35,079 nucleotides of DNA from a virus. Below, piece after piece: positions 1 to 35,079 of this stretch (position 1 is its first letter; each line of letters begins with the position of its first letter). Under the pieces are notes generated by a model. That model had not been told where the DNA came from. It was given only the letters and a program-made list of their open reading frames with translations, and did no database searches. The stretch spans positions 1 through 35,079 of the IMG/VR virus record IMGVR_UViG_3300028558_000069; one strand, given 5' to 3'. The position numbers and the translations under genes were made by a program.

Positions 1-462
1 GAGGTTCTTGAACTCCGTGCATTCCGGTCGCACCGACTTGCTCGGGTCGTTGGGGTCCTTGGTCCACTGTGAGAAGGGACACTGGCCGCAATGGCCGTCC
101 GCATGCTCGGGGTCGCGGTACGTACCGCGCAGTCCGTCTGGCGCCGTACACTCCATCACCTGTGCGTTGGGGTCGGGGCCAATCCAGTGGATGCGGTTCT
201 TGTAGAAGTGGAGGATGTAGAAGCTCAACTCATCGCCGTAGTTTTCCTGAGTGATGGAGTTGACCAGTTGCCCTTCAGCGTAACCGGGTTCCCCGGTCAG
301 CGGGCTGGTGGGCTGCAGAATGCTTAGGAACGGAAGGACAATATCGTCCGGTTGGAGGTTCGCTAGACCATCGCGAGCATTCTCGCGCAGCAACTCTGCG
401 AGTTCATCAACCTCTGCGAGGGCACCCGCAGCTGCGGGCACTAATTCAGTGCTTTTTCCCAT
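1..462 (-). CDS. Conserved-looking phage protein, C-terminus cut by left edge
   Basis: An open frame starts at ATG 462 and stays open to base 1, giving 154 visible residues and no stop, so the C-terminus lies outside the window. An AGGGAG ribosome site sits about 10 nt before the start, inside the end of the upstream gene. The N-terminus is acidic and helical. It is followed by a stretch reading DDIVLPFLSILQPTSP (39-54) and a mixed alpha/beta part. Four cysteines (C105, C125, C128, C148, with C125 and C128 as CGQC) could form a zinc site. I do not recognise a named family. Its position after a small helical protein and near a SNF2 helicase suggests a role in DNA metabolism, which is inference. 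Confidence 0.75.
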   Translation of the reverse strand, partial: MGKSTELVPAAAGALAEVDELAELLRENARDGLANLQPDDIVLPFLSILQPTSPLTGEPGYAEGQLVNSITQENYGDELSFYILHFYKNRIHWIGPDPNAQVMECTAPDGLRGTYRDPEHADGHCGQCPFSQWTKDPNDPSKSVRPECTEFKNL

Positions 463-466
463 GTAA

Positions 467-940
467 CTATTTCTCCCTGCTCAGTTTAAGTGTCCGCCGT
501 TGTGTCAGTTCAACTACCTCTGTGGGCGGGATGGACTTACCATCATCTAGTCGTTGATTCAGTAGCGACTTCACCGTTAGGTAATGCGCAGTGCGTTTGA
601 TAATGCCTTCTTCGCCCACCTCACGTAGCCACTGGAAGAATCGGTCCTGGTCAAGCACGTTTGGATTGTTATTGGCTGCCGTGCTAATCTTGCCAATACC
701 TTTCACCGTGATAGAGGTCATTTTGCGAGTCTCAAACGCATCAGCGAGCGCTTGCGCCATGTTGTCCACAGCTATCTCAAGGTCGGCTTTGACCTTCTTT
801 ACCCGGTCAAATCTATCGCGCAGATTGGCCCAAAGGACCAACGCTTTATGGAATTCGTCGTTGCTGTTCGGGTCAATGACGACCGGCTCAGTGTTAACCT
901 CTGCTGCGAGTAGAGCCTCTAGCTCCTCGGCTTCAGTCAT
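467..940 (-). CDS. Conserved hypothetical phage protein of early/recombination type
   Basis: This 157-residue soluble protein has an acidic N-terminus, a long helical middle (about 35-70), then a compact region containing VKGIGKIST and LDQDRFFQWLREVGEEGIIK. The general layout (coiled helix, a v-x-G-i-G beta turn, then a D-x-x-x-F-x-x-W-L-R helix and a TLK/SLL-like helix) is one I associate with conserved phage proteins found near ssDNA-binding and recombination genes; no biochemical role is established that I can cite. The ATG at 940 has AGAGGG four bases upstream and overlaps the end of the preceding 54-residue gene by 8 nt, so translation is probably coupled. No membrane segment or signal is seen. 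Confidence 0.7.
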   Translation of the reverse strand: MTEAEELEALLAAEVNTEPVVIDPNSNDEFHKALVLWANLRDRFDRVKKVKADLEIAVDNMAQALADAFETRKMTSITVKGIGKISTAANNNPNVLDQDRFFQWLREVGEEGIIKRTAHYLTVKSLLNQRLDDGKSIPPTEVVELTQRRTLKLSREK

Positions 941-1097
941 AGAACCCTCTATGCGTCACTCCGCGTCGGGTCAACTCAGCGTCCATTTCCTGTATCTCAT
1001 CCATCCAAGTGTGACATTGGTCGTCGCAAGGGTAGTGGTCCATGAAAGCCTCACGCTCTCTATCGTACTTCTCAAGCAGTTGCTCTTCTTCAGTCAT
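933..1097 (-). CDS. Small acidic hypothetical protein (54 aa)
   Basis: A short frame begins MTEEEQLLEKYDRE and ends RRGVTHRGFYD. It fills the gap between the 106-residue gene upstream, whose TGA it overlaps, and the 157-residue gene downstream, whose ATG lies inside its last codons. A GGAG sits four bases before ATG 1097. The tight overlaps at both ends and the charged, non-repetitive composition argue that it is translated. It contains two cysteines (C24, C28) and no membrane segment. Function is unknown. Confidence 0.6.
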   Translation of the reverse strand: MTEEEQLLEKYDREREAFMDHYPCDDQCHTWMDEIQEMDAELTRRGVTHRGFYD

Positions 1098-1410
1098 GAA
1101 ACTCCACGTAGCCGCTCAACCGTTCAGGCTGGTACTTACGTTCTCTCGGCCTGTAAATCAAGAGGTTGATGTGCTCGATGTCGTTGGTTTCCTTGAGGAT
1201 AGCCACGGCCATCGCAGCTAGCACGGCGCTCCCAGATATAAGAAGGTAGTCGTCGGCGCTGAAATCACGAAGCTTCTGTGCCATCGTATATACCGTATGG
1301 CTGTTGAAAGGGACGGGACCTTCAGTGACGTATACGAGAGGCTCAGAGCTGAATCGTTTGGCATCAGAAAAGTCATGCTCCATCCAGTTGACGCAGTAAA
1401 CTTTAGGCAC
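1090..1410 (-). CDS. Hypothetical protein (106 aa)
   Basis: The protein starts at a GTG two bases after the stop of the lipoprotein gene. It is a soluble alpha/beta protein with a hydrophobic segment around 55-72 (YLLISGSAVLAAMAVAILKE) that looks more like a buried Rossmann-type strand/helix than a membrane span because polar residues flank it closely. The C-terminus is basic (YRPRERKYQPERL). I recognise no family. The gene lies in a chain of overlapping small genes running toward the left edge, so it is probably expressed with the helicase and lipoprotein. Confidence 0.6.
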   Translation of the reverse strand: MPKVYCVNWMEHDFSDAKRFSSEPLVYVTEGPVPFNSHTVYTMAQKLRDFSADDYLLISGSAVLAAMAVAILKETNDIEHINLLIYRPRERKYQPERLSGYVEFHD

Positions 1411-1412
1411 GG

Positions 1413-1685
1413 TTACTTGGTCTTCAACCCTGTAACGTTGTACGTCTTTCCGTTGGCGCAGATGACGATGACGGGGTATACGCTGGGGGCCTTTTTCGCG
1501 CTCGCATCCGGGAACACTAGCCCGTTTTGACGGAGGCGCTTACCCGGGCAGACGACACCGAACGTGTTCACGAGAACCTGGTTCAACACCGTCTGATACT
1601 GAGCTTGAATCTGCGCGTCATGCTTTGCGTAAGGGTCGCACCCTGCAAGAGTCAGCGCGAGCGCCAACATCAATTTATTTCTCAT
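1413..1685 (-). CDS. Small lipoprotein with lipobox LAGC and Asp at +2
   Basis: The first 16 residues form a lipoprotein signal: MRNK, a hydrophobic core LMLALALTLA, then the lipobox L-A-G-C with C16 as the acylation site. The mature part is about 75 residues with two further cysteines (C46, C76) that could pair in the periplasm. Residue +2 is Asp (CDPYA). In enterobacteria Asp at +2 keeps lipoproteins in the inner membrane, so if the host follows that rule this protein stays there. Its ATG overlaps the helicase stop as ATGA. Candidate roles are superinfection exclusion or a lysis accessory; an outer-membrane spanin is less likely because of the Asp. The function call is inference. Confidence 0.75.
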   Translation of the reverse strand: MRNKLMLALALTLAGCDPYAKHDAQIQAQYQTVLNQVLVNTFGVVCPGKRLRQNGLVFPDASAKKAPSVYPVIVICANGKTYNVTGLKTK

Positions 1686-3214
1686 TCGATAATCTCCAAT
1701 AGATTGCGCACGGTTTTCGTGGCCAAATTATCCTTTTCGTGAAGGTTCGCCAAAATCCTTCGGTCCACAGCCGCTGCGCACAGGTCGTAATAGGTCACTA
1801 CACGCTTCTGGCCGATTCGATACACCCTATCAATGGCCTGGAGTCGATGCTCGCCGTTGAATGAGTTGGTGTAAAATACACAGCTATTTGCGGCTGTGAG
1901 GGTGATGCCTACGCTGGCAATGGCGACGTTCCCGATGAAGACACGCACACGCTTCTCTGTTTGGAAACGGTGGACCATAGAGCTGGCATCGGTGCTGTTT
2001 GCTCCCGAGAGTGAAACATAGCCTAACCTCAACTTTTCGCAGAGAACACTCAACCTAGCAACGTCGTACTTGAAGCGACAGAAGATGACGACTTTGTTGT
2101 CCCAGCCCTCTGCGGTCAAGCTAGGCAGCATGTCCTCTAACCAGTCAATCTTGGCGTTGGGCAACTCGCGTATCTGCCCGTCATCCGTTCGGATGTGCCC
2201 GGCTGCAACCTGCTGCAAACGGGTCTGCAGGACCTGCTGAAAGGTAGTTGAAACCTGCCGGTCCAACCCTTCACCCAGGAGCGCAGGGATGGAGTGGAAT
2301 GCGTCCATGGCGGCTACGTTTCCTGCCAGTGGGGAAACACCACATTCTTTCAACCGCGCTATGGCGCCGGTCGGTGTGGGAGCCTCAGTAAGGAAGGCGA
2401 TGTAGTCGTCACGTAGCGATTTGTAGACCTTCGCCTGCTCATCGCCCATCGTGATATCGGTCGGCGGCAGAAAGTTGCGCGGCGGCAGGCCTAGCTCATC
2501 CTTGCTTGCCTCGAAAGCAAGCGGAGCTACCCTCCGCTTGAGCTCAGCTAGCTTATCGTCGGGGTACTCATAGATTTTAACTCGGTAACCCAGTCGGGGG
2601 TGGGGTTTGATGTTTGCCACTCCTTGCTCGAAAGCATAGAAGTTACCGTAGCCGAGAGGATGCGTCTTAGGGTTCTCTCCAGGCGACAATATGTCGAATT
2701 CCGACCAGAGGTCAGGAGGAGAGTGTACGACAGGGGTTCCGGTAAGCCCAAGGATAGTTCCGCCACGCCCCTTAACTCCTTCAGCCAATTCTCTAGCGGC
2801 CTTAGTCTGCTTGGCTCGTCTATCTTTAAGACGTTGGATTTCATCGAAGCACAGTCCAAGTGGTCGCGCCTCCTTCAGCGCCGCGAGTATCTCGGGGTTC
2901 CTTAAACTTTCGTAGTTGATAACTATAACGTCCCAGGCCCCCCTTATAGTTTTAAGGCGGTTCACTTTAGTGCCGAAGCACCGAGCTATCTTAAATTGGT
3001 AGCCGAATTTCACAGCCTCCAGCACCCAGTTCTCGGTAAGCGTGTTCATGCACACAACGACAATGCGGGCGTCACGAGTCACAATCCATTGCTGGAATAG
3101 CTCAAGCGCCACCCAGGTCTTGCCGGTGCCTGTCTCCATGAACAGCGGCGCATAGTCGCGCTCGCTTGCCCAAATGATAGCCTGCTCCTGTTTAGGAGTC
3201 TTTGTGAACGTCAC
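1682..3214 (-). CDS. SNF2-family DNA helicase/translocase
   Basis: This 510-residue superfamily 2 ATPase has the full motif set: Walker A METGTGKT (26-33), Walker B variant DEIQ (124-127), motif III GLTGTP (156-161) and motif VI QAIDRVYRIGQKR (459-471). The RIGQ form of motif VI is diagnostic of SNF2/RapA-like translocases. It would move along duplex DNA using ATP, probably in phage replication, recombination or repair. The start is GTG 3214, inside the end of a 52-residue gene, with only a weak GAAG four bases upstream. It sits two genes downstream of a VRR-NUC nuclease, a pairing often seen in phages. Length is typical for phage SNF2 proteins that lack accessory domains. Confidence 0.93.
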   Translation of the reverse strand: MTFTKTPKQEQAIIWASERDYAPLFMETGTGKTWVALELFQQWIVTRDARIVVVCMNTLTENWVLEAVKFGYQFKIARCFGTKVNRLKTIRGAWDVIVINYESLRNPEILAALKEARPLGLCFDEIQRLKDRRAKQTKAARELAEGVKGRGGTILGLTGTPVVHSPPDLWSEFDILSPGENPKTHPLGYGNFYAFEQGVANIKPHPRLGYRVKIYEYPDDKLAELKRRVAPLAFEASKDELGLPPRNFLPPTDITMGDEQAKVYKSLRDDYIAFLTEAPTPTGAIARLKECGVSPLAGNVAAMDAFHSIPALLGEGLDRQVSTTFQQVLQTRLQQVAAGHIRTDDGQIRELPNAKIDWLEDMLPSLTAEGWDNKVVIFCRFKYDVARLSVLCEKLRLGYVSLSGANSTDASSMVHRFQTEKRVRVFIGNVAIASVGITLTAANSCVFYTNSFNGEHRLQAIDRVYRIGQKRVVTYYDLCAAAVDRRILANLHEKDNLATKTVRNLLEIIE

Positions 3215-3350
3215 TAGGCTTCAATCGTCGCTGCTGTCTAAACAGCCGGTGGATGATTTCATCCAGGTCCTTGCTCTCCAGGTACCGCTTCAGTGACTCC
3301 TGGCAAGGGCCTAGAGGCTTCTCTTTTGGTCTATCTCCGCTTGCTGCCAT
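3192..3350 (-). CDS. Small hypothetical protein (52 aa)
   Basis: ATG 3350 opens a 52-codon frame that begins MAASGDRPKEKPLGPC and ends in a basic helical part (LFRQQRRLKPSDVHKDS), stopping at TAA 3192-3194. It overlaps the 80-residue gene upstream by 40 nt and the SNF2 gene downstream by 23 nt, and it explains the interval 3215-3310 that otherwise has no gene. A GGAAG lies just before the start. The charged helix ESLKRYLESKDLDEIIHRLF is amphipathic. Function is unknown; it could be a partner of the helicase. Confidence 0.55.
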   Translation of the reverse strand: MAASGDRPKEKPLGPCQESLKRYLESKDLDEIIHRLFRQQRRLKPSDVHKDS

Positions 3351-3553
3351 TCTTCCAGTTTCTTGATGAGCATCGGCCTCCGCCAGATATCACGTGATTT
3401 GCGGTAATACAAAGCACATTGTCGCAGAGTTGATGCGAGAGGTTCGTCTATGGATTGATTGGCGATTAGCGATTCTACATATTCTACGAGGTCATCGATG
3501 ACAGTCTTTTCGCTTCTTACGTTCTCTATGAGCACAGCAAGCGTTGTAACCAT
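3311..3553 (-). CDS. Small helical hypothetical protein (80 aa)
   Basis: The frame is open from 3586, but the ATG at 3553 is the better start because GGAGG lies four bases upstream; the product then starts MVTTLAVLIENVRSEK. It is 80 residues, mostly helical and charged, with no signal or membrane segment. It overlaps the 3' end of the VRR-NUC gene by 28 nt and its own end overlaps the 52-residue gene. I recognise no family. The context (nuclease before, SNF2 helicase after) suggests a small accessory of the DNA-metabolism cluster. Confidence 0.6.
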   Translation of the reverse strand: MVTTLAVLIENVRSEKTVIDDLVEYVESLIANQSIDEPLASTLRQCALYYRKSRDIWRRPMLIKKLEEWQQAEIDQKRSL

Positions 3554-3891
3554 ACATCCTCCGTTATCGGTATCCAAGGGTCCCATCCATCAGGGCGTCG
3601 TACGCTGTACTTTGCATACCATGGAGATGGGCAAGAAAGGTCTGCTCGACATACGAGGGCAACCCCTCCGTGAAGGGCAATTTGCCTGAGCCAAGCATCT
3701 TGGTGAGGTTCGAGTACGGTAGTAACTCCTTTGAACTCGCAATAGAACGTCCGTCCTCGAAATATTCCCTGGCTATCAGGCAACCCTGCGGCAAAAACGT
3801 CATTGACAGACCAGTAGAACAGACCGGCGTCCTTCCATCGTTTCTCAATGCGGTTCCTAAGTGCTCGCTCAAGGGGGCTAGGTGCCCTCAT
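3526..3891 (-). CDS. VRR-NUC-type PD-(D/E)XK nuclease
   Basis: This 121-residue protein carries the compact phage VRR-NUC pattern: an N-terminal helix, GLPDSQGIF (36-44) giving the G-x-P-D acid, then FYCEFKG (49-55) giving the E-x-K pair, then EPHQDAWLRQI (61-71) with the conserved Gln, and a final strand GGVALVCRA. In the PD-(D/E)XK fold the Asp and Glu bind the metal and the Lys supports hydrolysis. Stand-alone VRR-NUC proteins are proposed structure-specific DNA nucleases and in phages commonly accompany SNF2 helicases, as here. The ATG at 3891 overlaps the end of the dCMP deaminase gene by 14 nt. Confidence 0.85.
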   Translation of the reverse strand: MRAPSPLERALRNRIEKRWKDAGLFYWSVNDVFAAGLPDSQGIFRGRTFYCEFKGVTTVLEPHQDAWLRQIALHGGVALVCRADLSCPSPWYAKYSVRRPDGWDPWIPITEDVWLQRLLCS

Positions 3892-4300
3892 ACTTCACAT
3901 GCTTTATGCCCGCAGCGTCTAGCACTTTGAAGCCTTCCAGCATAGGGTGACTATCTTCAAGGTAGTAGACGGTCATAGCCTGACGATGGTCCTGCAGCAT
4001 CACTAGCGCTTTAGCGCAAGGGGCGCAAGGGGCGCACGTTATCCACGCTTCAACCACGGGATACTTCCACGAGTAGAATACAGCCGACCGAATTTCAGCG
4101 TGCAGGCATCCGCAGTTACCCTGCTCAGCGGGGCGTTCGCAACCTTTGGGAATCATGCTACCGTTCACAGCTAGTGTGTAACGGCTGTCTTTACGGTCTG
4201 CGAAAAGGATGCAAGCTACGTGACGACGTGAGCAGTTACTCATCTTCTCAGCGCTGCGCACCATTTGCGCCTGCCACGCCTGATAATCTTTACGGGTCAC
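3878..4300 (-). CDS. Deoxycytidylate (dCMP) deaminase
   Basis: The 140-residue protein has the zinc cytidine-deaminase signature: H67-A-E69 (CLHAEIR) and T-C-A-P-C-A-P-C (88-95), where C92 and C95 complete the zinc site and E69 is the proton shuttle. This variant with a Cys-rich insertion before HAE (C54, C63, C65) fits dCMP deaminases, some of which bind a second zinc. The enzyme makes dUMP from dCMP, feeding thymidylate or, in phages with modified thymine, hydroxymethyl-dUMP synthesis. That fits the hypermodification-type genes at 32-33 kb. The start is GTG 4300 with AGGG five bases upstream, seven bases after the holin stop. Confidence 0.88.
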   Translation of the reverse strand: MTRKDYQAWQAQMVRSAEKMSNCSRRHVACILFADRKDSRYTLAVNGSMIPKGCERPAEQGNCGCLHAEIRSAVFYSWKYPVVEAWITCAPCAPCAKALVMLQDHRQAMTVYYLEDSHPMLEGFKVLDAAGIKHVKYEGT

Positions 4301-4307
4301 TTAGACC

Positions 4308-4511
4308 CTATTCGGGATTATCCGGGGGATTCCTGGGGAGATAGCCGCCGAGAAAGGTGCACAATAAGATGATGGCTGAGGCGACCGCGAAAGGGAGCAC
4401 CCAATGCATGCTCACTACCCAAGCAATTATGAGCCCTGCAGCAGCTCCTGCCATGGAGCCTTTCACCTTGACGTGAATATAGGTGTTGAGCAAGACTAGC
4501 CAATTAAGCAT
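4308..4511 (-). CDS. Putative holin (two-TM small membrane protein)
   Basis: The 67-residue protein has a short N-terminal helix, two strong hydrophobic segments (about 19-37 and 39-58) separated by a tight turn, and a polar proline-rich tail (GGYLPRNPPDNPE). The pattern K-V-K-x-x-x-x-G-A-A, two TMs and a terminal GYLPRN resembles small holins encoded beside endolysins. It follows the M15-like endolysin gene by 14 bp. It would form lesions in the inner membrane that release the endolysin. An alternative is an antiholin, with the coiled-coil membrane protein at 4960-5433 acting in the same cassette. Confidence 0.72.
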   Translation of the reverse strand: MLNWLVLLNTYIHVKVKGSMAGAAAGLIIAWVVSMHWVLPFAVASAIILLCTFLGGYLPRNPPDNPE

Positions 4512-4525
4512 TGTTGAACGGCACC

Positions 4526-4960
4526 CTAATAGCTAACCACTTGGATATGGATATGGTCAGTACTGTTGTCTTCGAACAGTTTGCTTGCAGGGCCATACGG
4601 GCCGCACGTCGCAACTGCCGCCTGGAACGGGCCGCCAAGGCCAATACCTTTAGCCATCTCACAAGCTTGAATATCCTTCACTAGGTGCACCACCGCATCG
4701 TCGGGACTGGACATCTGGGAGATATCAATAGCGTTGCCGCCGCTGTGACCGTTGACGCTATCGTAGGTCGGATGGTCACTGTGCACAGCCGTGCACACGA
4801 GCTTACCCCTCCAGATACCGCCTCGCTGCTCGAACAGCTCGCTGAGAAACTCAATCAACCCCAGCGTCGTAATGCTGGGATTCATCAGGTCAGCGCGTTG
4901 GCTTGGACTGATTAGACCGAAGGAGTCGCAGACTTGCTGCCGCGTCATTAAAGTAGCCAT
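4526..4960 (-). CDS. M15-like zinc peptidase endolysin
   Basis: This 144-residue protein has the metal-binding layout of the DD-peptidase/hedgehog fold: GHSGGNAIDI (71-80) supplies H72 and D79, and D135-H-I-H138 near the C-terminus supplies the last histidine. No separate cell-wall-binding domain or Sec signal is present, so release would depend on a holin. It probably cuts the peptide cross-bridge (DD-carboxypeptidase or L-Ala-D-Glu-type endopeptidase; the exact bond cannot be told). The ATG overlaps the stop of the upstream membrane protein gene as TAATG and the putative holin follows immediately. Length is typical of single-domain phage endolysins of this class. Confidence 0.82.
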   Translation of the reverse strand: MATLMTRQQVCDSFGLISPSQRADLMNPSITTLGLIEFLSELFEQRGGIWRGKLVCTAVHSDHPTYDSVNGHSGGNAIDISQMSSPDDAVVHLVKDIQACEMAKGIGLGGPFQAAVATCGPYGPASKLFEDNSTDHIHIQVVSY

Positions 4961-5433
4961 TAGAAATCGCCTTTGAGAATATCGGGGATGGGTGGAGTCA
5001 CGCTCTCAATCTGCACGCCCGCCTTGGTCAGTTGCTGCTCAAGGTAGTTAGTGTGCTCGATGAGCTTCTTCGTGAACCTGAGCAACGCCTCGAAACGAGG
5101 TATCATCTGCTCAGCCCGTTTAGCACGCCTCTCTACCTCTTCCAGTCGAGATAGTACTTCGCGCTGATTGAAAGCCGCCCCTTCGGCCCCACTCTCCCAG
5201 TTAACCGCTCGCTGCTCCGCTGCGAACGCTCTGGCATTAGCCGTAGTGGAGCGCCACCTCCATAGCTGAATCTCACGAGTCATCTCACGCTTCGACTTGA
5301 GATAGTCGAAGATGTGATGACGGTTGAGGAACACGCTCGCAGTAGTCCAAATCGCAGCCATGCCGGCAAATAAGATGCCGAGGCCATTGAACAATGGAGC
5401 GAAATGGGAGGGGTCTACCCCCGGAAAGAACAT
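4960..5433 (-). CDS. Single-TM coiled-coil protein in lysis cassette
   Basis: The frame extends to 5556, but the sensible start is ATG 5431-5433, one base after the stop of the fibre gene; this gives 157 residues beginning MFFPGVDPSHFAPLF. One hydrophobic segment (about 14-36) is followed by a basic stretch (NRHHIFDYLKSKR) and a long heptad-rich helix (about 90-140). The positive-inside rule puts the C-terminal coiled coil in the cytoplasm, which does not fit an inner-membrane spanin. It lies directly before the endolysin gene and overlaps it. It may be an antiholin or a holin regulator; this is inference from position and topology. Confidence 0.65.
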   Translation of the reverse strand: MFFPGVDPSHFAPLFNGLGILFAGMAAIWTTASVFLNRHHIFDYLKSKREMTREIQLWRWRSTTANARAFAAEQRAVNWESGAEGAAFNQREVLSRLEEVERRAKRAEQMIPRFEALLRFTKKLIEHTNYLEQQLTKAGVQIESVTPPIPDILKGDF

Positions 5434-5434
5434 G

Positions 5435-8188
5435 TTAGTACGGTTCTGCCCGTATGGTGCAATGACCGTACATTGTGATGCTCGTGGTCGTGGTGCCGGC
5501 AACATAGCACTTGGCTGAGTAGGTAGTGCTGTTGGCGACCAGCACAGCCACTTCAATATTAGACTGGTTACCTATGCCTGAACTCGTGTTGCGACCAATA
5601 TCAGGAGCGCCTGCCACGGAGTTAGCGAGCGCCGTCTGGCAGTTGCCGGTCGCGCCATCGACAGTATTGTAGAGGGTGGACACAATCGTAGAGCTAGACT
5701 GTATGCAGCCGTACTCGCTTTCTCCTACGCTCAAAGTTGCTACGCTCACGTACTCATGGACGGTAATCAGCCACTCACCGTTAGTGCCGAGGCTAGTGCC
5801 GGTTGTAACGGATTGCGTAGCGCCTAACTGGACGTACGTGTTAGCTGAGGTGCCGGTTGCTGCGTTCGTCGCGCCCGTCGAAGCCATGAGAACCGATTGG
5901 CTTGCACACTGTGACACCGCCGTAGCGTTTGCTCCGCAGAGCATGCTGACCGTCGCTGAAGACAGCGCCGTGTCCGTGAGCCCACCCGAGGTGATAGTGC
6001 CCGCCATCTTCCAGTTGCAGCCCGACTGTACGCCAAGGAAGCCGCCATTAGTGACGCCGTAGTCGATGCGACAAGAGTTAGTGCTGCCGCCCAGTACTAA
6101 AGCGCCTGAGGATACGCCACGGGAAGCTTCAAGGTCGCCCGCCGTCGCCGTCGCTGCGGTCGCCCAACCAGCAACCACGTACGAGGAAGCATTGAACGGA
6201 CAACCGAGCGTACTCACCTGCGAGGTCGTGACGCCGTAGTCGAAATTACACTGGTTAGTAGAACCGCCGAACGCTAACAGGCCGCTAGACGCGCCTTCCG
6301 ACGTTCCAAGGTCACCTGCGTTGAGAGTAGGGTAGTTTGTGCCGGTGTTGGTTGCGAGGTAGAACTGGCCCAGAGCGTATACGCCCGTGCCTGCAGCGAA
6401 CGTGAACGTGCCGCTACCGCTGCGAATACCGTAGTCAAGCGTACCTTTACCGTGGGTGATACCGCTGCCGCCCAGCACCAACTCACCTGTACTGGAGGAA
6501 CGGGTAGACACGAGGTCGCCGCCCACGAGAGTTAGCGGGCTGCCATTGGAGAAGCCTGCTACGATAGTCTGGTCCGAGAAGATGTTGCCGCCGCCGCCCG
6601 CCGCATAGACGTTACCGCTAAGTTGCAAGCCGCAATTCAGCCCAATCGCGCCACTTGCGGTTAACTGGTAGTCAACGCGGCAGCTAGACGAGGAGCCGCC
6701 AATCCACATTGCGCCAGTCGTAGTGGAGCGCAGAGCAACCACGTCACCTGACGAGAAGGCAGGAGCGTTCGCCGTTCCACCCGACACAATCGCGCCAAGA
6801 GCCGTTACACCACCAGCCGTTCCGATGTTGCCGGTGCCATCAATGTTGACCACTTTCGTGCCCGTATTCGTTATGGACACGAGAGAGGAGGTTACGCCTG
6901 CGACCGAACCGTTGTTTGGAGCGCCGATGGACGTATACGCCGTGCCGGTGAGGTTATTGCCGAAACGTAGCACTGCTGCTGAGGTAGCACCGAGCGTGCC
7001 GTAGCAGAAGAAGCAGCCCGTGACGTTGGTAGCTACTTGCTGGACGCCAGTAGCTTGAATCAAACAGTTGGAACTGAGGTCACCGCTTGCCGTTACGCCA
7101 TAGTCGAATACGCAGTTAGAGGAGGAGCCACCAAGCACCAAAGCGCCGGTGGTCGATGAACGGGACGCTGTGAGGTCACCAAAACTGACCGTCGCTGCCG
7201 TCGCTTGTCCAGCGATAACTGAGCCAAGCGCTTGGAGGCTGCCCGCCAAGCCTAAGCTACCGGAAGTATTGAGGCCCGCCTTTGCAACACCGGTGTCACC
7301 GATGCCCAGCAACTTATCAACGACGCCCGCAATAGTCGAGGTATTACCCGTAGCGAGGCTCGTATAGCCCGTCGTGTCTGCGTTGCCCATACGAATGAAG
7401 CCTGTGCTGGCAACGCCTAGCGTGCCGTAGCAAATAAAGCAGCCCGTGACGTTCGTGCCCGGCTGAGCGAGCGAGCTAGCCGCGCCTGCGGGAATCGTAA
7501 GACCCTGCGCATAGACGGTAATCATGCCGCCCGTAATAGACGTCACGCCCGAAGGCAACGTTACAATGCCCGCCGCTAACCAGCCGCTGTCCGTAGAGGG
7601 GACCGTGGGGCTACCGGCAGGCGTGCCCGCCTTAACTTGGCAGCTGCCCGCGTCTACTCGGTCACGATTGGCCGTGCCGCTCGTGCGAATGTTGCTGGTG
7701 GAACTGAAGAACACGCTCTGGCTGGTCGTATCCGACGTAGTGCCGTGACATTCAACCAGGTCGATGACCGAGTTGCCACCGGACGGAGCCGTAAGGGGCC
7801 CAAGCACTTGCGTGGACTTAATCAGGTACTGGTGGTAGACTTGGTTGGCGTTCGCAGCAATCTGGCCCGAGCCGTCACCGAAGGCAGACGTGTCAATAGC
7901 AGCAACCTGGTAAACGCTCCCATAGCTGTTAGTCACTGCGGGTCCGACGTTGATGTTCAGGTTGGAGCCGTTAGGCACGATGCCGACGTTAGAGAGGAAG
8001 CCTGTGGTGTTGGCGCGCCCCACTACGTCCCAAACCAGCTGTCCCAGGTTGACGGTCTTGTTGACCTCAGCTGTATTCAACCAGTTGCTGGGCAGCTGTA
8101 GTGCCGTCTTATACTGTACGCGGTCAACGCCCGTCACCATCGTGACAAGCGCTAAAGAGAGGAGCAGCGTCTTGAAAATGTTTCGCAT
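5435..8188 (-). CDS. Repeat-containing tail fibre with signal peptide and paired cysteines
   Basis: This 917-residue protein follows the baseplate genes, where tail fibres usually lie. It starts at ATG 8188 with AAGGA five bases upstream. Residues 1-20 (MRNIFK, core TLLLSLALVTMV, then TG) look like a Sec signal with a possible cut after G20, which is odd for a virion protein. The rest is Gly/Ser/Thr-rich. Five about 42-residue repeats start with GDL/GDV at 337, 481, 557, 625 and 684 (core G-x-L-V-L-G-G-S and D-Y-G-V-T), and an NVTGCFxCYGTLG motif occurs at 246 and 388. There are 20 cysteines, mostly in pairs 16-18 residues apart within repeats. Likely a receptor-binding fibre or an exported adhesin; the repeat type favours fibre. 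Confidence 0.75.
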   Translation of the reverse strand: MRNIFKTLLLSLALVTMVTGVDRVQYKTALQLPSNWLNTAEVNKTVNLGQLVWDVVGRANTTGFLSNVGIVPNGSNLNINVGPAVTNSYGSVYQVAAIDTSAFGDGSGQIAANANQVYHQYLIKSTQVLGPLTAPSGGNSVIDLVECHGTTSDTTSQSVFFSSTSNIRTSGTANRDRVDAGSCQVKAGTPAGSPTVPSTDSGWLAAGIVTLPSGVTSITGGMITVYAQGLTIPAGAASSLAQPGTNVTGCFICYGTLGVASTGFIRMGNADTTGYTSLATGNTSTIAGVVDKLLGIGDTGVAKAGLNTSGSLGLAGSLQALGSVIAGQATAATVSFGDLTASRSSTTGALVLGGSSSNCVFDYGVTASGDLSSNCLIQATGVQQVATNVTGCFFCYGTLGATSAAVLRFGNNLTGTAYTSIGAPNNGSVAGVTSSLVSITNTGTKVVNIDGTGNIGTAGGVTALGAIVSGGTANAPAFSSGDVVALRSTTTGAMWIGGSSSSCRVDYQLTASGAIGLNCGLQLSGNVYAAGGGGNIFSDQTIVAGFSNGSPLTLVGGDLVSTRSSSTGELVLGGSGITHGKGTLDYGIRSGSGTFTFAAGTGVYALGQFYLATNTGTNYPTLNAGDLGTSEGASSGLLAFGGSTNQCNFDYGVTTSQVSTLGCPFNASSYVVAGWATAATATAGDLEASRGVSSGALVLGGSTNSCRIDYGVTNGGFLGVQSGCNWKMAGTITSGGLTDTALSSATVSMLCGANATAVSQCASQSVLMASTGATNAATGTSANTYVQLGATQSVTTGTSLGTNGEWLITVHEYVSVATLSVGESEYGCIQSSSTIVSTLYNTVDGATGNCQTALANSVAGAPDIGRNTSSGIGNQSNIEVAVLVANSTTYSAKCYVAGTTTTSITMYGHCTIRAEPY
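6011..7180 (-). repeat. Five diverged protein-level repeats in the fibre gene
   Basis: The fibre codons for residues 337-726 hold five copies of a unit with the core GDLxASRxxxTGALVLGGS, then a cysteine, DYGVT, and a second cysteine 16-18 residues after the first. Copies 1, 2, 4 and 5 have both cysteines (C359/C375, C503/C519, C647/C663, C706/C724). Copy 3 (from 557) has neither. The copies are diverged, so this is old duplication rather than fresh tandem DNA repeat. Confidence 0.75.
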
Positions 8189-8190
8189 TA

Positions 8191-8868
8191 TTATCCTTGG
8201 TCGTCGGCGTAAACTACTGTCTTGCCTTGTGCCTTCCAGCCATTTACTAAATCTGTTAGTTCGGGAGTCAACCCAGTAATCACTCTTAAAGTGGAGCCTC
8301 CGAAACGGAAAAGTACACAGAATTGCCCCTGGGTAATACCCAGTGTCGCAGCCTTAGTGGGGTCGCTTCGCAAGTCGAACACTTCCACAGTCGGCACGGC
8401 GCTGTAGCCGCCGCCATCGAGGCCCCCACCTGTGTCGAGGCCCCCACCTGTGTCGAGGGACATACTGTCGCGGTCCTGCTGATAGTAGTACGTGAGGTAG
8501 TTCGTGATTCGAGCCTGTAAGCCCCCAACCGTGTTCTGAGGCAGAATGAGGTTGTTTTTAATGAGCGTCGCATAGGTCGGGTCATCAATGGCGACCCAGA
8601 CGTTGTGAACAGCGTCGTAGTTCAAGCCTCGGGGGAACACGCCCTCACCGAACAGGTCATTAGACCAGCCCTCAAGAGCGCTGTCCACTGAACTGATCAC
8701 ACGGCCCTGCGTCTGCAGGGAATCCAGAGTGCCCTTGAGCATGGGGAACACCGTAGCGTAGCCGGTAAGCGCTCCTATGACGCCACCGTTCACGACCGAA
8801 TCACTGCTTGACCATACTGACGTCCACAGAGTGACCAGCCGCCCCGTGAAATCTGCGAGGCTATACAA
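8191..8868 (-). CDS. Baseplate/tail protein, gpI-like position
   Basis: This 225-residue protein starts at ATG 8868, overlapping the baseplate J gene end by 8 nt, and its TAA lies two bases before the fibre start. In P2- and Mu-like order the gene after J encodes the tail-tip protein I that links baseplate to fibre, so a gpI-like role is inferred from position. The N-terminal half is helical with aromatic residues. Residues 138-154 form the glycine linker LDTGGGLDTGGGLDGGG. The C-terminal domain is mixed (PTVEVFDLR through VVYADDQG) and could be a fibre-docking domain. I see no diagnostic motif. Confidence 0.6.
   Translation of the reverse strand: MYSLADFTGRLVTLWTSVWSSSDSVVNGGVIGALTGYATVFPMLKGTLDSLQTQGRVISSVDSALEGWSNDLFGEGVFPRGLNYDAVHNVWVAIDDPTYATLIKNNLILPQNTVGGLQARITNYLTYYYQQDRDSMSLDTGGGLDTGGGLDGGGYSAVPTVEVFDLRSDPTKAATLGITQGQFCVLFRFGGSTLRVITGLTPELTDLVNGWKAQGKTVVYADDQG
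8417..8458. repeat. 18-bp perfect tandem repeat, 2.3 copies
   Basis: The 18-base unit tcgaggcccccacctgtg occurs at 8417-8434 and 8435-8452, followed by six more bases of a third copy. It encodes the LDTGGG linker of the gpI-like tail protein. The length is a multiple of three, so gain or loss of a unit changes linker length without breaking the frame. Confidence 0.9.
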
Positions 8869-9997
8869 AGGTGACGGTTCCTATCCGAGGCAACTGAACC
8901 GGCGTCACCGGCACATCAGCGCCCGTGCCGTTGAGTTGAAGGCCCGTCACGGACAGCACACTTGGCACGCTCTGAGCCAGCGCTAACACGTCAGCAAAGC
9001 TTACTACCGTCGCTCCTGCGCCGAGGTTGTTCATGTAGTCGCTGATTGACGCCTGTACTGCCGCCTGTACGACAGACGCGACAGACGTGCTGCTGGGAAG
9101 CATGTGCATTTGCACATTGACAAGCAAATTGTTAGGCGCTTGAACCTCAGGAATATCGCCCGCCGCCCTAACGCTGTCCAGCGCAGTAGCTACCGCCGTC
9201 AAAGTAGCGCCCGAAATAGCGCCCGTGCCGTCATCCACGGTTACCGTGTAGCCTGAAACGAAGGCTGAGCCGTCGAGATGCTGCTGGGGGATGACGTTGT
9301 GCGTGAGGTTGCCGCCTACGCCCTTCACAGCGCGAGCAATGGCTGCGTAGTTACCTGTACCGAGTGCGGGTATGTAGGACTGCTGGAAATCAGCCTTAGC
9401 CGAATCATCCGAAACGGTGTCCAGACCCGTCGTAAACGGTAGCGCATTAAAAACGGTGTTCACGCCGCCCAACCCGCTGACTATCTGGGTCAGGGTGTTC
9501 GCAATAATGTTGCCCCCCGAACCGGAGACAACCGCCTGCACTAACACGTTCAACGTGCTTTGACCGCTGGGGAAGATGTACGTACTAGAACCGCTATCCC
9601 AATTGCCCGTGATATTGCCAGGGTCCGCTACGATGTTGAACTTGATGCGGTCAACGCTGGTCTGAATGACCGCGCCGGGGGAGATGTGGATTGTTGCCGC
9701 CGTAAGAATGCGACCTAACGTGACTTGGCCCGTTGCGGCACGTGAGTCTTGCCGAGAGGCACCCCAGTCAGCCAGGAACGAGTCTACCTGCGAGCCTTGA
9801 CTCGTCTGGAGCCGCATGCCGTTCTGAACGGTTAGAATCATGCTCTGCAACATGGTAGCTACGCCCGCTACCGCCATGAACATCGCCAAAGCAATAGAGC
9901 CTGGCGTAAAATCCGTCAGGTTCGGGGTCGCCGTAGACGCTGTCGCAATCATTGCGTCTACAAAGTCTTGCCAAGAGTAGGTCGTTATAGTAGCCAC
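8861..9997 (-). CDS. Baseplate J-like wedge protein
   Basis: The 378-residue protein fits the baseplate J family (P2 gpJ, Mu gp47, T4 gp6-related). It has an N-terminal helical part including DFTPGSIALAMFMAVAG (28-44), a Gln/Ser-rich helix ending at QVDSFLADWGASR, then beta-rich repeats with GNIIANT, and a C-terminal part with NNLLVNVQMHML and INxYxNxL-like SISDYMNNLGAGATV. Such proteins form the ring of wedges around the hub. It lies after the gp25-like gene (sharing one base, TAATG-type junction, with its stop) and before the gpI-like gene, which is the standard order. Confidence 0.85.
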   Translation of the reverse strand: MATITTYSWQDFVDAMIATASTATPNLTDFTPGSIALAMFMAVAGVATMLQSMILTVQNGMRLQTSQGSQVDSFLADWGASRQDSRAATGQVTLGRILTAATIHISPGAVIQTSVDRIKFNIVADPGNITGNWDSGSSTYIFPSGQSTLNVLVQAVVSGSGGNIIANTLTQIVSGLGGVNTVFNALPFTTGLDTVSDDSAKADFQQSYIPALGTGNYAAIARAVKGVGGNLTHNVIPQQHLDGSAFVSGYTVTVDDGTGAISGATLTAVATALDSVRAAGDIPEVQAPNNLLVNVQMHMLPSSTSVASVVQAAVQASISDYMNNLGAGATVVSFADVLALAQSVPSVLSVTGLQLNGTGADVPVTPVQLPRIGTVTFV

Positions 9998-10413
9998 TAA
10001 GTCAACTCAATCAAAGGAATAGGTACAATAGGATTCTTGCCCACGGAAATCGTGCCTTCGATGGTCGCGCAACTGCCCGACCCGGTAACTGAAATATCCG
10101 CCGTCACGGTACGCAACCGCTCTGCCTCCGCTTCGACTTGAATCTGTCGAATGAATGTTTGCTTGATACTGTCCCAGTTCAACTTACTGTTCTTAGTATC
10201 TACTGCCGCTCGCAAGTTGCCACCGTAATTCGTAATGAAGACGTTATCTGAAGGAATCTCACCGTTGCCGTCCACGCCTGGCGGAGAGTAGCTATTCGTG
10301 AGCGCCCGACGCACTGCGCGCTGGACAAACAGGGCTGCGCCGTCAACCGTTAACCAGTCGCCCGTATCGCTATAATCCAGGTCGCCGCCCCAGTCTAACG
10401 CAAAATCAGGCAT
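9997..10413 (-). CDS. gp25/gpW-like baseplate wedge protein
   Basis: The 138-residue protein starts at ATG 10413 with AAGGA upstream. It begins with FALDWGGDLDYSDTGDWLTVDG, continues with an FVQRAVRRALTNSY helix and ends with a beta region VGKNPIVPIPLIELT. This fits the small wedge proteins related to T4 gp25, P2 gpW and XkdS that sit between the central spike and J. A 39-bp gap separates it from the spike gene and I see no clear signal in that gap. It would join sheath and baseplate during assembly. Confidence 0.75.
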   Translation of the reverse strand: MPDFALDWGGDLDYSDTGDWLTVDGAALFVQRAVRRALTNSYSPPGVDGNGEIPSDNVFITNYGGNLRAAVDTKNSKLNWDSIKQTFIRQIQVEAEAERLRTVTADISVTGSGSCATIEGTISVGKNPIVPIPLIELT

Positions 10414-10452
10414 AACTGTTCCTTCTTCGTGAAGTGTAAGTAAGCTACCTGG

Positions 10453-11478
10453 CTATTCATGGAGGTTCACCATAGCTGAGCCGTTAGGTGTGACAGAAGC
10501 AGTTAAAGACCCCAAGAAGCCGTTGATAGCTGCTGCAACCACCGATGCTGCGGGTCCCCCCACCAGGAAACCTGAGCCTGCTAACCCATTAGCAATAGCG
10601 TTCACCATCGCTGTCTGGTCCAAAGAGCGCAACTTATCTATGCCCGTAGAAGAGTCATGTAGTAAGGTGTCAATATCATTTTTACCGATAGCCGGGTGCA
10701 TGCTAGCTCCACCGCCAATGATAGAGCCGAGATTCAACGTCGGAGTCAGACCGCCCACAGGCAATAGCCCCATAACGCCGGTCGCGTCGTTCATGTTGAT
10801 GTGATGGCCGCCAGTCGAGAGGATGCTTACTACCTGACCCGCATCGTCCAGATGGAACGTATGGCCGCCCTTCGACACAATGCTGAGAATCTGGCCTGCG
10901 TCATTCAGAAGAACGCTATGGCCCGCCGCCGACAATATGCCGACCTTCTGAGCTATGTCGTCTTGGTAGGAGGAGTGCCCCCCTTGAGTAGATACTTGAG
11001 TGTAGCCGTTACCGCCCAGTCTCGCTGCGCCTGCGCCGTCGCCGGGTATAGCGCCATCTACCGTAGTGGTGACGTGCGCTAGATTGGGGTCCTTCCAGCC
11101 GTTAATCTTGCCGCCCGGGAACGGAGGTGCATCACCGCCTGCGTTATAGAGGAGGAGGCCGCAGATAGCGTGCATGCCTGCTTCATCAGCAAACAGCACA
11201 AGTGACTGAGCGCCAAGCTTCGGCACAAACTGCATGCCAGTAGGGTTGCCCTGCGAATCTAGCTCGCCCACGTAGGGCGTCATTATCTGGAGGAAGCCTG
11301 TCTCAATCGGCGTGTTGCCCGTGGGGTCGGCCTGGTCTGAGAACATGACAAGCTTGAACTTGCCTGTATGCGTAGCCGGGTCGTAGGCGGACAGCTCACC
11401 AAACGTCAGTTTGACGTGCTGCGGTTGCGAGGCGGATTGCGCACGAGACATCGCCCAGAAATCAGATGTAGTCGGCAT
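10453..11478 (-). CDS. Baseplate spike protein, gpV-like, with four His repeats
   Basis: The 341-residue protein has an N-terminal OB-like part (about 22-110, with TGKFKLVMF and KLGAQSLVLFADEAGMHAICG) as in P2 gpV and Mu gp45. It then has four 19-residue repeats beginning at 166, 185, 204 and 223, each starting G/A-G-H followed by an alternating hydrophobic pattern (GHTFHLDDAGQVVSIL). Such repeats form the intertwined beta-helix of the cell-puncturing spike. The C-terminal about 100 residues are helical and glycine-rich. It lies after the hub gene, as expected. Function: central spike that first contacts the host outer membrane. Confidence 0.82.
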   Translation of the reverse strand: MPTTSDFWAMSRAQSASQPQHVKLTFGELSAYDPATHTGKFKLVMFSDQADPTGNTPIETGFLQIMTPYVGELDSQGNPTGMQFVPKLGAQSLVLFADEAGMHAICGLLLYNAGGDAPPFPGGKINGWKDPNLAHVTTTVDGAIPGDGAGAARLGGNGYTQVSTQGGHSSYQDDIAQKVGILSAAGHSVLLNDAGQILSIVSKGGHTFHLDDAGQVVSILSTGGHHINMNDATGVMGLLPVGGLTPTLNLGSIIGGGASMHPAIGKNDIDTLLHDSSTGIDKLRSLDQTAMVNAIANGLAGSGFLVGGPAASVVAAAINGFLGSLTASVTPNGSAMVNLHE

Positions 11479-11479
11479 A

Positions 11480-12535
11480 CTACCCTTGCGGCTCCGCGTG
11501 ATTGACTGCTACGATATTGATGTATCCGCCCTTATCCTGGTCCCAATACCAGTTCACCCGGCGCGGAGTGTAGAGTTGATTGTGGGATTCCTGCGAAGCA
11601 TCCTCCAGCTGAATCTGAAACTCGGGGCTGTTCTTCACTAGGAAGGGCAGCGTGTAACTATCTAGCGCAAACTCCATCTCCAAGATGAATTCATGGCGCG
11701 ATAGCTCAGCCTGAATCTGGGTGGCGCGATAGTTGGCTGAATTTTGGTCCAGGCCGGGGATACTGAACACGTACTGCTCATCCGTCGTGTCCCCCCCTTG
11801 TCCCGTCGTACCCGCCGTAGCCACCACTCGCGTCTTGTGGTTAGGGACGTAGGACACCACTCGCACGCTGATATCGTGCGCATGAAGAGCGCTATGCTTG
11901 ACGTTGCACTTGATTAGCCCGCCCTCCGCCACACTCTTTGAGAGAACCGGAGCGGAGTAAGGGGGCGGTCCAACGATGATGACGTTGCCCTGTACTCGGG
12001 GACGCCAGCCCACGCCAAAGGCTAACAGGTTGATGTAGTCCATCGCCTTAATGTTCTTCGTCATCGTGGAGAAGTCATTCACTAGCAGGTTGCCCGCGTC
12101 AATGCCTGACGGTTGTCCGTTGTTGACGTTCGCCTGCATGCCAAGGTTCGTAATGACGTTGCTAATGGCGGTCGTCACATCAACGTTGAGGGACGCCTTC
12201 AGTGATATCTTAGTATCCAGCAGAACCGACAGCAGTCCCCGCGCTGAAAACTCAATCTCATCCAGCGCATAATCCGTGTTAATCTCATCCAAATAAGCAT
12301 ACTGCACTTGTTCCACGGAACCCCCGACCATTCCGGCTTGAATCGTGAGGGGCAAATACTTACCTGACTGCGAGACAGCTCCGTAATCTTCAGTGGCTTT
12401 TGAGCACACGATGGTGGAGTAGATGACATCCGCTTGTCCGTAAGTACTTTGTTCAATGCGTATCTCCTTCGAGGGCAGACTAGTACCGTTCAACGCCGCT
12501 GTAAATAGCGGCTTGTTGATTTCAGATTTAGCCAT
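11480..12535 (-). CDS. Baseplate hub protein, gpD/gp27-like
   Basis: The 351-residue protein shows the pattern of P2 gpD, Mu gp44 and T4 gp27-type hubs: an N-terminal beta domain, a middle segment ISLKASLNVDVTTAISNVI that begins the domain with the conserved helix, and ENIxALDxINLLA-like KNIKAMDYINLLAFGVGW, then a C-terminal domain with repeated Asx/Tyr-rich strands ending VNWYWDQDKGGYINIVAVNH. Its ATG shares a base with the stop of the gene upstream. It makes the trimeric hub linking tube and spike. Position between the tail protein at 12.5-13.5 kb and the spike is canonical. Confidence 0.8.
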   Translation of the reverse strand: MAKSEINKPLFTAALNGTSLPSKEIRIEQSTYGQADVIYSTIVCSKATEDYGAVSQSGKYLPLTIQAGMVGGSVEQVQYAYLDEINTDYALDEIEFSARGLLSVLLDTKISLKASLNVDVTTAISNVITNLGMQANVNNGQPSGIDAGNLLVNDFSTMTKNIKAMDYINLLAFGVGWRPRVQGNVIIVGPPPYSAPVLSKSVAEGGLIKCNVKHSALHAHDISVRVVSYVPNHKTRVVATAGTTGQGGDTTDEQYVFSIPGLDQNSANYRATQIQAELSRHEFILEMEFALDSYTLPFLVKNSPEFQIQLEDASQESHNQLYTPRRVNWYWDQDKGGYINIVAVNHAEPQG

Positions 12536-13473
12536 TACGTCACCGGAAGAAAGACTTGCGGCAGTACAATATCAGTCGGCGTGAGAATCCAATAGTCCAC
12601 CAGACTGTTAGCCACAGCTATATTCGTAGCCATAGCTGCAACGTCCTGGGTGGGGTAGACCCTGGAGGCGAGCGCGAAAAGGTTACCCGTGAAACCGTAA
12701 GCGACCGCAATGTAATCGGGGCCCAATCCGTAAAGCTCATTTACGTTCTGCTGGAGTAGGGCGTAGCCGTTGTACGCGGACTGAGTAGACAGCAATTGAT
12801 TCAGGGCCGTCAATGTCGTAGCATCTTGCAACGGCGTCATGTAGTCCGTGAAGGCCGCGAGCAAGGGTGTGATGGCGCTCGAAAGGGCTGCGAGTGTATC
12901 CGGCGTCTGGGCTGAAAGGGGCTGCGCTGCTGCTAAGAGCGTGTCCACGGTCTGCGCATTAACAATGATATCCTCAGGCAAGTTAGCGTCAAACTGCTGC
13001 ATTTGCTGCAGACCCATCTGTCCGTTATGCCAGTTCTCAATGAGCTGAGTACTGAAACCTTGCGTTACGCCGCCGTTCGGCCCTGCTCCTTGCGAAGTAG
13101 AGCTGATGACTTCAAGTGAGATTTTGTAGTGAATCTCAAAATTGGTACGTACGGTGAATTTGAAATACTTGATGTAGACCACAAACTGCAGAGGCCCATA
13201 AGTCCACTTGACGGGGTAGTTGGGGTCCTGACTCGTTTGAAGAGCGTCTAACTGGAGTGCTCGGTCAATAGCGTCTACGTAGTAGAGTATGCCCTCCCAT
13301 TCAGTTGGCAGAGGGAACGAGCCCATGTCCTGAATCTGGATGATAGGCGTGCCGCCCGTCGTGATGTACTTGTGAGTGACGGACACAGACTCGTGACCGA
13401 AGTCAAACTCCTCCGGCACTTCAAACCGGAAAAGGTCTACCCCACCTATATTGAAGCCTAAATCATCCGGCAT
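12535..13473 (-). CDS. Tail/baseplate protein between tape measure and hub
   Basis: This 312-residue protein starts at ATG 13473 overlapping the tape measure stop (TAATG). The N-terminal domain (about 8-115) is beta-rich: LFRFEVPEEFDFG, then KYITTGGTPIIQIQDMG, then WEGILYYVDAIDRALQL and a long strand FVVYIKYFKFTV. This resembles the gpU-like or XkdP-like domain of phage tail proteins that cap the tube at the baseplate. The rest (115-312) is helical and alanine-rich with no motif I know; no LysM domain is evident. Likely a tube-initiator or hub-proximal protein; the exact assignment is inference. Confidence 0.65.
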   Translation of the reverse strand: MPDDLGFNIGGVDLFRFEVPEEFDFGHESVSVTHKYITTGGTPIIQIQDMGSFPLPTEWEGILYYVDAIDRALQLDALQTSQDPNYPVKWTYGPLQFVVYIKYFKFTVRTNFEIHYKISLEVISSTSQGAGPNGGVTQGFSTQLIENWHNGQMGLQQMQQFDANLPEDIIVNAQTVDTLLAAAQPLSAQTPDTLAALSSAITPLLAAFTDYMTPLQDATTLTALNQLLSTQSAYNGYALLQQNVNELYGLGPDYIAVAYGFTGNLFALASRVYPTQDVAAMATNIAVANSLVDYWILTPTDIVLPQVFLPVT

Positions 13474-16025
13474 TAGCCCGGCACTCCTACTAGCCCCAGC
13501 TGCGACTCAATGCTGAACGGGCTGGTCGCTTGGCCCCCTTGCGCTCGCTGCTGCAGGCCCCCGTGTTTCACCAGCAGATTCATCACCGCGTCAGCCACCT
13601 GCTTCGGGTTCCCTGCGCCATTCACGTGGATAGTGATATCGCCTACGCGCACGGGGGCGTGTGGATGCGTCGCACTTACTCGTCGCACGGTGGCGTGTGG
13701 ATGCGCTGCTCCACTAGGAGCGTTAGGTACCAGTTTGTCCCCGATGAAGGGTATAGAGTGAATCTTAGCCGCAATATTAGCACTCAGAGCGCTGAACAGC
13801 GCTGGTATTTTCAAAATGGACTGCGTTATCGTGTTGATGATGCTCTGCCAGATGCTGCGATTCCAGGAGTCAAATCGCCTGAGTTGCTGCTCAACGAAAT
13901 TAGTGGCCGTGTAGAAGCACTGCTTCATGAAATTGCCGAACTGACCTAGCTTCACACCGAGAGGCTTTAGAACCAGGTTGTCGAACGCCCAAGGACCTTT
14001 GCCCTCCATCGCCAAAGTAAGCTCATCCGCGCCGGGTTTACGTCCCTGGGGACCGTACTTCTTTAAGCGGTAATGGTGCAAGGACTCGCCATGTAACGCC
14101 GCCTCGTAAGCGTCTATCGCGTCACGGAACCAATCGGTCACATTACCTGTAAACATCTTAGACAGGCTGCCCTTGGAGTTGGTAAAGCCTGCGCTGAACG
14201 CCCAGAGAACGCCCGGCCAGAACGAGTGCGTAATCCAGCGAGCCATAGTGCCCAGTACCCAGCCGACGTTCGTAGCGTGACCCTTCAGCAACTGGATAGC
14301 GGTAATGAACATGAACACTTCGCCCACAAGCGGTATGAGCGAGGCCCCTACCCGAGAGAAGGCTGCGCCAATTAGCGGCAGCACCCGCATTATGAAGCCG
14401 CGAATAGCCATGTTGCTCTCTAAATTGCCGCCCAGACCCTCAGCAATCGCGCCTGCTTTGTAGATCATGTGGCCGCCAAAGCCTGCGTTGGCTACGAAAC
14501 CCTCACCCAACAAATACTTGCCGACGCCGGAAAACGCATTCTTAAGCCAGCCGCCAATTGCTAGGCCCCCGAACAATTTACCCAACAAGCCGCCGCCACC
14601 TGCTGCGGCTGAGGCCACTGTTTGCTCGCCCTCCATCCGGGAAAGTGCTCGTAGGCCCGCATAAGCGACCCACGACATACGCGCTAGTGCTGCCGCACCG
14701 CCCACTATCAGCACAAGGCCCGTAGCCGCTGCGGTGAGAGTAGCCGTGAGCATCGCTGCAGGGTGTTGACGAGCAAATATGGCTATTTGCAGGAACACGC
14801 TCGCTAGCTTAGTGATATACGGAATCAGCGTGTTAGTGAGAGGCAGGAATATCTCAGCTATTGCGCTCTCAATGTTCGTCTTAAGCAGCCCTGATGCGCC
14901 CTTGAAAGTGCCGTAGACCAGCTCCTGCTGCGCCTTCTCAATGGGCATCTCCCGCTTAAGCTTTTGCTGCTCGGCGTAGATTTTTAGAAACTGCTCGTAA
15001 GCCTGTCCCATAGACGCCGCCGAAACTAACGGGACTGCGATACGACCCAGAGCGCTGTTGATGAGTCCTGCGAAGGTTACTGCCGGATGGTACTTGGCAA
15101 ACGAGACAAGATGAGACATCATGCCCATGACGTCCCAATGGTTCTTATACGTACCATCAGCCTGGCGCTCGTGACTCATGTAGAGGCTCTGTCCGTTCGG
15201 ACCGATGAGGCCCAGGTCCTTCAGAGCGTTCTTCTGCTTGGCTTGGCGAGAGGTCGTCATCTGGGCTGCGTTGATGAGGCCCAGCGCGATAGCCTGCATA
15301 CCCGTACCGCCACGACCCTGCATGTAGCCTAGCTGGCCCATGAAGGACGTCATTGCGATAATGTCTTTGTTGGACGCGCCTAGATTGTGGAACAGGGACA
15401 TGAAGTACTTGCCCTGCGTGACCATCTTATCCAGCTCGAACGGTCCCGTGCGCATCGCAGCGTAGATGTCTTCTGTGACATCGCCCATAGCTTTAGGCGA
15501 ATACGCGCCAAGCATATGCGAGATTTTGGCGATGTCGTACATGGACTCATTCGGGTCCGTACCTAATCCTGGTGTGCGGTAAAGCACGTCCGAGAAGTAA
15601 GCCATCTTACGGAACAACGCACCGTTGTTGCCCATCAGCTGCCCTGGAGTTAAACCTCCCCGGACGCCGGATTGAAACTCACTCAGAATCTGTTGGATAG
15701 ACTGAGACGTAGCGCCCGTTACGGATAACGCCAGGTCGTGAATGCGGTCCAACGTAGGATTGCTAACGCCCGTGGTGACCTGGAGGCTCTTCAGCGCTGA
15801 CTGAAGCTCAGACGCCTTCTGAATGCCCTTTCCGATACCGTATTCCAGCGCAGCGCCTACCGCAATTGCGCCAATGGCCGCACCTACACCTAGGCTGCGC
15901 ATCAGCGAGTTGAGACGCGCAGTAGCTGCCTCGGCCTTGCCTGCATCAGCGACAAGAGCGCCGAATGCTGGCCCGGTGAGGTTACGGGCTGAAAGTACTA
16001 CTGCGACTCGCCAGGCTGCAAAAAT
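13473..16025 (-). CDS. Tail tape measure protein, apparent ATT start
   Basis: The protein is at least 809 residues from the first ATG (15902). It has glycine/alanine-rich membrane-like helices near the N-terminus (VGAAIGAIAVGAALEYGIGK), in the middle (LTATLTAAATGLVLIVGGAA) and later (LVGEVFMFITAIQLL), plus long helical stretches, as expected for a tape measure that fixes tail length. The reading frame is open upstream to 16037 and the extra 41 codons look coding (VAVVLSARNLTGPAFG, KAEAATARLN), matching the style of tape measure N-termini. No ATG, GTG or TTG lies there. ATT at 16023-16025 has AGGCGGT seven bases upstream, so I chose it; 15902 is the conservative start. Confidence 0.8.
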   Translation of the reverse strand: MFAAWRVAVVLSARNLTGPAFGALVADAGKAEAATARLNSLMRSLGVGAAIGAIAVGAALEYGIGKGIQKASELQSALKSLQVTTGVSNPTLDRIHDLALSVTGATSQSIQQILSEFQSGVRGGLTPGQLMGNNGALFRKMAYFSDVLYRTPGLGTDPNESMYDIAKISHMLGAYSPKAMGDVTEDIYAAMRTGPFELDKMVTQGKYFMSLFHNLGASNKDIIAMTSFMGQLGYMQGRGGTGMQAIALGLINAAQMTTSRQAKQKNALKDLGLIGPNGQSLYMSHERQADGTYKNHWDVMGMMSHLVSFAKYHPAVTFAGLINSALGRIAVPLVSAASMGQAYEQFLKIYAEQQKLKREMPIEKAQQELVYGTFKGASGLLKTNIESAIAEIFLPLTNTLIPYITKLASVFLQIAIFARQHPAAMLTATLTAAATGLVLIVGGAAALARMSWVAYAGLRALSRMEGEQTVASAAAGGGGLLGKLFGGLAIGGWLKNAFSGVGKYLLGEGFVANAGFGGHMIYKAGAIAEGLGGNLESNMAIRGFIMRVLPLIGAAFSRVGASLIPLVGEVFMFITAIQLLKGHATNVGWVLGTMARWITHSFWPGVLWAFSAGFTNSKGSLSKMFTGNVTDWFRDAIDAYEAALHGESLHHYRLKKYGPQGRKPGADELTLAMEGKGPWAFDNLVLKPLGVKLGQFGNFMKQCFYTATNFVEQQLRRFDSWNRSIWQSIINTITQSILKIPALFSALSANIAAKIHSIPFIGDKLVPNAPSGAAHPHATVRRVSATHPHAPVRVGDITIHVNGAGNPKQVADAVMNLLVKHGGLQQRAQGGQATSPFSIESQLGLVGVPG

Positions 16026-16030
16026 CGGAC

Positions 16031-16519
16031 TTACCGCCTATTTATAGAGGAAAACATTTTACGGACAGCGCCTTGTATGAGCAGAGCATCAACGGGTAAG
16101 CCCAACTCCTCAAACAACCGTTTCTCCGTGCGTGCGAACGTCAATCCGATGGTGGAACGCGCAGGGATATTCTTGATAGGGTCACCTATCTCCATGCCTA
16201 GCGCCTTGCCCAAATCGGAACCTACGCCGCCTTCCATACCTTGAACTAGTTTGTAATAACTGTCGCGCAACTCACCGCTGCGCATTAACGGGTCATTCTC
16301 AGAGAAGCCTAACGCGACACGGTCGGCTTTAGTGCGTTCCGCTAACTCGGGCCAAGCGCCGAACGGACCCGCGCCTTCCTGGTAGTGGCCGAACGTAGCA
16401 CGAGTATCACTCAGTAGCTTGCTCGTTACCCCCTCCAACCCCTCGTGAACCGCTTCATCGCACAAAGCCGCCACCTTCACGGTGTGTGCAATCAACTCGT
16501 TCAGCCCGCGAAACTCCAC
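16031..16519 (-). CDS. Tail completion / virion morphogenesis-like protein
   Basis: The 162-residue protein starts at GTG 16519. It contains a region (about 35-90) with ATFGHYQEGAGPFGAWPELA, then NDPLMRSGELRDSYY. The motif of an aromatic W-P-x-L-x-x-x-T-K segment followed by L-x-x-S-G-x-L-R-D-S is typical of HK97 gp10-like and P2 gpS-like head-tail or tail completion proteins. Here it lies between the chaperones and the tape measure rather than next to the connectors. The family call is from pattern, so moderately sure. A role in joining or finishing the tail is inferred. Confidence 0.65.
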   Translation of the reverse strand: MEFRGLNELIAHTVKVAALCDEAVHEGLEGVTSKLLSDTRATFGHYQEGAGPFGAWPELAERTKADRVALGFSENDPLMRSGELRDSYYKLVQGMEGGVGSDLGKALGMEIGDPIKNIPARSTIGLTFARTEKRLFEELGLPVDALLIQGAVRKMFSSINRR

Positions 16520-16542
16520 TCAAATGCTTTCGCCGTTGGTAG

Positions 16543-16746
16543 CTATCTTGCCTGGGACTCCTTCTCCTCATCTAACACGCTTTTCCAGACGCCTATCATA
16601 GTGATGCCCGTCTTAGGGTCGCGGTACTCCTTCTCCCAAAGGAATTTATCGCCGTTCATCTCGCCCTTGACTATGTTAATAGCCTCCAACACCAGGGAAT
16701 CCAGAAACTGGACCTCAGCCCAAGTAGGCTGGGCTATTGCGGCCAT
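16543..16746 (-). CDS. Tail assembly chaperone, -1 frame extension
   Basis: The 67-residue frame lies just after the first chaperone gene, in its -1 frame. No ribosome site is seen before its ATG 16746, and the -1 frame is open upstream to 16794, overlapping the last eight codons of the 159-residue gene. This is the usual layout of myophage and siphophage chaperone pairs made by programmed -1 frameshift (lambda G/GT type). The fused product would read through RNK to SPGLTEDPAFRG and then MAAIAQPTWAEVQ. The region is acidic and helical, ending KSVLDEEKESQAR. Both products would coat the tape measure during tube assembly. Confidence 0.7.
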   Translation of the reverse strand: MAAIAQPTWAEVQFLDSLVLEAINIVKGEMNGDKFLWEKEYRDPKTGITMIGVWKSVLDEEKESQAR

Positions 16747-16769
16747 GCCGCGAAAGGCTGGGTCCTCGG

Positions 16770-17249
16770 TCAGTCCCGGACTTTGTTGCGGCGCTCAACC
16801 TCTAGCTTCATCACCTCGGTGGTGATGTAGTCCTGGATTTGTTCCGTTTCCCACTTGTTCTCAACAGCCAGCTCCAGGGCCTTTTTGAGAATAGCCGCCG
16901 CCTCGGGGTTGATGAGGTTCTGGTAGAGTTGCATGAACTCATCCACAGCCTCGTCTGAACCAAAGCGGTTCACCAACGCTTCAAACTCACGCTCGGTCGT
17001 GAGGACCGGGGGTTTGCCGTTGATGGTGCGGATACACATGAACGCCGTAGCGATAGCTGCTAACTCGGGGTCCTTGCGTTGAATCTCGGTGGTGATGTTG
17101 CGCAAGCGAAGCTTGAGAACGCCTCGCGGTTTACCGCAGACGACTAGCGAGCCGTCCGGTAACGTATAATTGAAGGTTTCATCCGTCACGTCCGTCGCGA
17201 CAGGTGCCGCAGGCTTGTTGCCTGGCGGCGTAACTCTAGCATTTGCCAT
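16770..17249 (-). CDS. Tail assembly chaperone (upstream product)
   Basis: The 159-residue protein has a Pro/Val N-terminus, a small beta part (FNYTLPDGSLVVCGKPRGVL), then helical regions resembling other tail chaperones: LAAIATAFMCIRTINGKPP, EFEALVNRFGSDEAVDEFM, and a helical tail AAILKKALELAVENKWETE. It comes after sheath and tube and before the tape measure, where tail assembly chaperones are always found. A transcription terminator lies 39 bp before it and its own ribosome site is weak, which would keep its level below that of tube protein. Its last codons overlap the -1 frame of the following ORF. Confidence 0.82.
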   Translation of the reverse strand: MANARVTPPGNKPAAPVATDVTDETFNYTLPDGSLVVCGKPRGVLKLRLRNITTEIQRKDPELAAIATAFMCIRTINGKPPVLTTEREFEALVNRFGSDEAVDEFMQLYQNLINPEAAAILKKALELAVENKWETEQIQDYITTEVMKLEVERRNKVRD

Positions 17250-17287
17250 TCTACAACTATTCGACGTTTAGCGCGTAAGTCCTGGGT

Positions 17288-17321
17288 AAAACAAAAAGAC
17301 AGCGTGTTATCGAACGCTGTC
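17288..17321 (-). terminator. Rho-independent terminator between tube and chaperone genes
   Basis: On the minus strand GACAGCGT and ACGCTGTC form a perfect 8-bp stem (17314-17321 with 17298-17305) with an 8-base loop, followed at once by TTTTTGTTTT (17297-17288). This lies 30 bp after the tube gene stop. It probably reduces read-through from the highly expressed sheath and tube genes into the chaperone and tape measure genes. Confidence 0.88.
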
Positions 17322-17350
17322 CTCTCGTGTTCGGGTGGCCTTAGTAAACT

Positions 17351-17830
17351 TTAGAGTAGACCACCGTTGCCCCCGCCCACGAACACTTGACTGTTCTGGG
17401 TGAGCGCTTGACGCTGCGGGAAGAAGAATTTGACAGACATCGTTGACTCGTCCAGACCTTTGTAGATGCCGTCGCCCTCAGGAGCAATCGTGCCATCGAT
17501 GTAGTTGTACTGGTCAACCGAACCGTCCGGGTTACGCACCGTTTCAAGGAGCGTGACATCCGGGTCTTGTCCGCCGGCAATCCAGTTAGCTTCGAGCATG
17601 CTGAAGAAGTCATCTGCCGTGCTGTCCTGCCGAGTGATATGACACTCAACGTCGTAGCCACCGAAGATGGAACGAGCTACTGTAATGCCGCCCTTGTTAG
17701 TGGGCGTCACTTTCTTCATGCTCCAGTCAGCCTTGAAACTCGTTTCGGTCAACAGACCTAACTCATTTACAACGCTACCGTTCACGCTGATGGTCAGCGT
17801 TAAATCTCGGCCAATGTTAAACTTTGCCAC
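17351..17830 (-). CDS. Tail tube protein
   Basis: The 159-residue protein is beta-rich, with an N-terminal strand FNIGRDLTLTISVNGSVVNE, then KKVTPTNKGGITVARSIFGGYDVECHI style segments and a C-terminal strand TMSVKFFFPQ. It directly follows the sheath gene by 7 bp, which is the place of the tube protein in contractile tails (P2 FII, XkdM-like). It would stack as hexameric rings around the tape measure. The terminator just after it implies that this is the last gene at high expression. The call rests on size, beta pattern and position. Confidence 0.82.
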   Translation of the reverse strand: MAKFNIGRDLTLTISVNGSVVNELGLLTETSFKADWSMKKVTPTNKGGITVARSIFGGYDVECHITRQDSTADDFFSMLEANWIAGGQDPDVTLLETVRNPDGSVDQYNYIDGTIAPEGDGIYKGLDESTMSVKFFFPQRQALTQNSQVFVGGGNGGLL

Positions 17831-17837
17831 TTACCTG

Positions 17838-19400
17838 TTAGCTCCCTACTTGTCCTGCTTGAGTAGCGTTCTGAATCGTAACCGTCTGACCCGCCGTGAT
17901 GTTGATGATGAGTTGGTTCACAACCGACATGAACTCCACGACCACATCAGCCGTCAGTCGGCCTGCTTGAATGTTGGGCACTGAGTTGTTGCCCAGGTCG
18001 CATTGAACCGAGAAGTCATCGATGTCGTCCGATGCTTTCTGCGGGCTGAAGTAGCCCGTGAGAGAAGCCATGACGCCCGACCGAGTTGGGTCCGGGTCCC
18101 GCGTGGTCTGCTTCTTGTTGACCCACTGTCCGAGGACTGGGCCGCCCAAGTCGCGGAGAATCTGGTTGAGCTTACGCGTATACGTAATCTCGTTGATAGC
18201 CGTGTTCGTGGAAGTGTTCTTGCCGTGCCGCAGACCAATCACCGCGCCCGAAGGGATGGGATTGTTCAGAAACAGAATGCCGTTGTTCTTCAACGACGTC
18301 ATATCCGTGAACGACAGCTGCTGAGCGCCCGTAAGATTAGTCTTCAGAATACCGAATGCTTGCTGGTTACCCGGCGAATCGCTCGGATTCATGCGAGCAC
18401 AAATGCCCGCGATGACCGGGGTTGCTGGCAGGGTTACCTGCGCGTTCAACCACGTGTCGAGATACGTTATATTACCCCAGCCACAGAAAAAGTTAGCGTC
18501 TGCAACTGCAGCCGTTAAGAAGTCACTGAGTGCCGTGGTCACCGTATCACCTGCAGTGATACAGCCTACGAATGCGCCGCCTTCGCTTTGAGCAAACACA
18601 TCGCCTGCGGCCCATGCCGTAGTGTCCGTGCTACCCGCAAGCCAACACATATCGAAACCCGATTGACGTCCCGCATAGAGGCCCGTACGCGAACCCGCTC
18701 CACCATCCGTACCCATCTGGATAGACGTAGTGATGGAGGTTATACCGTCAGAGCCGCCCGCAAGAGACTCCTTAAGATTCGTGAGGTCAGGCTGTAACAC
18801 GCTAGGCGTGCCAGGCGCAGACATAACGACGAGCGTGCTCTTAGCGTTCACCGCCGTAGCGATGTTGAGCCAGCTCTTAACACCGTAGGTACCATCCGTG
18901 GTCACGTCCATGAGAATATTGTCGTAGACTTCAGCCCGCTGATTCTTACCCGTAAAGATAGAAACCATGGCCGTAGGCGCACCCGAGGTCCAGTTAGAAC
19001 CCTTCGACACGCGACAGTAAAATTGCTTACCCCAAGAACCGTGGTAGTAGGCCGTCACGACCAGGCCGTGAGCTGCAGCGGTGTCCACAAGGAACCCGCC
19101 TGCCTTGGTCTGAGTGCCGTCGCCTACGCGAACGCCGATAACGCCACCTTGCGCACGCTGCGCCATGTACAGGACACCGTCTTGAACGATATCCTTGCCG
19201 CTGTTAATAGGCGGTCCAAAATTACGAACCAGTTGCTGCGGAGAAGCGGAGACAAGCGCCGTGTTAAACGGACCCCAAGAAGCCGCGCCTGAAATAAGCG
19301 CGTTGAACAGGGTCGCACCGTTCATTAGAATGGCTTGCGGCAGATTGACGTTCAAATAAACATCATCAATGCCTAAACCATTACTGAAGCTTTGAGCCAT
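17838..19400 (-). CDS. Contractile tail sheath protein
   Basis: The 520-residue protein has an N-terminal beta arm, a VPxAI-like opening (VYLNVNLPQAILMNGATLF), a surface domain between about 130 and 360, and a C-terminal domain with GAVIGLRHGKNTSTNTA, TRKLNQILRDLGGPVLGQWVNKK and a closing pair VEFMSVVNQLIINITAGQTV. The last part is the conserved sheath handshake domain of myophages. It proves that this phage has a contractile tail. The ATG at 19400 overlaps the upstream 85-residue gene by 20 nt and has AGGA six bases before it. Confidence 0.92.
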   Translation of the reverse strand: MAQSFSNGLGIDDVYLNVNLPQAILMNGATLFNALISGAASWGPFNTALVSASPQQLVRNFGPPINSGKDIVQDGVLYMAQRAQGGVIGVRVGDGTQTKAGGFLVDTAAAHGLVVTAYYHGSWGKQFYCRVSKGSNWTSGAPTAMVSIFTGKNQRAEVYDNILMDVTTDGTYGVKSWLNIATAVNAKSTLVVMSAPGTPSVLQPDLTNLKESLAGGSDGITSITTSIQMGTDGGAGSRTGLYAGRQSGFDMCWLAGSTDTTAWAAGDVFAQSEGGAFVGCITAGDTVTTALSDFLTAAVADANFFCGWGNITYLDTWLNAQVTLPATPVIAGICARMNPSDSPGNQQAFGILKTNLTGAQQLSFTDMTSLKNNGILFLNNPIPSGAVIGLRHGKNTSTNTAINEITYTRKLNQILRDLGGPVLGQWVNKKQTTRDPDPTRSGVMASLTGYFSPQKASDDIDDFSVQCDLGNNSVPNIQAGRLTADVVVEFMSVVNQLIINITAGQTVTIQNATQAGQVGS

Positions 19401-19638
19401 TGTTGTCCTGTTCTCCTAATGCGGTCGTGGGCTTATCGTGCATCTTATCACGCACTACTTCTTTCTTCGTGTCTGTGGTAGACACTACCTTGTTCTCCTT
19501 TTGACGGAAGCCTACAAAGTTTTGGTCTAAACGCCAACGCTCGCACTCTTTAAGCACGTCGCCTCGAACGTGCTTATCGAATGGGCGGTCCACAACAATT
19601 TCGTGGCCTTCGGGCACTCGAACCTTTGTTAAATCCAT
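19381..19638 (-). CDS. Small hypothetical protein between tailspike and sheath
   Basis: The 85-residue protein begins MDLTKVRVPEGHEIVVDRPF and is strongly charged, with a disordered Lys/Asp/Thr-rich C-terminal half (TDTKKEVVRDKMHDK). Its ATG overlaps the tailspike stop (TAATG) and its end overlaps the sheath start. No family is recognised. It may be a sheath or tailspike accessory, based only on position. Confidence 0.6.
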   Translation of the reverse strand: MDLTKVRVPEGHEIVVDRPFDKHVRGDVLKECERWRLDQNFVGFRQKENKVVSTTDTKKEVVRDKMHDKPTTALGEQDNNGSKLQ

Positions 19639-21152
19639 TAGTCGTTTCCAATCCAGTCGCCAGACGGCGAGCCGGCAAATGAAATCTGGTCGTAAGGGTC
19701 CAGTTTCAAAATGCCTTGAGTAATCAGTTTAGTCACGCCGTTCAGAGTGTAGCTTGTCGCGCCCCAGAACGAGATGTAAGACGTTCCATAGTAGCCCAAT
19801 GACGCTGCTGTGGTCGCCGTCAAAGGAATCACGCCGCCATTAAGCACCTTGTGCTGGTCCGTGAGGCCGGGGCAATCCTTGAACCAAATAGTCGTTGGCG
19901 TGCCCACTACTTTAAGGGGGCCTAGCGCGTTGTTGGTGAGGTCTACATTCTTTACACGTAGAATAGTGGTGTTTGAGCCTAGGTCCACTATCATGCCCCA
20001 GGGCTGGCGAGTAGAGAAGCCTTCATAGTCGCCTCGGCAATTCGCGCCTTCAATCTCAACAACGTCGCCCCCCGTCACACGAATGCCTGCGTAATCGCCC
20101 CCGCCCTGTCCGTTGGCCGAGTAGCGACCCTTGTTGACCTTGACTAAGTGGCAGCCTGCAATAAGCAATCCGTCCCGCGTCCAGTTGATATAGGTCTCAT
20201 TGTTGAGGCTCACACCGTCAGTTGAGGAGTTAGCGAACGCTCCTGTGCCAATCGTTCCACCAGGGAACGTCGTCACCGCGCTGGCACTCAGGACGTGGAT
20301 GTTATCTGTGAAGATAGCGTTCTGATTAGCCGCCCCTGTAGGCGGGTTGAACATCACGGACCACTTGCGAGGATTCATGTGGTTACGCGAGATGAATACG
20401 TCATTCCAACTCTTAAGGAATTCAAACCCGTAGTCCATGTGCGAGAAATGATTGTCCTCTATGTACAGCGTAGACACCGATTGTATCTGCGCTGCCTTGT
20501 TATTGTTGTTCGAGCCGCCAGCACAACGCATTACGTTGTTGCGTAGGAAACACTGCGACCCTGATAAGACGTTCCAAATGAGATTGTTGACGTTGAACGC
20601 ATCCAACGTACTATCTTTGACCCCACACTGCAGGGCATGGTCGTCAAAGAAGGCAGCTGCGCAGCTGTTAAAGAATAGGCGCTCACCCACCATGTTCTGG
20701 CAATTAGTGGCATACAGCGGATAACCGCTCACGCCGCCCATGTACTTAATAGTGAGATTGCGGATACCGATACCCATACCGTTACCGCCGTCGCCCGCGA
20801 CAAAGAACAAGTTACCGTTCGCGTTCACTACCAACTCAGTCAACCGGCTAGGCGATTCAATATCTACGCCGTCAACCAGCTCATTGAGGGGGTTGATTTG
20901 ATACGTTGCTAGCGGTATGAGAATCCGTCCGCCCGCGACAGCCGCTGTAGCAGCCGCGTTGAATCCGTCCGTGTTAGATGATGCCCCACTGGCACCGGAC
21001 ATGCCGTACTTAGTGCCTAGAAAAATAGAAATACCCGACAGATCAGCCGTGGCTCCTACAGCGTTCTGCGCTGCAACAGCTGCGTCAAAATCCTCGTTGA
21101 GGTCCGCTGCGTGGGCTACTTCGCCGGTCACAAACTCATGTGGTACTGACAT
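19638..21152 (-). CDS. Tailspike-like protein with right-handed beta-helix
   Basis: The 504-residue protein starts with a helical head (SVPHEFVTGEVAHAADLNEDF), which resembles the adaptor segment of many fibres and spikes. It then has a pectate-lyase-like part: TDGFNAAATAAVAGGRILIP (61-80) is typical of the start of polysaccharide-degrading tailspikes. Next come regular coils rich in Asn and aromatic residues (IGIRNLTIKYMGG, CLIRNNV-like CFLRNNVMRC, LYIEDNHFSHM, DVFISRNHMN, GIRVTGGDVVEIEGANCRG). A short beta C-terminal cap follows (SYISFWGATSYTL). It probably binds or degrades a host surface glycan. Catalytic residues cannot be assigned from sequence. It sits before the sheath rather than after the baseplate genes. 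Confidence 0.82.
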   Translation of the reverse strand: MSVPHEFVTGEVAHAADLNEDFDAAVAAQNAVGATADLSGISIFLGTKYGMSGASGASSNTDGFNAAATAAVAGGRILIPLATYQINPLNELVDGVDIESPSRLTELVVNANGNLFFVAGDGGNGMGIGIRNLTIKYMGGVSGYPLYATNCQNMVGERLFFNSCAAAFFDDHALQCGVKDSTLDAFNVNNLIWNVLSGSQCFLRNNVMRCAGGSNNNNKAAQIQSVSTLYIEDNHFSHMDYGFEFLKSWNDVFISRNHMNPRKWSVMFNPPTGAANQNAIFTDNIHVLSASAVTTFPGGTIGTGAFANSSTDGVSLNNETYINWTRDGLLIAGCHLVKVNKGRYSANGQGGGDYAGIRVTGGDVVEIEGANCRGDYEGFSTRQPWGMIVDLGSNTTILRVKNVDLTNNALGPLKVVGTPTTIWFKDCPGLTDQHKVLNGGVIPLTATTAASLGYYGTSYISFWGATSYTLNGVTKLITQGILKLDPYDQISFAGSPSGDWIGND

Positions 21153-21841
21153 TAGTTCCAGGTCGCTCCGCTGTCTAGCTCTGTAGTGTCTAAGATGATG
21201 GGGTTCTCTGCAGGCGGGTTGCTGCCCCGATTGCGTACCACAACGCCTAATACTTGATTATTCACCGTCATGCTAACGTCTACCTCTTCAACCAGGTAGG
21301 AAATCTGACCCACAGGTATCTGAAGCACATCGAAGTCAGCAACGTAAAACATCTTTTGAACATAGACCGAATCGCTCTGCTCGTTATCAAACGGCTCAGC
21401 GTGAGCGAAACGCAGCGTGGTGGTGGTGGTGTCCAACTCCGTCTGACGATAAAAATCACCGAGATAGCCTCTAATCACGTTAGAGATAGCTGCCCGGGTG
21501 GGGCGGTCGTAGGACCACACCTCAATAATCATTGCCTTCTCCGAACGTCCCGTCTGGAAGGTTTCCAAACCGTTCGGCAGAGTTATAAGCTTCTGCGAAT
21601 CGTAGTACGGCATGACCTTCTCGGTCGTGTAAGGGTAGATGCTTACTTGTGCCATGTGATTCTCTAGACGGTGCAACACTTTCACCTGGATAGGGTGGCC
21701 CGCGCCAATGATAGTAGGCGGTATGTAGCCTGCAGAAGGCTGCGCATTCGGATAGTCTGGAGGAAGGTTAGGTTGAAACGGCGCAAGGAATGCTCCCACG
21801 CTCACCGCCAACTGGTCCATTACATCATCCAGAAATGCCAT
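21152..21841 (-). CDS. Tail terminator / neck protein candidate
   Basis: The 229-residue protein starts at ATG 21841 directly after the receiver gene stop. It has an N-terminal helix with a Pro-rich loop, then beta segments (GHPIQVKVLHRLENHMAQVS, EKAMIIEVWSYDR) followed by PTRAAISNVIRGYLGDFY, and a beta C-terminal part. The pattern of an I-x-V-W-x-x-D-R-x-x-R-x-x-I helix resembles tail completion/terminator proteins of myophages, which cap the tail tube and lie just before the sheath. A tailspike gene interrupts that order here. The assignment is mainly by position and pattern. Confidence 0.6.
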   Translation of the reverse strand: MAFLDDVMDQLAVSVGAFLAPFQPNLPPDYPNAQPSAGYIPPTIIGAGHPIQVKVLHRLENHMAQVSIYPYTTEKVMPYYDSQKLITLPNGLETFQTGRSEKAMIIEVWSYDRPTRAAISNVIRGYLGDFYRQTELDTTTTTLRFAHAEPFDNEQSDSVYVQKMFYVADFDVLQIPVGQISYLVEEVDVSMTVNNQVLGVVVRNRGSNPPAENPIILDTTELDSGATWN

Positions 21842-22213
21842 CTACTTGAATCCTAGCTCCCTCAAGGCTGACTCTGTCTCACGTCGTAAATAGGGCTTAA
21901 TCCTCACGCAATGGATGGAGTCAGGGTCGCCATAAGCCGCACCCTTCTGCCCCGCTGAGGACCACATGAGAACTCTAGTCGCTAATCTTGCATTCTTGAC
22001 GTGGGTAGCTAATTCCGCGCCTGACATGTGAGGCATCACATAATCAGTCACGAGCAAATCAGGCGGTGTCTCCAGGCTCTGGATATACTTCCAAGCGGAG
22101 AGTCCGTCACGAAATGAGGCTAGCACCGTCACGCCTATCCGTTTAAGGATGGGTATGATTTGCTGTAACTCGGGGTCGGAATCATCCGCCACGACTGCTG
22201 TAATACTCATCAT
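21842..22213 (-). CDS. Stand-alone response-regulator receiver domain (CheY-like)
   Basis: The 123-residue protein is one complete receiver domain and nothing else. It has the acidic pair D10-D11 after the first strand (TAVVADDSD), the phosphoacceptor D57 in LLVTDYVMPHMSG (53-65), the switch Ser/Thr position at S85-S86 (VLMWSSAG) and the conserved Lys-Pro at K106-P107 (RIKPYL). These are the residues that bind Mg2+ and phosphate in two-component receivers, so it should be phosphorylatable. There is no DNA-binding output domain. It overlaps the 111-residue neck-region gene by 32 nt and abuts the tail-terminator candidate, so it is expressed with structural genes. Role unknown: it may drain or redirect a host histidine kinase. 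Confidence 0.9.
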   Translation of the reverse strand: MMSITAVVADDSDPELQQIIPILKRIGVTVLASFRDGLSAWKYIQSLETPPDLLVTDYVMPHMSGAELATHVKNARLATRVLMWSSAGQKGAAYGDPDSIHCVRIKPYLRRETESALRELGFK

Positions 22214-22517
22214 CCAACTCCGTTGCTAACTTTGAAATCCTCTGTGCAATCGTAGCTAGACTACGATTCAGGCGATTAAGTGCGTCTACGTCGCGCCACT
22301 TAAACATGTAAGATATTAGGCGGTCCCCTACGTTGCCGGGTTCGCCCCCGCGAGCAGGTCCGTTGAGACCGGCGACACGTTCCCATCCTTCGGGGTCGGT
22401 GAGAAGGTCTGCTTGATACTGGGCCTCGGCTTCGAGCACGGCGTCCCGCTGAATCTTGTGAAGCTCATCTCTCCGCGTATCATATTCCTCATCCGTTAGA
22501 TGAACAGCGATTCGCAT
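22182..22517 (-). CDS. Hypothetical neck-region protein (111 aa)
   Basis: The 111-residue protein is helical and acidic: ATG 22517 opens MRIAVHLTDEEYDTRRDEL, a flexible middle contains GPARGGEPGNVG, and a C-terminal helix reads DALNRLNRSLATIAQRIS. It overlaps the connector gene upstream by 22 nt and the receiver gene downstream by 32 nt. I recognise no family; its place in the head-completion cluster suggests an assembly role. The long overlap with the receiver gene means their expression is tied. Confidence 0.6.
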   Translation of the reverse strand: MRIAVHLTDEEYDTRRDELHKIQRDAVLEAEAQYQADLLTDPEGWERVAGLNGPARGGEPGNVGDRLISYMFKWRDVDALNRLNRSLATIAQRISKLATELDDEYYSSRGG

Positions 22518-23272
22518 ATAGCAAGATACCCCTGCGTGCCCGTCGTAAATACGGAAAGGTTCTCAATACGGAAGCGGTCACCGTTCTGCGCATTCAACAC
22601 GTCACCGGGCTGGAGCAACACCCCAGGTAGCAACGGCAGGTAGGCGTAGTGAATACCACGTTTTGTCGCTGTCGGGTAATGGTATTCCTGAGCTGTGCCC
22701 AATCGGCTGTAAGGTTGTAGCCCGAATGGAATCGTGGCCATGATGCCGGTAGACTCGAAACTGTAGTAGCCCCACGTCTCAGGAGTCGCGCCTAGCACTA
22801 GATACTCTTCACTGCCCTTTGTCGTACCTTGGTAGGGTACGGTCCCTAGCATAGGCTCTTCAGCCTCGTCAGAATTAGGTCGCGACACCGACCCCATAAT
22901 CTCAGTACGAGCGAACACTGCGGGCATCAGAGGCTGGCAATCTACGAAGGCGAAGGCACGTCCGTCCGGGGCGTCCGTCGTATGTGGCGCTGTTTCAATG
23001 AGGATATCGCCTATCTTCAGCGAGCGAATGTCCGCCTCGCCTATATAGCACATCTTGTAGATGTCCTCTTGCTCCAGCACGCTTTTGTTCGTGATACGAT
23101 TGAAGCGACCAGGGAAGTAGGCCGTCACCAGGTTCTGCTCGTTGATGATGCTGGAGGCATCGTTAGGCACGCCTGAAGCGCCGCCGATACGGTACACGCT
23201 ATACGTGGAGGCAATAGGCTTAATTTTGCCTAGACCTTGTCGCAGAGCCTTGTCGTTAGTGTAAAGCGACAC
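22496..23272 (-). CDS. Head-closure/neck protein candidate
   Basis: The 258-residue protein starts at GTG 23272. It is mostly beta, with a C-terminal section LLPGVLLQPGDVLNAQNGDR followed by FRIENLSVFTTGTQGYL. A strand of the type L-x-x-G-D-x-x-x-x-x-x-x-x-R-F-x-I is common in head-closure proteins. It lies in the connector cluster between capsid and tail-terminator genes. It probably sits below the portal and retains packaged DNA. The call is by position and fold pattern, with no diagnostic motif. Confidence 0.5.
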   Translation of the reverse strand: MSLYTNDKALRQGLGKIKPIASTYSVYRIGGASGVPNDASSIINEQNLVTAYFPGRFNRITNKSVLEQEDIYKMCYIGEADIRSLKIGDILIETAPHTTDAPDGRAFAFVDCQPLMPAVFARTEIMGSVSRPNSDEAEEPMLGTVPYQGTTKGSEEYLVLGATPETWGYYSFESTGIMATIPFGLQPYSRLGTAQEYHYPTATKRGIHYAYLPLLPGVLLQPGDVLNAQNGDRFRIENLSVFTTGTQGYLAICESLFI

Positions 23273-23278
23273 GGTAGC

Positions 23279-24073
23279 CTACTGGGGCAGACCGAAGCTG
23301 GGAATTCCGCTACTAGGGTTGGGAGCGAAGAACGATAGCGCCACGCCCAGTTCAAAACGATAGCGACGCAGTAGCGAGTTGCGTACTCGCAGCTCATCGG
23401 GACGGAACACCGCCGCACCAAGTGTGCGTGAGCCCACTTCGCTGAGAGACAGATTTGAGCTAGAGTTGAGTAGTTGCTGTTCGAGTGCCTCACATATAGG
23501 CAGTAGCCCGTAAGCTATGACCTGCTTAGTCGGGTCGCCGTTTCCGTCGTCAACAAGAAACTGTGGGGAAGCAGGGTAGTCGCCCGACTGAATTACTACC
23601 ACATTCGACACCGCAGTCAGTGCAAATGGGGTCGCGGTGGGGGTTAGCAACTCGAACTGTATTGCAGTGGAAAGTTGGGGGTAAGAGCCTATCACCGCAA
23701 TCTGCGCAGAGTCGGCTAGATACGTAGGCAGCGCCGCCTGGATAGCCGCCAATATACCCGTCGCCACGCTCAGCAACGGGTCACGAGCCGCCATATCTGA
23801 GGGCTGGACTGTGTAGGTCACTGTCGTGGAGTCTACGGTGAAACTGTACACGCGGTCTAGCGCCGTAGGAGCGTAGATGATGAAAGCGCCGTAGGGCCGT
23901 CCAAGCAGCAGCGACACCTCAGGCATCTGGAGGTTGTTCATATAGAACTCCAGCTGACCCGCCTTAAGAACAGTACGCAAACCCATGGTAGTGTTTGCAT
24001 CCGCCCTACCCGCAAAGGGGACACCTAGTTGGCGCCGTATGCGCGCTTTAGTCTGCAGGTCTAGTGAAGCCAT
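23279..24073 (-). CDS. Head-tail connector candidate
   Basis: This 264-residue protein starts MASLDLQTKARIRRQLGVPF. The N-terminal basic helix, a beta-rich middle (AFIIYAPTALDRVYSFTVDS) and a helical C-terminal part (LLPICEALEQQLLNSSSNLS then ELRVRNSLLRRYRFELG) suggest a virion adaptor. It lies one base after a 94-residue gene and seven before the head-closure candidate. The exact role is unclear; a neck adaptor below the portal is inferred from location only. Confidence 0.5.
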   Translation of the reverse strand: MASLDLQTKARIRRQLGVPFAGRADANTTMGLRTVLKAGQLEFYMNNLQMPEVSLLLGRPYGAFIIYAPTALDRVYSFTVDSTTVTYTVQPSDMAARDPLLSVATGILAAIQAALPTYLADSAQIAVIGSYPQLSTAIQFELLTPTATPFALTAVSNVVVIQSGDYPASPQFLVDDGNGDPTKQVIAYGLLPICEALEQQLLNSSSNLSLSEVGSRTLGAAVFRPDELRVRNSLLRRYRFELGVALSFFAPNPSSGIPSFGLPQ

Positions 24074-24074
24074 A

Positions 24075-24359
24075 TTAGCCGACCGGAATCAGCTCTACTT
24101 TAGCGTCCCTGAGCGCCTTGAGAAGCAGGGGGGAATCCACAATCTGACCCCTGCGAATCAGCAGAGCGCCGCTCATCGCCGTAGATATCTGTATGTCACG
24201 AGGACATTGGAATTTGGTGGGGTCCTTAACCTTGCTCTCCGGCAATGGCAGGTCCGTCTTTCCCGCGCCTGCAAAATCATGCAGTAGTTTCTGGGACGCC
24301 TGCATAGCCGCCGCATCCACCGGAGCGACGGGTTTCGGATTCGGAACGCCTTTGGGCAT
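24075..24359 (-). CDS. Small head-region hypothetical protein (94 aa)
   Basis: The protein begins with a Pro-rich tail (MPKGVPNPKPVAPVDAAA), then has a helix and a compact C-terminal part ending LKALRDAKVELIPVG. Its ATG overlaps the stop of the 82-residue gene (TAATG). No family is recognised. It may be a minor head or connector component, by position. Confidence 0.55.
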   Translation of the reverse strand: MPKGVPNPKPVAPVDAAAMQASQKLLHDFAGAGKTDLPLPESKVKDPTKFQCPRDIQISTAMSGALLIRRGQIVDSPLLLKALRDAKVELIPVG

Positions 24360-24607
24360 TAGCTAGCCCATCCCAACCCGGTAATGGCGTTGTAGACCGC
24401 AGTAGACACCGTGGTCTTCATGCCGTAGTAAAACGTCTTACTGCCTCCACCAGGCATAGCGTAGCTGAACGTGCGATTGGGCGTCAGCTGATTAGTCGCA
24501 GACAGCAGCGAGCCAGCAAAGTCGCCGGCACCAGTCCCGGGTAGGGATGCCGCTTCGTAAGTCGGGTGAAGAGCCGGGGAACCCGGCAGAGGGATATTGG
24601 TAGCCAT
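24359..24607 (-). CDS. Small head-region protein (82 aa), possible decoration protein
   Basis: The 82-residue protein lies directly after the capsid gene and behind two hairpins. It is rich in Gly, Thr, Ala and Ser with a beta strand RTFSYAMPGGGSKTFYYGMK. Small beta proteins in this place are often head decoration or stabilisation proteins, but no motif proves it. The ribosome site is weak (AACGTT before the ATG), which suits a gene whose level is set by read-through. Confidence 0.55.
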   Translation of the reverse strand: MATNIPLPGSPALHPTYEAASLPGTGAGDFAGSLLSATNQLTPNRTFSYAMPGGGSKTFYYGMKTTVSTAVYNAITGLGWAS

Positions 24608-24641
24608 AACGTTATCTACTTTCGCGGTATGCTGTTGTTTG

Positions 24642-24679
24642 GCCTCTTAAAATACAAGAGGCTGGCCTTTCAGCCAGCC
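24642..24679 (-). terminator. Two overlapping hairpins after the capsid gene
   Basis: Minus-strand GGCTGGC and GCCAGCC pair (24679-24673 with 24666-24660) around a six-base loop. Immediately after, GCCTCTT and AAGAGGC pair (24662-24656 with 24648-24642) around GTATTTT. The two stems share three bases, so they compete or stack. A T-rich stretch (TCTTGTATTTT) follows the first stem. This is most likely an attenuator or terminator that lowers expression of genes after the capsid gene. Confidence 0.7.
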
Positions 24680-24707
24680 CATTGTGAATGTTCCTGAGAA
24701 CGTGCCT

Positions 24708-26105
24708 TTATCGGGCAGAAGCGACCTGGACCACGACCGCACGCTTGTTACGCGCAGCGCTCGCAGACGGAAGGACCGCACTGGTGATGGTGGCATCGGT
24801 CGGAGCCGCGTACCCGCCAATCCAGTACCAACCGCTCGAAAGAATCTGGCCCGCACGGTCAAGCGGCATACGCTGGACGAACACGATGTCGTCAACGATG
24901 TCGAATTTCTGCACGCCCATATCAGGCATCGAACGGATAGCCTCTTCAGTACCCGCGAACGGGGACATCTGGAGGTACTTCTCGCCCGTCACGATAGCGT
25001 GGCGTGCTACGACGCCGGCACTAGCCGTGAAGGCCGGGCTGTTCGTGGTCGGCACGAACGTCACACCGAAGTTTTTATTGACTCGCGCACCCTTGAACTC
25101 CGGGGAGTCCACCGTGCCCTGACTCATGATTTGGTACTGCGGGTCCGTGAAGAACTGCGCATCCACAATCGGGTCAATGTAGCACGGATAGGTGTTATCC
25201 GCCAGAGGCGACTTCACACCGTTTGCGCGAAGCTCAGCCACCGCGTTGATGATGAGCTGGGCACCGATGGTGTCCGTTGCCGTGAGTTTGGACACGTTGG
25301 GCTTACCGTTCGGACGGTAGATGGCCGGGCCGTCTGCCGCCTTGATGGTCCAACCCGCCGTGAGGGTCGCCGTGGTACCCAGAGTCAAGGTCGCAGAGTA
25401 TGCGCCCGAGCCTGCGTAGTTTTCCACCGCGTGGTTCGTACCTTCGGGGGTGACGCCCGTAATCGTGTTGACTTCGGTCGTGCCGTCGTCATGCGTGATT
25501 ACGACCGACAGCGGGTTGCTTACGCTAACCGGAGCCGGTGCGCCCGTGGGGAAAGTGTTTCCGCCGATGGTCGTGGTTGCGAACGCCGTATCAAGGCCCT
25601 TCGCATTGTCCACAATGTACGACGTGCCCGAACCGGACTTGATGTACGTAGACCCGCCCAGGTAGGCATCGAACGCCACATTCATCGCCTGAAGGTCAAG
25701 CGACAACGCTGCGTTCTCAACCAGGTTGTCCTGGTTCTGTTTGAAAATGTCTGCGATGACTTCCTTCGCCTGAACGAGGTTCAGGTCCAAGAAGTACGGA
25801 CGCATGCCGATGAACACGGACCACTGCTCGAACGGGTAGGTGGGGTTAGCCGCTCCTACGCCGCCGATGCCGGTGACGCCGTTGTCCAGACCCGTATTAA
25901 GGGAAGGAGTGAGGTCACTGAGGACCGGGCTGATACGACCAGCACGCGAATAGGTGATGCTTTCACCGCTGCGGATAGGGACCGGCAAGCGGAAGGCAGT
26001 CTTACGATACGCACAGAGCGCCTTAAGTTGGTCCTCGAAGCGCCGAGCCAGCATGTTTTGCTGGAAAATATCTTGAAATACGGTGGGGAAATTCTCGAAA
26101 GCCAC
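24708..26105 (-). CDS. Major capsid protein
   Basis: The 465-residue protein starts at GTG 26105 with AGGAG ten bases upstream. It has an N-terminal helical arm (FPTVFQDIFQQNMLARRFED), a Pro-rich beta part (TAFRLPVPIRSGESITYSR), a spine-like helical part, and a beta-rich insertion (about 185-270, from VSVSNPLSVVITHDDG to GWTIKAADGPAI). A helix then contains TDTIGAQLIINAVAELRANG and a C-terminal segment ends PSASAARNKRAVVVQ. This fits an HK97-fold coat with an inserted domain, as in P22-like coats. Protease and scaffold genes precede it, as expected. A long untranslated leader before it and hairpins after it isolate the gene for high expression. Confidence 0.85.
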   Translation of the reverse strand: MAFENFPTVFQDIFQQNMLARRFEDQLKALCAYRKTAFRLPVPIRSGESITYSRAGRISPVLSDLTPSLNTGLDNGVTGIGGVGAANPTYPFEQWSVFIGMRPYFLDLNLVQAKEVIADIFKQNQDNLVENAALSLDLQAMNVAFDAYLGGSTYIKSGSGTSYIVDNAKGLDTAFATTTIGGNTFPTGAPAPVSVSNPLSVVITHDDGTTEVNTITGVTPEGTNHAVENYAGSGAYSATLTLGTTATLTAGWTIKAADGPAIYRPNGKPNVSKLTATDTIGAQLIINAVAELRANGVKSPLADNTYPCYIDPIVDAQFFTDPQYQIMSQGTVDSPEFKGARVNKNFGVTFVPTTNSPAFTASAGVVARHAIVTGEKYLQMSPFAGTEEAIRSMPDMGVQKFDIVDDIVFVQRMPLDRAGQILSSGWYWIGGYAAPTDATITSAVLPSASAARNKRAVVVQVASAR

Positions 26106-26282
26106 GAAGCTTTATCTCCTAGTCGTTTTTGCTGAGGTTCGCATCACGGCCTCTGCCGAGTGTCAGCGTCCAACTAGGTTTCACAGCCTCTGCTGAGTTT
26201 CAACCCAGGACGGTAGCCCCTCTTACAAGCTACCTTACATGGGCTACATTCGTCTATGTGGGATGTCTTCCCTTTTAGGGGA
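26106..26282 (-). promoter_or_regulatory. Structured 177-bp leader of the capsid gene
   Basis: This is the longest non-coding stretch in the window. It contains two imperfect direct repeats (26135-26167 and 26176-26204, AGGTT-CAC-GCCTCTGC-GAG-TCA type). Each can fold a 4-bp hairpin with the same four-base loop: CGGC/GCCG at 26147-26158 and CAGC/GCTG at 26184-26195. Further upstream on the transcript, GGTAGC/GCTACC (26212-26217 with 26229-26234) and GTAGCCC/GGGCTAC (26213-26219 with 26241-26247) are mutually exclusive stems. A short CCC/GGG hairpin lies right after the protease stop. A promoter is likely here but I could not assign -10 and -35 boxes. Confidence 0.6.
26135..26204. repeat. Pair of imperfect direct repeats in the capsid leader
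   Basis: Copy one is 26135-26167 and copy two 26176-26204. They share the order AGGTT, CAC, GCCTCTGC, GAGT, TCA and differ by a few substitutions and a 4-base gap. The base changes within the GC arms are paired (C-G with T-A), as described for the leader entry. Confidence 0.75.
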
Positions 26283-26993
26283 TTAAACTTTTTTTGCTGT
26301 GGTGAACGGGGAGTAGATGATTTCGTCTATGAGCTTCTCTTCCAGCGCCTCTTGCGCGGTCAGGAATACATCATGACGCGATACGCGATTCTCCCAGTAT
26401 TCGGGGGTCTTACCGGAACGAGAAGCGTAAATGCGGTACATGGATTTCTGGGTCTTGTCCCAGCCTTCCATGTAGTCTTTCGCTTGGCGATAGTTGATGG
26501 GCAAGCCGCCTGAACCTTCATGCAGCATCATATCCGCAAACTCATCCATGTAGCGGCGAGTGCCTGCTTGGGTAATGATACTGCCCATACTGGAGGCTGA
26601 GCCGGTCACGTGTACGTTTACGTCGCGCCCTTCGCTTTGAATGCGATGCATGACCCCCATAACCGCTAATCCGTACTCCCAATCACCGCCAAAGGTGCTA
26701 AGCATCATGTTGATGGGTTTGTCTATAGGTAGCGACATGTGAGCGCTAAGCAACTCGTACTGCATGTTCTCGCAGCTCGCTTGGTCCACGTCCTGCTGGA
26801 ACACGAGATAGCCTTCGTGATGCGCTAAACGCTCCTCAAAAGCCTGAACAGGAATCTGCTCCATGATTCCGTGCATCATCTCGTCCACCAGGGAGTCCAT
26901 ACTCTTCAGATGGCGAGGCTTCAGTTGAGCTTCAATAGCACGCCGAATGGAGAGGTCAAGTATTGCAGGGGTAGTCTTATCCGGTGCGAACAT
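26283..26993 (-). CDS. ClpP-like prohead protease
   Basis: The 236-residue protein fits the ClpP-fold serine proteases used by phages to mature heads. It has NMMLSTFGGDWEYGLAVMG (95-113) like the ClpP NSPGG region, the nucleophile S135 in GSASSMGS (131-138), catalytic H158 in MLHEGSGG, and helix and C-terminal elements with RHDVFLTAQEALEEKLIDEI. The N-terminal about 60 residues are an extra helical arm. It would cleave scaffold and perhaps capsid N-terminus. The ATG has AGGAG five bases upstream. It lies between the exonuclease gene and the capsid leader. Confidence 0.9.
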   Translation of the reverse strand: MFAPDKTTPAILDLSIRRAIEAQLKPRHLKSMDSLVDEMMHGIMEQIPVQAFEERLAHHEGYLVFQQDVDQASCENMQYELLSAHMSLPIDKPINMMLSTFGGDWEYGLAVMGVMHRIQSEGRDVNVHVTGSASSMGSIITQAGTRRYMDEFADMMLHEGSGGLPINYRQAKDYMEGWDKTQKSMYRIYASRSGKTPEYWENRVSRHDVFLTAQEALEEKLIDEIIYSPFTTAKKV

Positions 26994-27000
26994 GTGTCTC

Positions 27001-27810
27001 CTAGGCTACGAGTACGCTTGCTTTAAGTTTTTCTCTACGGCCCTTCGCGTATTTGCCGCATGTAGCGCGGGTGCAGACGTATAATTCTGCACGCCAAGAC
27101 TTCATGTAAGCCCAAGCTTCGCTGCCATCAGCCTCCTGGGCTCTCACAGTTTTGTGGCCGCACACAGGACAGAGTTTAGACTCACCCGTCATCAACGTGA
27201 TGTTAGGGTGCATTGAATCCCAAGCACGTAAGCGATGATGCACTAGACGGTTCAGGAACACGTCGTGCTTATTGTACCGCTCCATCTTAGTCCAGGCTTG
27301 CTCATTACCGCCCATACAACGCAGCCAAAGGTCAAACTTGTTGCCCGAGGTCAGCACTTTGAGCTTAGAGCCAAGGCCCAAGAATCGGGCTAGGTCGTCT
27401 AGACTGTTGCCGAAAAACAGGCCAATGCGCTTCGCCTCACGGAGAGTATCGACTGGTTTTACCGGAGAGTAGGGGAGTTGGGAATGACGTAAAAAGCTTG
27501 CGTTAGACTTACGCACATCATGCTTCTCAATATTGTGGCCCACCAGTATATCCGCCTCATCTAAGACGTTACCGATAACCTCCATCAACTTAGAGTCATC
27601 TCGGGGGTTGTTGCGGTAGGCGGATTTGAAATCGGGAAGCTTGGCGCTATGGATTTTGCGGTCATCACCCCAGGCCCAGGCCACAGACATGAGGCAGGAG
27701 TATTCCTCTACTGCAATCACATTCTGCTGCCACTTGCCCCAGGTGTAACCCATATGTGGGCTGTTCTCGATGTCGAGGTAAACAGTCCTAGCTAGGCCCC
27801 GTGAGGGCAT
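27001..27810 (-). CDS. RNase H-fold 3'-5' exonuclease with C-terminal zinc ribbon
   Basis: The 269-residue protein has the DEDDy-type exonuclease residues: D13 and E15 in YLDIENS, D98 in VGHNIEKHDV, and Y179 with D183 in RYNKHDV. These bind two metals and cut nucleic acid from the 3' end. The C-terminal part has a zinc ribbon with C214-P-V-C217 and C246 and C251. This layout matches the RNase_H_2/DnaQ-like group seen in phages, which may act on DNA. Its ATG shares bases with the scaffold stop (TAATG), so it is co-translated in the head module, an unexpected place for a nuclease. Confidence 0.85.
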   Translation of the reverse strand: MPSRGLARTVYLDIENSPHMGYTWGKWQQNVIAVEEYSCLMSVAWAWGDDRKIHSAKLPDFKSAYRNNPRDDSKLMEVIGNVLDEADILVGHNIEKHDVRKSNASFLRHSQLPYSPVKPVDTLREAKRIGLFFGNSLDDLARFLGLGSKLKVLTSGNKFDLWLRCMGGNEQAWTKMERYNKHDVFLNRLVHHRLRAWDSMHPNITLMTGESKLCPVCGHKTVRAQEADGSEAWAYMKSWRAELYVCTRATCGKYAKGRREKLKASVLVA

Positions 27811-28451
27811 TAGGCTCTACCAGCCGTGGCCCATGCGTTATCGAATTCATCACCCGTCATATCCTTCGCATCCTTTTTGATGCCTTTCGCGTTAGGGTTC
27901 GGGTTCGGAGTACGCGGTTTAGTCTTGCTTTCGGGGGTAGACTCACCCTCGGTCTTGAACTTGTGTGGCTTGCTCGTCTTGAAAGCTTCAACGGCTTCCT
28001 TCGCGCCCGTGACGTTGCCGTCATCGTCCACTTTAATGCCAGAAGCATCAATAAGGCTGATATCGTCCACATCTAGGATACCCGCTTCACGAGCCTCAGC
28101 CCGAAGCTCAGTGTTCGCAGAGCGCTTGGAGGCGCTATCCTTGAATTGGTTGAACTGCCTCTCAATATCATCAGCCCGCTTCTTCTCTTTTTCCGCTAGG
28201 CCCTTGAAATCTTTTTCATCTTGTAGACGCTTACGCTCAATCTCATCCAGCTGCGTCTGAAGGTCGGCGGCACGCTGCTCTGCAGCCTCGCGCTTGCCAC
28301 GCTCTGCCGCAGTTTCATTGCGGAGGCGGGTTGCGTAGGCGGGGTCAATAGGCTTCTCGCCGTCTGGCGGGGTCTTAGGCTCTACCTTCGGTTTAGCCTC
28401 GCCCTCGGTAGGGTTGGGATTCTGATTTTCAGGCGTTTCTTCGGTTACCAT
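27810..28451 (-). CDS. Scaffolding protein
   Basis: The 213-residue protein has a Pro/Glu/Lys-rich disordered N-terminus (1-36), a long charged coiled-coil (about 40-120, with REAAEQRAADLQTQLDEI), and a basic, Pro-rich tail (PESKTKPRTPNPNPNAKGIK) ending DEFDNAWATAGRA. This composition and its place between portal and prohead protease identify a scaffold that guides capsid assembly and is later removed. The C-terminal helix probably binds coat protein. It starts at ATG 28451 with AAGGAG six bases upstream. Confidence 0.85.
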   Translation of the reverse strand: MVTEETPENQNPNPTEGEAKPKVEPKTPPDGEKPIDPAYATRLRNETAAERGKREAAEQRAADLQTQLDEIERKRLQDEKDFKGLAEKEKKRADDIERQFNQFKDSASKRSANTELRAEAREAGILDVDDISLIDASGIKVDDDGNVTGAKEAVEAFKTSKPHKFKTEGESTPESKTKPRTPNPNPNAKGIKKDAKDMTGDEFDNAWATAGRA

Positions 28452-28459
28452 TGTTCTCC

Positions 28460-30091
28460 TTACTTCGCTGTGCTACGCGCTTTGGCCTGCGTAGCCTTAA
28501 CTTTCGCGGCTTTATCCGCTATTTCCACTTTAGTGTCATTTGCGTCGGCTGCAGTCAACGGGGGTTTCTCCTCCATCTCCGCTTCCAACTCAGCCGCCAC
28601 ACGGTTCTGGTCGCTGATACCTACCACTGACGCTGCCTTCTGAGCAATGACGCTGATGGGCAGAATCTTGACCGGGAACTGGGGCGTGCTGCCTGCTGCC
28701 GTAGCCAATGCCGTGATTTCCGCTAACATGTCCGCACCGCTAGGCGTAGACCATTGCGGCCAAACCAAGCGCAGCGGAACCTTGGGGTCCACCTCGTCTA
28801 TTTCGACGTTTGGAATGACGATGTCACCATCAGCGATACCTTGGAATACCATGCGAAGAACCGCAAGATAACCACGAGTGCCGTATGACACGCGAAACTT
28901 TTCAGCGAGCCACACTAGCGCTTGATGGAGGTAGTGGAGCGCACGACCGGACTGGACGCCCTTTGAGTTGTCTGAGTCGGATTTCATACCCGACAGAACC
29001 TCTAGAGCGTACTCACGCAGCATCTTAACGTGCTCGCTAGCACCACGCAAACCTTCGCCACTAATCTCAAGAACGCTAACCTTACCGTCCACCTTAAGCA
29101 TGCGAGCCGGTGACCGGCGAATCTCGGTGTCCACGTCCGGGTCTGTCCCCGCCAGCGGTATACCCGTAGATAGCTGGCTAGACTCCTCTGCGAGGATGGG
29201 GTCTGCGGTGTAGTAGTAACCTCGGCCAATCTGACTGAGCAGATAGCTTATCTGAATAGTGAAATCTGCGACACAACCGAAAGTACTGTCCCCGTCAATA
29301 GCGGTGCGACATGGAAGGTTGCGAATCCAGACCACCGGCATAAATGATAGCGGATTGCTGTAAGAGCGCTCTTCATCTTTGACCCACACGATAACCTTTT
29401 GGTCATCGTCTTTCTCCCCCAGTCGCTCGTAGCGCTCTTTAACGAGCGGCATCGACACAACGGTCCGGGTTGTAGTGTAAGTGATTTTTATGTAGTAAAT
29501 CTTGTCGGGCTTATAGTCGCCTTTGTACCCGGCTAAGCGCAAATCTTCAGCTGTTACGCTGTAAATCTGGTCGAGTTGAACTAGCTTGCGCGGGTCCTTT
29601 ACGTCAAAGTGGGGTATGCAGTACTTGCCCTCTATGATGTCCAACCACGGATAGCCGTCGTCCAACACCCGAAGAATAACCGCAACCGAACCTACTGCGC
29701 CAAGCTTCATCGCCTCAATCATGACGGCGTCTAATTCAAGCGCTTCAATGATGCGCTCAAACTGCTCGTGCTTGTTCGCAAGCGCCTTCGGGTCCATGTC
29801 CTCGGACGGCTCAGCGATGCGAACCGCAGGGGCGTGGGCGTCACCGAACGTCAGCGAGGACGTGTGGTCCACAATGATTTTAGGCAGCATATAGCGGACG
29901 TTAGGACGCCGCTCATGTAACGGAATAGGATTATTGACCCCGTTCTCCTCTTTCTCGAACGGGTGAGGTAGGATGTCGTAGATGGAGTCATCTTGAAGCT
30001 TTGAAAGAGCGTCCATGCGCTTAAAGCGCTCAGACGTACCTTTAGGGTAACGACTAGACCACAGCCGCACCAACTCTTGATAAGCCGCCAT
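28460..30091 (-). CDS. Portal protein (SPP1 gp6-type)
   Basis: The 543-residue protein has the portal pattern: RRPNVRYMLPKIIVDHTSSL near residue 65, where a conserved helix of portals follows, a wing with FGDAHAP, the clip and stem region with RNLPC and YLLSQIGRG, and a crown segment rich in Ala and Lys at the C-terminus (DKAAKVKATQAKARSTAK). Its size and the SYLLSQI/ISGEGLRGASEHVKML segments match SPP1 gp6-like portals. It makes the dodecameric ring through which DNA is packaged. Its ATG overlaps the terminase stop as TAATG. Confidence 0.85.
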   Translation of the reverse strand: MAAYQELVRLWSSRYPKGTSERFKRMDALSKLQDDSIYDILPHPFEKEENGVNNPIPLHERRPNVRYMLPKIIVDHTSSLTFGDAHAPAVRIAEPSEDMDPKALANKHEQFERIIEALELDAVMIEAMKLGAVGSVAVILRVLDDGYPWLDIIEGKYCIPHFDVKDPRKLVQLDQIYSVTAEDLRLAGYKGDYKPDKIYYIKITYTTTRTVVSMPLVKERYERLGEKDDDQKVIVWVKDEERSYSNPLSFMPVVWIRNLPCRTAIDGDSTFGCVADFTIQISYLLSQIGRGYYYTADPILAEESSQLSTGIPLAGTDPDVDTEIRRSPARMLKVDGKVSVLEISGEGLRGASEHVKMLREYALEVLSGMKSDSDNSKGVQSGRALHYLHQALVWLAEKFRVSYGTRGYLAVLRMVFQGIADGDIVIPNVEIDEVDPKVPLRLVWPQWSTPSGADMLAEITALATAAGSTPQFPVKILPISVIAQKAASVVGISDQNRVAAELEAEMEEKPPLTAADANDTKVEIADKAAKVKATQAKARSTAK

Positions 30092-31554
30092 TATTCGAGT
30101 GTCTTCCTAAACTCCACAACTTTGCGCTTCTGAAGCGTGCGCTCAACGTAAATCATGTACCCCGTCGCGTCCGTCAAGTGAGTAATCTCCTTGTCATCTT
30201 TGAGAATGTCGTTGGTGCCTTCCTTAAAAGTCACCGCCTCAAAGTCCTTGACTGTGTGGGGGCACTTGTCGGGGTCTATGATGAGCCCCTTACCATCCTT
30301 CGTGAGAATCTGGGCCTTCACCTCGTTCACGCGGTCCAGGACCGATGGCGCGGCCTCCATTACTCGAAACTCAACACGTACGCCTTTGCTCTGAAGGTAC
30401 TGCACAATGATAGCCCAGTTGGACCGTGCCGCCTGTCGAGCCGACAGCTGCTGTGACCTGCCGCCGCCTGCAGGGTCGCCGTAGAGTATGACGCCCGTAC
30501 GCTGAGCAATGCCGGTGTTGATGTACCGCTTGCCAAACTCTTCGCACACGTCAGGCGTGCCTGCGTTAGGTATGCGAATCTCATCCATAATGTACAGCAC
30601 GCCGTGTTGGAATCCTTCAACCATAAGTTTGGTTGTATCCTTCAGCGTCTGTATGCGGGACGCGCCAGGCAGGTTCCACAGTGAGTTTTTGCTGCGCCGC
30701 TCAATAATGATACGGTTCTGCTGATGGAGTTGGCTGATGGTTGAGCACATCATGCCTACGTTGAAGTCATGCGCCCAAAGTAGCGGCTTCGTCATGTCTA
30801 GTCCGAACGCTGGCAACCCCGGAGGAGGCGTGATACAGCACGCAGCGCGAGAGAACCCCTTGTACACTTGGCCTGCCGTCGTGCTGCCCCAGTTGCCGTC
30901 GATGAGGAAGGGCCATAAGTCGGGGGACATCGAGCGCTCTTGACGGTCGATGTAGCCCTCTAGGTCGGGCATCAAGTAATTAGTGCGCAGCGACACGTTC
31001 CAGTACTTGCAGAACTGTCGCTCCACGATAAGCTTATAGAGCCAGCTGTTGATGGGTGACGGGTTAGTCGTGATGCGCATCTGAGGCCGCATGCCGTACT
31101 TGATGTATTGCTTGCCTTTGGGGCTGTAGCGCAGACGGGGCTGTACATAACGGACGAAGGCTAGCTCAGCCGAAGGCCCCCAGTCCGCCGTTTCATCGCA
31201 CCACAGCGTGTCAGCCTCTAGCGACCGGAAGGCTAGATAATTCTGCACGGCTTTAACTGCAACACGACAGCCGTTGTCGAAATTAATTTGACCTGTTGAC
31301 GCGTTGTAATGGTACTCAATATCACGCGAATCTAACACACCGCGCAAAGTGGATAGCGGACCCTTCTTGGCCTGCGGCAAGTCCTTACAGACAACAATGT
31401 GATTAGCCTCAGGGAACTGCATGCAGCGGTCGGTGAACCAGTTTGCTGCGATGAAGGATTTGCCTGAGGCGAACCCGCCAATTACTGCGGCTATGTCATC
31501 CTGGCAGGCTAGAAACTCCATCTGCCAAGGGAGCACGTCAATTTCGTGAACCAC
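30091..31554 (-). CDS. terL: Terminase large subunit
   Basis: The 487-residue packaging ATPase/nuclease has Walker A GGFASGKS (26-33), Walker B LWCDE (117-121, with E121 catalytic) and coupling motif TTNPSP (162-167). The C-terminal RNase H-like nuclease shows D263 in LLWAHDFNVGM, a further acidic region in YGDPAGGG, and DPDKC near the end. It cuts concatemeric DNA and drives it into the portal. It starts at GTG 31554, overlapping the small-subunit stop (TAGTG). Length is typical for the Terminase_3/6-like families. Confidence 0.93.
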   Translation of the reverse strand: MVHEIDVLPWQMEFLACQDDIAAVIGGFASGKSFIAANWFTDRCMQFPEANHIVVCKDLPQAKKGPLSTLRGVLDSRDIEYHYNASTGQINFDNGCRVAVKAVQNYLAFRSLEADTLWCDETADWGPSAELAFVRYVQPRLRYSPKGKQYIKYGMRPQMRITTNPSPINSWLYKLIVERQFCKYWNVSLRTNYLMPDLEGYIDRQERSMSPDLWPFLIDGNWGSTTAGQVYKGFSRAACCITPPPGLPAFGLDMTKPLLWAHDFNVGMMCSTISQLHQQNRIIIERRSKNSLWNLPGASRIQTLKDTTKLMVEGFQHGVLYIMDEIRIPNAGTPDVCEEFGKRYINTGIAQRTGVILYGDPAGGGRSQQLSARQAARSNWAIIVQYLQSKGVRVEFRVMEAAPSVLDRVNEVKAQILTKDGKGLIIDPDKCPHTVKDFEAVTFKEGTNDILKDDKEITHLTDATGYMIYVERTLQKRKVVEFRKTLE

Positions 31555-32036
31555 TAGTTGCTTTGCGCTGCCGCCCCTTCAACTGACTCCTTGAGCTTGA
31601 CCTGGTAAGCCACGCCGTGCTCTTCTCCCACGTCTTGCTGAACGGACGGAGCAGTGTTCTTCACACCGTGAATCTTGCGGTCATACTCAATCGTGCTCAT
31701 CATAGACTCCGTGATTTTGTTCGCATTCTCCACGACCACCCGGAGCCGACGCAGCTCGCCTTCGCTGAGAGTGGGGTCTAGGTTTTTCTCCCACAACTCC
31801 TCAAGCTTAAGCATATAGCCGTTGACAATGGACTCGTGACGAGATAGACTGTTGTTGGGGTCTGTGCTCGCGGCCTTCTGCTGATGCGCTTCACGCTGTT
31901 CATCCCATTTCTCAGTCTTACAATGTGACTTAAGAACAAACATGGCGATATCATACGATATGGCCAAGTCAGACAGCGACCGGCCCTGTTGAATGTAGAG
32001 CCGTCGTACGAGGTCAATTTTAGGGTCCAGGTCCAT
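31554..32036 (-). CDS. Terminase small subunit
   Basis: The 160-residue protein lies directly before the large subunit and overlaps it by one base. The N-terminus (LVRRLYIQQGRSLSDLAISY) is a helix-turn-helix of the small-terminase type used to recognise the packaging site, followed by KSHCKTEKWDEQREAH, a central coiled helix (ELWEKNLDPTLSEGELRRLR) and a disordered tail. It would bind pac/cos DNA and stimulate the large subunit. No clear ribosome site is seen; a short inverted repeat (32037-32063) sits directly before the ATG. Confidence 0.78.
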   Translation of the reverse strand: MDLDPKIDLVRRLYIQQGRSLSDLAISYDIAMFVLKSHCKTEKWDEQREAHQQKAASTDPNNSLSRHESIVNGYMLKLEELWEKNLDPTLSEGELRRLRVVVENANKITESMMSTIEYDRKIHGVKNTAPSVQQDVGEEHGVAYQVKLKESVEGAAAQSN

Positions 32037-32073
32037 CCACAGAGTGCTTCGATGCTCTTGTGGTTGTTACCTC

Positions 32074-32688
32074 TTAAATGGTTGCGACGCCCGCCCGCAG
32101 CGTATCGAGTACGTGAATAATCTGATTCGCCGCTACGACTGCGCTATCCGCCTTGATGACCTCAAAACCTGCGCGCTCATAACGGGCGCAACAACGGTCC
32201 AGCATCTTGACCTTCGCGTCGAACAGCTCCTCCTTAAATGGGCCTCGTACCACCTTGGAGGTTTTGCGCCGTGCGTTGATGTGTTCGAAGCACTTAGCGC
32301 GGTCAGGCATGAGAAAAATGAACTGGTACCGCACCTGCGCATCTTGCATCTTGCCGGCTAGGTCAGCATAGCGCTCGTAAGTGATGCTTGCCAGTATCCC
32401 CTCGAACGCAACGTCAAATCCGCTTCCTACTGCCCACTCCACACGAGCATTGATGTGGTCCTGGCGGTGAATCTTATCGCATCCTCCAGTGGGAGCCGAG
32501 TAGTCTCCCACAACAAAGAGGCCATCGTTAAGCAGTATCCCAACTACCTCGTTGGGTTTATCCGCAAAGTCTAGGCCGTTGACCAGGTCGGAGGCTTTGA
32601 TAACATCCCGTACTCCGTAGTTGTCAATGAGGCATCGAATTGTCGTAGACTTACCTGAGCCGTGGTTCCCTCGGATTTGAAAGACCAT
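32074..32688 (-). CDS. P-loop kinase, candidate hydroxymethyluracil-DNA kinase
   Basis: The 204-residue protein has Walker A GNHGSGKST (7-15), a GDYSAPTGGCDKI segment (61-73), DHINARVEWAVGSGFDVAFE (77-96) giving the Walker B-like end, and a C-terminal arm with NARRKTSKVVRG. It starts at ATG 32688 with a full AAAGGAG six bases upstream. The start lies 118 nt inside the helical hypermodification-type gene. P-loop kinases with a Y-x-x-x-x-G-G-C-D motif are known as 5-hydroxymethyluracil DNA kinases in phages that make hypermodified thymines. Substrate here is inferred from motif and neighbour. A small-molecule or polynucleotide kinase is the alternative. Confidence 0.75.
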   Translation of the reverse strand: MVFQIRGNHGSGKSTTIRCLIDNYGVRDVIKASDLVNGLDFADKPNEVVGILLNDGLFVVGDYSAPTGGCDKIHRQDHINARVEWAVGSGFDVAFEGILASITYERYADLAGKMQDAQVRYQFIFLMPDRAKCFEHINARRKTSKVVRGPFKEELFDAKVKMLDRCCARYERAGFEVIKADSAVVAANQIIHVLDTLRAGVATI

Positions 32689-33422
32689 AGACTGCTCCTT
32701 TCGAGCATGCGTTTGGCAATCCAGTTAGGACGCCACAGCAATTCATTTACGGTAGTACGTATTTCCTTACCCGGTTGATACGTGCCTGTCGTGAATTCTT
32801 TGAACCGGCACAGCACCGTTTCAGCCTCGCGCACGTCCACGTGGCGGATATGCAACGGGGGCACGGTTAGGTCCGATAGGAGTGAGGCCAACCGTACCAG
32901 TGTATCGCCTTGGGATTCACCTGGCGAGGCAATCATTTTAGCCCCTTCGGCGGGGGTCTTGTATAGCTCCCACGTATAGGGGTCTGGCGGGTCCACGGAA
33001 TAGCCCAGCAGCATCTCACCCATGTCGATGATTTTAGTCGCCGTCCAGGCGCCAAAGCCGGGCACCTCACGGATACGCTTCTCGATGGGGGCGTACGTCG
33101 TGTCTTGTCCGAACCAGTACTTGAGCCAAGCATCCGGTGACTTGGTCTTGAGGTACTCTAGCGTTCGCACCGCATTAGCAGCCCTAAAGTGACGCCGCTC
33201 AGGTGAGCGCGGCAGTATCTTCAACTCGCTCATCGCTGCCGCGTAGGGGTGGTCCTGCGCTGCTAAGTGGCTGGTAACTCCCGCATGTATGAACCAAGAG
33301 TAGAGGAATACCCACTTACGCAACAGGTCAGGCTTTAACTCGGCGTCAAATGCTACGATGTACGCCGGGTCTAGGTCGCCATTCTGAATCAGCTGGCGAC
33401 CAAACTGCTCAACTGGGGTCAA
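32571..33422 (-). CDS. Thymidine hypermodification-type helical protein (HMUDK-hel/ADDT-like)
   Basis: The 283-residue helical protein contains LPRSPERRHFRAANAVRTLE (about 70-89) and a helix-hairpin-helix EVPGFGAWTATKIIDMGEML (119-138). The ERRHFR and PGFGAWTATK segments are features I associate with proteins fused or linked to phage hydroxymethyluracil-DNA kinase and alpha-glutamyl/putrescinyl-thymine pyrophosphorylases. Start codon is TTG 33422 (TTGA overlap with the previous stop); no later Met before residue 64. The last about 40 codons overlap the kinase gene in another frame and look low-quality (SEGTTAQVSLRQFDASLTTT). So the native protein may have ended earlier or been fused to the kinase. 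Confidence 0.68.
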   Translation of the reverse strand: MTPVEQFGRQLIQNGDLDPAYIVAFDAELKPDLLRKWVFLYSWFIHAGVTSHLAAQDHPYAAAMSELKILPRSPERRHFRAANAVRTLEYLKTKSPDAWLKYWFGQDTTYAPIEKRIREVPGFGAWTATKIIDMGEMLLGYSVDPPDPYTWELYKTPAEGAKMIASPGESQGDTLVRLASLLSDLTVPPLHIRHVDVREAETVLCRFKEFTTGTYQPGKEIRTTVNELLWRPNWIAKRMLERSSLWSFKSEGTTAQVSLRQFDASLTTTEYGMLSKPPTWSTA

Positions 33423-33619
33423 ACTTCAAGAACCTTGAACCCCGCCACATTCGGTGCGTTAGAATACTCGCGGTAAAAACGCTCTTCTGCGGCTGCGTTA
33501 GACTTGAAGCCGCAGACACTCTCGTCACCGCCGCCTTTCAGCAGCAATACCAGAGTGAATTCCGGTTCCACCGGGGCCTTGAAGAACATGCTACTGTCCG
33601 TAGCCACTTTCTCAGCCAT
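33419..33619 (-). CDS. Small hypothetical protein (66 aa)
   Basis: The 66-residue protein starts at ATG 33619 with GGGGAG seven bases upstream and overlaps the previous gene by 8 nt. It is a mixed strand/helix protein (PEFTLVLLLKGGGDESVCGF, then AAAEERFYREY) ending FKVLEV. No family is recognised. It overlaps the TTG start of the hypermodification-type gene as TTGA, so it is likely translated ahead of it. Confidence 0.6.
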   Translation of the reverse strand: MAEKVATDSSMFFKAPVEPEFTLVLLLKGGGDESVCGFKSNAAAEERFYREYSNAPNVAGFKVLEV

Positions 33620-33866
33620 CGACTGTCTCCCCTAATGCGGCTTCCAGGTCGTGAACGCAGGTATAGCTGATGCTCAACGGCGCTGACGCGACTTGAATGC
33701 CTGCGTCGTCCCCGGAGCAAATCGCCCAGCCGCCGTTCTCGAACACGACCAGTTCAACGTTGGCCATGGGGGACATAACGAAACCTTGACTCAACTTACG
33801 CAGCGCTTCGACCAACGGCCAAGCATTACATGCTGCCTTCTCAATCACTTGTTGTACCTTGTCCAC
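33612..33866 (-). CDS. Small hypothetical protein (84 aa), GTG start
   Basis: The frame is open to 33893, but GTG 33866 is preferred: AAGGAG lies five bases upstream and the GTG overlaps the stop of the previous gene as TAGTG. The 84-residue product starts MDKVQQVIEKAACNAWPLVE, then has beta strands (MANVELVVFENGGWAICS, GIQVASAPLSISY) and an acidic helix. No family is recognised. Two or three cysteines are present (C12, C49, C69 by this start). Confidence 0.6.
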   Translation of the reverse strand: MDKVQQVIEKAACNAWPLVEALRKLSQGFVMSPMANVELVVFENGGWAICSGDDAGIQVASAPLSISYTCVHDLEAALGETVDG

Positions 33867-34039
33867 TAGTACTCCTTCAACGTAGTTTTCCATGTGCGCA
33901 GCAAATCGTTCTCAGCCTCCACTAATCGGGTTAGAGGCCAAGCGCGTTCTCCTCTTTGAAGGCTCTCGCGCACTAGCACTAGCTGATTATAGACGATTTT
34001 AAGCTCGGATTCAAGCCTAGCGCGCAACTTTCTATCCAT
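33866..34039 (-). CDS. Small helical hypothetical protein (57 aa)
   Basis: ATG 34039 starts immediately at the stop of the RNA ligase (TGATG), and the TAG overlaps the GTG start of the next gene, so it fits the coupled operon exactly. The product is a charged amphipathic helix pair (LRARLESELKIVYNQLVLVR, then ERAWPLTRLVEAENDLLRTW). No family is recognised. Expression and function are inferred only from arrangement. Confidence 0.6.
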   Translation of the reverse strand: MDRKLRARLESELKIVYNQLVLVRESLQRGERAWPLTRLVEAENDLLRTWKTTLKEY

Positions 34040-35079
34040 CAGTGGAATTCGCTCTGGTCGCCCAGCAAATACTGGTCACTGACGACCTTGAGAATGACGC
34101 GGCCTAAGGACGGGTCCCAGCGCTCGTGCTCAGGCTTCACTACGACGCCTTCCATACAGGGTTGCTCGTGGCACAGCACGCTGTCGCCCACCGTAAGCGC
34201 CTTCATCTGGTCCAGCGACTCGTACTTACCTGACCACAACTGCGGTACAACGGGTAGCCCCACAATCGTGGCCCACCGGCGAAACTCGTAGTCATCCTGG
34301 TACTGGCCATTAATCATCAGGTCGAAGAAAGCAACCTTATGCTCGCCCTGCTTACACCCGTAAGTGTAGCCCTTCTGAATGCCGGACCCGTAAATCTCAC
34401 CATACACAACGTAGCCCAGCGGAATCTTGCGAAGGTTGTACTTGCGCACCGCTTCAGCGTACACGTTACCCGGTGGGGGGCCTTCGCCATTCGCTTGACG
34501 TTCGTAGAAGCCAGTACCCGCTACCCGACCGGGGTCTTGTAACTGAACCTTGCGACTGCCGAAGACAAACTCGTACTTAGGCGCGAGATGCAGCCAAGTG
34601 AGTAACTTCTTCCAGAGGTTATCTGGCTCGTAGGGCACCCAACCGGCACGGAAATTCGTGCCATGGACCTTCTCCGATACGAGCACACGCTCACCTGGCG
34701 CAAAGGTGTCGGGGTAGTTTTTGGCGTTTTCGATGTCCGTGTACTCGTGAAAGTGCGGGTTCTTCTTGCGCCACGACTTTTGCAGGTTAGACATGCCCTG
34801 CGTACGCGGCGGGGGTGGCTCGTACTTGGTGACGCCTAGCACCGCAGTTAGGTCCGTACCTTCTTTAGCGTTGATGATGCCCGCGCCCAGCCCAATCAGC
34901 GTCTTAGGCTCGGTCGCCAATCCCTGGCTAATAGCCCCACGAAGCTTGATGGCGCGGATGCGATGCTTGGCCAGTTTGATTTTGGAGTCTGCGCCAAAGA
35001 TGGCGTCCTCAACCGTCTGCGGGAGAATGCTGTCGATGGGGAAATAGACGCAAAGGTCGCCCTTCTTAAAGGCACCCTT
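34039..35079 (-). CDS. RNA ligase, DraRnl/Rnl5-type, 5' end beyond right edge
   Basis: The open frame continues to the window edge, so the N-terminus is missing; 346 residues are visible. An N-terminal OB-like part (GDLCVYFPIDS, then IRAIKLRGAISQGL) precedes the nucleotidyltransferase domain, as in the Deinococcus DRB0094 ligase. Motif I is SEKVHGTNF with the AMP-accepting Lys at 137 of the visible fragment. Motif IIIa is FVFGSRK, motif III YVVYGEIYG, motif IV MEGVVVKP and motif V VILKVVSD. It joins 3'-OH to 5'-phosphate at nicks or breaks in RNA. A caller using a start inside this window would choose TTG 34920 and lose the OB-like domain. Phage use is probably repair of host-cut tRNA. Confidence 0.9.
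   Translation of the reverse strand, partial: KGAFKKGDLCVYFPIDSILPQTVEDAIFGADSKIKLAKHRIRAIKLRGAISQGLATEPKTLIGLGAGIINAKEGTDLTAVLGVTKYEPPPPRTQGMSNLQKSWRKKNPHFHEYTDIENAKNYPDTFAPGERVLVSEKVHGTNFRAGWVPYEPDNLWKKLLTWLHLAPKYEFVFGSRKVQLQDPGRVAGTGFYERQANGEGPPPGNVYAEAVRKYNLRKIPLGYVVYGEIYGSGIQKGYTYGCKQGEHKVAFFDLMINGQYQDDYEFRRWATIVGLPVVPQLWSGKYESLDQMKALTVGDSVLCHEQPCMEGVVVKPEHERWDPSLGRVILKVVSDQYLLGDQSEFH

Follow-up and report, generated by a model that had tools for sequence, protein, structure and literature searches.

A conserved single-domain receiver gene in the neck cluster of a contractile-tailed phage lineage and its possible interference with host kinase signalling

The presence of a complete CheY-like receiver gene among the neck genes of a phage raises the question of whether its product helps to build the virus particle or acts upon the signalling of the host. 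The gene lies in a 35,079-bp IMG/VR record, the whole of which was analyzed here and is referred to as the window; the record is classed as linear and is hence probably a fragment, and a near-identical contig (99.8%) is found in metagenome 3300031595. On its minus strand, the window encodes the terminase, portal, Clp-type protease, capsid, neck genes, sheath, tube and tape measure of a contractile-tailed phage. The features on which the analysis relies are the following:

17838..19400, minus strand: tail sheath (PHROG 23), which marks a contractile-tailed phage
21152..21841, minus strand: neck/tail-terminator-like gene, 229 aa, directly downstream of the receiver gene (PHROG 13532, function unknown)
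21842..22213, minus strand: single-domain response-regulator receiver, 123 aa (D10, D11, D57, S85, K106)
22182..22517, minus strand: helical-hairpin protein, 111 aa, with a 32-nt overlap at the receiver start; second member of the two-gene cassette discussed below
22496..23272, minus strand: neck/adaptor-like gene, 258 aa, directly upstream of the cassette; kept in all four lineages compared
23279..24073, minus strand: head-tail adaptor-like gene, 264 aa; kept in all four lineages compared
24708..26105, minus strand: major capsid protein (PHROG 1357), used as query for finding relatives

The receiver gene is read on the minus strand from an ATG at 22213, a few bases 3' of a GGAG, to a stop codon at 21842, and the plus strand is stop-rich here. 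The original prediction of a 123-residue receiver with D10-D11, D57 (within DYVMPHMSG), S85/S86 and K106-P107 agrees with the ORF and its translation, as do, by the ORF coordinates, the overlap with the 111-residue gene (22517-22182), within which the receiver starts, and the contact with the downstream gene, whose ATG at 21841 abuts the receiver stop codon. This 229-aa gene had been called a tail terminator; its adjacency is clear but the name is unproven, PHROG 13532 being its sole match. Receiver sequence fills the 123-aa ORF throughout, as a stand-alone domain with no output domain attached. Since independent metagenome contigs carry diverged orthologues at this very slot and AlphaFold2 predicts a CheY fold, the ORF is not a product of chance.

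Against Pfam PF00072, the receiver scores 42.8 bits (E 6.8e-11), above the curated cut-off of 30.2 bits, and a profile built from the three orthologues described below finds mostly CheYs, together with a NarL receiver, among its best-matching solved structures. The AlphaFold2 model, obtained with three input sequences, presents a CheY-like (beta/alpha)5 fold (pLDDT 79, pTM 0.78) and matches solved CheYs with Z of 17-18, including the archaeal CheY 6ekg (Z 18.0, rmsd 1.6 over 117 residues). D57 corresponds to the phosphoacceptor Asp, D10/D11 to the two acidic Mg ligands, S85 to the Ser/Thr after beta4 and K106 to the Lys after beta5. A full phosphoacceptor site without an output domain, as originally proposed, is thus borne out by the Pfam match, by the predicted fold and by the D, D, D, S/T and K residues, which are retained in the receivers of all three carrier lineages. 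Within the serine pair, S85 stands as a receiver residue, aligning with the catalytic T87 of CheY, while S86 aligns with the small residue A88.

Relatives of the window phage were identified through its capsid protein. Among known phages, capsid relatives are distant only, at 26-30% identity (Komagataeibacter phages phiKX1/2 and Streptomyces phage Kromp), and a receiver was looked for in phiKX1 and Kromp and found to be absent. Searches with the neck protein or the capsid protein returned no prophage relatives in bacterial genomes, and profile searches with the neck, terminator-like, helical and capsid proteins returned no solved relatives. Elsewhere on the minus strand of the window, an ADDT-like gene (amino acid:DNA transferase, PF18724) overlaps a nucleotide-kinase-like gene (32074-33422), a pair that suggests hypermodified thymidine in the phage DNA, and two adjacent genes (467-1410) fall in families named for cyanophage Pam3 gp33 and gp32 (PF23984, PF23992), a weak hint of an aquatic or cyanobacterial host.

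The receiver is carried by three lineages, all known from metagenome fragments: the window, L005/L004 (3300036651, 3300035694) and L012 (3300047333). In the latter two, a receiver orthologue occupies the same slot as in the window, 3' of the neck gene and of an overlapping short helical gene, and 5' of the terminator-like gene. Among the window, L005 and L012, capsid identity is 65-73%, and receiver identity is 40% (window-L005), 31% (window-L012) and 48% (L005-L012). The phage trio cluster together in a receiver tree with a support of only about 50, so that orthology of the receivers rests on position and common neighbours. A codon comparison of the receivers finds most variation in third positions, but these are near saturation and no dN/dS claim is made. 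In a fourth lineage, L093 (3300037069), the helical gene and the receiver are both missing from this slot, where the neck gene instead overlaps the terminator-like gene in a TAATG; PF00072 has no match anywhere in this 15.6-kb record, and the surrounding head and tail structural genes are retained. The expectation that D57 and K106 be conserved in relatives and that the gene not be missing from close ones was therefore only partly upheld: both residues are kept in diverged relatives, but L093, a close one, lacks the gene. In a tree of eight structural proteins, L093 falls beside L005 (support 100) and inside the carriers (99), with L012 outside (81). The simplest account of this pattern would be the presence of receiver and helical gene in the common ancestor followed by one joint loss in L093; independent gains of both genes in the carriers are possible but less likely. 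The L011 and L013 records end before the position of the cassette, and a four-member profile of the terminator-like protein, used to search for further members of the clade, returned only those already known.

A search of 50 records (the window, its capsid relatives and some additional ones) gave above-cut-off PF00072 hits only in the window, its clade and one unrelated phage. In the latter, L096 (3300020045_011859), the receiver (9971-10588) is joined to a helix-turn-helix-like domain and is encoded close to an integrase-like gene; it represents a differently built phage response regulator. Weak, sub-cut-off receiver-like domains in the distant capsid relatives L103 and L104 (G041, G030) appear to be without an acceptor aspartate and were set aside. 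Two other differences among the contigs were observed. In the interval that separates its terminator-like gene from the sheath region, the window has a gene for a 504-aa protein (19638-21152, minus strand) without Pfam or PHROG match; this gene is peculiar to the window phage, since L005, L012 and L093 have none at that place. L012 carries, directly 3' of its capsid gene, an HNH-endonuclease-like ORF (11481-11972) that would fit a homing endonuclease.

The joint inheritance and loss of the receiver with the overlapping helical gene had been missed by the earlier reading of this locus. The 111-aa protein is predicted to form a two-helix hairpin, and the receiver start lies inside its gene in all three carriers. 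Two motifs recur in the helical proteins of the window, L005 and L012, namely AEA and, at the C terminus, E-[LI]-x-x-E-Y; BLASTP similarity between these proteins is weak (3e-4 and 4e-4 against L012, with no match between window and L005), and by position and motifs they are likely, but not proven, to be homologous. The protein does not resemble an HPt, with no PF01627 match in the records of the clade and no invariant His. Its best structural match, a chain of the T7 tail complex (Z 9.1), is below the noise level for helical models and was discarded. Because the nested L093 is without both genes and joins its neck gene to the terminator-like gene by a direct overlap, the receiver and the helical gene appear to act as one dispensable cassette rather than as virion-assembly genes, a pairing based on one joint absence among four lineages, three of them carriers.

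The conservation of the receiver is unevenly distributed along its length. When the three phage receivers are aligned, invariant residues fill 28 of the 89 positions in the N-terminal part but just 1 of the 31 in alpha4-beta5-alpha5, the I-K-P triad not counted (Fisher p = 0.001). No CheY triple of similar divergence is as low in this region (0/35); among triples of non-CheY receivers of mixed function, 8 of 19 are as low in the C-terminal part, and the eroded face does not, for this reason, exclude output via another partner. Alpha4-beta5-alpha5 is the face at which FliM binds CheY. Mimicry of CheY, whereby the phage protein would bind the CheY target of a flagellar motor or type IV pilus and alter host motility, had been among the roles originally offered. 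It can draw on the predominance of CheYs among the nearest solved relatives by profile, and on an SxGQ motif after beta4 that resembles the SAMGQ of Bacillus and Clostridia CheYs. It is weakened, and in our judgement improbable, because neither the FliM-type output face nor the aromatic switch residue has been conserved: the region carries indels of differing length (the L005 receiver is about five residues shorter before KP), KP is not preceded by the GA-x-x-[YF] motif, the position of CheY Y106 is occupied by C, H or I, and AlphaFold2 is unsure of residues 95-103, at the end of alpha4 and in beta5 (pLDDT below 50). The chemistry of the receiver is thus kept, and its CheY-type output has probably been lost.

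The position of the gene, between two conserved neck genes and abutting the downstream one, could be read as that of a virion component or neck assembly factor using the receiver fold as a scaffold. This role, likewise part of the original prediction, is weakened by the nested L093, which lacks the receiver yet keeps the neighbouring structural genes, and a complete set of catalytic residues is unexpected in a pure scaffold; we regard it as very improbable. Equally doubtful is that the receiver is passing cargo, taken up recently from a host and serving no fixed function. Few bacterial domains are commoner than the receiver, which also occurs sporadically in other phage records, but slot and catalytic residues have been kept here despite the divergence of both capsids and receivers. 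An alternative that takes the two genes as a signalling pair and not as mere neighbours is a phage-internal phospho-switch, in which the receiver, on taking phosphate from host kinases or acetyl phosphate, would alter its grip on the helical hairpin, the latter being the real effector in, for example, lysis timing, late transcription or action on a host target. The presence of both genes in three lineages and the absence of both in the nested fourth, their overlap in all carriers and the predicted hairpin speak for this arrangement. The joint loss is nevertheless a single event, which the deletion of two neighbouring genes by chance might explain, and the helical protein is weakly similar across lineages and finds no informative structural match. 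We consider such a switch unlikely, though credible; its fuller form, in which a receiver charged by a host kinase controls its helical partner from the neck cluster and the phage reads host two-component signalling late or on entry, is rather unlikely.

The drain of phosphate from a host kinase, the remaining role of the original prediction, provides the best fit. Since the phosphotransfer site is complete while the classical output face is eroded, we favour a late-expressed accessory receiver that faces a host kinase as sink or decoy and may be partnered by the helical protein, and assign this reading a probability of roughly 0.4; its kinase target, mechanism, partnership and timing are what we infer. 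The helical hairpin and the receiver would constitute a two-gene accessory cassette, presumably transcribed, by its position in the neck cluster, with the late structural genes, and the helical protein would be the probable functional partner of the receiver. Neither a kinase (HATPase_c) nor an Hpt domain turned up in the records of the clade, so that phosphate would have to come from a host histidine kinase or from acetyl phosphate, or the receiver could instead dock on the kinase; the records being fragments, a phage kinase could lie outside them. Late in infection, the receiver would then occupy or drain the host kinase, and, if packaged, it would act just after entry instead. A phosphate sink requires an abundant and quickly cycling protein. 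There are bacterial parallels: single-domain receivers are discussed as hubs or phosphate sinks (PMC5964349, PMC3868531), and a receiver-like protein is reported to inhibit CckA (PMC9430884).

Compared with CheY (PF00072), the phage receiver has in common the fold, the stand-alone architecture and the catalytic D/D/D/S-T/K residues, but differs in the missing aromatic switch residue, the unconserved alpha4-beta5-alpha5 region, the lack of any kinase found and its place among neck genes. Response-regulator genes are already known in phages. Alteromonas phage V22 carries a CheY-like gene, CDS-30, known by annotation only, which its authors count among the class II auxiliary metabolic genes for signalling (PMC7289586), and a PhoB-like response regulator has been reported in phage R8W. 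Alteromonas phage PB15 (KX982260) also encodes a single-domain receiver, but in a different phage and at another genome position, adjoining an annotated carboxypeptidase gene, and with 34% identity over only 57% of the L012 receiver; this protein (L105, 6013-6390) has K-S instead of K-P after beta5. The cREC proteins of jumbo phages have a receiver fold with conserved aspartates, are tied to NAD/ADP-ribose genes and have been proposed to be enzymes (PMC7824862). In contrast, the window receiver has a conventional receiver sequence and structural neighbours, namely neck and capsid genes, and no NAD/ADP-ribose-processing families were found among the window proteins scanned. The mode of action proposed here has a phage precedent in PIT4 of Pseudomonas phage LSL4, which binds host histidine kinases (PMC10714779); PIT4 is the product of an early gene, whereas the receiver is presumed to be late. 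A receiver that keeps its position in a neck module and is accompanied by a helical gene was not found described in the open-access literature searched.

Phage receivers in that literature are mostly isolated annotations. The receiver described here has kept a fixed place through deep divergence, with an intact catalytic site and a paired gene, and is absent from a relative in which the structural genes are kept, a combination suggesting that some phages may disturb host two-component signalling, or eavesdrop on it, by means of genes placed in their structural clusters. The cassette constitutes a small, testable module of two short proteins with one catalytic residue to mutate, and the receiver probably tampers with host signalling rather than building the virus particle.
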